This document shows positions 1 to 64,000 of a stretch of DNA of 64,000 nucleotides, in pieces. The stretch spans positions 1 through 64,000 of the forward strand of contig JAQBZO010000002.1 in NCBI GenBank assembly GCA_027622195.1, given 5' to 3'. Each line of letters starts with the position of its first letter. Positions within the stretch are counted from its first letter, which is position 1. The DNA is from Planctomycetota bacterium (GTDB taxonomy: Bacteria > Planctomycetota > Phycisphaerae > Phycisphaerales > SM1A02). The notes beneath the pieces are model-generated. The model searched no databases. It was given only the letters and a program-made list of their open reading frames with translations, and was not told the DNA's origin. The position numbers and the translations under genes were made by a program.

Positions 1-12
1 TTCCGTTTTCGC

Positions 13-35
13 GAACTCCGCAAAACTGCGAGTTC
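13..35 (-). terminator. Hairpin downstream of the prepilin-like gene
   Basis: A stem with one bulged base, GAACT(C)CGCA / TGCGAGTTC around the loop AAAC, begins about five bases after the stop codon of the minus-strand prepilin gene. The position fits a transcription terminator. No run of T follows in the direction of transcription, so it could also be a 3'-end stabilising hairpin. Confidence 0.4.
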
Positions 36-39
36 TGAA

Positions 40-1068
40 TCAGAATCCGATCGACTTGTATGGACCTTCTGGAACGATTCCAGGAAGAAGCCGATCACGG
101 AAGTAAATCCAATCGAGTCGAATTGCGCCGTAGGTTGGGTCGCTCAAGTCGGATGGCTGTGCGTAACGATGTCCGAAGAGGTCGAGGTCATCTGGAAGTT
201 CTGGATTCTGAACTGAGTACACCTCGGTCGAACCATCGACATACGAAAACGGAATCGCTGTCGGATCCCACATCGCGGGCCAATCGATCCAACCTTCCCA
301 ACCACCAGCTTGTGGCGTGCCTGGAAAACGGGGATCAATCACCCATCCCTGGTTGTTGTAATTGAAACCGTCGCTGTCGTCTTCGACAATCGAGCAGATC
401 GTGCGCGCAGGTTGGGGAATGCGAGAGATCTTCGTGGTATTCGTCGCGGTCATCGGAACACCATTCACACAGAACCAATCGTCCCACTTGTTCGCCCACT
501 CGTTGCTGTCCTCAGGGACAGTGGCACCGACAAAACTGTTGATCGAGTAACTGCGAATGCGTGCAGTTGGATCGAGAGGGCTTCGATAGACACCGTAGTC
601 GCCGATGTAGTTCCAGAGTTTTCCACCGGAGAGGGCGTTGGCGGTCGGAACTGTGGTGGTGTTGAGTCCATACTCGTACTCAGTTCCGCCCACGACGCCT
701 GCGCCGTACGAAGCGGTCCATGAGTGGTACGTCGTTGCAGCGGTGCTTCCATTATTGATGAGCACCGTGAAGGGACCACCGCAACTTCCAGCGGTTGGAT
801 TCAGTGTGTAATTGAAGTTTCCATCTGGACTCGTTCGATTCGAAGGAATCGCTCCATTGAAGTCCATGCTGTAACTGCTGAACGCCAGGGCGATCTGCCT
901 CTGGTTGTTGAGGTCTCCAGCCATATTCGACATGCGATGAACCTTTTGCGCGGCGACGATCACAAGTCCGGCGAGCAGCGCGATGATTGCCACAACCACC
1001 ATCAGTTCGGTGAGCGAGAATCCGCGCCGATGGGTGGCAATCTTCTCCGTTTTGGAAAACATGATCAT
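40..1068 (-). CDS. Prepilin-type N-terminal cleavage/methylation domain protein
   Basis: The protein is about 342 aa from the chosen start MIMFSK. Near the N terminus it has a type IV prepilin/pseudopilin signature: basic residues, then G|FSLTELMVVVAIIALLAGL, with cleavage after the Gly, a Glu at +5 and a single hydrophobic helix. The rest is a large globular domain with the RSYSINSFVG stretch typical of planctomycete prepilin-like proteins. Family members are processed by prepilin peptidase and exported by type II/IV pilus machinery; the role of the large planctomycete family is mostly unknown. The ORF runs upstream to 1122, but that start would overlap the divergent gene at 1111. The internal ATGs at 1068 or 1062 put the processing site at the usual short distance. 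A TACCAT hexamer lies just upstream. No other pilus genes are nearby. Confidence 0.85.
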   Translation of the reverse strand: MIMFSKTEKIATHRRGFSLTELMVVVAIIALLAGLVIVAAQKVHRMSNMAGDLNNQRQIALAFSSYSMDFNGAIPSNRTSPDGNFNYTLNPTAGSCGGPFTVLINNGSTAATTYHSWTASYGAGVVGGTEYEYGLNTTTVPTANALSGGKLWNYIGDYGVYRSPLDPTARIRSYSINSFVGATVPEDSNEWANKWDDWFCVNGVPMTATNTTKISRIPQPARTICSIVEDDSDGFNYNNQGWVIDPRFPGTPQAGGWEGWIDWPAMWDPTAIPFSYVDGSTEVYSVQNPELPDDLDLFGHRYAQPSDLSDPTYGAIRLDWIYFRDRLLPGIVPEGPYKSIGF

Positions 1069-1110
1069 GGAATGGTATACGCACAGGAGCGCGAACCGTA
1101 GCATGGAACC

Positions 1111-1566
1111 ATGAAGAATCACCAGAGAAACAGGTCACCTTGGGTCCTTGGGGTTGCATTCCTCGGTCTTGCAATTGCTTGGCCGAGTTCGGTCGCGTTG
1201 GCTCAGTCGGACTCTTCTGGTTTGGTGGTTCCCGAGGTTCCACTCGACAAGATTCCAGAAGCCGAGAGAGAGGCTGCAAAGCACGCTCGAACTGGAAAGT
1301 TCGCTGAATTCAAGAAACTGGCGATCACTCGCGCCGTAGCGGGAATGAAACTTCAAGCATTTCGAAAGTCGCTTCGCGGAAAAGAAATCACAGAGAGTGA
1401 TGAGAAGGAAGTGGCGAAGTTGGCCGATGCTGTCTCGAAGGCATCAGACCGTCTCGATGGCTGGGGCGAGGGAAAAAAATTGACAGCGCAGGACACCGCC
1501 GCGATGGACTACATCAATAGCGAGATCATGCGTGCGATCAAGACTCAGGCGCAAACACAAGGATAA
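1111..1566 (+). CDS. Small secreted protein of unknown function
   Basis: The 151-aa product starts with a clear signal peptide: a basic N region, the hydrophobic stretch VLGVAFLGLAIAWPSSVALA, then AQ. The mature part is short, charged and predicted helical, rich in Lys/Glu/Ala, with no recognised domain. It could be a periplasmic helical protein. It lies 7 bp upstream of the DUF2892-like gene on the same strand, so the two are probably co-transcribed. I do not recognise a function. Confidence 0.65.
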   Translation: MKNHQRNRSPWVLGVAFLGLAIAWPSSVALAQSDSSGLVVPEVPLDKIPEAEREAAKHARTGKFAEFKKLAITRAVAGMKLQAFRKSLRGKEITESDEKEVAKLADAVSKASDRLDGWGEGKKLTAQDTAAMDYINSEIMRAIKTQAQTQG

Positions 1567-1573
1567 TCCTCAC

Positions 1574-1801
1574 ATGGAATGCAACATCAACCAGCGCGGC
1601 AAGACGGTGCGGATGCTCGTCGGTGTGATCGTGGAGAGCGCGGGGTGGTTCATTCTTGTGCTACGGATTGTCGGCATTGTCTCGGGAACTTGGCCCTGGG
1701 TTGCGGGCGGCATCCTGCTCGCTCTTGGATTGGTCTTGATTCTTGAGGGCGTGTTCGGCTGGTGTGTGATCCGAGCACTCGGACCAGGTGCACCGCAGTA
1801 A
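1574..1801 (+). CDS. DUF2892/YgaP-transmembrane-like small membrane protein
   Basis: The 75-aa protein begins MECNINQRGKTVRMLVG and has two hydrophobic helices separated by a short Gly-containing turn. The N-terminal 'N-x-x-x-G-x-x-x-R' pattern followed by a helix pair resembles the DUF2892 inner-membrane family, which is often found alone or fused to rhodanese domains and often sits next to metal or sulfur genes. The ATG at 1574 is chosen over the ORF start at 1532, which overlaps the previous gene. AAGGA about 10 nt upstream can act as ribosome-binding site. The gene precedes the metal ATPase by 23 bp, so all three may form one transcript. The function is unknown. Confidence 0.6.
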   Translation: MECNINQRGKTVRMLVGVIVESAGWFILVLRIVGIVSGTWPWVAGGILLALGLVLILEGVFGWCVIRALGPGAPQ

Positions 1802-1814
1802 CGCAGTAACGCAG
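1794..1814 (+). repeat. Short tandem repeat CGCAGTAA (2.6 units)
   Basis: CGCAGTAA is repeated twice and followed by CGCAG, spanning the stop codon of the DUF2892-like gene and the gap before the ATPase. It is probably a replication-slippage microrepeat. Confidence 0.7.
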
Positions 1815-1824
1815 AGTACAGAGC

Positions 1825-3768
1825 ATGGGATGTTGCGGGACATATGAACGAGTGAAAGATCAGCAGGCTGGTTTCTGGCGCTCGGTGTTTCGCGACCGCG
1901 ACCTGATGAGTGCTCTCTTCAGCGGGATCCTTCTCGCGATTGGATTCGTGGGCGAGTCGGTCGCGGGTCCATCCCCCCTCTTGACAGGAATCTTTGTGGC
2001 GAGCGCGCTCGTGGGCGGTTGGCATGCTGTGCTCACTGCAACGAAGCAGTTGCTGCAGTTTGAATTCAACGTCGATCTCTTGATGGTGGTCGCTGCGATT
2101 GGCGCGAGTGCAATCGGTCATGTGGACGAGGGAGCAATGCTGCTCTTTCTCTTCGCGCTGGGACATGGACTCGAAGGATTCGCCGCGGACCGTGCGCGAC
2201 ATGCAATCGATGCGCTTGGCACACTGACCCCGCGCACAGCGAGTCGGATTCTCGGTGGAGGAGATGTTGAGTCAATTCCTGTTGAAGCGATTCGTGTTGG
2301 AGATCGCGTGCGCGTGGTCGCCGGCGAGCGTTTGCCGATGGACGGAACAGTCGAGTCTGGTGATTCGGCAGTCGATCAGGCTCCGATCACAGGAGAAAGC
2401 ATTCCAGTCTCGAAGCATGCGGGTTCGCCGGTCTTCGCTGGAACGCTGAATGGTGATGGCGTGCTCATCGTGGTGACGACACGGTTAGCCTCTGAGTCAA
2501 CAATGGCGCGCATGGTGCGACTCGTCGAAGAGTCGAGCACAAACAAGGGCCGAGTGCAGCGCGTCGCAGAACGATTCACCAGAATCTATACGCCCATCAT
2601 CTTGGTTGCTGTTCCGGTTCTGATCGGCGCGTTGGTTTCGTCTGGGTTTTCATTCTCGGATGCATTTACCCGTGCGATGGCGGTATTGGTCGGTGCGTCG
2701 CCGTGCGCCTTGGCGATTTCAACACCAAGCGCGGTCTTGAGTGGCATCGCGCGCGCTGCTCGCGCGGGGGTTCTCATCAAGGGCGGCGCGTTCCTCGAAG
2801 CATTGGGGCACATTGATGTCATCGCCTTCGACAAGACTGGCACATTGACCGCGGGGCGTCCTGAGCTCTCGATGATTGTGACTGCAGCAAACACCGATGA
2901 AGAGCGGGTGATTCGATTGGCTGCCGCGCTGAGCGATCAAAGTTCACACCCGCTCGCACGGGCGGTCGTCGAGAGCTCGAAGAAACGTGGTGTTCCTCTC
3001 ATCCGCGCGGTGGATGTACGCACATTGAGTGGGAAGGGTGTTGTTGGAACAGTCGATGGGGAACGCGCTGCGATTCTCTCTCCTCGCGCCGCGGGAATGG
3101 GAACTTTTCCCTCGATTCCACCAGAGATGGCGGCGCGTATTGCATCACTCGAATCAGATGCCTACACCGTTTCAGTTGTAGTCGGCGGAGACTCGATCAT
3201 TGGAGCCATCGCGTTTCGTGATCCTCCGCGCGAGGGAGTCGCTGAAGTCATGCAAGAGTTGGCTCGGTGCGGTGTGAAGCGAACGATCATGCTGACGGGC
3301 GATAATGCGGCGGTCGCGGCATCGATCGGTCGCGCTGTCGGGGTGAGCGACATTGAGTCGAATCTGATGCCAGAGCAGAAAATTGACGCGGTGAGATCAC
3401 TCCTGAAAACTTCGCGCGGTGTTGCGATGGTTGGTGACGGAGTAAATGATGCCCCCGCTCTTGCCGCGGCAACCGTTGGCATCGCGATGGGCGCGGGAGG
3501 CACCGACGTTGCGCTCGAGGCGGCCGACGTCGCGTTGATGGCGGATGATCTTCGCAAGTTGCCCTTCGCACTTCGCCTCAGCCAAGCGGCGCGTGTGATC
3601 GTCGCTCAGAACGTCGCGATCTCACTCGGGGTGGTGTTCATGCTCGTCATCGGTGCATCGCTCGGTTGGATCGGACTGAGTGTCGCCGTCGTGCTGCACG
3701 AAGGAAGCACGGTGGTCGTTGCCTTCAACGGACTTCGGCTTCTCACCTTTCCAGACGATCAGTCCTGA
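1825..3768 (+). CDS. P1B-type heavy-metal-translocating P-type ATPase (SPC / P1B-4 type)
   Basis: This 647-aa integral membrane pump would export a divalent transition metal at the cost of ATP. It has the actuator motif ITGES near residue 190, the transmembrane metal motif ASPCALAIS near 290, the phosphorylation motif DKTGTLT near 340, the nucleotide-domain SSHPLA near 375 and the hinge GDGVNDAPALA near 540. The SPC motif (instead of CPC) together with HEGST in the last helix pair defines the P1B-4 subgroup, whose members export Co, Fe, Mn or Zn rather than Cu. There is no N-terminal HMA domain, only a short CC-containing tail (MGCCG). Its 3' end overlaps the convergent uptake operon by 10 bp, so metal export and import lie side by side. 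The exact substrate cannot be read from the sequence; Mn or Fe is inferred from context. Confidence 0.92.
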   Translation: MGCCGTYERVKDQQAGFWRSVFRDRDLMSALFSGILLAIGFVGESVAGPSPLLTGIFVASALVGGWHAVLTATKQLLQFEFNVDLLMVVAAIGASAIGHVDEGAMLLFLFALGHGLEGFAADRARHAIDALGTLTPRTASRILGGGDVESIPVEAIRVGDRVRVVAGERLPMDGTVESGDSAVDQAPITGESIPVSKHAGSPVFAGTLNGDGVLIVVTTRLASESTMARMVRLVEESSTNKGRVQRVAERFTRIYTPIILVAVPVLIGALVSSGFSFSDAFTRAMAVLVGASPCALAISTPSAVLSGIARAARAGVLIKGGAFLEALGHIDVIAFDKTGTLTAGRPELSMIVTAANTDEERVIRLAAALSDQSSHPLARAVVESSKKRGVPLIRAVDVRTLSGKGVVGTVDGERAAILSPRAAGMGTFPSIPPEMAARIASLESDAYTVSVVVGGDSIIGAIAFRDPPREGVAEVMQELARCGVKRTIMLTGDNAAVAASIGRAVGVSDIESNLMPEQKIDAVRSLLKTSRGVAMVGDGVNDAPALAAATVGIAMGAGGTDVALEAADVALMADDLRKLPFALRLSQAARVIVAQNVAISLGVVFMLVIGASLGWIGLSVAVVLHEGSTVVVAFNGLRLLTFPDDQS

Positions 3769-5093
3769 GTTGGATTCTCTGCGCGCGGAATCGAGTGTCC
3801 GTGCGGATCAGTCGTCGAGGCGGCCTCATCGGCAAGTCGGATGGCGAGCTCAGGAGTCGTGACATGCTCAAGCAATGTCGCCGTCGTGTGCACGTGATCG
3901 GGACGAATGTCCGCTCGCGATGCGAGGAATGATTCCCACAACCGATGCGATCGGATGATTTGGGATGCTGCCACGGCCCCAGTTGGTGTGAGCGCGAGGT
4001 GAATGCCATCGTCGCACGAGACATGGTTCTCAGTTCGCAACATACGCAGCGCACCTCTTGAGGTGCGTCGCCGAAGTGCCGATTGATCCATGAGCGTCAA
4101 GAGCGAGGCGACCTCGAGCGGTGTTTCGCGCTCTCGTGCGCGCCAGAGTTGTGCGAGCGCTTCTTCTCTCGCGATGCGAAGGCGCAGTCGACTTTGTCTT
4201 GCGAGTTTCGGGAGGAGTCCATCCTCGGGGCCAAGAGCGACGCACACCGCGAAGATGGCCCCACTCGCAACGGCGATCGCTCCTGCACTCGACGTATCGG
4301 TTGCTGTCGCACTCACAAGCGGTGGAATGAGAATCGCACTGGCGTGACCGATCACTGCAGCCACTGCACCAAGGAGAGGACCGATCACGAGAATCCATCC
4401 CATGCGATTGGTCAACATCCGCGCAGCAGCTGGAAGTGCGGCAAGTAGTGCGACAACAAGGATGGATCCAACGCTTTCAAATGCTGCGACCGACACCAGT
4501 GCAACGAGTGCGGCGAGGAGCAAGTCCATCACGAGCGGACGCGCACCGATCGCATTCGCAAAGGCGGGATCGAACGCGGCAAGGCGAAGTTCCTTGAAAA
4601 AGAGAAACGATGCCAAGGCGCACGCAACGAGTGTGGTGGTCAGGATGGGTAGTGCGCGTGGGAGATCCATGCCGAACCAATCCACTCGGTCGACTGGTGT
4701 CAGTTCGAGTGCTCCGTACAACACACACGACGGATCGAGATCCACGCGGTCTGCCCCTCGCACGATGAGGACGAGTCCCACGGCAAAGAAGACGGTAAAT
4801 GCAGTGCCGAGCGCAGCTCCTTTGTCGACGCGAAGTGTTCGTTCGAGAAGGACGGCGAGAAGCAAACAGGCCACTCCACTGATCGCCGCTCCAATGAGCA
4901 TCACCATCGGATCGCGAGAACCCGTCATCAGAAATGCGCCCGCGATCCCAGGAAGAACCGCGTGCGTCACCGCATCGCCCGCCATGAGTCGTCCGCGAAC
5001 GAGAAGCCAACTCCCAGGGACCGCGCACGCCGCACCAGCGAGTGCGCCGACGAGGATGATCCACCCATCGACTTCGAATGAGAGTGGTCTCAT
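3759..5093 (-). CDS. TroD/MntD-type metal ABC permease fused to a C-terminal DtxR-like domain
   Basis: This 444-aa protein has two parts. Residues 1 to about 290 form an ABC-3 family permease with seven to nine hydrophobic helices and the GDAVTHAVLPGIAGAF motif that contacts the ATPase. Residues about 306-444 resemble a DtxR/MntR repressor: a winged-helix-like segment, then HRLWESFL, VHTTATLLEH and a PHGHSIP tail, like the family's metal-binding/dimerisation domain. Of the MntR second-site ligands, the EH pair is kept but the first Glu is Thr. The same fusion is known as Chlamydia YtgCR, where the repressor half is released and acts as a metal-dependent regulator. It is the last gene of a four-gene operon, overlapping the previous gene by ATGA. 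Whether the domain is cleaved or senses metal in situ is unknown. Confidence 0.88.
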   Translation of the reverse strand: MRPLSFEVDGWIILVGALAGAACAVPGSWLLVRGRLMAGDAVTHAVLPGIAGAFLMTGSRDPMVMLIGAAISGVACLLLAVLLERTLRVDKGAALGTAFTVFFAVGLVLIVRGADRVDLDPSCVLYGALELTPVDRVDWFGMDLPRALPILTTTLVACALASFLFFKELRLAAFDPAFANAIGARPLVMDLLLAALVALVSVAAFESVGSILVVALLAALPAAARMLTNRMGWILVIGPLLGAVAAVIGHASAILIPPLVSATATDTSSAGAIAVASGAIFAVCVALGPEDGLLPKLARQSRLRLRIAREEALAQLWRARERETPLEVASLLTLMDQSALRRRTSRGALRMLRTENHVSCDDGIHLALTPTGAVAASQIIRSHRLWESFLASRADIRPDHVHTTATLLEHVTTPELAIRLADEAASTTDPHGHSIPRAENPTQD

Positions 5094-6424
5094 GTGGATC
5101 CTCGTTCAATAGGATGAATACTTGCTGGCACCGGTCGAGCGGAGAACGATTCTGAGTCGTCTCCATCGAGTTCGATGATCAGTTGCGCGACGAGTGGCTC
5201 TGGGAGAATGTGTTCGATTTGATCGGCATCGCGGTCCACATGGCTCGGAGCGATGTCGGCGAATCGGACGAGATACAGCTCCCAGAGTCGATGGTTCCGA
5301 ACGACTCTCCGCGCTTCGGTGAGACCGCGCGGTGTGAGTTGGATTGCGCCAGCGTGCGAAGTGACGAGCTTCCTTCGTTGGGCGCGGCGAATGAGTCGAT
5401 CGAGTGCGGGACCACTCCATGAACGTCTTTGCATCAGCCTCGCGATCGCGACAGGCGCGTTCGCGTCGCCGCCTCCGACCTCAAAGAGTGCGCGAAGTAA
5501 GTGTTGCGATCGCACACGAGATTCAAGCCTTGCGCGTCGAATCATGCGCCACACGGCTCCTTCTGCGGGACCAAACATCACGGCGAGGGTGAAGAATCCT
5601 GCTGCAACGATGACGCAGAGTGCTCCTGCCGGAAGATCGGGAGCGGCAGCTGATGCAGCAGATCCGACCGCTCCGCTGAGTGCGCCGAGAGACGATGCGA
5701 TGATCAACATCCCACCAGCGCGGGCGGTGCATGCGCGCGCGGCGGCGGCGGGAACAATCAGAAACGCGACGACGACGAGCAGTCCTGCCGCTTGCATGCC
5801 CACGACAATAATGATGCACAGTGACAGCATGAGCAGCGCGTCGAGTCGCTTCACTGGGTATCCAATGCTCATGGCGAAGGATTCGTCGAAGCAGAGAAGT
5901 CTCCACTCCTTGAAGAGCAGGATGCAGAGGATTCCGACGACGACCGCTCCTGCGCAGACAGACCAGAGATCGACTGTTGTCATGCTCGCCACACGACCGA
6001 GGAGCACGCTGGTGAGTCCCGCTTGTGATCCTGTTGGAAGTGATTGCACGATGCTGAGGATCACGACACCGAGCCCGTATCCGCAGCCGAGCACGATGGC
6101 CATGGCTGCGTCATCCTTGAGTCGAGTGTGTCGGCGAATGGCGGACACGAGCCACGCACCGGAGAGTGCGCTGATGGCTGCGCCGACTGCGAGTGCCCAC
6201 ATCACGCGTCCTTCGCCCAGTGCGGCACAGATGAGGAATGCTCCCGCAACACCTGGAAGTGCGGCGTGACTCATGACATCGCCGAGCAGCGCGCGTCTTC
6301 GAAGAAGGACGAATGTACCGACCGCTCCTGCTGCTGCCCCGAGTGCTGACACCGTCGAGAGCACCACTCGCATTGTCCAATCCATCGCCACGATGTCGAT
6401 CCACTCGGTCATAGAGTCAATCAA
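5090..6424 (-). CDS. TroC/MntC-type metal ABC permease fused to a C-terminal DtxR-like domain
   Basis: This is the partner permease, also 444 aa and with the same architecture. Its ABC-3 membrane domain contains GDVMSHAALPGVAGAFL, and its C-terminal part (about 300-444) contains HRLWELYLVRFADI and VDRDADQIEHILPE. Here the first acidic ligand position of MntR is Asp and the Glu-His pair is intact, so this copy preserves the metal site better than the neighbouring permease. The helix-turn-helix-like region (SGPALDRLIRRAQRRKLV) is present and basic. It overlaps both operon neighbours by 4 bp (ATGA), implying translational coupling. The two permeases are paralogues and probably form a heterodimeric channel. 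A pair of such fusions plus a free MntR is notable. Confidence 0.88.
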   Translation of the reverse strand: MIDSMTEWIDIVAMDWTMRVVLSTVSALGAAAGAVGTFVLLRRRALLGDVMSHAALPGVAGAFLICAALGEGRVMWALAVGAAISALSGAWLVSAIRRHTRLKDDAAMAIVLGCGYGLGVVILSIVQSLPTGSQAGLTSVLLGRVASMTTVDLWSVCAGAVVVGILCILLFKEWRLLCFDESFAMSIGYPVKRLDALLMLSLCIIIVVGMQAAGLLVVVAFLIVPAAAARACTARAGGMLIIASSLGALSGAVGSAASAAAPDLPAGALCVIVAAGFFTLAVMFGPAEGAVWRMIRRARLESRVRSQHLLRALFEVGGGDANAPVAIARLMQRRSWSGPALDRLIRRAQRRKLVTSHAGAIQLTPRGLTEARRVVRNHRLWELYLVRFADIAPSHVDRDADQIEHILPEPLVAQLIIELDGDDSESFSARPVPASIHPIERGST

Positions 6425-7242
6425 CTATCTCCGCGACGCGCTGCTGCGCGCAGTGCATCGGCTGCTTCTGAGAGGATGGTGAGTCGTCCACCGTACGTCT
6501 TCGCGAGATTGGCGTTGGTGAGGGTGGTCGGCGTTGGTCCAGCAGCAACCACACGCATGTTGAGGAGCACGCACCAATCGAATGCATGCGCTGCCGTCGC
6601 GAGGTCATGATGGACAGCGATGATGGTTGCTCCGTCTTGACGCAGTTGATGAAGAACTTCGAGGATCACCTGTTCTGTGGCGGCATCCACACTCGCGAAC
6701 GGCTCATCAAGGAGGTACACGCGCGCGCGCTGCATGAGTGCTCGCGCGAGGAAGATGCGTTGTTGTTGTCCTCCAGAAAGTCGGCCGATCTGACGAAGTG
6801 CGAAGGACTCCATTCCCACACGCGCGAGCATGTGCGTTGCCTCATCGATCACTTCGCGAGAGACCGAGCGACACCAACCGAGCCTTGCGTACGCTCCCAT
6901 GGCCACGACATCGACGGCGCGCACGGGGAAGTCCCAGTCCACACTCTCGCGCTGCGGAACATAGCCAATGAGTCGTCGTTGCGATTCGAATGATGCGCCG
7001 TGAACGAGGACACGTCCGCTCGTGGTCGGCACCTGACCGAGAATCGCTTTGAGAAGCGTGCTTTTTCCTGCGCCGTTGGGTCCGATGACTCCAGCGAAAC
7101 TTCCAGTTGGGAAGTCGAGGTCGATGTCCCACAGGACAGGTCGCCCGTCATACGCAACGGTGAGATCGTGAACGCAGATGGCGGCATCGGAGGCGTGCTC
7201 TAATCCAGGGAGAGAACTCTCGGTGCCGTGGATGAGTGTCAT
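6421..7242 (-). CDS. TroB/MntB-type metal ABC transporter ATP-binding protein
   Basis: This 273-aa ATPase carries Walker A GPNGAGKST near residue 55, a Q-loop (VPQRESVDW), the signature LSGGQQQR, Walker B VYLLDEPF and the H-loop HHDL. The phrase IGYVPQRESVDWDFP is characteristic of Mn/Zn/Fe importers of the TroB/MntB/YtgB group. It energises the two permeases downstream. Its start overlaps the end of the substrate-binding protein gene by 4 bp. An extra ~25 residues precede the first beta-strand, so a later start is possible, but the ATGA overlap supports this one. Confidence 0.93.
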   Translation of the reverse strand: MTLIHGTESSLPGLEHASDAAICVHDLTVAYDGRPVLWDIDLDFPTGSFAGVIGPNGAGKSTLLKAILGQVPTTSGRVLVHGASFESQRRLIGYVPQRESVDWDFPVRAVDVVAMGAYARLGWCRSVSREVIDEATHMLARVGMESFALRQIGRLSGGQQQRIFLARALMQRARVYLLDEPFASVDAATEQVILEVLHQLRQDGATIIAVHHDLATAAHAFDWCVLLNMRVVAAGPTPTTLTNANLAKTYGGRLTILSEAADALRAAARRGDS

Positions 7243-8306
7243 GTCGATGACTCCGTAGACGCCGCAAGCGCACCGAGTCGACCATAGGGATGCACTTCAC
7301 CGCCGAGTGCGGAGACGATGGTGGTGAGATCGTGATCGATCATTCCAAGATAAGTCCCCTCATACGTTCTTGCCGGACCGAGACTATCTGAAAAGAGTGT
7401 GCCTCCGAGTGTGACGGTATGTCCGCGCGCTGCCGCGCCCTCGATGAGTGCGGTGACACTCTTGTTCGCGACGCTTGATTCGGCAAAGACCGCTGGGATC
7501 GAACGCTCGACGATGAGATCGACGAGGCGTCGCACGTCGGCGAGTCCAGCTTCAGACTCGGTGCTTACACCTTGAATGCCGTGCACTTCAAATCCGAATG
7601 CGCGGCCGAAGTAGCGAAATGCATCGTGTGATGTAATGATCACGCGTCGCTCTTTCGGGATGGATGCGGCGCGCTCGATTCCCCACACTCGAAGCGCGGC
7701 GAGTTCGCGTTGATAGAGTTCGGCTTGCGCGAAGACAAGTGCTTGAATCTTCGAATCGGTCATCTTCGCTGCATTGATGATCTCAGCCGATGCGAAGGTC
7801 GCGCACTGCGACCAGATGGCAGGGTCCATCCAAATGTGCGGATCCCACACTGCATGGGTTGCATCTGGATTTTGTTCATGAGCCGAAAAAAGTTCTGACT
7901 TGTTGATGACATCACCAACGGCGATCACAGGAAGTCCTCGGTCGGAGGCGCGGGCGAGCGTCTCGCCCATCTTTCCCTCGAGTCCGAGTCCCACGACAAA
8001 AATGGCGCGCGCGCTCATGATCGCGGCGACATCCGATGCAGTGGGTCGATAGAGATGCGGATCGACGCCCGATCCCATCAGGCTCGACGAGCGAATGCGT
8101 GTGGCTTTCCCGATGTGGGCAATGAGGTCATGAAGGAATGGGGTGGAGCAGATGAATTCACCAGAGAGCGCTCGCGAGGAGGAGGCATCTTGGCAGCCCA
8201 CGGTCATCGGAATCCCAAAGAGGACGGGAAGAGCCGTCGAAGCAAGACCGAGTCCAAGGAGTCCAAGTGTTTTTCTCCGAGAGAGTTCGGTGGATGTTGT
8301 AGGCAT
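7239..8306 (-). CDS. TroA/ZnuA-type metal substrate-binding lipoprotein
   Basis: This 355-aa cluster A-I binding protein captures Mn/Zn/Fe outside the membrane and delivers it to the permeases. From the chosen ATG the N terminus reads SRRKTLGLLGLGLAST and ends in a lipobox with TVGC. The twin Arg suggests possible Tat export as a lipoprotein. Metal-ligand motifs are GVDPHLY, DPHIWMDP, SHDAFRYF and LFSDSLG, matching the three His plus Asp set of Treponema TroA. The third ligand is His rather than the Glu of Mn-specific PsaA/MntA, so Zn and Mn are both possible. The ORF can be read from a GTG at 8348, but that would overlap the divergent repressor gene and displace the signal peptide. Two repressor boxes cover its start and promoter. 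Confidence 0.92.
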   Translation of the reverse strand: MPTTSTELSRRKTLGLLGLGLASTALPVLFGIPMTVGCQDASSSRALSGEFICSTPFLHDLIAHIGKATRIRSSSLMGSGVDPHLYRPTASDVAAIMSARAIFVVGLGLEGKMGETLARASDRGLPVIAVGDVINKSELFSAHEQNPDATHAVWDPHIWMDPAIWSQCATFASAEIINAAKMTDSKIQALVFAQAELYQRELAALRVWGIERAASIPKERRVIITSHDAFRYFGRAFGFEVHGIQGVSTESEAGLADVRRLVDLIVERSIPAVFAESSVANKSVTALIEGAAARGHTVTLGGTLFSDSLGPARTYEGTYLGMIDHDLTTIVSALGGEVHPYGRLGALAASTESST

Positions 8307-8333
8307 ACCTACAAGTATGTAGCATAAACTACA
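8298..8333. promoter_or_regulatory. Two MntR-like operator boxes in the divergent troA/mntR control region
   Basis: Two copies of the dyad TGTAG-N6-CTACA lie 20 bp apart centre to centre: TGTAGGCATACCTACA at 8298-8313 and TGTAGCATAAACTACA at 8318-8333. They are on the same helix face, two turns apart. Box 2 overlaps the mntR -10 hexamer TACACT (8330-8335) and a minus-strand TATGCT (8321-8326) that could serve troA; box 1 covers the troA start codon. This fits joint repression of uptake operon and repressor by metal-loaded MntR. The dyad and spacing are seen directly; the binding protein is inferred. Confidence 0.7.
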
Positions 8334-8341
8334 CTTTGTCA

Positions 8342-8833
8342 ATGGCACTTCGAATACCCAAGAACAGATTCGCCAAAACGAGGAGCGATCACCAGACCGA
8401 GCGGGCTGAGGATTACGTGGAAGCGATCGCCACCCTCTCTGCTGGCGGAACCCCCTGCCGAGTCACTCCCCTGGCGAAGGAGTTGGGTGTCTCTCATGTA
8501 ACAGTCATCCAAGCACTCGACCGACTGAGCGAGGATGGACTCGTCTCTCGTTCAGAGCGTGGTCCGATTCGACTGACACGCGAAGGGTCGCTCATGGCAG
8601 AGCGGTCGCGCGATCGGCACGAGTGCGTGCTCAAATTTTTGTTGGCGCTCGGAGTTCCCGAGGTCGATGCGCAGCGCGATGCTGAAGGGATCGAACATCA
8701 TGTGGGTGATGCCACTCTTGCTCAGATGCGACGATGGATTGATCGATCGGCGACTGCGCCATCCACTGCGAGAACCACTCATGCGGCGGCGATTCCAAAG
8801 CGCAAGCCGAGCGACTCGCTACGCAATCGGTAA
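8342..8833 (+). CDS. mntR: MntR/DtxR-family metal-dependent transcriptional repressor
   Basis: This 163-aa regulator has an N-terminal winged helix (about 20-85) and a dimerisation/metal domain (85-140). All six ligands of Bacillus MntR can be matched: Asp24 and Glu27 in EDYVEAI, His93 in RHECVLKFL, and Glu115, Glu118 and His119 in AEGIEHHV. The Asp at the DtxR Met10 position favours Mn sensing. It would repress the divergent troABCD operon and itself when Mn is sufficient. TACACT ends exactly 6 nt before the ATG at 8342 with no Shine-Dalgarno, so the mRNA is probably leaderless; a TTG at 8336 is the alternative start. An extra basic tail of about 25 residues is of unknown role. The 3' end overlaps nagZ (convergent) by 15 bp. 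Confidence 0.9.
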   Translation: MALRIPKNRFAKTRSDHQTERAEDYVEAIATLSAGGTPCRVTPLAKELGVSHVTVIQALDRLSEDGLVSRSERGPIRLTREGSLMAERSRDRHECVLKFLLALGVPEVDAQRDAEGIEHHVGDATLAQMRRWIDRSATAPSTARTTHAAAIPKRKPSDSLRNR

Positions 8834-9832
8834 TGCATACAAGTCAATGGCGGTCTGTGCTCGTGATGCGGCCTCTTCGAGTCGCGCCGCGAACACTGTG
8901 CTGCGCTGCGCTTCGAGGGCAACTGCTTGAAGAATGGAATCCTGTCGAGCAGCGTCGTGACAACAGAGTGCGACGTCTGCTCCTGCTGTGATCGTGGCGA
9001 CGGCGGCATCGCACACGGCGTAACGATCAGTGATCGCTTGCATTTCGAGATCGTCCGAGATGATGGCGCCGCGAAAACGAAGGCTGTGGCGAAGGAGTCC
9101 CGTCAGCACACGATGACTCATTGTTGCAGGCACCGCTGAGTCAATCGCGTCGAACAGAATGTGCGCGGTCATAATGAACGCAACGCGTGCTTCGATCGCG
9201 GCATCAAACGGAACCAGTTCAACGGACTCGAGGCGATGCAGCGCGTGAGATAGTCGCGGCAGTTCGAGGTGTGAGTCCTGCGTGGTGTCTCCGTGACCAG
9301 GAAAATGTTTCGCACATGCTGCGACTCCTTCGGATTGCATCGCCGTGACAAACGCTCGAGCGCACGACGCCACCACCAAAGGATCGCGCGAAAAGGATCG
9401 TTCTCCAATCACTGGGTTCGCTGGGTTCGTGTCGACATCCACGACGGGCGCGAAGTCAAGCCCGATGCCAACCGACCGAAGTTCGCGCGCAAGAATCGTC
9501 GCGACTTCCGCGGCGTTCACTGCCGCTGTTGCGGGGTCAGAGCCAATCTCGCGCATAGGTCCGATGCGCGTGAATCCATCCACCAGTCGCTGCACTCGCC
9601 CACCCTCTTGGTCGACGCTGACCAAGACTCGATCGTTGGCGGCCTCGTGGATCGATCGAGTCAATGCGGCGACTTGATCCCGATCACCGATATTGCGGGC
9701 GAACAAGATCACTTGCCGAACTCCAGCGTGCAGGAGTCCGCGCAATTCAGGGGTCACTTCATGCGTGTGAAAACCGACACAGAGTGTCTTCGCAGCGAGC
9801 GCGTGCGCACGATTGGTGTGCATGGGGTCCAT
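8819..9832 (-). CDS. nagZ: Beta-N-acetylhexosaminidase, GH3 (NagZ)
   Basis: This glycosidase of about 337 aa removes N-acetylglucosamine from muropeptides during peptidoglycan recycling. Diagnostic motifs are VSVDQEGGRVQRL, the catalytic loop KHFPGHGDTTQDSHLELP (Asp/His dyad) and the nucleophile region IISDDLEM. It lacks an obvious signal peptide, matching cytoplasmic NagZ. In-frame ATGs exist at 9886, 9859 and 9832. I chose the one starting MDPMHTN because the upstream ones run into the divergent exporter promoter, but 9859 is also possible. The length is close to the usual 340 residues. Confidence 0.9.
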   Translation of the reverse strand: MDPMHTNRAHALAAKTLCVGFHTHEVTPELRGLLHAGVRQVILFARNIGDRDQVAALTRSIHEAANDRVLVSVDQEGGRVQRLVDGFTRIGPMREIGSDPATAAVNAAEVATILARELRSVGIGLDFAPVVDVDTNPANPVIGERSFSRDPLVVASCARAFVTAMQSEGVAACAKHFPGHGDTTQDSHLELPRLSHALHRLESVELVPFDAAIEARVAFIMTAHILFDAIDSAVPATMSHRVLTGLLRHSLRFRGAIISDDLEMQAITDRYAVCDAAVATITAGADVALCCHDAARQDSILQAVALEAQRSTVFAARLEEAASRAQTAIDLYALPIA

Positions 9833-9864
9833 GGTACGCACTGCGTCTAGAGTGTCCATCTTCG

Positions 9865-11136
9865 ATGAGTCAAGAGCAGTCCACACATTCGTCGATCATG
9901 CGCCAGCAGTCCACACATTCGTCGGTCATGCGCCTCGGCAACTACCAACTTTTCGCGGTTGGGTTCTTGTGCAGTTCAACAGGACTCCACATCTTGACCG
10001 CCACCATTCTGTGGGAAATATGGGAGCGCACAGAAAGCGCGATGGCGATTGGCGCGAGTGGACTCGCGAGGGCTGTACCAGTGATCGCATTCGCCATGCT
10101 CGCGGGACATGTTGCTGACCGACACAATCGAAAACGAATCGTGGCACTCACGCAAAGTTGTTTTGCGATCATCGCGCTGCTCTTTGCTGCAGCAGCGTGG
10201 TACGAGCTTCCAGTGGAAACGCTCTACGCGTTGCTCTTCGCATCGGGAGTTGTTCGCGCTTTCAATGGCCCATCCCGTGCGAGCCTCTTACCGCTCATCG
10301 TTCCAAAGGAATCGTTCGAGAATGCTGTGGCATGGAACAACGGCATCTTTCAAGCGGCAGCGATTTCCGGACCACTCATCGCAGGAGGGATGATCGCTGC
10401 AACAGGATCCGTGGCGTGGAACTACATCATCGTCGCCGTGCTCACGGGTGTGTTCGCGATCACGATTGGATTCGTCCACCCGCGTGATAGCCAAAGAAGT
10501 AACGATCCCATCAGTTGGCACGGCATGCTTGAAGGAGTGAGGCATATTTGGCGGTCGAAGCCCATCCTCGGAGCGATCACACTCGACCTTCTCGCTGTTC
10601 TCTTCGGTGGCGCTATCGCGCTCTTGCCGATTTATGCCGACGAGATTCTTCATGTGGGTCCGATTGGATACGGCATCCTGCGTGCATCACCCTATGCGGG
10701 AGCGTTGCTGTGCGCAATCTGGCTCGCCAATCGAAAACCGATGGAAAACGCGGGTCCTGCCCTCTTGTGGAGTGTCGCAGGGTTTGGTGTATGCATGATT
10801 GTCTTTGGACTCAGCGAGAACATCATCGTCAGCGTCATCGCCCTCGCCGTCAGTGGAGCGTTCGACAGCGTGAGTGTGATCGTGAGGCATGTGCTCGTGC
10901 AGATGCGAACACCCAATCAACTGCGCGGACGGGTGTCAGGCGTGAACAGCATGTTCATTGAGTCGAGCAATGAACTCGGATCATTCGAAAGTGGACTCGT
11001 GGCGCATTGGTTTGGCAGTGTCTTCAGCGTCGTGAGCGGAGGCATCGGAACGCTCGTCGTCGTTGGTGTTATCAGTTGGCGATTTGTCGAACTGCGAACA
11101 CTGCGACGACTGTCCGACGTGGGACAGGTCGAGTGA
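9865..11136 (+). CDS. MFS transporter of the EntS/DHA3-like group
   Basis: The protein is about 423 aa with roughly 12 hydrophobic helices and the MFS loop GHVADRHNRKRIVALTQ between helices 2 and 3. PSRASLLPLIVP and AVAWNNGIFQAAAISGPLIAG are typical of the DHA3/EntS (enterobactin exporter-like) group. It probably exports a small molecule by proton antiport; the substrate is unknown. The ORF is open upstream from 9664, but that part is antisense to nagZ. The ATG at 9865 starts the natural protein unless one of two later Met codons inside a 30-bp duplication is used. TAGAGT lies 11 nt before the ATG. Confidence 0.85.
   Translation: MSQEQSTHSSIMRQQSTHSSVMRLGNYQLFAVGFLCSSTGLHILTATILWEIWERTESAMAIGASGLARAVPVIAFAMLAGHVADRHNRKRIVALTQSCFAIIALLFAAAAWYELPVETLYALLFASGVVRAFNGPSRASLLPLIVPKESFENAVAWNNGIFQAAAISGPLIAGGMIAATGSVAWNYIIVAVLTGVFAITIGFVHPRDSQRSNDPISWHGMLEGVRHIWRSKPILGAITLDLLAVLFGGAIALLPIYADEILHVGPIGYGILRASPYAGALLCAIWLANRKPMENAGPALLWSVAGFGVCMIVFGLSENIIVSVIALAVSGAFDSVSVIVRHVLVQMRTPNQLRGRVSGVNSMFIESSNELGSFESGLVAHWFGSVFSVVSGGIGTLVVVGVISWRFVELRTLRRLSDVGQVE
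9876..9935 (+). repeat. 30-bp tandem duplication in the MFS N terminus
   Basis: Two adjacent 30-bp copies (9876-9905 and 9906-9935) differ at only two positions. They encode QSTHSSIMRQ and QSTHSSVMRL in frame, giving the protein two alternative Met starts. The near-identity points to a recent slippage or duplication event. Confidence 0.9.
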
Positions 11137-11200
11137 ATGGTGTGATTTCAACGGGGGTCGCGATGGACTCCACGACCTGCTACGATGCGCTCCCCTGTAA

Positions 11201-11274
11201 CGGGGCGTAGCTCAGATTGGTAGAGCGCCTGCTTTGGGAGCAGGAAGTCGTCGGTTCAAATCCGGCCGCCCCGA
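11201..11274 (+). tRNA. tRNA-Pro (anticodon UGG)
   Basis: The cloverleaf folds with acceptor stem CGGGGCG/CGCCCCG, a D arm, anticodon stem CCTGC/GCAGG around the loop TTTGGGA, and a T arm with GGTTCAAATCC. The anticodon TGG is at 11235-11237. The discriminator is A, and the 3' CCA is not encoded (TTC follows). TACGAT at 11181-11186 sits where a -10 element would be. The gene lies between the MFS exporter and the convergent cytochrome gene. Confidence 0.97.
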
Positions 11275-11361
11275 TTCACTCAGGTTCCGCCGCGAGTGTT
11301 GCTTAAAAGAATCCGCGGAAGTGATGTGGTCACTTGCGTTCCCAGATGAGACTCACCATCG

Positions 11362-14010
11362 TTAGGGGCACGCGCCCCAGCCACCGAGGAGTGCGGTGAG
11401 ATCGCTTCCGTCGACAGTGCCAGAGCAGTCGAAGTCAGCGGCGGCTGATCCTCCCCAGTTCGAGAGTAGCAAGGCGAGGTCAAGTCCGTCGACTGCACCG
11501 TTGCCGTCGACATCGGGACATCCGCCTCCTGTTGCAGGTGTGCTCGTTGGATCAGCGGGATCGGCACATTGATCGACTTCATCGCGGTCGTAGAAACCGT
11601 CACCGTCTCGGTCGAGTGCTGTTCGAATGGCCGTGCCATTCATGACGAGTGTGTAAGTGAATGGATTCGACGCGGAGGACTGTGCGTCGAGTTGGGCAAG
11701 CGTGCGCGTTTCATTGGCCCGGTCGGACTGGAATGTGGATGGTGCAGTGAACAAGAATGATCGTTGTTCTCCGCTGAAGACGCCGCGCGCGATCAATTGG
11801 CTTGATCCTGCGGTTGCAATCGCGATGAGTTGTGCGCGCCTCGCTGCTTGATCGACTGCTCCCCCCTTGGTGGCCTGTGCTCCGACGCTTGCATGCGTTC
11901 CAGTGTCGAAACTCAAGAGGAATGCGGTGACATCGCGTCGTTGCTGCTGCCCCGCTGTTCCTGCCGCGAAGTTAAACACGGTGAGGGAAAGGAAATTGAC
12001 GAGCGTGTCGGTTGATCCGTCATGGACGAATCCGAAACCTCGGTTGTTGTTCTGGCTTGTCTTGTCCATGCCAGCCTTCTCATACATGTTTCGCAGTTGC
12101 GGCACCTTCATGCTCTGCGCTTCTTGCAGCAAGCTGGCTGAAATAATCGTTCCGAGTCCACCCGTCGGCAACGTGTGACACGTCACGCACTGCACGAAGT
12201 CGAGATTGCCTGTCTGGTAGAGGTCTAATCCAGTCACAGGATTTCCGTTCTCGAGACTCGTCTTGAGCGAGCCGTCGAGATTTCTGTTTGGATTCGGAGG
12301 GAAGTGGATCGCTTCAAGAAAGAGTGCAAACTTCGCCATCTCTTTCGCGGTGAAGTCTGAATCGCCACCGAGCAGTTCCACGGCGGCGTGGGCGAATTGT
12401 CCGAAGTCGGCGCGATCACCGCGCCAATGAAATGGCTCGGCGCCTGCGAGTCCGAGCAAGGTCTGCGTGTTCATCGGTCCCTTCATGGGATGAAAGTCTT
12501 CGCATGTGCCCACTGGAAGTTCAAGATTGCAACTCTCATTGTTGTTACCAACGATTCCCTGCGGATTACCCAGATCCCATGAGAGTTGATCCATGCGACC
12601 ATCGATGTGGCACGATCCGCAGGAGGTCTGACCCAGTCCGCTGAACAGGTGCGTGTCATAGAGGAATGGTCGCCCCGCCTTCACCACCGTTGGCGTTGGA
12701 TCGAAGAACGCTGCGGCTTGCGTTTCGACGAGTGTGTTTTCGTCGATCACACTCACCGTGCCTTCGAATCGATTGAGTACATAGATTCGTGAGCGCGATG
12801 CATCAACGGCGATGCCCGTTGGTCCCTCTCCTGTCGCGGCGAGTGCGACGCGCGCGAGGCTCGCGGCGTTCGCGACGATGAGGTTGTCGGAGCCCATGCC
12901 AGTGACATAGACCTTGGTGCCATCACTCGAGAATGCAACGCCTCGTGGATCTCCGATCGAAAGCATGCGCGTTGCCATCGGTACCGATGCGGTCGCATAG
13001 GTCAGGTGTGGATTGAGATCGGTCTTCGTGGTTGGTGTAGTCGATCCTGCACTGAAGAGTGCCCCTTCCACTCGCAAGAAGATGCTCTTCACATTGGGCT
13101 CGAAGCGGATTTCATTCTTGGCTTCAGTACCGACGACAACTGCGGTCCCACTGGCGGTCGCGGCGATCGCCATGTTGGTGGTCATGAACCCCTTCTTGTA
13201 AGTCACCGCGAGCGTGTTGCCATCAATTTGTGCAATGTCGTTTCCGTGGAGACCCCAAGTCACCGCTGCGGACCAATCCTTCTGATTGACATCACGCCAC
13301 TTTCCATCAGTCCCCTTGCGAACGATGATGCTCGACTTGGGCGGAGTTGGAAGACCCGCGGCCATGGCGGGTGAAAAGGTTGTGCCAGAATTGGGCGGAG
13401 GATTCGGATCTCCCGCGTACGGATTCACCGTGGTCGACACGGTGATTTCAGAAATCGCGGTCGTGTCGTTTCCTGACTCGAAGATCGCACACCAGACCCG
13501 TGTGCCATCCGTGGCGAGTGCACGCGGGTCTTCTCCAGCAAGGGCGATGATGGTCGGAGCTGCCGAAAGATTCGTGGACTGAAAGACTTCGATGCGGTTG
13601 AGTTGCGACACGCTGACGAAGGCTCTTCCTGCCGATCCAGCGAAAACGACATCGGCAGGCTCGTCTCCTGTCTGGAGTGTCGCGGACAGTGTCATCGTCG
13701 CAAGATTCACAACGGACACGCTGTCGCTCAGGTGATTGCAGACCCACGCCTCAACGGAACTGCGAGCACGAACTGAAACGGGTTCGAGGCCTGTGCCGAT
13801 GGATCCTGACCATGTGAGTCCTGTTGGTGTGACATTGAACACCTCAAGCCGATTGTCAGCTGTGTTGCAGACCAACAATCTCGCTCCGTCTGGAGTGAGT
13901 TCAACAGGATGAGACTGCGGCGATTCAAAACTCGCGACGGTCTGCGCTGAAGTGGATGCGACCGCAGCCAACAACACACACGCCACCAAGGAAAAAGTGG
14001 TGATTCGCAT
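11362..14010 (-). CDS. Secreted beta-propeller/di-haem cytochrome protein with C-terminal dockerin-like modules
   Basis: The secreted protein is about 882 aa. Its signal peptide is MRITTFSLVACVLLAAVASTSA. Residues about 30-460 contain YVTN/WD-like propeller repeats (DNRLEVFNV, SRIYVLNRFEGTVSVID). A MauG/cytochrome-c-peroxidase-like part follows with two CxxCH haem motifs, CGSCH and CVTCH, plus FHWRGDR. The C terminus has two dockerin-like modules (VDGNGAVDGLDLALLLSNWG and a second copy ending GGWGACP). Related proteins act as periplasmic or surface electron-transfer or peroxidase enzymes; the substrate is unknown. The ATG at 14010 is preceded by TAGATT with a 7-nt spacer and no Shine-Dalgarno, so it is probably leaderless. 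The upstream ORF extension to 14061 lacks signal-peptide character. Confidence 0.85.
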   Translation of the reverse strand: MRITTFSLVACVLLAAVASTSAQTVASFESPQSHPVELTPDGARLLVCNTADNRLEVFNVTPTGLTWSGSIGTGLEPVSVRARSSVEAWVCNHLSDSVSVVNLATMTLSATLQTGDEPADVVFAGSAGRAFVSVSQLNRIEVFQSTNLSAAPTIIALAGEDPRALATDGTRVWCAIFESGNDTTAISEITVSTTVNPYAGDPNPPPNSGTTFSPAMAAGLPTPPKSSIIVRKGTDGKWRDVNQKDWSAAVTWGLHGNDIAQIDGNTLAVTYKKGFMTTNMAIAATASGTAVVVGTEAKNEIRFEPNVKSIFLRVEGALFSAGSTTPTTKTDLNPHLTYATASVPMATRMLSIGDPRGVAFSSDGTKVYVTGMGSDNLIVANAASLARVALAATGEGPTGIAVDASRSRIYVLNRFEGTVSVIDENTLVETQAAAFFDPTPTVVKAGRPFLYDTHLFSGLGQTSCGSCHIDGRMDQLSWDLGNPQGIVGNNNESCNLELPVGTCEDFHPMKGPMNTQTLLGLAGAEPFHWRGDRADFGQFAHAAVELLGGDSDFTAKEMAKFALFLEAIHFPPNPNRNLDGSLKTSLENGNPVTGLDLYQTGNLDFVQCVTCHTLPTGGLGTIISASLLQEAQSMKVPQLRNMYEKAGMDKTSQNNNRGFGFVHDGSTDTLVNFLSLTVFNFAAGTAGQQQRRDVTAFLLSFDTGTHASVGAQATKGGAVDQAARRAQLIAIATAGSSQLIARGVFSGEQRSFLFTAPSTFQSDRANETRTLAQLDAQSSASNPFTYTLVMNGTAIRTALDRDGDGFYDRDEVDQCADPADPTSTPATGGGCPDVDGNGAVDGLDLALLLSNWGGSAAADFDCSGTVDGSDLTALLGGWGACP

Positions 14011-14134
14011 ACAAAGCAATCTAAATCCAAATCGATGCGATTGGCGACGAAATGAGTTCAATCCGCGGAGAATTCATTGCAATATTCGAGCGTGAACACG
14101 CATTCCCCGAACCGTCGGAACGTTGGCGGCTGCC

Positions 14135-15541
14135 TCAAACATTCCACAGGCTCAGGAGTGCTGCGAGGTCGGCTCCATCGACGATGCCATTATGGTCGAC
14201 ATCCCCAAGGTTGTTTGTGCCCCAATTGGCAAGCAGAATGCCGAGGTCAACGCCGTTCACCACTCCATCAGTGTTGAAATCTGCGCTTGGAACAGGAACA
14301 CCAGGCACGCGCACCGATGCGTTGATCGAGGTTGGTTCGGATCCTGTCCCAGTTCGGAACAATCCAATGACTGCTTGTCCATCTTGTGGAGCAGCACTCG
14401 ACACAAAACTGAATGTGTAACCGGTACCCCATCGAATCGCGTTGGCATTTTGGTTCTGCGCGAAAGTCTGCGTGGACCACGATGACTGTGATGATGTGAA
14501 GTTTGAAGTCCAAGGCGCGGTGGAATACGTCTCGCCTGAGTGACTTGCAGGTGCGCGGAAGTAAGGTGTTGTGGCGCTGGCACCTTGTCCAAGAGAGACC
14601 GAGAACGACTGCGCGCTGCGGTGCGAGTTCATGTTGTAGATGACATAGTCGTATCGCCACATTCCGCCAGCGATGGATTGAGCGCGGCTCCCCACGACGA
14701 ATCGTCCATCCCCCGCGACATCTATTGTGGAGACACGCACGGCGGGATCTGGAATACCTGCACCAAGTCCGTGCGCCGCCCACGCGTCGACCATGCATAA
14801 TTGTTGATAGGTCGCTCCGGTGAGTGAGAGTGAGTACGCCGTTCCGCTGAGTGCACCGACGAGGATCTTTCTCACCGATGCGTTGTTATTGTCATTCATC
14901 CATGTGGCATCATCGGGCGCGACATACTGTGCCTCGCCCCAGTACGCCGCGCCGGGATTACTCGCGGGTGTCAAGTCGATGAGTGGAACTTGGCATCGGC
15001 GTCCGACCGTTGCGGGTGCTGCTGGAGCGCTGAATGGATAGGGAAAATAGCCCGTTGCTGCATTGATCTGTGAACGAGGTCCGAGTGAACTCTGAGAACC
15101 GTTGAGTGAAGCGCTGTACGGATCGGAGCATCCGATGCCGAGGGTGTCGCATCCGCCACTTCCAGGATTGCATGCCCCACACAATGTTTGGTCGAGCGCG
15201 CAGAATCCGTGCTTCACCCAGCTCTGTCCGATCTGCTCGAGTCGTCCGTCCGCGATGCGCCAAATGTTTTGCGCGATGACGGGATGGTGGTTGCTGTTCG
15301 TTCCAGAGTCGATCCACTCTGCTTGCATGTCGCCAATGTTGCAACTGGTAGTGCCGATGGCATAGGCCGAGACTCCACCCACGGTGCCGTAACTGCTCAT
15401 GCCTGAAAGTGAGCCTGTAATGATGTCGGGACCGATGACTCCTGCGACTTCACCGATTCCAGGAACGGCAAACCAAGTGCCCATGCCCACGGCGGATGTG
15501 GCGAGGGCGAGATGAACAGTCGAGCGATTGATTTTTTTCAT
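14135..15541 (-). CDS. Secreted protein of unknown function with C-terminal dockerin-like modules
   Basis: This 468-aa exported protein begins MKKINRSTVHLALATSAVG. It has a Cys-rich central segment (CALDQTLCGACNPGSGGC, CSDPYSA) and ends in two dockerin-like modules (ADFNTDGVVNGVDLGILLAN and VDHNGIVDGADLAALLSLW). The central region resembles a family seen mainly in planctomycetes, with no known activity that I recognise. The C-terminal modules are thought to be sorting or attachment signals in this group, by inference. AAGAGG about 8 nt upstream of the ATG is a good ribosome-binding site. It lies 124 bp from the cytochrome gene on the same strand and could be regulated with it. Confidence 0.75.
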   Translation of the reverse strand: MKKINRSTVHLALATSAVGMGTWFAVPGIGEVAGVIGPDIITGSLSGMSSYGTVGGVSAYAIGTTSCNIGDMQAEWIDSGTNSNHHPVIAQNIWRIADGRLEQIGQSWVKHGFCALDQTLCGACNPGSGGCDTLGIGCSDPYSASLNGSQSSLGPRSQINAATGYFPYPFSAPAAPATVGRRCQVPLIDLTPASNPGAAYWGEAQYVAPDDATWMNDNNNASVRKILVGALSGTAYSLSLTGATYQQLCMVDAWAAHGLGAGIPDPAVRVSTIDVAGDGRFVVGSRAQSIAGGMWRYDYVIYNMNSHRSAQSFSVSLGQGASATTPYFRAPASHSGETYSTAPWTSNFTSSQSSWSTQTFAQNQNANAIRWGTGYTFSFVSSAAPQDGQAVIGLFRTGTGSEPTSINASVRVPGVPVPSADFNTDGVVNGVDLGILLANWGTNNLGDVDHNGIVDGADLAALLSLWNV

Positions 15542-15653
15542 GTGTAGTGCCTCTTCATAAGTGTAAGTCGATTCAACACGGTTTCAATCTGAATATGAAC
15601 ACAACGGCGAGGAATGCGCATCCAACCCACTGCCCGCTAGACTGCCCACCCCC

Positions 15654-16046
15654 ATGGTTCTTGCTGAAATCGATCTTCAGTCCTATGCGCCGCTCGCATT
15701 GGTCATTGTGATGGCGGTTGGATTCGCCATCATCAATGTGGTGGCGAGTTTGCTTCTTGGCCCAAGCGCGGATGGCGTTGTCAAAGGTCTTGCGTACGAG
15801 AGTGGAATGAATCCATTCGGCACGGCCCGCAAGCGATTCAACATTCGCTTCTACATCATGGCGATGACATTCTTGATCTTTGATGTTGAGATCATCTTTT
15901 TGTACCCATGGGCAGTCGCGTTCTCAAAACTTGAGCCCGCGAGTGCCGAAGCCTCACTCTTCCTTGCGCGTATCGGATTCTTTGTCGGTACAAGCGTGAT
16001 CGCGTACATCTACGCGTGGAAGAAGGGCGTCTTTCGCTGGGACTGA
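15654..16046 (+). CDS. nuoA: NADH-quinone oxidoreductase subunit A (NuoA)
   Basis: This 130-aa membrane subunit of respiratory complex I has three hydrophobic helices. The ND3 hallmark loop reads [20 protein letters not shown], followed by [15 protein letters not shown]. Most NuoA proteins have YECG; here the loop Cys is Ser. The gene is isolated: no nuoB-N follow, so the rest of complex I must lie elsewhere. TAGACT is 10 nt upstream of the ATG. Its last 93 bp overlap the 3' end of the convergent GH95 gene. Confidence 0.95.
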
Positions 16047-19000
16047 GCGGAAGAAGAGCAACACTTTCCCGAGGGGCGATTGTCCTGGAGCAATGCGCAC
16101 CACGCGCGCAGTGGCATCGGGTTCTGTTCTGGTCTTCAATTCAACCCCTTGTTGATCGACTGCGCTCGCGAGTTCTGTATTGATTGGAAGTTGAATACGA
16201 AGCGGCTCGCGACCTGCGCAGTCGATGACGGCGCCCGTGAGCTGTCCATCCGTCCATTCCATGTTGACGGCGAATCCTCCTCGTGCACGAAGTCCACGAA
16301 CAGATCCATCCTTCCAACTTGGTGGAAGTGCGGGCAACAAGTGCACGATGTGGCCCTGTTCAATGCGATCGGTCTTTCGACTGGGCGCATCGCTGGATGG
16401 GCGACCTGCCACTCGGTGACTTTGCAGAAGCATCTCGCAGATCCCCGCGGTGGCTCCGAAATTGCCATCGATTTGAAACGGAGGGTGATTGTCGAACAAG
16501 TTCGGCAGTGTGCTTGAGATCAAGAGTTGCTGAACATGCTGCCCCGCTGCGTGACCTTCTTGCAGCCGTGCCATCATGTTGATGAGCCATGCGCGGCTCC
16601 ATCCCGTGTGACCGCCTCCATTGGCGAGCCGATCGACGATCGATCGCGCAGCCGCAGCGGCAAGTTCAGGAGTTTCTTCGACGGTGATTTGCGTGGAAGG
16701 GTGAAGTGGATACAGATGGCTCATGTGGCGATGTCCAGGCTGTGCTTCCTTGAATGGTTCACGCCACTCCATGATGCGACCATCGGCTCCAATGGTTGGC
16801 GGACGAAGCTGCGCGCGCGCCTCGCGTACACGAATCATGAGGTGATCGTGACTCGCTCCAAGCACATCCGCCGCATCGAGTGTGCATGTAAAGAGGTCCC
16901 ACGCGATGGCTTGATCCATCGCATTGCCCATGGCGGTGTCTGCTTCCGCTCCATCAGCGGTGAAAAATGAGTTCTCAGGACTCGCACTCGGACCGCCAAT
17001 CAACTTCCCGTCAACAGGATCAATGGTGAGATAATCCAGCACAAATTCACATGCTTCGCGCAAGACGGGCCATGCGCGAGCGCGGAGATACTCCATGTCT
17101 CCGGTGAATGCGAAGTGCTCGTAGAGATGGCGCGACATCCACGCACCCCCCCACGGCCAGAGTCCCCAGACGGTGAGTCCAGAGGGCACCGTTGGACCCC
17201 ACAAGTCGGTGACATGATGGGCGACCCAGCCGGATGCGCCGTAGAGATTGCGCGCTGTTTCTCGTCCACGCACTCGAAGTCGTTCCACGAGATCGGTTGT
17301 TGGAAGATGACTTTCTGAAAGATTGGCAACCTCGCTCGGCCAATCATTCATCTGCATATTGATATTGATGTGGTAATCAGAGTTCCACGGGGCTTGCATC
17401 AGCGGATTCCACAGTCCCTGCAAATTGGCGGGTTCGTCTCCAGGCTGACTACTTGCATTCAAGAGGTAGCGTCCGAATTGAAAATAGGTTTCGATGAGAT
17501 CAGGATCGAAACTCTGGACTCCACTCGCGCGCAGTGCATCGAGGCGCACATCCGTGGCCATGGCCGCGCGCGTTGGATCACTCGTGCCGATGTCGAGCGA
17601 CACGCGGCGCATGCGCTCTCTCGTCCAGAGCCCCGCGCGGCTTTCGAGTGTCTCTTGCGAGGACAACGCCTTCTCAATCGTGCGCTCATTCGTGCCACCC
17701 AACATTGTGAAGGCGATCTCCTCATTCACAGGAACGCGTGCAGAATCGGGATGTTGCGCGTGTTGGACAATCAGTGCAGGATCGAAGTCAGTCTCTGCGG
17801 CGATGACGATCAACAATTGCTCGGCGTTCTCGACACGAAGCGTCTTGCCTTCCACGAGAATGACTCCGCCCACCGCAATCACGCGAGCGCGTGCTTCAAA
17901 GCGAACGCCATGTCTGGCATCTGATTCGGTCGCACCGCGCAGCACGAGCGTTCCCACGCCAGTCCCAGCGACGACACTCGCTGATCTTTCGAGGGCGCAC
18001 TCTGCACAACTTGCCTCGCGCTTGAGTTCGACGACTGCGTCGATAGGACCATCGCCCGTGGCGTTCAATCGATAGACAATGACCTCATCTGGTTTGGAGG
18101 CGCACACCGTCTCGAGAAATGCCTCGCCCGATTCAGTCCACCGCGCAAGAACTAAGCCTGATTCGAGATCCAGTGCGCGTCGATACGAGTTGATGTCCAT
18201 GTCGCTTCGAGTGATGGAGAGGTCGGCAAGCGGCTGGTAGCTGCGTGTGGGATTCTTGATGCGCAGCAACTTTTGCTGCGCGAGCGCTTGACCTTGGACA
18301 AACGCACCATCAAGCAACAACTGTCTGACTTGAGGAACCCACTGCGCTGCATCCGCCGCGCGCATGTCATCGTCGGTCCCCTGCCACACCGTGTCTTCGT
18401 TGAGTTGAATCAACTCGCGAAACGGATGGGCAAAGACCATGGCACCGATGCGCCCTTGTCCGATTGGAAATGCTTCGACCCATTTCAATGCGGGATGGTC
18501 GGACCAAATCACAGCGCCCTCTGGAGCAGGGTCTTGTGTTGGAAAAAGTGATGCGAGTTTTTGACCTGGCGCGGGAGCGGAAATGGCTGAAAATGCCTCT
18601 CCATCGCGCTTTGTTTCGTCTGGAGTTCCTGTCTTGCTCCACTGGGGATCGTCGCCTGCTCGCAGTTGCCAGACTCCAGCCAAATCGAGTGCGCCAAGAT
18701 CGCACCGCAATGTGATGGGACCACCAATGATGCCGCCCGAGCCTCCAAAGTCACAGACACGAATGGCGATCAGATTCCATGCGCCAGGGCGAATGGATGG
18801 TGCAGCGACTTCATAGCGGCGCGGTTGATCGGCGGCCGTTTTGGATGTGACGCAGTCGCCGAGTCCTCCGATGCGTGTGCCGTTGAAAAAGACTTCGTCT
18901 GCATCATCGATCGCCGCGCATGAAAAGTGAACGGCATGCCCACTCCACTCCCAAGGCACCTGAATCCACGCGCGGTACCAAGCGACGCCGTCGTACTCTC

Positions 19001-19157
19001 GAAAATCAGACGAGCGCACTTCCCAGGCACCTGGGACGGTGACAAGAGTCCAGTCATCGAGTGCACTCTTGGCAAGAGTGGCATTCGCGATGACGATCGA
19101 AGTGAGAAACGTACTGGACATCGCGAAGACCATCGGTCTTGCGCGTCTTTCGATCAT
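15954..19157 (-). CDS. GH95 alpha-L-fucosidase-like protein with N-terminal sugar-binding jelly-roll domain
   Basis: This 1067-aa enzyme probably cleaves alpha-1,2-L-fucose (or a related sugar) from glycans. After a weak signal-like N terminus, residues about 30-175 form a GH2-type carbohydrate-binding jelly roll ([27 protein letters not shown]). The GH95 part then starts at [20 protein letters not shown]. Active-site regions of the family are visible: [19 protein letters not shown] (two Asn), [12 protein letters not shown] (general acid Glu) and [17 protein letters not shown] (Asp). The start overlaps the stop of the M28 peptidase gene (ATGA), so the two are translationally coupled. The C-terminal tail after PLGKVLLFF is unusual and runs 93 bp into nuoA on the other strand; a frameshift near the end could have extended it. 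Confidence 0.88.
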
Positions 19158-21142
19158 CCGCCTCGCGCCTCGGATGCTTTGAGTGTGACCGCGATGTCCA
19201 ACATGGTCTCGCCGCGCAGTACGGTGAGTTTGACAACATCACCTGGCGCATGGGCCTTCAATTGCGTCATCAAGTCGGCAGCACCATTCATTTCTGCGGC
19301 ATTCCATGTGAGGATCACATCACCGGCAAGAAGTCCTGCCTCGGAAGCACTGGTGTTTTCGCTGACGCCTTCCACATGCAGTCCCTTGCCTGTATCGGTG
19401 TATCCAGGAGAGATACCGAACCGCACCTTCGCATACCCGCGGTCCTGCCCCTTCCCTTCCGACTTCGTGAAGACGAGTTTCGTCGGGTCGTTCGCCAGCA
19501 TCTCAATGAGTTCGTCCGCAAGATCGATCACTTTCAATGCGCCGCGGGGATCGACCGTCCATCCGTAATCGGTTGGCTTGTGATAGTCGTCGTGCACGCC
19601 GGTGAAGAGGAAGAGGACGGGAATGCCGACCTTATAGAAGGATGCGTGGTCACTCGGCCCTCGACCGCTTGGATCAGCGCGCACTGTGAGTCCGCTCGAC
19701 TCGAAAATGGGAGTGAGTTTCGCCATGAATCCTTCGGCGGTCTCAGTGCCTCCGACCGCGAGATCATTGCTTCGCAGACGACCGACCATGTCGAGATTGA
19801 CCATCGCGTTGATCTTGTCGGTGGGAAGTGATGGATGCTTTGTCCAGAAGTCAGACCCTTCAAGCCCGCTCTCTTCTGCACTAAACCCCATGAAGAGAAT
19901 CGAGCGGAGGTTTTCGGGGGCATCTTTGGCCGCATACTGCTCAGAGATACGACTGGCGAGCACCAACATGGCGCTCGTGCCGCTGGCATTGTCATCCGCG
20001 CCTGGATGGAGTTTCCCTCGATTGCGTGGGTCGGCTCCGAAGTAACCGTATCCCACGTGGTCAAAGTGTGCTCCAACGATGACCCACTCGTTGGCGAGTG
20101 TCCCCTTTCCTTGCAACACACCACCGACATTCCAAGTTTCGGTCACGCCGCGAGTGGTCTCGACTTCGATGGTGACCGGCTTGTCCGTTCGAAGCGCGAC
20201 GGTCTTCGCCGTGCCTTCGTCAGCGAGAAGTCGGAATGTTTTCAGTGAACGACCTTGTGGATCGGCACTCTTCACGAGCGCGTCCGCCGCAACTTCGTCC
20301 AGTTGAATGCATGGAATGTCGAGTCGATCTCCAAAGCGGCTCGTTGTGGTCGACTCGAGTCCCTTTCGAGCTCTCGCGCAGTCGGGAGGTGTCACCATGA
20401 TGATGCCCAACGCACCACGATTGGCAATCGCTTCAAACTTCGCTGCCGCTGAAGCATGGCTGCTGAATCGGCGATCGTCCCAACGACTGTTGCCCTTCTC
20501 GTCGAGTGGTTCGTAACGGAAAATCAAGGCGATTTTGCCCTTGAGGTCATCGTTGCTCGATGGCGCAAAAGAGGAGTATCCATCCTGCCCTTCTTCAATG
20601 GCGTATCCGGCGAAGACGATGGGAGCAGTCAACGAACCTGAACCGCTGTTTCCAAGGACAGCAAATTCCTTCCCTGCTTCAAGTGTCTTTCCATCCACAA
20701 TGACGGTGCTCGAAACCACCTTGGGTCCCGCGCCGGGGAGTTCAAACGGTTGGCGAAACTCGGTCCATGCGGATTCTCCTTCCACTTTTGGAAATGCAGG
20801 AAGGAGTCCATCTTGCTCAAAGTTCCACTGCACATACTCGGCGGCGAGTTCGTTGCCATGAAGTCCAGGGGCGCGCCCCTCGAAGAATGGGTTGGAAAGC
20901 GTCATGACGTGCTGATACCACTCTGCTCCTTCAACGCCGAGTTCCTCGAACCACGTGCGAAGGAATCCATCACCCTTTTCATCGTCGGGCGAATAGTTGT
21001 ACACGCTCACATCTCCTGGGATGATCACTCCTTTGACGGACGGGCTCTCGTCTTGCCCGAACGACGACGGGATCATCGCGAATGCGGGCACAGTCAAGAC
21101 CAATGTGAAGATGGAACGGCGGCAAGCAGTCAGAGGGATCAT
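19154..21142 (-). CDS. M28 family metallopeptidase with PA and PDZ domains
   Basis: This secreted aminopeptidase-like enzyme is about 662 aa. A signal peptide ([17 protein letters not shown]) is followed by a PA domain ([19 protein letters not shown]). The M28 di-zinc core has ligands in [33 protein letters not shown] and SDHASFY. A PDZ domain follows at the C terminus ([18 protein letters not shown]). It would release N-terminal amino acids from peptides in the periplasm or outside the cell. The start at 21142 (MIPLTACRR) has AGGAACT upstream, and the longer ORF reading to 21220 adds non-signal sequence. It is the first gene of an operon with the GH95 enzyme and is divergent from gcvP. Confidence 0.9.
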
Positions 21143-21224
21143 GGGGAGTTCCTGTGTCGAGTGGTGTGGCGAATCAACCACTTTACAACGGACTGCAGAA
21201 GGTAGGCAATGGGAGGGCACGCTA

Positions 21225-21252
21225 TTGGGATTTTGGTCGTTGTTCCTATAAT
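21225..21252 (+). promoter_or_regulatory. Predicted gcvP promoter
   Basis: TTGGGA (21225-21230) and a perfect TATAAT (21247-21252) are separated by 16 bp. The -10 ends 12 nt before the gcvP ATG, leaving only a 5-6 nt leader if transcription starts at the usual distance. There is thus no room for a glycine riboswitch. Confidence 0.6.
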
Positions 21253-21264
21253 CCCGCCCTCTCC

Positions 21265-24210
21265 ATGACTACTCAATCTGCCTCGATGTCTTCTACTCGC
21301 CTCCAATCCTCGACCGACCCAATCGCGCCGAATGACACATTCGCTCGTCGACACATTGGTCCGACCCCGTTCGATATTGAGCAGATGCTCGCAGTGGTTG
21401 GCTATCCATCACTCGATGCGATCACCGAGGCGGCCATGCCATCATTCATTCGCGTGAAGAGTGCGCTCACGATTCAGGATCCGACCAACACTCAGCTTTT
21501 TGCGACGCGCGGAGAGTACGAGACGCTTGCGTCGCTTCGTGTGCTGGCGTCGCAGAATGAAGTGTGGCGCACCTATATCGGAATGGGATACTCAGGAACG
21601 CTGACGCCTCCCGTCATCGCGAGAAACATTCTTGAGAATCCAGGTTGGTACACCGCCTACACCCCGTACCAAGCAGAGATTGCGCAAGGACGACTTGAGG
21701 CGCTGCTCAACTTCCAAACGCTCGTGACCGAACTCACTGGACTTCCAACAGCGGGTGCTTCGCTTCTCGATGAAGCGACCGCCGCAGCGGAAGCGCTCGC
21801 GATGTGCCTCTCGATTGCAGGCGGTGCGAAGCGTTCGTTCTTCGTCTCGGCTGATTGCCATCCACAGACGGTGGCCGTCTTGATGACGCGCGCCGATGCG
21901 CTTGGAGCAACACTCGAGATCGGTGATCCAGAAACCGCTGACTTCACAACGGGCGAGTATTGCGGTGCCCTCTTGGCGTACCCATCCACCGATGGAACGG
22001 TGCGTGATTGGAGTGCCACCGCTGCACGCATTCACGCTGCAGGAGCGCAAGTGGCCGCGGTGTGCGACTTGCTTTCACTGTGCTTGCTGACTCCTCCAGC
22101 AACATGGGGTGCCGACATTGCGATCGGTTCCGCACAGCGATTTGGTGTTCCACTTGGACTCGGTGGACCCCACGCAGCCTTCCTTTCCACTCGCGCTGAA
22201 CATGTGCGACGAATGCCCGGAAGGCTCATCGGCGTGAGTCGCGACGCGCAAGGGCAGACTGCGCTGCGCATGGCGATTCAAACTCGCGAACAGCACATCA
22301 AGCGCGACCGAGCGACCAGCAATATCTGCACATCACAGGTCTTGCTGGCGGTCATGGCTGGCATGTACGGCGTCTATCACGGTCCAGATGGACTCACCGC
22401 CATCGCCACACGCATTCACCGAGCCACAACGATGTTGGCTGCAGCGGTGAGTGCACTCGGACACACGGTGACGAACTCAACGTGGTTCGACACGATTCGT
22501 GTGCGACCTGCCGTTGGATGCGGCGCGGCTATTTTGACTGCCGCTGCATCAAAGCGCATCAACTTCAGAGAGTTTGCGGATGGATCCATCGGCATCGCGC
22601 TCGATGAAACCGTCCTTGCGAACGATCTCACAGACATCGTGGAGTGCTTCGCGGCGGGATCTAAGAAGGCTGCTCCATCGATTCACTCGTTCGCGTCGGC
22701 GAAGAGCCCGATCACTAGGACTCTCGCTCGTGTCGGAACATTCCTTCCGCAATCTGCATTCAACACGCACCGCAGTGAAAGTGAGTTACTGCGTTACATC
22801 AAGCGTCTTGAGAGCAAGGATCTTTCACTCTGTCACAGCATGATTCCACTTGGTTCATGCACGATGAAGTTGAATGCGACGAGCGAGATGCTTCCCGTCT
22901 CGTGGGCCGAGTTCTCGAACATTCATCCCTTTGCGCCCGCTGCACAGTGGAAGGGGTCGGCAACGCTCTTCGCGCAATTGGAGTCGTGGCTCTGCGAGGT
23001 GACCGGATTCGCAGGCGCAAGTCTTCAGCCCAACGCAGGAAGTCAGGGCGAATATGCGGGATTGCTCGTCATCCGCGCCTATCACGCACACCGAGGAGAA
23101 TCGAAGCGCACCATTTGTCTCATCCCCGAAAGCGCGCACGGCACCAATCCTGCGAGCGCGATTGTGGCTGGGATGCAAGTCGTTGCGATCGCCTGCAAAG
23201 CGGACGGGGAGATTGATCTCGACAGTCTTCGCGCCAAAGCGCATGAGCATCGTGACACACTCGCCGCGGTGATGATTACGTACCCGAGCACGCACGGCGT
23301 TTTTGAGACATCCATCAAGGAGGCGTGTGACATCGTTCATGCTGCGGGCGGACAGGTCTATATGGACGGCGCAAATATGAACGCGCAAGTGGGTCTGGCT
23401 CGTCCTGGTGATATCGGCGCGGATGTATGCCACCTCAACTTGCACAAGACTTTCTGCATTCCGCACGGTGGTGGCGGTCCTGGCGTCGGACCGATCTGCG
23501 TCGCGAGTCATTTGTGTGATTTCTTGCCTGGGCATCCCGTCGTGCGCCCTGCGAGCGCTGGACGATTCGCGATTGGCCCAGTGAGTGCTGCTCCCTACGG
23601 CAGCGCGAGCATTTTGCCGATTTCGTGGATGTACATCGCGATGATGGGATCGAACGGCATTCGTCTTGCAACGCAGGTTGCCATTCTCAATGCGAACTAC
23701 ATGGCGGCACGACTCGCCGGCCACTATCCCATCAAGTATGTCAACGCGAATGGACGATGCGCCCACGAGTTCATCATGGACTGCAATGGTTTCGAGAAGT
23801 CAGCGGGCATCAAGGTCGACGACATTGCGAAGCGATTGATGGACTACGGATTCCATGCTCCGACCATGAGTTGGCCAGAGGCTGGCATGTTGATGGTCGA
23901 ACCAACAGAAAGTGAAGGTCGCGCTGAACTCGACCGATTGTGTGACGCCTTCCTTCTCATTCGAGAGGAGATTCGCGCCATCGAAGAGGGACGCATGCCT
24001 CGCGACAACAATACTCTTCGCAACGCTCCGCACACCGCTTCAGTCGTCACGGCGGATCACTGGAACCGTCCCTACACGCGCGAGCAGGCTGCATACCCCG
24101 CCGGATGGTTGCGCGGTACGAAGTTCTGGCCAGCGGTCAGTCGGATCGATAACCCATTCGGAGATCGCAATCTCGTCTGCACCTGCGATGGGATGAGCGC
24201 CTACACATAA
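21265..24210 (+). CDS. gcvP: Glycine dehydrogenase (decarboxylating), full-length P-protein
   Basis: This 981-aa PLP enzyme is the P protein of the glycine cleavage system and decarboxylates glycine onto the lipoyl H protein. It is the single-chain form, unlike the split GcvPA/GcvPB of many bacteria. The N-terminal signature is [17 protein letters not shown]. The PLP lysine lies in [20 protein letters not shown]. The ATG at 21265 (MTTQSASM) is chosen because the ORF upstream includes the promoter. It is an orphan: no gcvT, gcvH or lpd is in the window. Usual family length is about 950-970, so the N terminus has a slightly longer tail. Confidence 0.97.
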
Positions 24211-24263
24211 GTTTTTGCATCTTCGGTTGGATTTTCTGAAAGAACACCTATATTCAGGCACCG

Positions 24264-25790
24264 ATGTCGTCCGCCCCCACTCCACTCTTGAAGGACGACG
24301 CCCCAGAGTCCGCCGAGGGAACTCCTTGTCATGATCCTCTGATCGGACTCGAGCCGGTCATTCGATTGCTTTCAAACTTGACCACCTGGGTGGATGCGAA
24401 TCGGTCGTTGATTCGAGAAGCGAATGCGATCCTCACGGCGCGCGCTGCGCAACTATTGTCCGAGGATGCGGTGGTCTTTCCACCAGCGATCATCGAAGTC
24501 ACAACGACCCTCGAGCGGATTGCGGAGTCTGTTGAACCGGCGACCGAGGTTCAACTCGACGAGAGTGTGTTGCTCGCAGAGATGTCCTCACTCATTGCCA
24601 AAAACTCTGGATTCATCGAGAGCAATCGAGCCACTCCCGACCACATTCGTGCACCGAAGTCAGACCACGGGTCAGAGTTCCTCAACACACTCTCTGCACA
24701 GTTTCAATCTGCGCAGTCGATGTGTCGCCTGATCTCGCGCGCGCTGCGCATTGAACGCGCGAGGCGCGGTGGTGAAGCGGACCGAGAAGCTTTGCTGCGA
24801 ATGCAACCCGATGTCGAGGCGGCTTTGCTCAAGGAGCGACTCACTCCGTGGCCATTTCGAGATTCGATTCGGTCCGTCGATGATGGGTCCTTGCTGTTTG
24901 CGGAAGAGTCGTACAGAGGTCTCTCGATTGCGTGTGGCGAGTTGTGCAATCTCATCGAGGATAAGAGAGCTGACCTCCTGCTTGGGGCGAAGCATTCGCA
25001 GCGAAAACTGCCTCTTCTTGAGTACCTGGCCCAACGCACTGCCACGCTGGCAAGTGCTGCTTTTCACGCATCGAAAGTGTGTGGGGCTGAAGCGTGTGTC
25101 GCGCAGACCGCCGCACACAAGGCACTTCGAGCGCTCGTCCGCGAAGATGCATTCTCGATCCCTTTGAAGAGACACATGGTGTTGGATGACCCCGCGAACC
25201 TCTCGGATGTACAGTCCGCGATTGACGCGCTCGAAATCGTCGCCGCTCGACGAACGACTTTTCACGCTGAGGCTGAGGCCGCGGTCGTCGAACGTGCTCG
25301 CCGTCGCAAGCACAAGTCAGTGGTCGATGATGGGATCGCGCCACAACGCTTTCTGTGTGTTGCCGACGCGCTTGACGCCGCTGAGCGGGAGTTCTTTAGC
25401 GATGATGGAACCACCGTCGTCGTGACGGCGAGTGCGCGTGGATCCGCGGAAGATTCCCCATTCGTTCGACCGGACGAGGTGTTTGCATTCTTCCAAGCAC
25501 TCGACCGCGTGTCGCGTGCTTGGGCGACGAATGTGCTTCAGAGATCCTTTCATGTGGCAATGCGTGAATATGGCTTCGACGATCAACCCATCTCGGATAC
25601 GGCCAAGACCCGATTTCGACGCCACTACATCATCCCGTGGCAGGGCGAACGCGTGTTGATGATGAATCACTTCACACTTGGATCACACAGTGCCAATACG
25701 TGCCTCTGCATTCACTGGTACCGAGATGAAGATCGTCGTCGGATTGTCGTGGGGCATTGCGGCATTCACCTTCCCAACACTCGCTCGTAG
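24264..25790 (+). CDS. Uncharacterised 508-aa protein
   Basis: I do not recognise this protein. It has no signal peptide or membrane helix. Residues 30-360 are predicted largely helical with many Arg/Glu/Ala. The last ~70 residues differ in character, being aromatic- and beta-rich (HYIIPWQGERVLMMNHFTLG, CLCIHWYRDEDRRRIVVGHC, GIHLPN), and look like a separate small domain. Similar C-terminal ends occur in uncharacterised bacterial proteins as far as I recall, but I cannot name the family. TATATT ends 9 nt before the ATG. It stands alone between gcvP and the LETM1-like gene, and codon usage looks like that of its neighbours. Confidence 0.75.
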   Translation: MSSAPTPLLKDDAPESAEGTPCHDPLIGLEPVIRLLSNLTTWVDANRSLIREANAILTARAAQLLSEDAVVFPPAIIEVTTTLERIAESVEPATEVQLDESVLLAEMSSLIAKNSGFIESNRATPDHIRAPKSDHGSEFLNTLSAQFQSAQSMCRLISRALRIERARRGGEADREALLRMQPDVEAALLKERLTPWPFRDSIRSVDDGSLLFAEESYRGLSIACGELCNLIEDKRADLLLGAKHSQRKLPLLEYLAQRTATLASAAFHASKVCGAEACVAQTAAHKALRALVREDAFSIPLKRHMVLDDPANLSDVQSAIDALEIVAARRTTFHAEAEAAVVERARRRKHKSVVDDGIAPQRFLCVADALDAAEREFFSDDGTTVVVTASARGSAEDSPFVRPDEVFAFFQALDRVSRAWATNVLQRSFHVAMREYGFDDQPISDTAKTRFRRHYIIPWQGERVLMMNHFTLGSHSANTCLCIHWYRDEDRRRIVVGHCGIHLPNTRS

Positions 25791-25835
25791 TGCGCGTGGA
25801 TCGGGTAAAATGGGGTGCTTTCCCGAAGAACACCC

Positions 25836-26231
25836 ATGTTCGGACCGAGCCCCACCCCATTTGATCCCTCACGCGACTACGGAGCAGTCCTCCCTAATTT
25901 GTTGCGTCAACCGCGCGCTGAACTTGAAGCTGGGGTTCAGAAGTTGCGCGTCTTGCTTTCCGCCGAGTCGGTGCAGACCCGCGAGATGTTGGAGATCTAT
26001 GCACGAGCCTCGACTGGAAAGGCTTCAAGGGAAGAAGTCGGCCGCGCCAATGATCAGATGATGGATCTCATCCGCCTCGCAGGTCTTGGGACATTTTTCA
26101 CGGTGGTTCCAGGAAGCATGCTGCTGCTTCCACTCATGGTCGCAGCGGCGACGCGCATGGGCATTCGGTTGCTGCCCGACACATGGGTCGATCCAGCGCC
26201 TCCCGAAAAGAAACAAGCCGCCCCAAAATGA
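25836..26231 (+). CDS. Small LETM1-like membrane protein
   Basis: The protein is about 131 aa. A helical, charged N-terminal part is followed by a hydrophobic segment (LAGLGTFFTVVPGSMLLLPLM) and LLPDTW, then a short Lys-rich tail. The pattern of a hydrophobic 'F-x-x-V-P-x-x-x-L-L-P' stretch ending in LPxT/SW resembles the core of LETM1-like proteins (ion exchange and ribosome-binding in mitochondria; unknown in bacteria). This is a weak similarity from memory. A GTG at 25815 is an alternative start; TAAAAT at 25806 may be the -10. The stop codon lies in the loop of a GC-rich hairpin. Confidence 0.6.
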   Translation: MFGPSPTPFDPSRDYGAVLPNLLRQPRAELEAGVQKLRVLLSAESVQTREMLEIYARASTGKASREEVGRANDQMMDLIRLAGLGTFFTVVPGSMLLLPLMVAAATRMGIRLLPDTWVDPAPPEKKQAAPK

Positions 26232-26238
26232 GGGCGGC
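26217..26238 (+). terminator. GC-rich hairpin at the end of the LETM1-like gene
   Basis: This is a perfect 7-bp stem GCCGCCC/GGGCGGC around the 8-nt loop CAAAATGA, which contains the stop codon. The position suggests termination or mRNA 3'-end protection. There is no U tract. Confidence 0.5.
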
Positions 26239-26265
26239 GAGTCTCAACTTTGCCTGCATAGTCCC

Positions 26266-26547
26266 TTAGCAGTCAAAAGCGTCGGTCGTGCTGGCGAGCT
26301 CACCTTCTTCCATGCAGAGGAAGTAGCGGCCAGCTGGTACGTGAAATCGGAAAGTCCCATCAGCTGGAAGTTCGGTGGTCATCTGGGCTATTCCAGAATT
26401 CTGTTCCACCAGCGACAGCGAAACTGCGGTTCCATTCATTCGCTGGTACTTCCCACTGATCCAATGCTTTTTTTCTTCGCCCGAAATACAACCGCTCCGC
26501 CAGATGAGGCCGCTCTCTAAATCTTGGATTGGTTTTCGGCGTGGCAT
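26266..26547 (-). CDS. Small protein with a carboxypeptidase-regulatory-like fold (doubtful gene)
   Basis: The product is about 93 aa from ATG 26547 (a GTG at 26568 is possible). The second half reads like one CarboxypepD_reg/transthyretin-type beta sandwich: NGTAVSLSL, ELPADGTFRFHVPAGRYFLC. There is no signal peptide. It lies 112 bp downstream of mgtE on the same strand. It could be a real small gene or the remnant of a longer exported protein that lost its N terminus. Confidence 0.35.
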   Translation of the reverse strand: MPRRKPIQDLESGLIWRSGCISGEEKKHWISGKYQRMNGTAVSLSLVEQNSGIAQMTTELPADGTFRFHVPAGRYFLCMEEGELASTTDAFDC

Positions 26548-26659
26548 CGAGTGGGGATCTCGCTCCACAAGAGTGTGAAATGCCGATTGTGATGCCTCCC
26601 CACGACAGAAAAGTGCGATTTTGGCTACTTTTGTCCAGCTGGGCGGTTATAGGGCTTCT

Positions 26660-28135
26660 TTACTGCGCCAGAATCCAATGTGAGAAGAGACCGGCGAGTG
26701 CGAGAAACACGAAGAAACTCAAACTGTCGGTGACCATCGTGAGAAAGATGGTGCTCGCCGTGGCCGGGTCATACCCAAGCCGACTCATAAGAATCGGAAG
26801 TGTTGCTCCCCAGAGACAACCTATCGTCAGGGTGCAAGTCATCGACAGACTGACGACGAGTCCAAGGTGCCAGGTCTGCCCAGCCGCCACTTGGAGAATC
26901 GCCACAACCGCTCCAACGAGGACTCCGCAGATCACTCCGTTGATCAATCCCACCAGCGACTCGCGCATGATGTGAATCCACGCACGGTGCGGTCTGATAT
27001 CACCCACAACGAGAGCGCGCAGCGTGACGGCGAGCGATTGTTGCCCAGCATTGCCCGATTGATTCGCGATCACAGGCATGATGACGGCGAGGAGTGCGAT
27101 CTGCCCAATGAGTGAGTCGTAGTGCAGCACAACGAGCGCGGCGATGCAACTCGTGAAGAGATTGACGATGAGCCATGGGAATCGACCGCGCCACTTGACG
27201 CCGAGTGTCGACCACACTGCTTCATCCGAACCTGCACCCACCATTCGATGCGCATCTTCGGTGTGTTCAGCGCGAATGATGTCGATCACATCGTCGACTG
27301 TGACCACACCGATCAATCGACCTTCAGCATCCACCACGGGAAGCGAAAGGTAATCATATTTTTCAAACTGTCGAGCCACCGCTTCGCGATCCGTCTCGGG
27401 TGGCACGGCATCAACATTGCGCGTACACAGGTCACCAATGCGATCGTGACTCTTGGCGAGGAGGATTCTTCGCAGCGGCGCATTGCCAACGAGATGTCCC
27501 TTGCGATCGATGACCCAGAGTGACTCTTGACCATCCGCCACTTCGTGATGACGAATCCACTCTGTTGCTTCAATGACCGACATCGTGTCACGCAATGTGA
27601 GGTAGTGCGTCGTCATCAGTCCACCCGCGGTGTGGGGCGGATAGACCATGAGTTCGCGAAGGCGACGCGCTCCAGTCGTGCTCATCGATCCGAGCAATCG
27701 ATCGCGCTCTCTTGCGGGGAGCCGCTGAAGCAGATCGGTCGCGTCATCGGGAGCCATCTCCTCAAGCAGTCGCACCGCCGTTGCCGGCGATTCCTCAATG
27801 AGATCACCAATGATCGACAGAGCGAGCGGCACTTGCATATGCACCAGCGCGTCGGCTGCTGCTTCAACTTCCATTTCAGAGATGACATCCGACGCCTCGC
27901 TTGGACGGAGCGACTCAAGGGTCTCTGCTGCATCGGCTGGCTCTTGCTGCTCGACAGCTCCAGCGAATGTTGCGGCGTCGATCGAATGCTCCATCAGTGC
28001 GGCAACGCGACGATCCTCTTGTGTGGGCTCGATCGGATTGTCAATGTCCAGCACCGCATCCGATGATCCATCGCTCGACGAGGTGTCGATCGGATCAATC
28101 GGGTTCGTCGGCTGGTCGAGCGAATCCGCGTTCAT
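26660..28135 (-). CDS. mgtE: Magnesium transporter MgtE
   Basis: This 491-aa Mg2+ channel has an acidic N-terminal tail, the MgtE N domain (DAAETLESLRPSEASDVISE, LQRLPARERDRLLG), two CBS domains (about 160-290) and five membrane helices with NQSGNAGQQS and PATASTIFLTMVTDSL; the Asp of the latter lines the pore. Family members close when cytosolic Mg2+ binds the N and CBS domains. TACACT ends exactly 6 nt before the ATG and there is no Shine-Dalgarno, so the mRNA is probably leaderless. That also rules out an M-box riboswitch. It is divergent from the enoyl-CoA hydratase gene. Confidence 0.95.
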   Translation of the reverse strand: MNADSLDQPTNPIDPIDTSSSDGSSDAVLDIDNPIEPTQEDRRVAALMEHSIDAATFAGAVEQQEPADAAETLESLRPSEASDVISEMEVEAAADALVHMQVPLALSIIGDLIEESPATAVRLLEEMAPDDATDLLQRLPARERDRLLGSMSTTGARRLRELMVYPPHTAGGLMTTHYLTLRDTMSVIEATEWIRHHEVADGQESLWVIDRKGHLVGNAPLRRILLAKSHDRIGDLCTRNVDAVPPETDREAVARQFEKYDYLSLPVVDAEGRLIGVVTVDDVIDIIRAEHTEDAHRMVGAGSDEAVWSTLGVKWRGRFPWLIVNLFTSCIAALVVLHYDSLIGQIALLAVIMPVIANQSGNAGQQSLAVTLRALVVGDIRPHRAWIHIMRESLVGLINGVICGVLVGAVVAILQVAAGQTWHLGLVVSLSMTCTLTIGCLWGATLPILMSRLGYDPATASTIFLTMVTDSLSFFVFLALAGLFSHWILAQ

Positions 28136-28141
28136 AGAGCA

Positions 28142-28172
28142 AGTGTAACCCTGCCAGAGAATCGGTCACAAT
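28142..28172. promoter_or_regulatory. Divergent -10 elements for mgtE and the first hydratase gene
   Basis: On the minus strand TACACT (28142-28147) lies 6 nt from the mgtE ATG. On the plus strand CACAAT (28167-28172) lies 7 nt from the ATG at 28180. Both spacings place the predicted transcription start at the start codon. Confidence 0.5.
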
Positions 28173-28179
28173 GCACGCC

Positions 28180-28992
28180 ATGCAAATCTCCCCCGTGCGA
28201 GTCTCTCGAATGTGTGATGGTGCGGTGCGACGGGTCACTCTGTCCAATGCCGACTCGCGCAATGTCATGAACGATGGGTTCTTTGATGCAATGGAGATCG
28301 CGCTCGATGGGATTCCACAACTGCCTTCGTTTGATACGAAGAATCCATTGCCTGTTGCAGCAGTTGATCATCCCTTCGTCGTGTTGATCGATGCTGATGG
28401 ACCCTCCTTCTGCGCGGGGTTTGATTTGCGCGAATGTGTCGAGCATGCACAGTCCGCGTCGCGATTCGTCGAGTTGCTCGGCGCATTGACGTGGCGCATT
28501 CGTTCGTCCGCCACGATCGTTGTCGCCAGTGTTCAAGGGGCAGCACTCGCGGGAGGTTGCGCGCTCGCCGCATCGTGCGACATCGTGATCGCCTCGCCGA
28601 AGGCGAAGTTCGGATACCCCGTTCACCGCATTGGCATCTCTCCCGCAGTGAGCCTTCCGATTCTCGCTCGCACATTGTCTGGATCGGCGAGTCGGATGTT
28701 GGCTCTTTCTGGAGAAGTGGTCTCGGCTGCGGCGGCCCTGCGAATGGGGCTCATCCACCGAGTGATTGAGGATGAAGCGGCACTCTCCTCTGCAGCGGTT
28801 GAATTCGCCGCCGCATTGGCGAAGAAGGGTCCTAGAGCACTTCTCTCGACGAAGATGTTTCTCAATCGACTGGACCTCACCGATGATGCCACGGCTGCTG
28901 GTGCAGCGACCCACGCGAGCATGGGAACGGCGATGCACGAAGAATGCCGCACGATGCTTGGATCATTCTGGGCGGCGCGATCGAACGGGTAG
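28180..28992 (+). CDS. Enoyl-CoA hydratase/isomerase family protein lacking both catalytic glutamates
   Basis: This crotonase-fold protein is about 270 aa. CoA-binding and oxyanion-hole motifs are present (PSFCAGFDL, QGAALAGGCALAASCD). The positions equivalent to rat mitochondrial hydratase Glu144 and Glu164 are Ala (GGCALA) and Val (FGYPVHRIGIS). It is therefore unlikely to be a classical hydratase and may be an isomerase, hydrolase or decarboxylase-type crotonase, or a non-catalytic subunit. The first of three clustered paralogues, it starts 11 bp before the second. ATG 28171 (MHAM) is the alternative start. Confidence 0.85.
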   Translation: MQISPVRVSRMCDGAVRRVTLSNADSRNVMNDGFFDAMEIALDGIPQLPSFDTKNPLPVAAVDHPFVVLIDADGPSFCAGFDLRECVEHAQSASRFVELLGALTWRIRSSATIVVASVQGAALAGGCALAASCDIVIASPKAKFGYPVHRIGISPAVSLPILARTLSGSASRMLALSGEVVSAAAALRMGLIHRVIEDEAALSSAAVEFAAALAKKGPRALLSTKMFLNRLDLTDDATAAGAATHASMGTAMHEECRTMLGSFWAARSNG

Positions 28993-29002
28993 AGTGGAGC
29001 GC

Positions 29003-29746
29003 ATGCTCGTGCGCGCGACCGAATCAAATGGTGTCGTCACACTCACCCTCAACCGACCCGAGGCGCGCAATGCGTTGAATCTCGAACTGATGCGCGCCCT
29101 TCGCGAAGCCGTTGAACGGGTCGCGTCCACTCCGAATGTTCGCGTTTTGATTCTCGCTGGAGAAGGCCGATCGTTTTGCGCAGGCATGGATCTCAAGGGC
29201 GTTGCGGCAGATCCCGTCGTCATGGGATCGATGTTGACTGAACTCGCTGAGACGACACTCGCACTTCGCAATGTGCATTGTCCAACCATTGCTGCGGTGC
29301 AAGGCGCGGCGATTGGCGGCGGATGTGGATTGATGGTCGTCTGCGACTTTGCGGTCACCCACGCCGATGCGAAGTTGGGATATCCGGAAGTCGATCTTGG
29401 AATCAGCCCAGCCGTCGTCGCTCCGTGGCTCGTGCGAAAAATTGGCGCAGGTCGCGCGCGGGCCATGTTGTTGATGGGTGGAACAATGTCTGGACAAGCA
29501 GGACTCGACGCGGGACTGGTCACCCATCTTGTCGCGGCAGAACTCGTCCAATCCACGGCAGTCGAACTTGCTCAGAGGTTGATCACAGGGGGACCCAAAG
29601 CACTTGCGGCGACGAAGAAGTGGTTGAATGAGTTGGACGAGTCCTATAACAGAGAGGTCGTCTTGCAGGGCGCGCGACTTTCAGCCGAACAGATTCGTTC
29701 TGAAGAGGCTCAGAGCCGAATTCGCGATCGACTGAAGGGAGTTTGA
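29003..29746 (+). CDS. Enoyl-CoA hydratase/isomerase family protein (one catalytic Glu)
   Basis: This is a 247-aa crotonase-fold enzyme. The oxyanion-hole segment is SFCAGMDLKG and the active-site segment reads GAAIGGGCGLMVVCD, LGYPEVDLGISP: the Glu164 equivalent is kept, while the Glu144 position is Gly. This pattern occurs in several crotonases such as isomerases and methylglutaconyl-type hydratases, so a step in leucine or acyl-CoA degradation is plausible given the neighbours. TAGAGT ends 7 nt before the ATG with no Shine-Dalgarno, suggesting an internal leaderless promoter. The ORF open from 28766 overlaps the previous gene and is not the true start. Confidence 0.87.
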   Translation: MLVRATESNGVVTLTLNRPEARNALNLELMRALREAVERVASTPNVRVLILAGEGRSFCAGMDLKGVAADPVVMGSMLTELAETTLALRNVHCPTIAAVQGAAIGGGCGLMVVCDFAVTHADAKLGYPEVDLGISPAVVAPWLVRKIGAGRARAMLLMGGTMSGQAGLDAGLVTHLVAAELVQSTAVELAQRLITGGPKALAATKKWLNELDESYNREVVLQGARLSAEQIRSEEAQSRIRDRLKGV

Positions 29747-29768
29747 GGATCGACGAGGATCGGAACAA

Positions 29769-30659
29769 ATGACACCAGATTCGCTGAAAATTGACACAGA
29801 ACAAGATGGTGTTGTCACACTTTGGTTGAGTGTGCATCCAGAACGGGCTCGCGGAGGTGTCGTCGTCCTCGACAATTGGCTCATCGGGGCGATAGCCGAG
29901 GCGATGGAGAAAATTCACTCGGGGCCAACTCCCTCTGGATTCGTTCTCCGCTCTGCAAGCGACCGCGTCTTCGTCGCGGGTGCCGACCTCGCAGAGATTG
30001 ATGCGCTGGATGATCCTGATTTGCACGCATATCTCGAGCGGGGTGCGCACGCGTTCGGACTGATTTCAACGCTCGACTGTCCGTCGGTTGCCATCGTTCA
30101 CAAGGCGGCGCTCGGAGGCGGTCTGGAAATCGCCATGCACTGCGACGCGATCATCGCCGTCGCACGCGCTTCGGACGAAAAACCGTGGCGCATCGGACTC
30201 CCTGAATGCGCACTGGGAATCTGCCCGGGATGGGGTGGATCACAGTGTTTACCGGCACGAATCAACCCGGAAACCTCTCTTCGAGCCATCGCCTCGGGAA
30301 CGACCTGGGCGATCGATAATGTCCCCTCGGGACTCTTCGACTCGGTCGGGCTCGCCGGCGCAGATCCCATGATTCTTGCTCGCGAGTGGATCTCGAAGAA
30401 CCGCCATTCCATAGTGAAAAAGACCCATCCGAGGTCGATTGGCGATGCAGCGAACAAGACTTCTGCCGCCAAGGCACTTACTGCTGTGAGAACCGAAATT
30501 TCCTCGAGCGAGCACGGCTTCGCCATCGCCGACGCAGTCGACTCCGGACTCAAGAATGGGTGGCAGGCGGGATGTGCCAGCGAGCGAAGTCACCTTGTCG
30601 CGCTTCGACACACCCAAGCAGCCCGATCCAAACTCGACGCGTTCCTCAAAAAGGGCTAA
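29769..30659 (+). CDS. Enoyl-CoA hydratase of the FadB/FadJ N-domain type
   Basis: This 296-aa crotonase has both catalytic glutamates: LGGGLEIAMHCD and IGLPECALGICPGWGGSQ. VFVAGADLAEIDAL and the PGWGG segment resemble the hydratase half of fused FadB/FadJ beta-oxidation enzymes, here without the dehydrogenase half. It would hydrate 2-enoyl-CoAs to 3-hydroxyacyl-CoAs. The C-terminal ~90 residues are helical and diverged. AGGA about 10 nt upstream can serve as ribosome-binding site. It is the third hydratase in a row. Confidence 0.87.
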   Translation: MTPDSLKIDTEQDGVVTLWLSVHPERARGGVVVLDNWLIGAIAEAMEKIHSGPTPSGFVLRSASDRVFVAGADLAEIDALDDPDLHAYLERGAHAFGLISTLDCPSVAIVHKAALGGGLEIAMHCDAIIAVARASDEKPWRIGLPECALGICPGWGGSQCLPARINPETSLRAIASGTTWAIDNVPSGLFDSVGLAGADPMILAREWISKNRHSIVKKTHPRSIGDAANKTSAAKALTAVRTEISSSEHGFAIADAVDSGLKNGWQAGCASERSHLVALRHTQAARSKLDAFLKKG

Positions 30660-30688
30660 TCAAGCGGTGTTTTGGGGATAGTCCTCGT

Positions 30689-30718
30689 TTGGATGAGGAA
30701 CTCCTCTTCCTCTATAGT
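30689..30718 (+). promoter_or_regulatory. Promoter of the acyl-CoA dehydrogenase gene with dyad in the spacer
   Basis: TTGGAT (30689-30694) and TATAGT (30713-30718) are separated by 18 bp. The spacer contains the perfect dyad GAGGA-AC-TCCTC (30695-30706), which could be a repressor site. A leader of about 45 nt precedes the ATG. Confidence 0.5.
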
Positions 30719-30768
30719 CTGAGGGCTCTATCGGGTTTTTCCAACCGTTTTTTCGACACGAGACCACC

Positions 30769-32739
30769 ATGTCCAACGACCTTTCGAAACTGAAGAACAT
30801 CTCTGAGGCGGACCGCAAGCAGATCGTGCAGGCTCAGGAGTTGTTTGGTGCAGATCCCGACAAGATGGGGGCGCTTAAGAATTATTTTTGGGGCAACTTC
30901 AGACAGGCCGCGCTCTTCCCCTATCCGACGATTTCTGTCGAAGAGACCAAGCGCTGCGACCAACTGCTCGCTCAGCTCGACACGTACATGCGCACCGAGC
31001 ACCCCACGACTCTGATCGATCAAGAACAGCGGATTCCCGACTCGGTGATCCAACGGCTCTTTAGTCTGGGCGTCCTCGGAATGACGATCGGCGAGGAGCA
31101 CGGCGGCGGCGGATTCAGCATCACCAGTTACAACCGCGTTCTCGCTCGCATTGGGCGAACGTGCGGATCGACCGCCGTCCTCGTGAGTGCACACCAATCG
31201 ATCGGTTGTCGTGCCCTCTTGCTCTTCGGCAATGATGAACAGAAGTGCCGTTTCCTCCCTCGCATGGCGAAGGACACACTCAGCGCATTTTGCCTCAGTG
31301 AGCCCAATGTCGGATGCGATGCGGGCGGACAGGAAACCCATTGTGAACTCAGCGCGTGTGGACAGTTTTACATCTTGAATGGTGAGAAGAAGTGGGCGAC
31401 TTCAGCTGCGATTTCTGGACTCTTCACGGTACTGGCCAAGCAGAAGATCAAGGATAAGAAGACGGGCAAAGAGAAGGAATCGGGCACAGCTTTGATCTGC
31501 ACTCCAGACATGGACGGCATCGAGATTTTCAGCCGTAACCGATCGAAGTGTGGCATCCGCGGGACATGGCAAGCGCGTGTGCGATTGACCAATGTGAAAG
31601 TTCCCGTCGCCAATCGTCTTGGGCACGAGGGACGAGGACTTCAAATCGCTCTCACCTGCCTCAACTACGGACGATGCACACTCTCTGCCGGCATGGTCGG
31701 CGGCGCGAGCGCAGCCTTCGAGCAGGCCACCAAATGGGCGAAGTACCGATACCAGTTTGACCGCCCAATCGGCGAGTTCGATCTTGTGCGCGAGAAACTC
31801 TCTCGCATGGCTGGATATGTCTATGCGATGGACAGCATGCTCTACATGACCACGGGCTTCCTCGATCGCGGCGATGAAGACATCATGCTCGAAACGGCTG
31901 TTTGCAAGGTGTTTTGCAGCGAAATGGGATTCCGCACCGTGGACGATGCTGTCGAAATCATGGGCGGCGAGGGTTACATGACCGAGAATCATGTCGAGCG
32001 CATTTGGCGCGACAGTCGCATCAACATCATCGTCGAAGGTACCAACGAAGTCATGCACTCGTTCATCTTCGCCTACGGATCCAAACAACTCGGCGAATGG
32101 ATGATCGCCCTGAAGAGCAACCCTCTCAAGAGTCCGTGGCACGCACTGCAGATTGGCGCAGAACTCTTCCTCGGAATCCGCCGCGCTGTCCCTACGCACA
32201 CCATCGTGGATGCGCGTATTCGTCCACTCATGGACGAACTCATGGTTCGCATTCGCGATCACTCACACCATGTCAAGTTGATGTTCAAGACCCACGAGGA
32301 GCAACTCGTCACGAATCAGTTCATTCAGGCACGATTGAGCATGGTGGCCGTGTGGATTCACGGCATGTCGTGCTCACTCTCTCGCCTTGACCGCGATATC
32401 AATGCTGGACTCAACGGAGCCGCGCTCGCTCATGACCTCGTGGTCGTTCGCGCGTTCTGCGCTTTCGCGAATCGGCAGATCGAGATCGAAACACGCGCCC
32501 TCTACGAGAACCAAGACGCGCTCACGCGAGCGTGTGGTGTCAGTGTGATGCAGTGGTCAGACACTCTTCCCAACGGAAACTATGTGTTGCCTGAACGCAC
32601 CCCAGTGGTCGCGGTGCGTGGCTCTGGACTAAGGCTCGACCAGTCGAGCATTCCGCAGTTTGGAGCGGGAACTACATTCACTGGGAAGTCCCTCTCGTCC
32701 TCATGCGCAGCAAAGACCCCCTGCGAAGTCGCTTCTTGA
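30769..32739 (+). CDS. Acyl-CoA dehydrogenase (VLCAD/ACAD9-like)
   Basis: This 656-aa FAD enzyme introduces the first double bond of beta-oxidation. Core motifs are GVLGMTIGEEHGGGGFS, AFCLSEPNVGCDAG, NGEKKWATS, GGEGYMTENHVERIWRDSRI and EGTNEVM, where the Glu is the likely catalytic base. The extra ~200-residue C-terminal domain is that of the VLCAD/ACAD9 branch, which is absent from short- and medium-chain enzymes. It follows the three hydratases and has its own promoter. It has no signal peptide and is probably soluble or peripheral at the membrane, passing electrons to ETF. Confidence 0.93.
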   Translation: MSNDLSKLKNISEADRKQIVQAQELFGADPDKMGALKNYFWGNFRQAALFPYPTISVEETKRCDQLLAQLDTYMRTEHPTTLIDQEQRIPDSVIQRLFSLGVLGMTIGEEHGGGGFSITSYNRVLARIGRTCGSTAVLVSAHQSIGCRALLLFGNDEQKCRFLPRMAKDTLSAFCLSEPNVGCDAGGQETHCELSACGQFYILNGEKKWATSAAISGLFTVLAKQKIKDKKTGKEKESGTALICTPDMDGIEIFSRNRSKCGIRGTWQARVRLTNVKVPVANRLGHEGRGLQIALTCLNYGRCTLSAGMVGGASAAFEQATKWAKYRYQFDRPIGEFDLVREKLSRMAGYVYAMDSMLYMTTGFLDRGDEDIMLETAVCKVFCSEMGFRTVDDAVEIMGGEGYMTENHVERIWRDSRINIIVEGTNEVMHSFIFAYGSKQLGEWMIALKSNPLKSPWHALQIGAELFLGIRRAVPTHTIVDARIRPLMDELMVRIRDHSHHVKLMFKTHEEQLVTNQFIQARLSMVAVWIHGMSCSLSRLDRDINAGLNGAALAHDLVVVRAFCAFANRQIEIETRALYENQDALTRACGVSVMQWSDTLPNGNYVLPERTPVVAVRGSGLRLDQSSIPQFGAGTTFTGKSLSSSCAAKTPCEVAS

Positions 32740-32755
32740 CCGCGCAACGCTGATT

Positions 32756-32783
32756 TTGAATTCGAAGACGAATTCACTATCGT
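32756..32783 (+). promoter_or_regulatory. Leucine dehydrogenase promoter overlapped by a perfect palindrome
   Basis: TTGAAT (32756-32761) and TATCGT (32778-32783) are spaced 16 bp apart. GAATTCGAAGACGAATTC (32758-32775), a 7-bp perfect inverted repeat with a 4-base centre, fills the -35 and spacer. It may be an operator for the branched-chain catabolic genes; alternatively it is a weak terminator for the preceding gene. Confidence 0.55.
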
Positions 32784-32824
32784 TCCCCACTTCATTCTGA
32801 TCTCCTTCTGTCTTTGGAACACCT

Positions 32825-33934
32825 ATGAACATTCTCGAAACGATGAATCATCTCGGACACGAGCGCGTAGTTTTTCACACCGATCAAGCGACCGGCCTGC
32901 GCGCCATCATCGCGATCCACGACACGACTCTGGGACCAGCGCTTGGTGGAACGCGTCGTTATTACTATGAAAAGGAATCGCAGGCGATCTTCGATGTCCT
33001 TCGCCTCTCTGAAGGAATGACCTACAAGAGCGCGGCGGCGGGACTTCCACTCGGCGGCGGCAAGAGTGTGCTTCTCCTTCCAAAGGTTGGACATCAACCC
33101 ACCGAGGCTGAAGGTCTCGCGATGGGACGCTTCGTTGATACTTTTTCTGGTCGCTACATCGCCGCGGAAGATGTTGGAGTCAGCCCGCAATTCTGCGATT
33201 GGATGGCGCGCGAGACGCGTTACATCATGGGTGGAGAAACCGTCAGCCATGGCGGAGATCCGAGTCCATGGACCAGCCTCGGCTGCTTCAACGCGATGAA
33301 GGCTTGCCTGAAACATGTCGGAAAGCCCGTCGATTTCAGCAATCTGACGGTCGCAATTCAAGGTGTTGGTGCAACGGGATACAAGTTGGCGAAGCTCCTG
33401 CGCGAAGCGGGTGCGGTCGTCTTAGTGACCGATGTGCATGTCCCCACCATCAAGCGCGCCGTGGAAGAACTCGGATGCATCGCTCTGGGCAACGACCAGA
33501 ATCTTTTCGAACAAGAGGTCGACATCATCAGCCCATGCGCCATGGGCGGCGTGCTCGACGCAACCAAGATCGCTCAATTGCGCACGACCATCGTCTGCGG
33601 AACCGCGAACAACATCCTGCTTGATCCAAAGCGTGATGGAGAATTGCTCAAGAAGCGTGGCATTTGCTACGCACCCGACTTCATCGCCAATGCGGGCGGC
33701 GTGATTCGCCTCGGCGGCTTGTATGTCGGATGGACCGAGAAGCAAGTCGATGACGCGGTTGCCAAGGTCGAAGCAACGACGCTTGAAGTGCTGAACATTT
33801 CAGTATCGAAGGCGAGCGCGTACGACGCCGCGGTTGAAGTGGCCATGCGCCGCATCAATGCAGCGAGGGCGGCTAAAGCGAAGGCTTCCCAATGCCAGAC
33901 GGTTGCCGCTGAGCACCAGTGCGGCTGCTGCTAA
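32825..33934 (+). CDS. Leucine (branched-chain amino acid) dehydrogenase
   Basis: This 369-aa Glu/Leu/Phe/Val dehydrogenase deaminates leucine, valine or isoleucine to the 2-oxo acid with NAD+. Motifs are LGPALGGTRRYYY, the substrate-site lysine region GMTYKSAAAGLPLGGGKS, and the Rossmann dinucleotide site VAIQGVGATGYKLA. It lies upstream of BCKDH E1alpha, E1beta and E2, the next step of the same pathway, which supports leucine-type specificity over phenylalanine or glutamate. The C-terminal end CQTVAAEHQCGCC is Cys-rich and unusual for the family. Confidence 0.93.
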   Translation: MNILETMNHLGHERVVFHTDQATGLRAIIAIHDTTLGPALGGTRRYYYEKESQAIFDVLRLSEGMTYKSAAAGLPLGGGKSVLLLPKVGHQPTEAEGLAMGRFVDTFSGRYIAAEDVGVSPQFCDWMARETRYIMGGETVSHGGDPSPWTSLGCFNAMKACLKHVGKPVDFSNLTVAIQGVGATGYKLAKLLREAGAVVLVTDVHVPTIKRAVEELGCIALGNDQNLFEQEVDIISPCAMGGVLDATKIAQLRTTIVCGTANNILLDPKRDGELLKKRGICYAPDFIANAGGVIRLGGLYVGWTEKQVDDAVAKVEATTLEVLNISVSKASAYDAAVEVAMRRINAARAAKAKASQCQTVAAEHQCGCC

Positions 33935-33966
33935 GGACGAATCGCCTCTAGCGATATCGTGTCCCG

Positions 33967-35589
33967 ATGCTCGATTCTCCAGCATCGTGGCTCTCTCCAT
34001 TCCCCTCGGTGGGCGCGACGGTATTCGGTGCCGGCATTGCCGCGACGAGTCAATGCGCTGCGTCACAGATTGCGTTGTCCATTCTTGACCGAGGAGGAAG
34101 TGCGGTCGATGCCGCTATTGCCGCCGCCGCTGCGCTCACCGTGTGCGAGCCAACCACGAATGGCCTCGGAGGCGATCTCTTCGCGCTCGTGTGGGACGGC
34201 AACACACTCCACGGACTCAATGCATCGGGACGATCTCCTGCTGCACTTCGCGCCGACATGATCCAAGGTGCGAAGTATCCGACACGAGGTTGGCTTCCTG
34301 TCACCGTGCCAGGACAAGTGGATGGATGGTCGAAACTCCACAGTCGGTTTGGAACACTTCCATTTTGTGATTGTCTCGATGGCGCAATCCGATTGGCGCG
34401 TGATGGATTCTTGCTCGCTCCACTGACGGCTGAAATGTGGTCTCGCGCTGCGAAGGGATACAGCGACGAGGCCGCGTGGTGCGACACATTTCTTGTCCAT
34501 GGCTCTGCGCCCAGAGCAGGTGAACGCGTGCGGCTCGCTGATCACGCGCGCGCGCTTGAGTCCATCGCAAGGACGCACGGCGAGTGCGTGTACCGAGGCG
34601 AGATCGCTGACGCAATCTTGAAATACAGCGATGCGACGGGTGGATTGTTCTCGCGCGCTGATCTCGAATCGCACCAATCTGAGTGGGTCGCGCCCATCTC
34701 GATGCGATGGAGAGGACACCGATTGTGGGAGATTCCCCCGAGTGGGCAAGGTATTGCCGCACTCATCGCCGTTGGGGTGATGGATCGAATTGCTCCTCGA
34801 GACGGAACGGGCGGAGGGGTGCTCGACGCTCCTCGCATCCACCGAATGATTGAGGCGATCAAACTTGGATTCCTCGTCGCTCACGCTCATGTCGCCGACG
34901 CTGGTTCGATGCGCATCTCCACCAGTGAGTTGCTCTCGTCCACTTCGCTCGATGGGCTCGCGACTCGATTCGATCCGACACGAGCGCAGGATTTCTTAGC
35001 GGGGACTCCAAAGCCTGGCGGCACGGTGCAACTGTGCACCGCTGATCGAAACGGCATGATGGTCTCGCTCATCCAAAGTAATTACACCGGATTCGGAAGT
35101 GGACTCGTCGTGCGCGAATTCGGATTCGCACTTCAAAACCGCGGAGCATGCTTCACGCTCGATGCACACCATCCCAATTGTGTTGCGGGATCGAAGCGCC
35201 CGTACCACACGATCATTCCAGGATTCCTCACGCGCATTACAGCGCAGGGACAAGACGAAGCGACCGCTGCACTCGGCGTGATGGGAGGATTCATGCAACC
35301 TCAAGGTCACCTGCAATTGGTGTCCCATCTCTTGGACAGTCGACTCTCTCCGCAAGGCGCACTCGACGCGCCGAGGTGGCAATGGATGGAGGAGAAGCGT
35401 GTGCGATTCGAGCCAGGATTTCCTGACGAAACGACCGCCCAACTTCGCGCCCTTGGTCACCATGTTGAAATCGCATCGCGCGCCGATGTGGCCTTTGGTC
35501 GAGGACAAATTATTGCTCGCATTCCAAGCGGATACGCAGCGGGAAGCGACTTCCGCGCCGATGGATGTGCTTCGGCGCAAGTGTCGTGA
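33967..35589 (+). CDS. Gamma-glutamyltransferase/acylase family (Ntn hydrolase)
   Basis: This 540-aa protein of the GGT family is normally self-cleaved before the nucleophile Thr; here KPGGTVQLCTADRNG marks that Thr at about residue 358. The N-terminal subunit contains RGGSAVDAAIAAAAALTVCEPTTNGLGGD. Family members transfer or hydrolyse gamma-glutamyl groups (glutathione) or act as acylases. There is no signal peptide, so it is probably cytoplasmic. TATCGT ends exactly 6 nt before the ATG with no Shine-Dalgarno, suggesting leaderless transcription. It sits inside the branched-chain catabolic cluster, where its role is unclear. Confidence 0.9.
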   Translation: MLDSPASWLSPFPSVGATVFGAGIAATSQCAASQIALSILDRGGSAVDAAIAAAAALTVCEPTTNGLGGDLFALVWDGNTLHGLNASGRSPAALRADMIQGAKYPTRGWLPVTVPGQVDGWSKLHSRFGTLPFCDCLDGAIRLARDGFLLAPLTAEMWSRAAKGYSDEAAWCDTFLVHGSAPRAGERVRLADHARALESIARTHGECVYRGEIADAILKYSDATGGLFSRADLESHQSEWVAPISMRWRGHRLWEIPPSGQGIAALIAVGVMDRIAPRDGTGGGVLDAPRIHRMIEAIKLGFLVAHAHVADAGSMRISTSELLSSTSLDGLATRFDPTRAQDFLAGTPKPGGTVQLCTADRNGMMVSLIQSNYTGFGSGLVVREFGFALQNRGACFTLDAHHPNCVAGSKRPYHTIIPGFLTRITAQGQDEATAALGVMGGFMQPQGHLQLVSHLLDSRLSPQGALDAPRWQWMEEKRVRFEPGFPDETTAQLRALGHHVEIASRADVAFGRGQIIARIPSGYAAGSDFRADGCASAQVS

Positions 35590-35629
35590 GGCGAGCGGGA
35601 TGGGTTATTCCTACCCCCCCTCTGCTAAC

Positions 35630-36775
35630 ATGACTCGTTCGGCAATTGCCGACTTTCCTATGCCCATTACCACAGCATTTTCAACCGAAATCAAGCGCGT
35701 CAGCATCCTCGACGAGCACGGTTCCTTCGACGAGTCGCTCGGCAAGGGATTGATCCCTGATCCAGATCTCTTGCGGCTTTATGAGGCAATGGTCACGTGT
35801 CGGATCCTCGATGAAATCGCATTCCGATTGCAGCGATCGGGACGCATGGGCACCTACCCGCAGAACATGGGGCAGGAAGCGACGAGCCTCGGCGCGTCGT
35901 ATGTCCTCAACAAGGACGATTGGATGGTGACCTGCTACCGAGAGAACTGCGGACTCTTTTGGCGCGGTGTTCCAATGGAAAGCATTTTGTTGCATTGGAT
36001 GGGAGATGAGCGCGGCAATGCGATGCCTCGAGAACACTTCACTACTCCGATTGCGGTTCCGATTGGAACACAGATGTTGCACGCGACAGGACTCGCGTGG
36101 GCAGCGAAGTATCGCGGCGAGAAGCGCATCGCTGCCACCTTCTTTGGGGATGGAGCGAGTAGCGAGGGTGACTTCCACGAAGCATGCAATTTCGCCGCGA
36201 ATCTTGAGATTCCAGTCGTCTTTGTCTGCCAAAACAATTTCTGGGCGATCTCTTCCCCTGCCACGGTGAATTGCAGCGCACCGACGGTGGCACAACGAGC
36301 CATTGCCTACGGAATGCCGACCATTCAGGTCGATGGCAATGACCTTTTTGCCGTGGTGAAAGTCATGCGCGATGCCACAGCGTGGGTGCGCGAACACGGC
36401 AAACCGCACTTTATTGAAATGGTCACTTATCGCCTCGGAGACCACACAACGGCCGATGATGCCCGCCGATACCGCGATCAGCTCGAAGTGGACAAGTGGA
36501 AGGGTCGCGATCCAATCACACGCATCTTCAACTACATGAAGTCACGCTCACTCTGGGACGATGCGAAAGAAGCAGCGCTTCGCGAGCGGTGCGAAAAAGC
36601 GGCGAACGATGCGGTGGCTCGCGCTGAAGGAATCGTTGATCCTCAGAAGAACGAGTTCTTCGACAGCATGTACCACGAATTGCCAGCCGATCTTGTCCTG
36701 CAGCGCGACACGCGTCAAACTCACTCGCTCGGGCAAAGCGAATCCGCATCGCTGACCGCATCATCCTCACACTGA
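35630..36775 (+). CDS. bkdA: Branched-chain 2-oxo acid dehydrogenase E1 component, alpha subunit
   Basis: This 381-aa thiamine-diphosphate-binding subunit has the ThDP motif GDGASSEGDFHEACNFAANL ending in QNN, MGTYPQNMGQEA near the substrate channel and YRLGDHTTADDARRYR. It decarboxylates 2-oxo acids from leucine, isoleucine and valine together with E1beta. The ORF is open from 35399, inside the previous gene. ATG 35630 or 35660 are realistic starts; neither has a clear ribosome-binding site. It is followed 20 bp later by the beta subunit. The BCKDH rather than PDH assignment rests on the overall E1 sequence type and the leucine dehydrogenase neighbour. Confidence 0.92.
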   Translation: MTRSAIADFPMPITTAFSTEIKRVSILDEHGSFDESLGKGLIPDPDLLRLYEAMVTCRILDEIAFRLQRSGRMGTYPQNMGQEATSLGASYVLNKDDWMVTCYRENCGLFWRGVPMESILLHWMGDERGNAMPREHFTTPIAVPIGTQMLHATGLAWAAKYRGEKRIAATFFGDGASSEGDFHEACNFAANLEIPVVFVCQNNFWAISSPATVNCSAPTVAQRAIAYGMPTIQVDGNDLFAVVKVMRDATAWVREHGKPHFIEMVTYRLGDHTTADDARRYRDQLEVDKWKGRDPITRIFNYMKSRSLWDDAKEAALRERCEKAANDAVARAEGIVDPQKNEFFDSMYHELPADLVLQRDTRQTHSLGQSESASLTASSSH

Positions 36776-36794
36776 ATCTTTGACGAGACGATCT

Positions 36795-37763
36795 ATGGCG
36801 AATCTCAACCTTGTTCAAGCAATCAACCTTGCTCTCATCCAAGAGATGGAGAAGGACGAGCGTGTTCTCCTTCTCGGTGAGGACATCGGACTCAATGGCG
36901 GCGTCTTCCGCGTGACGGATGGATTGCAAGCTCGATTCGGAAAGTCGCGTGTGGTCGATACACCACTCGCTGAGAGCGGCATCATCGGCACGGCGATTGG
37001 ACTCGCGATGGCGGGACTTCGGCCGATTCCAGAGATTCAGTTTGAAGGATTCCTCGGTCCCGCATACGACCAGATCACTACACACGCAGCGCGGATGCGA
37101 ACGCGAACGCGCGGAGCCTTTACGATTCCGCTCACGATTCGTATTCCGGTGGGTGGCGGCATTCACGCTCCTGAACTGCATAGCGATAGTCCTGAAGCCA
37201 TCTACGCGCACACCCCAGGACTCAAAGTGGTGATGCCGTCGAGTCCCTACGACGCGAAGGGTTTGCTCATCAGCGCGATTCGTGATCCTGATCCTGTGAT
37301 GTTCTTCGAGCCAAAGCGCATTTACCGCTCCTTTCGAGAAGAAGTTCCCGAGGACGAGTACACCCTTCCGCTCGGCAAGGCGCGAACCGTTTGCTCGGGC
37401 AACGAACTCACCATCGTCAGCTGGGGAGCGAGTGTGGTGCAGTGCATGCAAGCGATCGAGAAGAGCGGGCGCGACATTGAACTCGTCGACCTCCGCACGA
37501 TTTATCCGTTCGACATTGATGCCATCGAAGAAAGCGTCAAGAAAACTGGACGCTGCGTGATTGTGCATGAGGCTCCCCTGACGTGCGGCTTCGGTGCTGA
37601 GATTTCTGCTCGCATCATGGAACGCTGCTTCCTGCACCTCGAAGCACCTGTCCAGCGTGTCACTGGATTCGACACGATTATGCCGTACTACAAGCTGGAA
37701 CTCGATTACCTTCCCGATGCGCATCGCATCAGTCGAGCGATCGATGATTGCCTCGCTTACTAA
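36795..37763 (+). CDS. bkdB: Branched-chain 2-oxo acid dehydrogenase E1 component, beta subunit
   Basis: This 322-aa protein is the transketolase C-type partner of E1alpha. Motifs are VLLLGEDIGLNGGVFRVTDGL, TPLAESGIIGTAIGLAMAGLRPIPEIQF and PVGGGIHAPELHSDSPEA. The start at 36795 (MANLNLVQ) skips five codons of the longer ORF and matches the family N terminus. The E2 gene follows 17 bp after its stop. It is cytoplasmic, forming an alpha2beta2 heterotetramer. Confidence 0.95.
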   Translation: MANLNLVQAINLALIQEMEKDERVLLLGEDIGLNGGVFRVTDGLQARFGKSRVVDTPLAESGIIGTAIGLAMAGLRPIPEIQFEGFLGPAYDQITTHAARMRTRTRGAFTIPLTIRIPVGGGIHAPELHSDSPEAIYAHTPGLKVVMPSSPYDAKGLLISAIRDPDPVMFFEPKRIYRSFREEVPEDEYTLPLGKARTVCSGNELTIVSWGASVVQCMQAIEKSGRDIELVDLRTIYPFDIDAIEESVKKTGRCVIVHEAPLTCGFGAEISARIMERCFLHLEAPVQRVTGFDTIMPYYKLELDYLPDAHRISRAIDDCLAY

Positions 37764-37780
37764 AGAGATATCCTTTCACC

Positions 37781-39106
37781 ATGGCTGGCATCAAGCAACC
37801 GAGCGACAAGAGTCATTTTCTTCTTCCCGACCTCGGCGAAGGATTGGCTGAAGCTGAACTCATCCTTTGGAAAGTCAATGCTGGCGATTCGGTGAAGGAG
37901 CAACAGACTCTGTGCGAGATGCAGACTGACAAAGCGCTCGTTGAAGTGCCGAGTCCGTGGACGGGTGTTGTCTCTGAGTTGTGCGGCGGCGCGGGTGACA
38001 TCATCAAGGTCGGTGCGGTCCTGGTGCGCTACAAGATCAACGCGAATGTTGTCGCGGTGGCTCCGAAGCCGACTTGTCTTTCATCCGCCATTGCGGCTGG
38101 AGTGCCAGAGGCGAAACAAGCAACTACAACTGATGCAGATCAAGGAACCGTGGTCGGCACGATGAGTGGATCGCTCGATGTCAGTGATCGATTCGCACGC
38201 AAGGGACAAGAACACGTTTCAGCAGTGGCACCATCGGTGATCGATGGCAAGGCGCTTGCGACTCCAGCGGTGCGCGGGGTTGCACGAAAACTTGGTGTGC
38301 AGATCAATTCCGTCGCTGGCACCGGTCGCGGTGGACGGGTCACTGCTTCGGATGTTGAACAATTCGCCTCGAGTGGAACGAGCGACCCGAGTGTTGCGAC
38401 GCCAACAGTCGACAAAGATGGCAACTCTTCGCGCATTCCATTCCGTGGCGTTCGCCGAAAAATTGCGGAAGCCTTGGCGAGAAGTGTGCAGACAGCGGTC
38501 CACTTCACCGTCACGAATGAAGCGGATGTGACGGCACTCGACGCCTATCGTCGCGACTACAGCAAGATCAAGGGAAAGAAGTTGAGCATGCTTCCCTTTG
38601 TGATGCGTGCGGTGTGCGTGGCGCTTCGTCGGCATCCAGCACTCAATGCCATTGTCGATGATGCCAATGCTGAAATTCTGGTCAAGGGCGTCATCAATCT
38701 TTCGCTCGCCGTCGATACAGAAACCGGTTTGATGGTGCCTGTCATTCACGGGGCCGACCACAAGAGCATCGTAGAACTTTCGGACAGCGTGAAGCGACTC
38801 GCTGAGCGCTGCCGTGATCGCTCGATCGCGCGCGAGGAAAGTCTTGGCGGCACATTTACGATTAGCAATGTGGGTTCGTACGGCGGCATGTTCGCCACGC
38901 CGATTATCAATTACCCGGAAGTGGGCATCCTCGCCGTGGGGCGTGCGCGTGAAACAGTCTTGGTGAAGGATGGACGCTTCTATGCGGGATCGACACTTCC
39001 GCTTTCGTTGTCGTGCGATCACCGAGTCGTCGACGGCGCTGAGGGCGCCCGATTCCTCAATACGCTCGTGACCTTGCTGGAAGATCCTTCCACATTCGTG
39101 GGATGA
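37781..39106 (+). CDS. Dihydrolipoamide acyltransferase (E2) of the branched-chain complex
   Basis: The protein is about 441 aa with three parts: a lipoyl domain (residues ~10-85, with lipoylated Lys in EMQTDKALVEVPSP), a peripheral-subunit-binding domain (~165-200, TPAVRGVARKLGVQI, GRGGRVTASDVEQF) and the acyltransferase core with SLSCDHRVVDGAEGARFL at the C terminus (catalytic His and Asp). It receives the acyl group from E1 and makes the branched acyl-CoA. ATG 37781 (MAGIKQP) is preferred over 37748, which overlaps E1beta. E3 is not in this cluster, so a shared lipoamide dehydrogenase encoded elsewhere must be used. Confidence 0.95.
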   Translation: MAGIKQPSDKSHFLLPDLGEGLAEAELILWKVNAGDSVKEQQTLCEMQTDKALVEVPSPWTGVVSELCGGAGDIIKVGAVLVRYKINANVVAVAPKPTCLSSAIAAGVPEAKQATTTDADQGTVVGTMSGSLDVSDRFARKGQEHVSAVAPSVIDGKALATPAVRGVARKLGVQINSVAGTGRGGRVTASDVEQFASSGTSDPSVATPTVDKDGNSSRIPFRGVRRKIAEALARSVQTAVHFTVTNEADVTALDAYRRDYSKIKGKKLSMLPFVMRAVCVALRRHPALNAIVDDANAEILVKGVINLSLAVDTETGLMVPVIHGADHKSIVELSDSVKRLAERCRDRSIAREESLGGTFTISNVGSYGGMFATPIINYPEVGILAVGRARETVLVKDGRFYAGSTLPLSLSCDHRVVDGAEGARFLNTLVTLLEDPSTFVG

Positions 39107-39939
39107 ACTCCTCCACCGTCACGCTCGATGATCCTCGGCTTGAGGATTTCCGCTTCGTGCGCGAACGCGATTTGATGGGGCGCGATGGAAGGCCTGGTTT
39201 GTTCATCGGCGAGAGTGTGCTCGTCGTCGGTCGCATGGCGAGCGTTCCTGGGGTGCTGCACAAACTGTTATGCACTGAGCAACGCGAGCATGAAGCGCGG
39301 TTGATTGTGGATTCAGCACGGTCCATTGCTCCCTCTGGTCTCGAACCAGAACTCATCGTCGCTCCTGCCTCGGTGGTCGAGGCGATCACGGGGTTTCACT
39401 TCCACCGAGCCGTTCTCGCCACTGGTCGCCGCACCGTCGTCGAGTCGCGATCCGTCGAATCTGTTGCGCGTGGTGCGACACTCCTTCTCGCCTGTGAGGA
39501 CATCTCGAACATGGATAATGCTGGCGCACTCTTTCGAGATGCAGCTGCGTTTGGAGTCGATGGAGTCCTTCTCTCGCCCGATTCCCATGACCCGCTCTAT
39601 CGCAAGTGTCTTCGCACCAGCATGGGGCACGCGCTAAGTATTCCATTCGCCCGATCTGAGGATCTTCCCCAATCGCTCACGATGCTCGCGTCTCAAGGGT
39701 TTCGCATCATCGCCACAGTGATCGATCCCTCTGCGACGCCCGTCGAACAGGTTGCGCGAGCGAGCAAGCCGAGTCCTGTCGTCTTGGTGGTCGGACACGA
39801 ACACCGCGGACTTTCGCCCGCCATCCTCGCATCATGCACCGAGCACTCTCGCATTCCCATGGCGGATGGCGTCGATAGCCTCAACGTGGCCGTTGCCGCG
39901 GCGGTTCACCTTCATCATCTGCGGTGTCCACCACACTAG
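39103..39939 (+). CDS. SpoU/TrmH-family RNA 2'-O-methyltransferase
   Basis: This 278-aa SPOUT methyltransferase has an N-terminal RNA-binding-like region and a trefoil-knot domain. The three SpoU motifs are NMDNAGALFRDAAAFGVDGV, VLVVGHEHRGLSPA and IPMADGVDSLNVAVAAAV. It uses SAM to methylate a ribose in rRNA or tRNA; the exact target is unknown. The start overlaps the E2 stop by ATGA, so it is co-translated with the BCKDH genes, although there is no functional link that I know of. Confidence 0.92.
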   Translation: MNSSTVTLDDPRLEDFRFVRERDLMGRDGRPGLFIGESVLVVGRMASVPGVLHKLLCTEQREHEARLIVDSARSIAPSGLEPELIVAPASVVEAITGFHFHRAVLATGRRTVVESRSVESVARGATLLLACEDISNMDNAGALFRDAAAFGVDGVLLSPDSHDPLYRKCLRTSMGHALSIPFARSEDLPQSLTMLASQGFRIIATVIDPSATPVEQVARASKPSPVVLVVGHEHRGLSPAILASCTEHSRIPMADGVDSLNVAVAAAVHLHHLRCPPH

Positions 39940-39957
39940 ACTGATCCATCCAACGCC

Positions 39958-41130
39958 GTGACTCCTGAATACCCCACGAACGCGCTGCCTTTTTCGGTGC
40001 CCTTTGCGCACCGCGTTGTCTTCACGCACGGACTATTCAATCTGGACAATGACGCGGCCGCGCACGCCATGAGTGAAGTGCTCGGAGGGTCGGATCCTGT
40101 TTCTTCTCGTGGAATCATCGCGTTTATCGACGATGGCTTTCACACGCAGTGGCCCGATTTCGACGGGGAACTGCGCGGTTGGTTGCAGGCGCATCTTCCC
40201 AATGTTGAGTTACGATCGGTCACGCGCGTTCCGGGGGGCGAGTCATGCAAGCAAGACATGCAACTCGTGGATCAGGTCATCGAAGCCGTCGAGCGGTGGA
40301 AGATCGATCGCCGCAGTGCTGTCCTCGCTGTGGGCGGAGGCGCAGTGCTCGATGCGGTGGGACTCGGTGCAGCGCTGTCGCACCGAGGTGTTCGCCACAT
40401 TCGCGTGCCCACCTCGGTGTTGGCGCAAGATGACGCGGGCATGGGTGTCAAGAATGGCATCAATCGCTTTGGAAAAAAGAATTTTGTGGGATCGTTCTCG
40501 CCGCCCGATGCGGTGCTGTGTGATCTCTCGCACACTCGCACACTCTCGGTTCGCCATCGTCGCGCTGGACTCAGCGAAGCGGTGAAGATTTTTGCGCTGC
40601 GCGATCCACACTGGTTTGCGAAGATGGAATCGTCCGCAATTGCACTGCGCGATGGTGCTCCTGAGGCACTCGAGCCTGTGATCGTGCAGTCGGCGCATTG
40701 GCATGTGCAGCACATTGTGCGTGGTGGAGATCCATTCGAGAGACTCGCCGCTCGTCCACTCGACTTTGGCCATTGGAGCGCGCATCGACTCGAGTCGCTC
40801 TCTCAGTTCGAGATACCACACGGCGAGGCGGTTTCAATCGGCATCGCGCTCGATTGCCACTATGCCAGACTTGCAGGATTGATGTCCAAGGACGCGTGCG
40901 ATCGCGTGGTGTCGCTCCTGCGAACACTTGGACTTCCGACATTCCATCCGCTTCTCGAACAGACCGCTGCCTTGATCCCAAGTCTCGAGGAGTTTCGCGA
41001 GCATCTCGGTGGACAGCTCACCATCACACTACTCCGCGAGATTGGCGAATCGGTGGATGTGCATGCGATGGAGACCGCTCTCCTCGAACGCGCGGTCCTC
41101 TCACTGAAGGCTGAGTCGTCCTCAAAGTGA
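39958..41130 (+). CDS. eboD: 3-dehydroquinate synthase-like protein, EboD type
   Basis: This 390-aa sugar-phosphate cyclase-fold protein has NAD-site VGGGAVLDAVGLGAALSHRG and IRVPTSVLAQDDAGMGVKNGIN. The zinc-ligand regions are GLSEAVKIFA, FGHWSAHRLES and PHGEAVSIGI. It differs from AroB in the VKNGIN loop. It lies 328 bp upstream of the TatD-like eboB with one small gene between, and the same stretch of chromosome carries eboE, eboC and eboF homologues, so I assign it to the EBO set rather than to the shikimate pathway. The start is GTG 39958. Housekeeping AroB cannot be excluded from sequence alone. Confidence 0.8.
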   Translation: MTPEYPTNALPFSVPFAHRVVFTHGLFNLDNDAAAHAMSEVLGGSDPVSSRGIIAFIDDGFHTQWPDFDGELRGWLQAHLPNVELRSVTRVPGGESCKQDMQLVDQVIEAVERWKIDRRSAVLAVGGGAVLDAVGLGAALSHRGVRHIRVPTSVLAQDDAGMGVKNGINRFGKKNFVGSFSPPDAVLCDLSHTRTLSVRHRRAGLSEAVKIFALRDPHWFAKMESSAIALRDGAPEALEPVIVQSAHWHVQHIVRGGDPFERLAARPLDFGHWSAHRLESLSQFEIPHGEAVSIGIALDCHYARLAGLMSKDACDRVVSLLRTLGLPTFHPLLEQTAALIPSLEEFREHLGGQLTITLLREIGESVDVHAMETALLERAVLSLKAESSSK

Positions 41131-41165
41131 TTCTCGCGCATCGAAACGTGAGATACGATGGGTGG

Positions 41166-41444
41166 ATGGCGAGTCCACTCACAAAGGAACAGGCAATCGA
41201 TTTGTACTTCATGGAACATCGGGCCAAGGTGATTGATTTGGCTGCATTTCTCGACCGAATCGATCGCGCGAGCGGAGAGCCGTCAAAGGATTTTCGAATC
41301 AGTGCCATGCGGGAGGCCATCGCCCTCCTGCTCGACGGACAATCCGATCGAGCGCGGCGGATCTTGGAACTCTGGAGCGATCCCACTGAGAATCCGATTG
41401 ACAAGACGACGACCAAGGGCGCGTCGGGTACTTGGAATCGCTAA
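41166..41444 (+). CDS. Small EBO-cluster-associated protein of unknown function
   Basis: This 92-aa soluble protein is mostly helical, with MEHRAKVIDLAAFLDRIDRA, REAIALLLDGQSDRARRILE and a polar tail (KTTTKGASGTWNR). TACGAT ends exactly 6 nt before the ATG with no Shine-Dalgarno, so it has its own leaderless promoter. It lies between eboD and eboB, which starts 14 bp after its stop. It does not look like EboA (about 230 aa in cyanobacteria). The upstream ORF extension to 41127 is rejected because it contains the -10. Confidence 0.75.
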   Translation: MASPLTKEQAIDLYFMEHRAKVIDLAAFLDRIDRASGEPSKDFRISAMREAIALLLDGQSDRARRILELWSDPTENPIDKTTTKGASGTWNR

Positions 41445-41458
41445 CACGAGATTGCACG

Positions 41459-42262
41459 ATGTACATTGATCCACACATTCATATGGTGAGCCGCACGACG
41501 GACGATTACCAGCGAATGGCGCAGGCTGGTTGCGTCGCGATCACCGAACCTGCATTCTGGGCGGGATACGACCGCGCGAGCGTGAATGGTTTTGTGGATT
41601 ATTTCAGACAACTCACCGATACCGAACCTCGGCGTGCGGCACAGTTCGGAATCGCCCACCACACATGGCTGTGCATCAATCCAAAAGAAAGTGAAGATGT
41701 GGGACTCGCGCGCGAAGTGCTTGGCGTGATTCCACGATTCATGGACCGTCCCAATGTGCTCGGCATCGGAGAGATCGGTCTCAACAAGAACTCGAAGACC
41801 GAACTCATCATCCTTGAAGAGCACATCGCACTCGCGAAGCGCACGGGTGTCTTGATGTTGGTCCATACGCCACACCTTGAGGACAAACTCAAAGGCACGC
41901 GACTCATCATGGACGCGATGCGAAACCAGTCGATTGATCCTGGACGCGTCTTGATCGACCATGTTGAAGAGCACACTGTTCCACTCGTGCTCGATCGTGG
42001 TTTTTGGGCGGGTATGACCCTGTATCCAGACTCAAAGGTGACTCCGCAACGCGCCGCCGACATATTTGAATTGCATGGGACAGATCGACTCTGGATCAAT
42101 TCTGCTGGAGACTGGGGTGTCAGTGATCCTCTCGCTGTGCCGAAGTGCCGCGTTGAAATGAAGAGGCGTGGTCATCTCGCCGAGACCATTCGCAAGGTGA
42201 GTTTTGAGAATCCTCTGCAGTTTCTCTCGCAGAGCGGTCGTTTCAAGATCACGACGGCATGA
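41459..42262 (+). CDS. eboB: TatD-like metal-dependent hydrolase, EboB type
   Basis: The 267-aa TIM-barrel amidohydrolase starts MYIDPHIHMVSRTTDDYQRM; the HIH pair gives two metal ligands. GIGEIGLNKNS supplies a Glu, VHTPH and LIDHVEE supply His residues, and INSAGDWG supplies the late Asp region. These match TatD-superfamily metal sites, and EboB is the TatD-like member of EBO clusters. The substrate is unknown. ATG 41459 is preferred over the ORF start at 41432, which lies in the previous gene. A divergent MBL-rhodanese gene separates it from eboE. Confidence 0.82.
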   Translation: MYIDPHIHMVSRTTDDYQRMAQAGCVAITEPAFWAGYDRASVNGFVDYFRQLTDTEPRRAAQFGIAHHTWLCINPKESEDVGLAREVLGVIPRFMDRPNVLGIGEIGLNKNSKTELIILEEHIALAKRTGVLMLVHTPHLEDKLKGTRLIMDAMRNQSIDPGRVLIDHVEEHTVPLVLDRGFWAGMTLYPDSKVTPQRAADIFELHGTDRLWINSAGDWGVSDPLAVPKCRVEMKRRGHLAETIRKVSFENPLQFLSQSGRFKITTA

Positions 42263-42265
42263 GTG

Positions 42266-43723
42266 CTACGACCGAATCGCGCAACTCTCAACGGTGACGC
42301 GTTCTCCGCCACTCTTCAGCCATCCGTTGAATCCGCCTGAAACATTGCGGACATCGAACCCTTCCCGTTTGAGAAATGCTGCCGCCATAGCGCTGCGTAC
42401 TCCGCCTTGACAATGCACATGAAGGACTCGATCGTCGGGAATGTTGTCGAGTTGATCAGCGAGTCGGGTGTGTGCGATGTTGATCGATCCTAGAATCGAT
42501 CCCCGCACATGCTCGGCGGCTCGGCGGACATCAAGTACCACGGTGTGTGGCGCTGGCGTGTGCGCGAGGAGATTGCGAAGCGCCGACGGATCTTCCTCTG
42601 GAATCGACTCGAACTTCACTCCAAACTCACGACATGCGGCGATCTCGCTTGGATCAACCCACGCATCAATCATGTCGAGGCCAATGCGGACAAAATTGCG
42701 AATCACTCGTTCGCGTTGATCCTCTGGACACACGATCCACAAATGATCTTCTGGTTCAGCGTACGAACCAATGGTGAGTGTGAGGTTGATCCCCATCGTG
42801 CTCCAGAGCGAACCAGGAAGATGTGCCGCGCGGAACTCGCTCCAAGGACGAAGGTCGATGACGGTGATCTCTTCATTGAACGCGCGGCTGATTTCTTCGG
42901 CGCGCAATGTTCTCGGAGTCGGAAGGTGGCGCATCGATGGGACACCATCCCGATTCCACCCCTTCATCCTCGCGTAATACAGCGGAGGCTCGGGCTGAGC
43001 ATCAAGAACGTTCTGCACAAACACCTCTTCACCCGACGAGACGAGGTCGCAGAGAAGCGGCGAAAAACGCCGCTCATATCCGACGGTGGACTGAAGGACA
43101 GCTCCCAGCGACTTTCCACATGCACTCCCTGCCCCGTGTGCCGGCCACACTTGCACGAAGTCGGGAAGTTGTAGAAATCGCTTCGCACTCTCGGCGAGGA
43201 CGCGCGCACCGTCGACCGCGCTCTCTCTGACTCCGAGTGCTGATTCGAGGAGATCGGGTCGACCAAGATCGCCGACGAAGACGAAGTCTCCACTCACGAG
43301 TGCCATCGGCTCTTCTGCTCCAGATGCTCGGTCGCACACGAGGTACGAAACATGTTCAGGAGTGTGTCCAGGCGTATGTATCGCGACCAAAACAATTCCA
43401 CCCACTTCAATCGTGTCACCATCCGCGAGGAGTGTGGACTCGCACTGGGAGACCCACTTGCTCTGCCAATCGGGACCGCCGAGTCCAGACACGTAGACAC
43501 GTGCACTGGTCTTCGAGGCAAGTTCGCGCGCACCAGAGAGAAAGTCGGCGTGGATGTGCGTCTCGGCGACGGCGACGATCTTGAATCCGTGGGCCTTCGC
43601 AACATCTAGGACTCGATCGATATCTCTTGGCGGATCAATCACGATCGCCTCATGGTTGACCTGACATCCAATCAGGTAGCAAGCGTGCGCGAGATCTTCA
43701 TCGTAGATTGGTCGAACGAGCAT
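42266..43723 (-). CDS. MBL-fold hydrolase with two C-terminal rhodanese domains
   Basis: This protein of about 485 aa has a metallo-beta-lactamase domain (~1-215) with ETHIHADFLSGA, HTPGHTPEHVSYL and SGDFVFVGDLGRPDLL. The usual HxHxDH is HxHxDF, as in a common rhodanese-fused subgroup. Rhodanese domain 1 (~265-365) has no clear active Cys loop. Domain 2 (~375-470) has VHCQGGVRSA with the active Cys. Such proteins act in persulfide or thiosulfate metabolism. ATG 43723 has AAGAGG upstream; ATG 43753 is an alternative. It is oriented against the EBO genes on both sides, so it is probably an insertion into that neighbourhood. Confidence 0.87.
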   Translation of the reverse strand: MLVRPIYDEDLAHACYLIGCQVNHEAIVIDPPRDIDRVLDVAKAHGFKIVAVAETHIHADFLSGARELASKTSARVYVSGLGGPDWQSKWVSQCESTLLADGDTIEVGGIVLVAIHTPGHTPEHVSYLVCDRASGAEEPMALVSGDFVFVGDLGRPDLLESALGVRESAVDGARVLAESAKRFLQLPDFVQVWPAHGAGSACGKSLGAVLQSTVGYERRFSPLLCDLVSSGEEVFVQNVLDAQPEPPLYYARMKGWNRDGVPSMRHLPTPRTLRAEEISRAFNEEITVIDLRPWSEFRAAHLPGSLWSTMGINLTLTIGSYAEPEDHLWIVCPEDQRERVIRNFVRIGLDMIDAWVDPSEIAACREFGVKFESIPEEDPSALRNLLAHTPAPHTVVLDVRRAAEHVRGSILGSINIAHTRLADQLDNIPDDRVLHVHCQGGVRSAMAAAFLKREGFDVRNVSGGFNGWLKSGGERVTVESCAIRS

Positions 43724-43827
43724 AGGGTGGGTCCTCTTGATGGGCCGAGACATCACATTACTACATTGGCGCGCACGATTCCAGCACAATCTGTTTCCAC
43801 AGGAATGGCGTGCGATACCATTCGGCA

Positions 43828-44520
43828 ATGGCGCGGATCGACACCCATTCTCCACGCATTGGCATCAACGCCGATCTCGTCTCTTCTGGATCAGCACTAC
43901 GTCATTGTGTGAGGGAGGAGTATGTTCAGGCGGTGATTCGCGCTGGGGGAATCCCGATCATTCTGCCTGTATCCGCGACAGCGGGTGCTGAGACTCTCTC
44001 GCAACTTGACGGCATCGTCCTCACTGGCGGCGGCGACATTCATACACAATTAATGGGGATTGCTCTTCATGAGAAAGCCGAGTGCATGCATCCACAGCGG
44101 CAGTCGGCAGATTTTTCCCTGCTCACGGCACTCGATTCCTGTCCGAATATGCCTGTCCTTGGAATCTGTCTCGGCATGCAAGAAATGGGTGTTCACGCTG
44201 GAGGCCGACTCATTCAACATATTCACGATGTGTTGCCTGATGGAGATCGGCATGGCGGAGATCAGCTTCATCCTGTGACCACTGATTTCGGTTGCGGCAC
44301 CATCGCGTCGTGGCATCATCAGGTACTCGCCGATGCTGGAACAATGATCGCCGCTGGAACGAGTGATGATGGACTCCTTGAGGCGATTCGACATCCAACG
44401 CGTCCGTTCTATGTCGGTGTGCAGTGGCATCCTGAGCGAACCAAAGATGAACTCCTTGGACTCGGGATGTTCAAGCGACTCATCGAGGCAGCGCGTGCGT
44501 ACGCGGCAATGCAACGATGA
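43828..44520 (+). CDS. Class I glutamine amidotransferase-like hydrolase (peptidase C26, PuuD-like)
   Basis: This 230-aa protein of the gamma-glutamyl-GABA hydrolase type has TGGGDIHTQLMG, the nucleophile elbow LGICLGMQEMGVHAGG (Cys) and GVQWHPERTKDELL (His-Glu). It would hydrolyse a gamma-glutamyl amide bond. TACCAT ends exactly 6 nt before the ATG and no ribosome-binding site is seen, so it is probably leaderless; GTG 43810 is the other possible start. Its stop overlaps the eboE start (ATGA), making it the first gene of an eboE-eboC-eboF operon. This coupling suggests a role with the EBO metabolite. Confidence 0.87.
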   Translation: MARIDTHSPRIGINADLVSSGSALRHCVREEYVQAVIRAGGIPIILPVSATAGAETLSQLDGIVLTGGGDIHTQLMGIALHEKAECMHPQRQSADFSLLTALDSCPNMPVLGICLGMQEMGVHAGGRLIQHIHDVLPDGDRHGGDQLHPVTTDFGCGTIASWHHQVLADAGTMIAAGTSDDGLLEAIRHPTRPFYVGVQWHPERTKDELLGLGMFKRLIEAARAYAAMQR

Positions 44521-45746
44521 GTGCCACACTCGGATACTGCACGAATATCCATGCTGGTGCAACATTGTGCCAGATGTTGGATGAACTCGATCGGCACGCG
44601 GTGGCGGTTCGTCGGCGCGTCAACGAAAACACTTCTGCCGACGCGGCCACTCCACTTCCGATTGGACTCTGGCTGAGTGCGCGTCACGTCTTCACATTGA
44701 AAGAAGGTGGAGATCCTGCGCGCGCCGCGGGTCTCAGTGCATCGGATCCCATTGCGAGTTTGCGAGATTGGCTCACCGAGCGCGGACTTGAGGTGTTCAC
44801 GCTCAATGGATTTCCATACGGCGATTTTCACGGACCAGTGGTCAAGCGAGCCGTGTATGAACCGCACTGGGGCGACACGCGAAGAATGCTCCACACGATG
44901 GATCTTGCGGAGATTGCGGTGAAATTGGCGCCGATCGGGCAATCCGACTTCAGTATCTCGACTCTCCCACTCGGCTGGAGAGCAACGCTCTCGGCGAAAG
45001 ACGCGGCCGCTTCGATGGGAGTGGCGATGGCCAACCTTCATTCCCTTGTGCGATTCCTCTCTGAACTGGAGGACCGAACCGGCATCTGCGTTCATGTCGA
45101 TCTCGAGCCGGAGCCGGGGTGCATGATCGACCGCGCCGCGGATGTCGTCGTGTTTTTTGAGGCACTCGAAAAACAGGGCACCAATCCATCCCCCCACTCC
45201 ATGCTGAGACGCCATCTGGGAGTGTGCCACGACATTTGCCATAGTTCAGTCATGTTTGAGAGTCAGGAATTCGCCCTCGCTTCCTATCGTGCCGCTGGAA
45301 TCCAAATCGGCAAGGTCCAAATCAGCAGCGCGATTCAGTGCGATGGATCGGAGCGCGCCTTTCGTTGGCTTCAGCAATTCGTCGAACCGAAGTGGCTTCA
45401 CCAAACCTGTGTCATGGATGGAACGGGTGCGGTTCATTTCCATGATGATCTTGATGTCGCACTCGACACCGCACCCGATGGCCTGTGGCGTTCGCACTTC
45501 CACGTGCCGATTTTTTGTGACGAACTTGCTCCGCAGGGAGCGGTGATGAGCACACGCAGTGAAATCGAGGCATGCCTTGGGACCATCCTTCCGACAGATC
45601 GGATCGCTGCCTACGAGGTTGAAACCTATGCATGGTCAGCCCTTCCCGCTCACCTGCGAAAGGCAACACTTGCCGAGGATGTCGCCGCTGAACTTGCCGA
45701 AGCGAGAGCGATGTTGATCGCACGCGGACTCTTGCCTCAGTCGTAG
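44517..45746 (+). CDS. eboE: Xylose isomerase-like TIM barrel protein, EboE type (metabolite traffic protein)
   Basis: This 409-aa AP endonuclease-2/sugar-isomerase-like TIM barrel begins LGYCTNIHAGATLCQMLDEL. Likely metal-site segments are VHVDLEPEPGCMID, GVCHDICHSSVMFES and the late HFHVPIF. The opening 'GYCTNIHAG' and the combination with UbiA and phosphatase neighbours are typical of EboE. The substrate is unknown. It overlaps the amidotransferase by 4 bp and is followed 38 bp later by the prenyltransferase gene. Confidence 0.85.
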   Translation: MSATLGYCTNIHAGATLCQMLDELDRHAVAVRRRVNENTSADAATPLPIGLWLSARHVFTLKEGGDPARAAGLSASDPIASLRDWLTERGLEVFTLNGFPYGDFHGPVVKRAVYEPHWGDTRRMLHTMDLAEIAVKLAPIGQSDFSISTLPLGWRATLSAKDAAASMGVAMANLHSLVRFLSELEDRTGICVHVDLEPEPGCMIDRAADVVVFFEALEKQGTNPSPHSMLRRHLGVCHDICHSSVMFESQEFALASYRAAGIQIGKVQISSAIQCDGSERAFRWLQQFVEPKWLHQTCVMDGTGAVHFHDDLDVALDTAPDGLWRSHFHVPIFCDELAPQGAVMSTRSEIEACLGTILPTDRIAAYEVETYAWSALPAHLRKATLAEDVAAELAEARAMLIARGLLPQS

Positions 45747-45784
45747 CGCGCCATCTTGTTGAGGCGTGTACCCTTCCCGCAATC

Positions 45785-47131
45785 ATGCCCATCACCGCAC
45801 GGATCGCGGCGTTCTTGGAGCTCGTCCGCTTCGCCAATTGGCCCACCATCCTTAGCGATGTGCTACTTGGAATTGTGGTCGCGTTTTTTCTCTATGGAGT
45901 GCCTGCTGATCCATTCACTCTTTGGCGTGACGACTACTCAGTCCCGTGGAGCCGCATTCTTTGGACACTCGTCGGACTTACTTGCTTCTATTGGGGTGGG
46001 ATGGCACTCAATGCTGCGGTCGATGTCGCGACCGATGCGCAACAACGACCCGACCGTCCAGTGCCGAGCGGGCGGATTTCGCTTTCGGCCACGTGGTTCA
46101 TCGCTGTCACACTGTTGATCGTTGGCATCACTCCATTCGCGAACGCGTTTCCCTACGAAGGACTCCTCGCCACCTATGTCGGCATGGCGTGTTTGACCCT
46201 TGTCAAACCCTATCCCAACAGGCGTGGACAACCATGGGTGCGGCGACTCGGCACAGGATGGTTGATCTTCGGAGTCGTTGCATGTGTGGCGCGACTCGCG
46301 AGTGCATCGATCGATTACGGAGATCAATGGCGCGGACTCGCACACTCTCTCGATGCGGCGCTCCTTCTGATGGCCATCGTCCTCTACAACCTCGTCCACG
46401 CGCACGCACGCTGGAGCGTTGCATTGCTTGGACTCTGCCGCGCGCTCACCGTTCTCATCGCTGCGCTCGCCGCCGCGGAAGCAACCGCATGGCCATTCAC
46501 TGCTGCTGCACTGGCTTGGAAGGGATCTCCTGACTATGGATTCTTCCCCATCGTGATCGCAGCGGTTGGCGGCGGTGTGTACATCGCACTCGTCAGTTTG
46601 GTGGCAAGGCGTGAGGCTCCGCACCTCGCACGCAAGGTCGCGGGGGCAAGTGACGCTCCGCTTTTTTGTCACAAGTGTGATCATGGACTCGCCTTCCCAC
46701 CACCATCATGCTGCCCTGAGTGCGGCGCGGATCTCTCGATCTTGCCTGCCATTCACGCTGACGAGCGGCGGGCAATGAGTGCGCGCTGGGTGCTGATTCC
46801 CGCGATGTTTCTGGTGCTCTCGCCGTGGGTGTTTTCGGCATGGACCTATGACATTGCGCAAGATCGACTTCCTCCATGGTGGTTGATGAGCGTTGCAGCG
46901 TTTGCTTGCGGCGTCTACTTTCTCCTTATCGTCACACGAGCGGTTCGAGCCGCTGATGTGCATCCATCGCGTGTTCCACGCGCCGTTGGAGCGATGCTCG
47001 CCGCACTCCCAGCTGGACAAGGGGTCTTGATGGCTGCGCTCGGCGCACCCTATGCGGCGTTTTTTGCCCTTGGACTCGCAATCGCGGTCAAACTGCTTCA
47101 GCGAGTGCGTGCGTTGAGCATCGGTTCGTGA
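45785..47131 (+). CDS. eboC: UbiA-family prenyltransferase with an inserted zinc ribbon, EboC type
   Basis: This 448-aa membrane protein is about 150 aa longer than usual UbiA enzymes. The first Asp-rich motif is NAAVDVATDAQQRPDRPVPS. About eight hydrophobic helices precede a soluble segment FCHKCDHGLAFPPPSCCPECGADLS, a four-Cys zinc ribbon near residue 300. Two extra helices and the standard last helices (VGAMLAALPAGQGVLMAAL) follow. The second Asp motif of UbiA is weak. EboC proteins are thought to prenylate or carry the EBO metabolite at the membrane. TACCCT lies 10 nt upstream of the ATG, so there may be an internal promoter. Confidence 0.82.
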   Translation: MPITARIAAFLELVRFANWPTILSDVLLGIVVAFFLYGVPADPFTLWRDDYSVPWSRILWTLVGLTCFYWGGMALNAAVDVATDAQQRPDRPVPSGRISLSATWFIAVTLLIVGITPFANAFPYEGLLATYVGMACLTLVKPYPNRRGQPWVRRLGTGWLIFGVVACVARLASASIDYGDQWRGLAHSLDAALLLMAIVLYNLVHAHARWSVALLGLCRALTVLIAALAAAEATAWPFTAAALAWKGSPDYGFFPIVIAAVGGGVYIALVSLVARREAPHLARKVAGASDAPLFCHKCDHGLAFPPPSCCPECGADLSILPAIHADERRAMSARWVLIPAMFLVLSPWVFSAWTYDIAQDRLPPWWLMSVAAFACGVYFLLIVTRAVRAADVHPSRVPRAVGAMLAALPAGQGVLMAALGAPYAAFFALGLAIAVKLLQRVRALSIGS

Positions 47132-47175
47132 TTCAGCGAGCGCATTGATTTGACGCATTCTGGGATACTTCACCG

Positions 47176-48639
47176 ATGCGACGCGTTGCGGTTCTGAACA
47201 TTGTTGGACTTTCGACAGGGCTCTTGAGCGATGCAACGCCGCGGCTCAGAGAGTTCGCTCGTCACAGTGGTGGAGTGCGCACACTTCGTCCTCCGCTCCC
47301 CGCCGTCACGTGCACCGCGCAAACGGCGATGCTGACTGGCAAGCCCGCGCGCGATCATGGCATTGTCGGCAACGGTTGGTTTGACCGCGGTCTCGGAGAA
47401 GTCCACTTCTGGAAACAATCGAGCGGACTCGTCGAATCTCCTCGCGTGTGGGACAACGCACGCGCACGCGCTGGTACTACCTCCAGATGCGCCGATGGAT
47501 CCGCGTTCACTGCTGCGAATCTTTTTTGGTGGTTCAACATGGGATCGACGGTGGACATCGCTGTCACCCCGAGGCCGATGTATCCCGCCGATGGACGCAA
47601 GATTCCCGATGTGTGGACTCATCCACCCGAACTGCGTGATGCACTGCAATCGAAGCTCGGACGATTCCCCCTCTTTCACTTTTGGGGACCATCCGCTGGG
47701 ATTTCAAGCTCCGATTGGATTGCTGCGGCGGCGATGGAAGTGATCGCACTCCATCGTCCCACCCTCAGTCTCATCTATCTACCGCACCTGGATTATGCGC
47801 TTCAGAGACATGGACCAGACACGACGAAAGTGCGGCAAGATCTGCGCGAAGTCGATCGCATCTTCGGCGTCCTGATCGATTTTCTCAGAAAGAACGATAT
47901 CGAACCGATGGTCGTAAGCGAGTACGGAATCGCTCCTGTGTCAAAGCCTGTCTATCTCAATCGCGTCTTGCGAGAGGCTGATCTCGTTGAGGTGAGGAAC
48001 GAACTCGGGCGCGAGATGATCGACATTCCATCGTGCGCGGCCTTTGCCGTCTGCGACCACCAACTCGCCCATGTCGTGGTGAGAGACAAGGCGATGCACG
48101 CTGGTGTGCGCACGATTCTTGAATCAACAGCAGGAGTCGAACAAGTTCTCGACCGCGCGCAACAAGCCGCCGCTGGAATCGATCATGAGCGCAGCGGTGA
48201 TTTCGTCTGTATCAGCGAGCGCGACAGTTGGTTTGCCTATCCGTGGTGGATCGATGACAAGCGCGCCCCCGATTTCGCACGCACCGTCGACATCCACCGG
48301 AAGCCTGGGTACGACCCGTGCGAGCTCTTCTTTGACCCACAACTCTTGTTTCCAAGGCTGCGCGTCCTTGCAAAACTCGCGCTGCGCACACTCGGCATGC
48401 GCACTCTGCTCGATGTCATTCCGCTCGATGCGTCACTCGTCAAGGGATCGCATGGTCGAGTCGACAACGGTGCGATGTACGAACCATTCCTCATCGTGGA
48501 CGATCCGATGGTCGAAGGCCCACTCGCGATGGAGTCGGTGCACGATGTCATTCTTCGTCGTCTCTTCATCGATGAAGCGGATCCGCCGCACGCGCCATCG
48601 GCGATCGTTCGCACGAGTGCACGGCGTCACAAACTTTGA
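47176..48639 (+). CDS. eboF: Alkaline phosphatase/nucleotide pyrophosphatase-superfamily protein, EboF type
   Basis: This 487-aa metalloenzyme is of the phosphodiesterase/NPP group. The nucleophile region is PPLPAVTCTAQTAMLTG (Thr), with RDHGIVGNGWFDR just after, as in nucleotide pyrophosphatases. Other metal-site segments are IYLPHLDYALQRHG (Asp-x-x-x-His type), VVSEYGI and KGSHGR. It is the last gene of the amidotransferase-eboE-eboC-eboF run. No signal peptide is seen. The substrate is unknown. Confidence 0.85.
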   Translation: MRRVAVLNIVGLSTGLLSDATPRLREFARHSGGVRTLRPPLPAVTCTAQTAMLTGKPARDHGIVGNGWFDRGLGEVHFWKQSSGLVESPRVWDNARARAGTTSRCADGSAFTAANLFWWFNMGSTVDIAVTPRPMYPADGRKIPDVWTHPPELRDALQSKLGRFPLFHFWGPSAGISSSDWIAAAAMEVIALHRPTLSLIYLPHLDYALQRHGPDTTKVRQDLREVDRIFGVLIDFLRKNDIEPMVVSEYGIAPVSKPVYLNRVLREADLVEVRNELGREMIDIPSCAAFAVCDHQLAHVVVRDKAMHAGVRTILESTAGVEQVLDRAQQAAAGIDHERSGDFVCISERDSWFAYPWWIDDKRAPDFARTVDIHRKPGYDPCELFFDPQLLFPRLRVLAKLALRTLGMRTLLDVIPLDASLVKGSHGRVDNGAMYEPFLIVDDPMVEGPLAMESVHDVILRRLFIDEADPPHAPSAIVRTSARRHKL

Positions 48640-48694
48640 TCGGTGACAATTCACTTAGCCTGTATCGACTTCACGATGCCGACTTGAGCACCCA

Positions 48695-51220
48695 ATGAAA
48701 CACTCTCCATTGACACAGTCGTTGAACATTCTCGCTGCATTGTTGTCGGTGGCTGCGCATGCTGCAGCCGACATGAACATCTCTGAAGTGCTCGTCCTCA
48801 CAGGCGCGGGTCGAGGCGGACGATCTCCGATCCTTGTCGATCCAATCGCTCAGGCTATTGTCAATGGCACATTCACGACACCCACCGCGGGCGATGTGGT
48901 GCTCGGCGCCGATGGAGCGGACCACATCTGGACACTCGTGAAATCAAATGACAATGGATCATTCACTGGTAATGCATTCTCAAACGCGTGGGCTGTTGCC
49001 ACGATTGAATCGCCCGACGACCACATTGCTGTCCTGAATGCCGCTGGACACACGAGCGTCTGCATCAATGGCGAGTGGCGAACGGGAGATCCCTATAGCT
49101 TTGGCTTTGTTTCACTCCCCATTGCCTTAATGCGCGGGTCCAACACGCTCGTTTTCGTGGTGGGACGCGGCACCCTTCGCGCGTCGGTGAATGATCTTCC
49201 AACGCCGACCACGAAAGCATGGTTCGAGCCGCGCGATGTGACTGCTCCAGACTTGATGTCGGGACGTGCCGCCGATGCATACACATCGCTCTTCGCTCTT
49301 CCAGTCGTGAATGGCACCAATAGTTGGCTTCGTGGACTTTCAATACGAGTCGTGAGCGGAGCATTTGAGATCACCTCACCCATCGATCCCATTCCCCCGC
49401 TTGGCGTTTTCAAGCCCACCCTCTCACTCGCTGGGTTGATTGCGCCATCTGAGTCTTCTTCGGTTGCTGTCTCTCTCGATCTTCTCGACGCAAGTGGCGC
49501 GATACTCGGCAACACTTCGATTGATCTGCGCGTGGTTGCCGCCGATGCGAAGCGCAAGTGCACCTACAAAAGTAACGTGGATGCAAGTGTGCAGTATTTC
49601 GCTGTGGTTCCACCGATTGGATGGACGCCAGAGACGATTCAACCGCCAGACCATCGCCCTGGACTCATGATGAGCTTGCACGGAGCGAGTGTCGAAGCGA
49701 CGAACCAAGCGAATTGTTACGCGCCGCGTGCTGACATCGCCATTGTGTGTCCCACGAATCGACGTCCATTCGGATTCGACTGGGAAGATTGGGGACGCAT
49801 CGACGCGATCGATGTCCTTCACATCGGCGCGGCGATGTTTTCAACGGACGAACGAAAACAGTGGCTCACTGGTCACTCGATGGGAGGACACGGCACATGG
49901 ATCATCGGCGCGCAACATCCAGAACTCTTTGCATCCATTGGTCCAAGTGCGGGGTGGATCGACTTCTGGTCCTACACGGGTGGACCTCTCTTCACGACAT
50001 CCACTGATGCCGGCGCAATCATCGCGCGCGCGCAGAACTTCAGCAAAACGCTTCTGCTGGAGAAGAACTACACGAGTGAGCGCGTGTACATCCTGCACGG
50101 AGACGTGGACGACAATGTTCCTGTCGAGCAAGCGCGCACGATGCGCTCGGTGCTCGGCGCATTCCATCCTGACTTCTGTTACTACGAGCAGCCTGGTGCG
50201 AGCCATTGGTGGGGAGATCAGTGCGTCGACTGGACGCCGATGATCGACTATCTCGTGGCGCGTCGTTTGCCTGAGCCAGAGGGGATCACACGAGGATCTT
50301 TCACCACGATTTCTCCGGCGATCATGTGCGAGCGCGGTGGATTTCGACTCGAGCAACAAGGGACGAACGGTGTTCCTTCGACCATCACGTGGTCCATCCA
50401 ACCTGCAACGACTGATCATCCAGCGGTGCTGACCATCACCACCGAAAACGTCGCTCTCCTCTCTGCGATGTTGGACATCGACGGCGACGATTCGCAGCTC
50501 ACCGTGGTGTTGGATGGAACCACGATCGAAACCAATGAGCCATCGGGCGGGAATTCGCTTTCATTCGCGCGCGCGAACTCGGTATGGACCATCAACACAC
50601 CGAGACGCAACGAACGGATGGCGGCGAAGAATCCATCACGGATGGGACCATTCAAGGCGGCCTTCGACCGAGGGTGCATACTCGTCGCAGGGACTCATGG
50701 CGATGACGATGCCAATGCGTGGAGTCTCGCAAAGGCGCGGTTCGATAGCGATCAGTTTTGGTATCGCGGCAATGGATCTCTGCGCGTGATGACCGACACG
50801 GACTATCTCGCTTCTCGAAAGAGTGGATCAGCACAAGGACACAATGTCATCTTGTACGGAACGACCGAGTCGAACGCCGCTTGGAATGAGTTGTTGCCTC
50901 GCTCGGTGATTCTCGCAACGAAGGGACGCATTGAAATCGAGGAGAGCGGCGGAGACGAAGACAAGTCGACGACGATCGCGAATGATCGCGCGCTCCTTCT
51001 TGCGGTCATGCCAGGACCAGACCATCCTGAACAATCGATCGGTGTGGTCGCTCCCACCGGAGCAGCGGCGCGACGCCTCGCCGACCGCACTCCCTACTTC
51101 GTCGCTGGTGTCCACTATCCCGATTGGTGTGTCATCGACGCGAACACGCTGACCACTGGAAGCGAAGGATTCCTCGCCGCGGGCTACTTCGCGAATGATT
51201 GGTCGGTTGGGGGAAAATAG
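48695..51220 (+). CDS. Secreted alpha/beta-hydrolase (prolyl oligopeptidase/esterase-like)
   Basis: This 841-aa exported protein has a signal peptide (LTQSLNILAALLSVAAHAAA). Residues about 300-530 hold an alpha/beta hydrolase: RPGLMMSLHGASVE, nucleophile TGHSMGGHGTWIIGAQHPE, Asp in YILHGDVDDNVPVEQ and His in GASHWWGDQ. Flanking beta-sandwich regions precede and follow it. It is probably a peptidase S9-type or feruloyl/acetyl esterase-type enzyme acting on extracellular polymers; specificity cannot be told. It stands alone downstream of eboF and shows no dockerin module. Confidence 0.8.
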   Translation: MKHSPLTQSLNILAALLSVAAHAAADMNISEVLVLTGAGRGGRSPILVDPIAQAIVNGTFTTPTAGDVVLGADGADHIWTLVKSNDNGSFTGNAFSNAWAVATIESPDDHIAVLNAAGHTSVCINGEWRTGDPYSFGFVSLPIALMRGSNTLVFVVGRGTLRASVNDLPTPTTKAWFEPRDVTAPDLMSGRAADAYTSLFALPVVNGTNSWLRGLSIRVVSGAFEITSPIDPIPPLGVFKPTLSLAGLIAPSESSSVAVSLDLLDASGAILGNTSIDLRVVAADAKRKCTYKSNVDASVQYFAVVPPIGWTPETIQPPDHRPGLMMSLHGASVEATNQANCYAPRADIAIVCPTNRRPFGFDWEDWGRIDAIDVLHIGAAMFSTDERKQWLTGHSMGGHGTWIIGAQHPELFASIGPSAGWIDFWSYTGGPLFTTSTDAGAIIARAQNFSKTLLLEKNYTSERVYILHGDVDDNVPVEQARTMRSVLGAFHPDFCYYEQPGASHWWGDQCVDWTPMIDYLVARRLPEPEGITRGSFTTISPAIMCERGGFRLEQQGTNGVPSTITWSIQPATTDHPAVLTITTENVALLSAMLDIDGDDSQLTVVLDGTTIETNEPSGGNSLSFARANSVWTINTPRRNERMAAKNPSRMGPFKAAFDRGCILVAGTHGDDDANAWSLAKARFDSDQFWYRGNGSLRVMTDTDYLASRKSGSAQGHNVILYGTTESNAAWNELLPRSVILATKGRIEIEESGGDEDKSTTIANDRALLLAVMPGPDHPEQSIGVVAPTGAAARRLADRTPYFVAGVHYPDWCVIDANTLTTGSEGFLAAGYFANDWSVGGK

Positions 51221-51471
51221 TGGCCGAGGACCACAGTATTTGCAGATGGACTGACTCTTGATTACGCATCGTTTCCGGTCCGCTCTGCTGCCCGAAAACA
51301 ACCACCGAGTCGAAAAATCTAGGAACAGGTGGAATCGAATCTGCGTTTGCGCCACGAAGTGAGTGTGGTTTTGGCAGAGCTCGAGCGCTCGCCAAGCGGT
51401 TTTTTCGATCCCCAAGAAAAAAGGGGCGGGTTCCGAGAATCGCTCAAAACTTCTTTATTGTGGTGGTTCAT

Positions 51472-51486
51472 CCGACACAGTGTCGG
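51472..51486 (+). promoter_or_regulatory. Dyad CCGACAC-A-GTGTCGG upstream of a secreted-protein gene
   Basis: This 15-bp perfect inverted repeat ends 20 bp before the ATG at 51507. It could be an operator or an mRNA hairpin near the start codon. The rest of 51221-51506 is non-coding; it holds a CCCC-A-rich-GGGG hairpin near 51420 and nothing else that I recognise. Confidence 0.4.
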
Positions 51487-51506
51487 CAGATCACTCGGGG
51501 ACCCCT

Positions 51507-52400
51507 ATGCAGACCACCACACATCGTGGGTGCAGCGCGATCACTTCGCGCGCTGCGTCCATTCATTACCTCGTCCACTTCACCGCGCTCCTTGCGTGTG
51601 CTACATCTGCACGCGCTGAGCCTCATCCGATGTTGGGATCCTCGAGAGCTGGGGGTGGCTCGGTCTACATCTCCGAGATCCGCATCGACCAGCCAGGCAC
51701 AGATAACGACGAGTATGTCGAAATCGCCGGACCTCCGGGCACACCGCTCGACGAGTACTCCTACATCGTGCTCGGCGACGGGACGGCTGCACAGCGATCA
51801 GGAGTCATCGAAGCGCTCGTCCCGCTCACTGGTCTCACCATCCCAACCAGCGGATTCCTCGTCATCGCAGAGGCATCGTTCACACTTGGAACGGCGAGCC
51901 ACACCACGACTCTCAACTTCGAGAACAGCGACAATGTCACACACCTCCTCGTGACTGGATTTATGGGAATGGTTGGACAAGATCTCGATGGGGACGACGA
52001 CTGCACCCTCGACACTCCTCCGTGGACCGCGATTGTGGATGGAGTCACGATGCTGCATCTCGATCCAACCGCTGGGAGAGGCGCAGAGTGTGGCTACCAA
52101 TCGACGATTGGACCGAGCGAAAGCAGTGTGCCCATGCACATCTTTCGATGCCGCAGCACCATTTGGATGATCGGCTCTCCAGACCCACTGACTGGTTCTG
52201 ATTCGCCGGGCGCAGCCAATCCGTGCTCTACCCTGCCATGCCCGGCCGACCTCGATGCCAACGGCTCTGTTGCCGTGGAAGATCTCTCACTCCTCCTCGG
52301 AGCGTGGGGCTTCCAGGATCATCCCGCCGACTTGGATTTTGACTCGGTCGTGGGAGGGACCGACCTCAACATCCTTCTGGGTGCGTGGGGACCATGTTGA
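51507..52400 (+). CDS. Secreted lamin-tail-domain-like protein with dockerin-like modules
   Basis: This 297-aa protein has a signal peptide (HYLVHFTALLACATSARA). The LTD-like beta domain (~50-200) opens SVYISEIRIDQPGTDNDEYV and contains PLDEYSYIVLGDG. Two C-terminal modules follow: ADLDANGSVAVEDLSLLLGA and ADLDFDSVVGGTDLNILLGA. LTD domains occur in many bacterial surface proteins. The ATG at 51507 fits the signal peptide; the ORF opens earlier at 51363 without a good N terminus. It ends 25 bp before an exonuclease remnant. Confidence 0.8.
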   Translation: MQTTTHRGCSAITSRAASIHYLVHFTALLACATSARAEPHPMLGSSRAGGGSVYISEIRIDQPGTDNDEYVEIAGPPGTPLDEYSYIVLGDGTAAQRSGVIEALVPLTGLTIPTSGFLVIAEASFTLGTASHTTTLNFENSDNVTHLLVTGFMGMVGQDLDGDDDCTLDTPPWTAIVDGVTMLHLDPTAGRGAECGYQSTIGPSESSVPMHIFRCRSTIWMIGSPDPLTGSDSPGAANPCSTLPCPADLDANGSVAVEDLSLLLGAWGFQDHPADLDFDSVVGGTDLNILLGAWGPC

Positions 52401-52425
52401 TTCGTCCGCGGGGTGCAGCCGCAGG

Positions 52426-52653
52426 GTGCAGTATGTTGAGGCGGTGCATGGCATCTCTTTGACCGACATCCGTGGACACCGATTTCGCGAAAGTGAGATT
52501 GTCGCCACCCTTCGAACCTGTCGTGCAGTCATTGCACACAATGCACCATTCGATCGGAGCATGATGCGTCGTCACTACGGCTGGATGACTTCTCTGCCTT
52601 GGTGCTGCTCGTGTTCAACTGCGCTGCCTTCTGAGTTTGATCCTTGGGGGTAG
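52426..52653 (+). pseudogene. Remnant of a DnaQ-like 3'-5' exonuclease (middle part only)
   Basis: One reading frame encodes VEAVHGISLTDIRGHR and CRAVIAHNAPFDRSMM, which match the post-exo-I 'A-x-H-G-I' and exo-II 'A-H-N-A-x-F-D' segments of DEDDh exonucleases (DnaQ/RNase T type). The exo-I D-x-E motif is absent upstream, where the dockerin gene lies, and a stop appears before exo III. There is no start codon near the left edge. I read it as a gene fragment left by deletion; an unrelated chance ORF is unlikely given two motifs in correct order and spacing. Confidence 0.65.
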
Positions 52654-52664
52654 GCGAAGGCCCG

Positions 52665-53702
52665 ATGTTTCCTCCACTTACTATCGGAGCGCTCACACTC
52701 GAGACGCCTCTCATCCTCGCACCCATCGCTGGACATTGCGATCTCTCGTTTCGCATCGTCTGCCGAGAACAGGGTGGCGTCGGCCTCGCATCGACTGACC
52801 TTCTGAATTCGCGCGCGATCCTGGCGGGAAGCCAGCGGACCATTGAACTTGCCGCGACGAACGAACTCGACTTCCCCTGCGGAATGCAGTTGTATGGGAA
52901 CGGTGACGACCCGCTTCCAGAGGCTGCGTGTTGGGCGGTCGATCATGGCGCGAAACTGATCGACATCAATATGGGATGCCCTGTCGACAAGGTCGCAAAA
53001 AAGCACGGAGGGTCGCTCCTACTGCGTGATTGTGGTGCGACCACACTGCTCGCATCGCGCATCGTTCGCGCGGTCGAGTCTCACACCTCTGGAAAGATTC
53101 CAGTCACCGCGAAGATGCGACTCGGATGGGACCCTGAGCATCCCGTGGCTCCAGAACTCGCTCGGCAACTCGAGGATGTCGGCATTGCTGCGGTCACCGT
53201 GCATGGACGCACCACAGTTCAAATGTTTTCTGGGGTTGCTGACTGGAATGCGATCGGCGAAGTCGTGGCCGCGGTGAAGTCCATCCCCGTGATTGGTAAT
53301 GGTGACCTCACCGAACCAGAGCACATCCCAATGCGCATGGCGCAGACGGGTTGTCGTGGCCTGATGATTGGACGCGCAGCGCTTCGCACACCATGGCTCT
53401 TTCGACAGGCAGCGGCATTGTTGCTGCGCGGCGAAGTGTTGCCAGAGCCTTCATTCAACGATAAGTGCCGAGCAATCCTGCGGCACATCGACCTGCTCGA
53501 GCAGTACTCCACCGAACATCGCGCGATCGAAACGCTGCGCAAGCGCATTGCGTGGTATGGACACACGATGGGTCATGTGAAACCAATGAAAGAGGCGATT
53601 CGCACCGCGAAGTCGTTCGCTGTCATGCGTGACGCACTGCACGAATGGATGACTCCCGAGCGCGAGCATGTCTCTCGCGTCACGTCGACTACGCCGGCTT
53701 GA
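52665..53702 (+). CDS. tRNA-dihydrouridine synthase family protein
   Basis: This 345-aa FMN-dependent Dus enzyme reduces uridines in tRNA. Motifs are [13 protein letters not shown] (usually 'sDxpfR'), the catalytic Cys loop [42 protein letters not shown] and GLMIGRAAL. The helical C-terminal domain is present. DusB-like is the closest type. ATG 52665 (MFPPLTIG) is chosen over TTG 52644. The 3' end overlaps scpB by 14 bp (convergent). Confidence 0.92.
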
Positions 53703-54393
53703 GTTCTCTATTCTGTGGAAGATCGTTCACACCAGCGATACCAAAGGTGCGAAGAAACTCTTGTGTTGTTCCATACAACATCGGACGACCCACCTCTTCG
53801 GCCCGTCCAGTGATGCGAACGAGTCGTCGATCCATCAGCGATCTCAATACTTCGCCGCACGCGACTCCACGAATCGATTCGATGTCTGAACGAAGGATCG
53901 GTTGTCGATACGCGACAATCGCGAGTGTCTCAAGCGAAGCTTGCGAAAACTTTTGTTGCTCACGCGCTCCACGAAGTTTTTCGAGCAGCGGCGCGAACGT
54001 GGGGAGGGTCATGATCTGTCGTCCGCCCGCAACACTCTCGATACGAAATGCGCGTCCTTGCGACGCGTAACTGGCGTTGAGTCGATCGATCGCATCACGC
54101 ACTTCTTGCACAGAAGAATGGCGAGCCGCATTGGCTGGTGATTTTGTCCCATCGCGAGGATTGGTGGTGTTCGCGACTTCTGGGATCGACTCCGCCGCCT
54201 CAGACAATGCGGCGCGCAACTGCGCACTCGGTGCCACGATGAGTCCAAGGACCTCTGCAAGTCGGTTCTCCGAGATCGGTCGATCCACGGCGAGAAGGAG
54301 TGCCTCGATGCGCACATCCAAAGGAGAATCTGCACAGGGCACAGCAGAGAGACTGCTTTTTGAATCTGGTGTTGTTGTTTCGCGCGTCACCAC
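53689..54393 (-). CDS. scpB: Segregation and condensation protein B (ScpB)
   Basis: This 234-aa winged-helix protein forms, with SMC and ScpA, the chromosome condensation complex. Family segments are [21 protein letters not shown] near the N terminus, and in the second winged helix [21 protein letters not shown], then [19 protein letters not shown] and [13 protein letters not shown]. An acidic/Asn-rich linker interrupts the first domain. The start codon is GTG 54393, 9 bp after the atpC stop, so the two are co-transcribed. ScpA is not in the window. Confidence 0.93.
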
Positions 54394-54402
54394 GGCGCAG
54401 TT

Positions 54403-54819
54403 TTAGCCGCGAGAAGCCGCGAGCGCCAACTTGACGCGTCCGATTTGCTGCTGCACCTCGAGCGCCTCGCGCTGGACGAGCGAAAGCGGCCGCTCATTGG
54501 TGGCGTTGACCTTCGCGTTCGCCGCATCAAGGGCGTCCTGCGCATCCTTGCCGACGATCTCTTCCGCAGCGGTGGCGGCATCGACCAAGAGAGTCAGCGC
54601 GTTGTTTTGCAACTGCGCGAACCCGCCATCCACCGCGAAAAAGCGGCTGCCAGAGGCGGTGTCGACGCGCGTGACGCCCACTCCGAGTTTGGCGAGGAAT
54701 GGACTTCCGCCCGCCATCACTCCGTACTGTCCATCCCATGATTGGAACGAAACATAAGTCGCCTCCTCATTGAGAAGTTCGGCGGCGGGAGAAACGATTG
54801 AGCAGCGGAGTTGAGCCAT
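54403..54819 (-). CDS. atpC: F1Fo ATP synthase epsilon subunit
   Basis: This 138-aa protein has the N-terminal beta sandwich (CSIVSPAAELLNEEATYVSF, PFLAKLGVGVTRV, FFAVDGGFAQLQNNALTLLV) and the C-terminal helix pair of the epsilon subunit, which regulates ATP hydrolysis in the F1 head. ATG 54819 (MAQLRCS) is chosen; the ORF to 54873 has no family match. No other atp genes are nearby, so this subunit is detached from the usual atp operon and co-transcribed with scpB. Confidence 0.92.
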   Translation of the reverse strand: MAQLRCSIVSPAAELLNEEATYVSFQSWDGQYGVMAGGSPFLAKLGVGVTRVDTASGSRFFAVDGGFAQLQNNALTLLVDAATAAEEIVGKDAQDALDAANAKVNATNERPLSLVQREALEVQQQIGRVKLALAASRG

Positions 54820-54878
54820 GGTGGATCCCGTTTGGGAGGGTGAAGATTGTACACTGACCTTGCGCAGGGGCACCGCTC

Positions 54879-55517
54879 ATGAAAAAATTCCTCGTTCGAT
54901 CGCCAGAAGGTGTCATCATTGGTCCATTTACCGTTGATGAGGTCATCGCACTCGCCCATTCGGGTCGCATTTCGCGCGATTGCCATCTTCAAGAGGTCGG
55001 TGGATCTTCGTGGACTTCGGCCTCGCGCGTTCGTGGTATCCGCGAGGTTTTTGCAATATCAACTCCGCTGCCCCCGATTCCGCCAGAGCCGATCGTGCTC
55101 GCTGCGCTGAAACCAATCGAAACGGAAGAAGTCGAACGGGATCAACACCCACCCATCCCAGAAGATCAGCCGAAGCCCACCCGCATGGGTGTCGCGGATC
55201 GAATCTTGCGCGGAGCGTTCGGAATTGCGCGTGGGGTTTCAGTCTTCGTCATCTTGCTGTGCGTCTTGACCATCGTTGTTGGAGGCGGCGTGGTCGCCGT
55301 CTGTACCGTTCTCCCAGATCCAACCTTAGTGTTGACTCACTTGATGAACGACCCAATGATGGCCGACTTCTATGCCAATCGTCTTGCACTCATCGCTCTC
55401 GCCATGGCCGCCGTGTGGATGGCAATTCCCACGCTGATTGCGTTCGTCGCCCTTGCGCTCCTCATTCAGATTGAGCGCAACACGCGCGTCCGCGACCCTC
55501 GCACTTTAGAAGAGTAA
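54879..55517 (+). CDS. GYF_2-like domain membrane protein
   Basis: This 212-aa protein has residues 1-60 (KKFLVRSPEGVIIGPFTVDE, ALAHSGRISRDC) matching the GYF_2/'W-x-x-x-x-G-P-x-S' type domain seen in many planctomycete membrane proteins. A Pro-rich linker and two hydrophobic helices (VFVILLCVLTIVVGGGVVAV and the region ending TLIAFVALALLIQIE) follow. It probably lies in the inner membrane with the GYF-like domain in the cytoplasm; the partner is unknown. It is divergent from atpC; a TGTACA-containing region lies between. Confidence 0.7.
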   Translation: MKKFLVRSPEGVIIGPFTVDEVIALAHSGRISRDCHLQEVGGSSWTSASRVRGIREVFAISTPLPPIPPEPIVLAALKPIETEEVERDQHPPIPEDQPKPTRMGVADRILRGAFGIARGVSVFVILLCVLTIVVGGGVVAVCTVLPDPTLVLTHLMNDPMMADFYANRLALIALAMAAVWMAIPTLIAFVALALLIQIERNTRVRDPRTLEE

Positions 55518-55524
55518 GAATCTC

Positions 55525-56034
55525 TCAGCGTCTCGGTACTCCCCACCTTGCGAGACTTGAGTTGGTGTATCTGGAATCGTCGGTGACTTCCTTCACCATC
55601 ACATCAACAAGCCATGATGGAAGTTCAACCTCGGTGTCGATGGTTGGAAGTTCGATCTCGGCGAGCACGATGGGTAGGTCAAGAAACTGATCGACTTCCC
55701 AGACGAGTCCTCGATCGCATGGGACAAACCACCTCGTCTTATGCACCCGCGCCCCACTGGTGGTCGGCCAAGCGGTGTTGAATCGATCCGCATCAATCTG
55801 CTCTTCGATCTCTTCGCGCACTCGTCCGACGCCGCGCTTGATCGTGTTCCAGTATTCGACGCGTCCATCAGAATGGGTCACTCTGCGAACGCGACCGACG
55901 AGTCCAGCCTCGGCTTCGCGTCCTTGCGCGATATACCCCTGCTCAAACTCCATGTGCTCTGTATCGCGGGGAAGCGCGGCCATCTCTCTGCACAACCACA
56001 CCCGTTCAATTTCGATGCCATCGGTGCGCTTCAT
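55525..56034 (-). CDS. CYTH domain protein (triphosphate tunnel metalloenzyme-like)
   Basis: The 169-aa beta-barrel protein starts MKRTDGIEIERVWLC, matching the CYTH 'E-x-E-R-K/V-W' entry. EFEQGYIA, RVRRVTHSDG, YWNTIKRGVG, HKTRWFVP and VWEVDQFLDLP alternate charged strands lining the tunnel. Such enzymes hydrolyse inorganic or organic triphosphates. ATG 56034 overlaps the holB stop by ATGA; the longer ORF reading is not needed. A C-terminal SRYTNSSLA is also typical of bacterial CYTH proteins. Confidence 0.82.
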   Translation of the reverse strand: MKRTDGIEIERVWLCREMAALPRDTEHMEFEQGYIAQGREAEAGLVGRVRRVTHSDGRVEYWNTIKRGVGRVREEIEEQIDADRFNTAWPTTSGARVHKTRWFVPCDRGLVWEVDQFLDLPIVLAEIELPTIDTEVELPSWLVDVMVKEVTDDSRYTNSSLARWGVPRR

Positions 56035-57224
56035 GCGTCCACTGACTCGGTCGAGAGTGCTTCTTGCCATTCGCTCACAAGGTAGGTGAGTGCGTGCTTC
56101 AGATTGACATTCGCACTGACGACGCTTTCGACTTCGGCAATCACATCGATCACGCGAGTCCACCGCTCGAGATCTTCTCGCGGCTGCGCATCCGTCGCCG
56201 TCGCGCTCTGCGAGTGCATCTCTCGTCGAACTCTCTCGCTCAACATGTGGAGGATGATTTCAAGTCCACGACGATTCGCCGCCTCTTTGCTCGCGCGCGC
56301 ATCTCGCTTGACCGCGCGCTCTGCGTATTCACCGATCAGAACAGCCATTGTTTCTGCTGCGCCAGATGGCCAATGGCCCTTCGCAAGCGCGCTCCACATC
56401 GGATCCAGTTTGATCCACCAGCCATGAAGTCCCTCGTTCAGTGCCGTTAACGCCTGCCCAGGACTTCCTCCGCTATAGGGAATCGCCCAATCTCGTTCGG
56501 TTGGGTTGGCATCCGCAAGCCTGGCCTTCGACCATGTTTTCATTTCATCCTGTGTGAGCGGAGCGAACGAGAGTGATTGACAACGACTGCGAGTCGTCGG
56601 CAGCAGTCGATCGGCGTGCGAGGCAATCAAAAAGAACCACGTCTGCGGAGGAGGTTCCTCGAGGGTCTTCAAGAGCGCGTTTTGCCCTTCTGCATCGAGT
56701 AATTCGGCCTCATCGATGATGAAGACCTTGCCACCACCGCACCACGATGTACGAAACGCAGGAGCATCCATCACACGACCCTCGCTATCCACTCCGCCGA
56801 TCATGTGCTCGCGCAACAATCCGACGGGAATATTCAACTGCTTTCGATCACGCAGTGTTGCGTCCCGACTCGTCGCTGCAAGTTCCTTGTGGATGACGCG
56901 AACATCGGGATGCGTTCCAAGTCGAAGCAACTTCGCCGTGTTGCCATCGCGGCGTGGACTGAAATGCAACCACTCGTCGTTCGTCGTCGTGGGTTCAGTC
57001 AAGAGTGCGGCGAGGCGCATCGCGATCGTGCATTTTCCAATACCTGATGGTCCGTGGAAGATCCAAGCGTGCGCGAGGGTGGAGGCGGCTCCCGCGTGCG
57101 TCAATCGGCGAATGGACTCTTGGTGACCGAGGATCGTTCCGTCAATCGCGTCCCGCGCGAGTGAACCGATCGTCGAGTTTCCACTAGCCATCGGCTCGGT
57201 GCCTGATTCAACCCTGCGAGCCAT
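56031..57224 (-). CDS. holB: DNA polymerase III delta-prime subunit (HolB-like clamp-loader ATPase)
   Basis: The 397-aa AAA+ protein starts its fold at ILGHQESIRRLTHAGAASTLAHAW. Walker A reads GPSGIGKCT, and VFIIDEAELLDAEGQNALLK (Walker B/DEA) is followed by LEEPPPQTWFFLIASHADRLL and the sensor/SRC-like TTRSRCQ. The zinc-finger Cys set of E. coli delta-prime is not evident. The start codon overlaps the stop of the SPOR-like lipoprotein gene (TAATG), and the CYTH gene follows with ATGA. Internal ATG 57191 is possible. Confidence 0.88.
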   Translation of the reverse strand: MARRVESGTEPMASGNSTIGSLARDAIDGTILGHQESIRRLTHAGAASTLAHAWIFHGPSGIGKCTIAMRLAALLTEPTTTNDEWLHFSPRRDGNTAKLLRLGTHPDVRVIHKELAATSRDATLRDRKQLNIPVGLLREHMIGGVDSEGRVMDAPAFRTSWCGGGKVFIIDEAELLDAEGQNALLKTLEEPPPQTWFFLIASHADRLLPTTRSRCQSLSFAPLTQDEMKTWSKARLADANPTERDWAIPYSGGSPGQALTALNEGLHGWWIKLDPMWSALAKGHWPSGAAETMAVLIGEYAERAVKRDARASKEAANRRGLEIILHMLSERVRREMHSQSATATDAQPREDLERWTRVIDVIAEVESVVSANVNLKHALTYLVSEWQEALSTESVDA

Positions 57225-58492
57225 TAGCGGGGTACCTCAACCAGTCTCGGTGCTTGTGGTGAAAGTTTTTTGGGCTCACGCGGATCAAGTGCGATCAAGA
57301 ACTCTTCTCCGTTCACGAGGTGTTTTGGAAATCGCTTCATCACTGCGGTCACCTCGTCGCTGAAGAGTGTGCTTCGTGGATCGTACGCGTCGACGCCGTA
57401 CACGCCGACCGTCACCACACTCATCATGGGCGACTCGGTGTGCAGGTAAAAGGCTGGAAAACCCAGCGCGCGCAGTTCGCGGCAATACGATTCGGACTGT
57501 GTGCGAACCTGCGATGTGGTGATCTCGGTCGAATCGAAATCACTCCACACCGCAACTTGGATGGTGTACAAGGGGTTCACCTCTGAATAGCGCAAGCGAA
57601 GTTGTCTCACATCCCACGCGCCAATGCGTTCGCCATCCACCACACCCTTCATCGCCGTCAGCATGGCTCTTGGAAATGCAGGTTTTCCATCCACTTGAAT
57701 CGCCCTCACGCGGTTCAGCATCTCTTTCGCTTCGGGATCCGTCGCTTCGGCGAAGTGTCCTGCAAGAATGACACTTCCATTGGGCTTGCTGCGTACTGAG
57801 ATCTCGGTGATCGTGGGATAGGTGTCGATGATCTGCGCTGCGGCCGCATCCGCTACGGCTCGATTGCTGTCTCCGGAAAATGTGGCGAGCACGACTCCCC
57901 ATGGTTTGGTGGTGTCCGCCAAAGTTGCGGTACCGAAAGCGTTGTCTGGCACAGTCGCCGCATTGTTCTGGGGATCACCATCACCTGGGACGCTGGCAAG
58001 GTCTGGCCCCGCTGTTTTTCCATTCGCCGATTCACTCGATCGACCGACCGTTGTCGGATCAACGGCGAGTGGTCGCGCGGGTGGAGCGGACTTTGGAAAC
58101 GGTCGACGCTCCGGTGCAACAAGCGTCGTCAGTTCCAAGTCGGCGAGACGTGCTGGTGCGGATCCCGCGTAAGGAACATCATCCACCGAATAGATGGACT
58201 TCTCATTCGTTCGCGGCGCCGCCGCCTTGGACTTCTTGTTCGACTCTGGCTGGACCACCTTGGTCTTTGCATTGGGATCAGCCCTCGGAAGATTCGCGTT
58301 CAGTCCACTCGCGTACCTCGATGACGACTGCGATGGCGTGACATTCATCTGCACATCAGGATTCGTGAGGCGACTCTCGATTCCAGATGGGCTAGACCGC
58401 TCGTTGGTCTCGCATCCGCCCGCCAAGACGGCGAACGAGATGGCTCCGAAAAGGACGAGATGGCAACGTTGGCAGACCAATACACAAAACAA
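57224..58492 (-). CDS. SPOR-like lipoprotein of unknown function
   Basis: This predicted lipoprotein is about 422 aa. A hydrophobic signal ends at the lipobox LAGGC. A long Pro/Ser/Ala-rich linker leads to two domains that look like SPOR repeats: KPWGVVLATFSGDSNRAVAD and PLYTIQVAVWSDF with CRELRALGFPAFYLHTES. SPOR domains bind peptidoglycan stripped of stem peptides; the match is weak. The ORF extends to 58633, but the extra part crosses an AT-rich promoter-like stretch, so a TTG at 58492 or 58480 is the likely start. It is the first gene of an operon with holB and the CYTH gene. Confidence 0.65.
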   Translation of the reverse strand: MFCVLVCQRCHLVLFGAISFAVLAGGCETNERSSPSGIESRLTNPDVQMNVTPSQSSSRYASGLNANLPRADPNAKTKVVQPESNKKSKAAAPRTNEKSIYSVDDVPYAGSAPARLADLELTTLVAPERRPFPKSAPPARPLAVDPTTVGRSSESANGKTAGPDLASVPGDGDPQNNAATVPDNAFGTATLADTTKPWGVVLATFSGDSNRAVADAAAAQIIDTYPTITEISVRSKPNGSVILAGHFAEATDPEAKEMLNRVRAIQVDGKPAFPRAMLTAMKGVVDGERIGAWDVRQLRLRYSEVNPLYTIQVAVWSDFDSTEITTSQVRTQSESYCRELRALGFPAFYLHTESPMMSVVTVGVYGVDAYDPRSTLFSDEVTAVMKRFPKHLVNGEEFLIALDPREPKKLSPQAPRLVEVPR

Positions 58493-58874
58493 CCTACCAA
58501 CTCTGAGGTGTTGAGTGGAATAGTATGCAAGATTCGTGTGTTTTATTGTTATATATGCAATTTTTATTGCATTCCTCAAAGAGTGCTCAATTCCTGCTGG
58601 GCAACCGGATTCCGAGTCGGGCACTCTCTCCAATCACCCCTTGTTTCCTCGCAAAAAACGGCTGTGTACATGTTGTGGAAACATCGTCAAAAAGCCTCAA
58701 GTTGAGACGGTTGGTCCGACGATGAGAATCTTTGCGTTTCCTCCACAACGGAGAGTGGATTGAGCGGGCTTAGGCACCATACTGTGAGGTGACCGAAGGC
58801 TCCAGACGGACCGTGCGGATCGGTTCGAGTCACACTCTTCGCGTGGCATAGACGCTCGAAAAAAGGATGGCGTC
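58493..58874. other. Non-coding, partly AT-rich intergenic region
   Basis: About 380 bp lie between the divergent SPOR-like lipoprotein and FlgM-like genes. 58525-58570 is strongly AT-rich compared with the rest of the window, and TACTAT on the minus strand could be a -10 for the lipoprotein operon. From 58640 to 58870 I see short self-complementary pieces but no structure I can assign. AAAAGGA before 58875 is the ribosome-binding site of the next gene. Confidence 0.45.
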
Positions 58875-59138
58875 ATGCCACATGTCTTGGACTCAGCGCA
58901 CATTCAAGAATCAATCATGAGCAAGTCTCAGGATGGCACAGATGGATCGGCCAAGCGACGCGAGCGCGCGCGTGATCCGCAGTCGAAGCAGATTGATGCG
59001 CTGAAAGCGATGCCCGATGTTCGGCTGGACCGAATCGAGGCGATGAAGCGCGCAATAACGAACGGTGAGTTCGACACTCCGGAACGATTACAGACCGCGA
59101 TTCGTCGAATGATTGATGAATTGCATCGATCTGAGTGA
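58875..59138 (+). CDS. FlgM-like anti-sigma-28 factor candidate
   Basis: The protein is 87 aa with a disordered, charged N-terminal half and a C-terminal helical part, RLDRIEAMKRAITNGEFDTP then RLQTAIRRMIDEL. This resembles the FlgM core 'R-x-x-x-V-x-x-L-K-x-x-I-x-x-G-x-Y' that binds sigma-28 (FliA). A good ribosome-binding site, AAAAGGATGG, precedes the ATG. No flagellar gene is near, so the flagellar role is only inferred. Confidence 0.65.
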   Translation: MPHVLDSAHIQESIMSKSQDGTDGSAKRRERARDPQSKQIDALKAMPDVRLDRIEAMKRAITNGEFDTPERLQTAIRRMIDELHRSE

Positions 59139-59183
59139 GATCGTTTTCTCGGTCGCCCATTCCATCCTGTCTAGACTAGGTGC

Positions 59184-62100
59184 ATGATTCGCATCCCATT
59201 GACCATCGGCTGCTGGACGCTCATTTTCTCGGTGGGACTCCAAGTCGCTACTTCGCAAGGCACCGACGTGGTCACGACGGGCCCACATGGACAAACGAAT
59301 GGACTCACCGAGGCCACCATTCGATGGGATTGTTTTGAACATGCTCGCGTCGTCGTCCGCCCTGGCACCGTGATTGAGAATGCAACGGTCATTTTGCGTG
59401 ACGGGTGGATCGATGCGGTGGGCGTTGGCATCCCCGCCCCCACAGGTGCCACACTGCACGACGCGACAGGCAAGACGATCTACGCAGGGTTGATCGACAT
59501 TGCTATCCCCGTCTCCACTGCCGCGGCGGCATCGCAGGCGGCGAGTACTCCTGGAGCGCATTGGAATCCACGCGTGACGCCGCAAGTGCGAGCCGCACTG
59601 GCTGCCCCGCTCGACGCTGCTGTGAAGAAGGAACTTCGTGCACTTGGATTCACTGCCGCATTCGTGCGTCCAGACAGTGGCATGTTTCGTGGAACAAGTG
59701 CCCTCCAACTGCTGGATGAAACATCCACCCGTTCATGGAAGGTGGACCGTGAATCAGGATCGAGCATCGCTCTGGAAGTTGGTGAGTTTGAGTGGGGACC
59801 CGATGCGGATGCAAAGATGCGAACGATTTCGTTTCCTGGATCTCAGATGGGAGCCGTCGCACTGATTCGACAGACACTCAGCGATGCGGCGTGGGGCATG
59901 ACGGCCAATGCGCTCTGGCAATCGAATCCGCAGGGAGACACTCCACCCGATGTAGATGCCGCGTTGCGCGCGCTCACTCCACTCGTGAAGAAAGAGTCCA
60001 CTGCTTGGCTTCACACGAAGAATGAACAGCAATTGTTGAGGCTTGCGCGGTTGATGAATGAGGCTGGAGTCAAGGCGGCCGTCATCGGTTCTGGACTTGA
60101 GTTTCGTCGAATTGGCGAAGTCAGCGCGACGGGACTCGACATCGTGATTCCTCTCACCTTTCCAAAAGTTCCTGAAGTGGCCGATCCTCGCGAGGCCGAA
60201 CAAGTTTCGCTTGGAGAACTCAAGTCGTGGGCACTCGCTCCAGCGAATGCTGCTCTGCTGCGCCGCGCTGGTGTCGACATCGCGCTCACCTCGGCTGGAC
60301 TTGAAAACCGATCTCAGTTCGCCGAGCGTGTTCGAATGGCGCAAGAGGCTGGACTTTCGGAAGACGACACACTCGCCGCGCTCACGACTGAACCAGCGCG
60401 CATGGCATCGATCGACGACATCGTCGGCACCGTCGAGGCTGGCAAGATGGCGAACCTCATCGTGACGGATGGTGGCAATCTCTTCGGACCCAAGACCAAG
60501 ATTCGCGAAGTGTGGATTGCAGGCGAGCGACACCTCGTCAATCCAGAGCCAACATTGGGATTGGACGGCGCGTGCGTTGCCCAACTTCCGAGCGGTGACT
60601 CGCGTGATTGCACCATCGATGCGAGCGCGTCGACGATTTCATTCACTCTTCCACTTCCCGAAGAGGATCCTGCTGTCGTAGCAGAGGGTGCCGTGGTTCC
60701 TGTGAAGAAGAACCCGAAGAAAATCGCGGCCACACAAGTCAAAGTGAATGGATCTCGCATTTCGTTTGTGGTCGCCGCCGAAGCTCTTGGACTTCCAGAG
60801 AGTCAAGCTGCCGCATCGTCTCTCGTTCGCTGCGCGGGAAGCGTGGACGGCGGCGTGCTCTATGTCACTGGATTGACCATCGGTGGATCTCCTGTTTCTT
60901 TTCAGGTGTCGAAGGCTGTCGACGACAAGGCTGCCACAACAACAGACGAAGAGAAGAAGGACAAACCTCTCCTCGCGATTGATCCCGCAATGGTTCCACT
61001 CACCACGCCAATGGGTGCATTCGGACGCGAGGCTTCTCCTCTCGCACAGTCTGTCGTTTTTCGTGGAGCCACCATTTGGACGAGTGGACCTCTGGGCATT
61101 CTCGAGGATGCGGATCTCTTTGTTTCAAACGGCAAAGTCGTTGCTGTGGGATGCGACCTCGTGACTCCTGGTGCAACGGAAGTCGACGCAACAGGGAAAC
61201 ACATCACCGCCGGAATGGTCGACTGTCACAGTCACACCGGTATCGACGGCGGAGTCAACGAGTTCACACAGGCGTGCTCTGCCGAAGTGCGCGTTGGAGA
61301 TGTCATCGACCCTGATGACATCAATTGGTATCGCCAACTCGCTGGAGGACTCACCGCTGCCAATCAACTGCACGGCAGCGCGAATCCAATCGGCGGACAA
61401 AACAGCGTTGTCAAAGCCCGCTGGGGACTCAGCAGCGACGCGTTCATGTGCGATGGTGCCAAGCCGGGAATGAAGTGGGCGCTTGGTGAAAATGTCGTTC
61501 GACCTGAACGTCGTTATCCCGATACTCGCATGGGTGTCGAAACATTCTTGCGTGATCGACTCACCGCGGCAAGGCACTACCTCGAAGCGATGGACGCGTG
61601 GCGTGCCAACAGTGGCGCTCGTTCGTCGACCGACATTGCTCCACGGCGTGATCTAGAACTGGAAGCACTCGGGCAGATTCTCAAGGGGGAACGAATCGTC
61701 CACTGCCATTCGTATCGGCAGGATGAAATCCTCATGCTGCTGCGGCTCGCTGAAGAGTTTCACTTCAAGATCGGCACGCTTCAACATGTTCTCGAGGGGT
61801 ACAAGATTGCTGAAGCCATCGCTGAGCACGGAGCAGGAGCGAGTTGTTTCAGCGATTGGTGGGCGTACAAAATCGAAGTGATGGATGCGATCCCCTATGC
61901 GGGAGCGATGATGCATGATGTGGGAGTCCTCGTGAGTTTCAACAGCGACTCGAACGAGATGGCGAGAAGGCTCAATCTTGAAGCAGCCAAGGCGGTGCGG
62001 TATGGGGGAATCGATCCATCCGAGGCGCTCAAGTTCACCACTGTGAATCCAGCCATTCAACTTGGAATTGGAGATCGAACAGGCAGTCTTGAACCCGGCA

Positions 62101-62468
62101 AAGATGCCGACCTCGTGGTGTGGAGCGGAGATCCACTCTCGAACTTTTCAAAGTGTGAATCGACTTGGATTGACGGTGCCTGTTACTTCGATCTTGCGTC
62201 AGACCTCGCCATGCGCGCGCGCGACGCATCCCTTCGCACCACACTGATCGCCGCAGCGATTTCGTCGTCGTCCAGTGGAGGCCCAGTAAAAGATGGAGCA
62301 TCAACCGATCGTCCACGGCGCGGTCGACGTGGAGGCGACAGCGCTCCAACAGGCGCTCCGACTCTCCTCTCTCGTTTGCTCGACGAGAGTGACCACATCC
62401 CACTCGAGGCATGGCGGAGTGGATTCGGTCCAAATGAAATGATGCCCACTCAGTGTGGTTGCCAATGA
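59184..62468 (+). CDS. Secreted two-part amidohydrolase (imidazolonepropionase-like)
   Basis: This 1094-aa exported protein has a signal peptide (LTIGCWTLIFSVGLQVATS). The N-terminal half looks like a decayed amidohydrolase: entry strand ATVILRDGWIDAVGVGI and exit EAGKMANLIVTDGGN, but IYAGLIDIAIPVS lacks the HxH ligands. The C-terminal half (~610-1060) is complete: MVDCHSHTGIDGG, HCHSYRQDE, LQHVLEGYK and FNSDSNEMARR hold the metal ligands, then EPGKDADLVVWSGDPLS. TAGACT ends exactly 6 nt before the ATG and no ribosome-binding site is seen. It is translationally coupled (ATGA) to a second amidohydrolase. The substrate is unknown; related planctomycete proteins are unstudied. Confidence 0.85.
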   Translation: MIRIPLTIGCWTLIFSVGLQVATSQGTDVVTTGPHGQTNGLTEATIRWDCFEHARVVVRPGTVIENATVILRDGWIDAVGVGIPAPTGATLHDATGKTIYAGLIDIAIPVSTAAAASQAASTPGAHWNPRVTPQVRAALAAPLDAAVKKELRALGFTAAFVRPDSGMFRGTSALQLLDETSTRSWKVDRESGSSIALEVGEFEWGPDADAKMRTISFPGSQMGAVALIRQTLSDAAWGMTANALWQSNPQGDTPPDVDAALRALTPLVKKESTAWLHTKNEQQLLRLARLMNEAGVKAAVIGSGLEFRRIGEVSATGLDIVIPLTFPKVPEVADPREAEQVSLGELKSWALAPANAALLRRAGVDIALTSAGLENRSQFAERVRMAQEAGLSEDDTLAALTTEPARMASIDDIVGTVEAGKMANLIVTDGGNLFGPKTKIREVWIAGERHLVNPEPTLGLDGACVAQLPSGDSRDCTIDASASTISFTLPLPEEDPAVVAEGAVVPVKKNPKKIAATQVKVNGSRISFVVAAEALGLPESQAAASSLVRCAGSVDGGVLYVTGLTIGGSPVSFQVSKAVDDKAATTTDEEKKDKPLLAIDPAMVPLTTPMGAFGREASPLAQSVVFRGATIWTSGPLGILEDADLFVSNGKVVAVGCDLVTPGATEVDATGKHITAGMVDCHSHTGIDGGVNEFTQACSAEVRVGDVIDPDDINWYRQLAGGLTAANQLHGSANPIGGQNSVVKARWGLSSDAFMCDGAKPGMKWALGENVVRPERRYPDTRMGVETFLRDRLTAARHYLEAMDAWRANSGARSSTDIAPRRDLELEALGQILKGERIVHCHSYRQDEILMLLRLAEEFHFKIGTLQHVLEGYKIAEAIAEHGAGASCFSDWWAYKIEVMDAIPYAGAMMHDVGVLVSFNSDSNEMARRLNLEAAKAVRYGGIDPSEALKFTTVNPAIQLGIGDRTGSLEPGKDADLVVWSGDPLSNFSKCESTWIDGACYFDLASDLAMRARDASLRTTLIAAAISSSSSGGPVKDGASTDRPRRGRRGGDSAPTGAPTLLSRLLDESDHIPLEAWRSGFGPNEMMPTQCGCQ

Positions 62469-63826
62469 AAGAACAACATTCCATGATGACGATTCAACAT
62501 CATCTCGCCTGCGCGCTTCTTGCGACAAGCGCGACCCTCTCTCAAACGTTTGCTCAGGCTCCGCCATCCGTGGCTCCTGCGCAATCGTCGCCGATCATCA
62601 TCAAGAATGTGGCGGTTCATACGGTGAAGGATGATTGTCCGCTCTTTGACCCGGGGTTCGTGGTCATTGAGGGTGGAAAGATCACGGCCGTTGGAAATGC
62701 GACCGAGACTCCGACGATTCCTGGAGCGATTGTGCATGACGCTTCTGGACTTCATCTTTATCCGGGGATCGTGTGCATCGGTTCTCCGATTGGTCTCATC
62801 GAAACAGATCAGGTGCGTGCCACCGATGATCGAAGTGAAATAGGCGAGTGGCACCCAGAAGTGGTGGCATCGGTCGCAGTCAATCCAGATAGCGCGCTCA
62901 TCCCGGTCTCGCGCGCGAACGGCATCATGACGAGCGTGGTCTTCCCTCAAGGCGGAGTCCTCTCTGGTCACGCAAGCGCGATTCGAATGGATGGATGGAC
63001 AACCGAGGATCTCGCGATCAATCCAGAACTCGGACTCGTCATTCGTTGGCCAGCCACCGAGCCGCTTCGACGCGAGGGGGTTCGCGGTCCCGATCGTCAG
63101 CGTGAACAGTCTTCAAAAGTCATCGAGAAACTCAACACATTCTTCGACTCGGCCGCGGCCTGGGCGCGTGCACGGGAAAGCGACCCGACCACTCCCATCG
63201 ATCTGCGTTTCCAAAGTGTGCAGCGCGCGATCAAGGGAGAGGAGTTGCTCTTCATCGATGCTTCCAGCACGGGACAAATCGAGAGCGCCGTTCTTTGGGC
63301 AACAGGCCGCGGTATGCGACTCGTCATCGTGGGTGGATCGGGTGCTGAAGAATGCGCGCCACTGCTCAATCGCCACCATGTGGGGGTGATCATTCGCGGA
63401 ACGCATCGTTTGCCGCGTTTTCCCGACGATCCCTACGACGCGCCATTCACCCTTCCTGCGAGACTTGCTGCGGCTGGAATCACCTTCGCCATCGCACAAA
63501 GCGGTGACCTCGGATCCGATGCATCCAACGATCGCAACCTTCCGCACAATGCGGGCACCGCCGTGGCGTATGGACTCGACCCTGAGCGCGCCATCGCCGC
63601 CATCACGCGCGATGCGGCATTGCTCGCAGGAGTTGGATCCACACTCGGCACGATTGAAGTCGGAAAGAGTGGAACGCTTATCTTGACGACTGGCAATCCA
63701 CTCGATGTGAGGTCCGCAGTACTCGGCGGGTGGATCGATGGTCGGCGGATTGATTTGAGCACCAAACAATCTGATCTCGAAAATCGGTTCCGCGAGAAGT
63801 ACCGACAACTCGGACTCCAGAACTGA
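62465..63826 (+). CDS. Secreted amidohydrolase-like protein without the HxH metal site
   Basis: The protein is about 453 aa with a signal peptide (LACALLATSATLSQTFAQA). The composite beta-sandwich halves are intact (PGFVVIEGGKITAVGNATE; TIEVGKSGTLILTTGNPLDV), but the ligand segment reads LYPGIVCIGSPIG instead of '...DxHxH', and later His ligands are also missing. It may be a non-catalytic partner of the upstream enzyme. Its ATG overlaps the previous stop (62465-62468). A second in-frame ATG lies at 62483. Confidence 0.82.
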   Translation: MKEQHSMMTIQHHLACALLATSATLSQTFAQAPPSVAPAQSSPIIIKNVAVHTVKDDCPLFDPGFVVIEGGKITAVGNATETPTIPGAIVHDASGLHLYPGIVCIGSPIGLIETDQVRATDDRSEIGEWHPEVVASVAVNPDSALIPVSRANGIMTSVVFPQGGVLSGHASAIRMDGWTTEDLAINPELGLVIRWPATEPLRREGVRGPDRQREQSSKVIEKLNTFFDSAAAWARARESDPTTPIDLRFQSVQRAIKGEELLFIDASSTGQIESAVLWATGRGMRLVIVGGSGAEECAPLLNRHHVGVIIRGTHRLPRFPDDPYDAPFTLPARLAAAGITFAIAQSGDLGSDASNDRNLPHNAGTAVAYGLDPERAIAAITRDAALLAGVGSTLGTIEVGKSGTLILTTGNPLDVRSAVLGGWIDGRRIDLSTKQSDLENRFREKYRQLGLQN

Positions 63827-63859
63827 CGGCTGCCACGTGGGGTGGATACGATGCATCGC

Positions 63860-64000
63860 ATGTCGCCCAAGTTCGCCGTCACCTCCTGTGCACTCGCTGT
63901 CGCCACCTCCATCAGTGGATGTAAGTCACTCGGATTTGGTGAATGGAGCAATCCGCAGGAAACCTCCGAGACCACGGCGACTGACCCAGTCGAATCTCAG
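63860..64000 (+). CDS. Lipoprotein, N-terminal part (runs off the window)
   Basis: The ORF is open to the last base and is too short for the supplied track. It begins MSPKFAVTSCALAVATSISG and then the lipobox Cys (SISG|C), giving a clear lipoprotein signal. The visible mature part is Ser/Thr/Glu-rich. TACGAT (63847-63852) ends exactly 7 nt before this ATG; the in-frame ATG at 63851 overlaps the -10 and is less likely. The function is unknown. Confidence 0.65.
   Translation, partial: MSPKFAVTSCALAVATSISGCKSLGFGEWSNPQETSETTATDPVESQ

Follow-up and report, generated by a model that had tools for sequence, protein, structure and literature searches.

How does a putative zinc ribbon come to lie between the membrane helices of a UbiA-type prenyltransferase, and what might it do there? 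The question is raised by a stop-free frame of 448 codons at positions 45785-47131 (plus strand) of the window, by which we mean the whole stretch of 64,000 nucleotides that was analysed. We put at about one half the probability of the following reading: the frame encodes an EboC-position UbiA protein whose loop L6-7 has taken in a C4 ribbon within one family of Phycisphaerales, as an accessory element for docking or for ordering the loop.

The ebo cluster and its UbiA-type protein

The frame is part of a largely complete ebo cluster (39958-48639) with the order D-(small ORF)-B-E-C-F:

39958-41130, plus strand: sugar phosphate cyclase of the DHQS family at the EboD position (PF01761; NF004852, 454.6 bits; synteny)
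41166-41444, plus strand: conserved 92-aa ORF without annotation, located between eboD and eboB; candidate stand-in for EboA/EboG
41432-42262, plus strand: TatD-like hydrolase at the EboB position (PF01026, 24.8 bits, under the cut-off of 27; syntenic homologues)
44517-45746, plus strand: EboE, a TIM barrel, directly upstream of EboC (NF035939, 355.5 bits against a cut-off of 250)
45785-47131, plus strand: UbiA-type prenyltransferase at the EboC position, 448 aa (Pfam UbiA; best NCBIfam match EboC; AF2 models)
47176-48639, plus strand: type I phosphodiesterase at the EboF position, directly downstream of EboC (PF01663, 200 bits; synteny)

An MBL-rhodanese gene (42266-43855, minus strand) and a peptidase C26 gene (43810-44520) interrupt the cluster. 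The order E-C-F or D-B-E-C-F recurs in most relatives whose flanking sequence is long enough, and EboE and EboF genes flank EboC whether or not it bears a ribbon. In three other planctomycetes, ebo genes have been described without clustering (PMC5133447).

The 448-aa protein scores 44.3 bits against Pfam UbiA, above the gathering score of 34.2. Its best NCBIfam match is NF035940 (EboC), at 77.6 bits and thus under the curated cut-off of 250, as are all six other Phycisphaerales EboCs scored (62-123 bits). The name EboC is used here because of synteny, with EboE upstream, EboF downstream and B and D nearby, together with this best, sub-threshold match. Structure prediction, proposed at the outset as a check, gave a UbiA membrane fold: the mean pLDDT of the AF2 model was 82.2 with 26 homologues and 85.6 with 76, and the top deposited structures retrieved with it by Foldseek are UbiA-fold enzymes (6m31, E 6e-5, probability 1.00; 4od4, TMt 0.62). 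The protein probably attaches a prenyl chain to a small molecule. UbiA-297 of Maribacter, an EboC homologue, farnesylates quinoline acids in vitro (PMC9235831).

The 92-aa ORF has the conserved sequence IDLYFMEHRAKxIDxAAFLDR... and no significant match in Pfam or NCBIfam. It occurs in 66 of 121 Phycisphaerales genomes, 59 of which by hand count also hold an EboC match at E<=1e-40, and homologues are present in genomes of Verrucomicrobiota, Hydrogenedentota and Desulfuromonadia. It was not found in the one EboA-bearing genome tested. The EboA model, which does work in two betaproteobacteria, matched nothing in 301 Phycisphaerales genomes, with ribbon or without. This distribution of the ORF fits the mutual exclusivity of eboA and eboG (PMC5133447), and the candidate probably fills the EboA/EboG slot. 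That the ribbon itself replaces EboA fails to explain the pattern, as the EboA model finds no match in these genomes irrespective of the ribbon.

Position and conservation of the ribbon

Within the protein, the following features (all on the plus strand) can be placed:

46010-46036: first Asp-rich motif NAAVDVATD, residues 76-84
46139-46327: extra helix pair, about residues 119-181 (segment length; two more hydrophobic helices)
46604-46615: A-R-R-E signature where the TM6 equivalent ends, residues 274-277, in the place of the second Asp-rich motif (A3 and 6m31 alignments)
46667-46723: C4 zinc ribbon CHKC-x11-CPEC, residues 295-313 (CxxC...CxEC pattern in 36 EboC proteins; AF2)
46781-46960: the two helices past the ribbon, residues 333-392, which are normal for EboC (alignment; helix count)
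46964-47104: last helices, residues 394-440 (AF2 model)

The ribbon lies near residue 300 between membrane helices, just where the original prediction had put it. Its cysteines are C295, C298, C310 and C313, with C309 as an adjacent, additional one, and its two CxxC knuckles, conserved in 36 EboC sequences, are those of a C4 ribbon that would be expected to bind zinc. At a cysteine frequency of 1.6% outside the ribbon, CxxC-x(8-14)-CxxC is expected by chance about 2e-4 times per protein, which, together with the conservation, rules out a chance arrangement. Both congeners (59-60% overall identity) retain all four cysteines, so that conservation in close homologues, on which the first interpretation depended, is borne out. 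Across the 36 divergent copies the cysteines and the Glu of CxEC, the latter a part of the search pattern, are invariant with varying linkers. Ribbon-bearing EboCs showed no further Cys4 motif of this kind in the rest of the protein. The ribbon of the 448-aa protein reaches no Pfam gathering score (DZR_2, 17.6 against 27); those of the EboCs L092 and L008 lie above the gathering score of Zn_Ribbon_1.

The first ribbon cysteine follows the Glu of A-R-x-E by 7-19 residues in all 33 measurable proteins, one of which (L198) comes from the genome collection. The predicted place is therefore UbiA loop L6-7, from the A-R-x-E end of TM6 to the next helix. UbiA loops had been thought short at this point; in AfUbiA, however, L2-3 and L6-7 are the two long cytoplasmic loops, each following one of the Asp-rich motifs, both of which are on the cytoplasmic side (PMC4106721). 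Given UbiA topology, the ribbon would be cytoplasmic and close to the active-site mouth. In the AF2 models its pLDDT increases from about 61-73 (26 homologues) to 82-88 (76 homologues; blocks 291-320), with short strands, lending support to a soluble Cys4 ribbon in this loop.

The first Asp-rich motif, N(D)xxDxxxD, is present as N76-AAV-D80-VAT-D84, an Ala following the Asn, and N76, D80 and D84 are invariant in A1 and A3. The second, DxxxD, was not found in the 448-aa protein; A-R-R-E stands in its place. In A3, A274 is invariant and R275 and E277 are conserved at 90% or more. The EboC profile aligns A-R-x-E to the GRE just before DFEDMEGD of 6m31, with low posterior in that region. Downstream of A-R-x-E there are no conserved acidic residues in EboCs of any phylum sampled, in a survey whose pattern required the Glu (its conservation was established from separate alignments). 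Judged by sequence, loss of the second motif is a general trait of EboC, extending beyond the 448-aa protein. Compensation by the ribbon for the missing motif is ruled out, as ribbonless EboCs lack it too.

Protein length is a separate matter. The baseline of about 290 aa against which the 448 residues had been set is correct for a typical EboC, but the excess is spread over several segments. The protein is longer by about 14 aa ahead of motif I; the stretch from motif I to YxxxH exceeds the usual length by about 62 aa (105 against about 43 aa, one extra helix pair), the part leading up to A-R-x-E by about 18 aa and the part past it by about 63 aa (171 against about 108 aa, ribbon plus longer linkers). 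The two hydrophobic helices past the ribbon, originally taken for additions, align opposite helices of ribbonless EboCs, and four helices follow A-R-x-E in most EboCs of either kind, by a hydropathy-based count that ranges from 2 to 4 in individual proteins. The true extra pair lies between the equivalents of TM3 and TM4 and is common to genera g2, g17, g56 and g60. It occurs without the ribbon in g2 and g17, and the ribbon occurs without it in g26, g33 and g6; the two vary independently. The helices past the ribbon are ordinary enzyme parts.

Other length variants were seen in the same survey. The helix pair past A-R-x-E is missing altogether from the EboCs of genus g16 and of some members of family f6 (L024, L025, L165, L169, L170 and other short EboCs of about 250-280 aa). 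Most EboC frames of g17 are open for 589-665 aa, with an uncertain start codon, and that of L005 (g17) has a long acidic, low-complexity stretch in frame ahead of it.

Distribution and source of the ribbon

A profile search of 301 Phycisphaerales genomes and fetched regions yielded 141 distinct EboC-type proteins that were long enough to use. The ribbon with all four cysteines (CxxC...CxEC) is present in 35 of them, all from the source family and from 10 of 36 sampled genera (g1, g3, g6, g13, g26, g28, g33, g53, g56 and g60); it was found in none of the four other families that yielded EboCs. Most close, syntenic EboCs are without it, and genera g53, g28 and g13 hold both forms. On trees built without the ribbon columns there are at least nine changes of state, a count that does not separate gain from loss. 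In a genome collection across phyla, the ribbon was present in 2 of the best 80 loci kept, both from Phycisphaerae. The loci, which are no census, had been ranked by their match to a query with a ribbon, a procedure biased towards ribbon carriers. The 78 ribbonless loci came, among the matches listed, from other Planctomycetota, Verrucomicrobiota, Actinomycetota, Pseudomonadota and others. Among the sequences examined the ribbon is thus lineage-restricted, occurring only in Phycisphaerae, and the insertion is not general to EboC.

Where did it come from? A search of Phycisphaerales with the ribbon segment returned many unrelated membrane proteins, among them L034-L060, in which CxxCxYdLxG...CPECGadL lies next to TM helices or between them. 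In several, a KPxWWL stretch comes past the ribbon, followed by a soluble domain. A profile of such TM-ribbon-TM proteins, with the closest protein left out, matched 31 ribbon EboCs at E<1e-3, and masking the ribbon abolished every match; since the profile proteins were first found with the ribbon segment of the 448-aa protein, its own strength is inflated, that of the other EboCs less so. A literature search found no related report of UbiA with a zinc ribbon. By tblastn, plasmids gave weak, partial matches at most. Because the same ribbon class is found in unrelated membrane proteins of the order, the simplest reading of these sequences is that a small lineage-typical module was placed into a UbiA loop, with no fusion of two enzymes.

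That two once-separate proteins were joined had been offered as another explanation, and the ribbon with its next TM does resemble the ribbon and TM of other proteins, a likeness that in the window extends to a PPWWLM/KPDWWL stretch. The module, however, measures only about 35-45 aa and belongs to a widespread class; the helices past it exist in ribbonless orthologues, the EboC C-terminus is intact, and ribbon-masked EboCs do not match the TM-ribbon-TM profile. A fusion is accordingly very improbable.

What the ribbon may do

Ribbonless orthologues in the same syntenic clusters indicate that the ribbon is accessory and unneeded for core function, and the ribbonless close relatives within g53, g28 and g13 make any role it has dispensable. 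Docking or loop ordering appears to be its likeliest role. L6-7 of EboC would have taken in a small C4 ribbon of the class common beside TM helices in Phycisphaerales, so that the long loop would gain a rigid fold or a rigid surface for binding proteins. The ribbon could then dock a soluble Ebo protein or order the loop over the active site, with no part in the chemistry. A more specific version, tentative at best, is a docking port that couples membrane-bound EboC to EboB, EboE, EboF or the 92-aa product. If true, the prenylated product would be passed on directly, and ribbonless lineages would solve the same problem differently.

The main rivals seem to be a lid and a neutral insertion. As an active-site lid where the second Asp-rich motif has been lost, the ribbon would gate or position the substrate at the cytoplasmic mouth. 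It does sit directly past A-R-x-E, the place of DxxxD and L6-7 in UbiA enzymes, and EboCs of all phyla sampled have few acidic residues there; yet the second motif is equally missing from ribbonless EboCs and the ribbon is dispensable among close relatives, which leaves a lid rather unlikely. Similarly doubtful is a near-neutral insertion peculiar to the lineage, one that a long cytoplasmic loop can bear and that persists only because a disrupted ribbon would misfold. The patchy distribution with its nine state changes, the free variation of other inserts within EboC and the abundance of the ribbon class in Phycisphaerales membrane proteins all suit such a history. Less easily reconciled with it are the occurrence of the ribbon always in one and the same loop and the invariance of its cysteines and CxEC Glu (again, a residue of the search pattern) in 36 copies whose linkers differ. 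A metal or redox sensor, in which ribbon loss or oxidation would alter EboC activity, is improbable: an exposed Cys4 site presumably adjoins the active site, but the cysteines are its sole support, and structural zinc ribbons are far commoner than sensor ribbons.

Ebo proteins act together in moving metabolites across the membrane, and the natural presence or absence of the ribbon, predicted to be cytoplasmic and beside the EboC active site, in otherwise syntenic clusters provides paired proteins for a direct test of its role. The ribbon EboCs also show that a folded domain can be accommodated in L6-7 of a UbiA protein. EboC proteins have been reported to carry no additional domain (PMC5133447), a statement that the ribbon EboCs qualify.

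Compared with known systems, the 448-aa protein shares with EboC, including UbiA-297, the EboE-EboC-EboF neighbourhood, the UbiA fold, the first Asp-rich motif and A-R-x-E; it differs in its NF035940 score below the cut-off, the ribbon in L6-7 and the extra helix pair. The nearest solved structures by profile and fold, 6m31 and 7bpu (digeranylgeranylglyceryl phosphate synthase) and 4od4 (ApUbiA), have the second Asp-rich motif that EboC lacks and no ribbon. The ribbon itself has the CxxC-x(10-11)-CxEC-G pattern of the Zn_Ribbon_1 and DZR-type families (PF13240, PF12773, PF18912), but sits within a loop of a membrane enzyme. Also comparable are the TM-ribbon-TM proteins (e.g., L037, L044 and L051), which bear the same ribbon class between or beside TM helices as EboC does, and are otherwise unrelated to it and no prenyltransferases.
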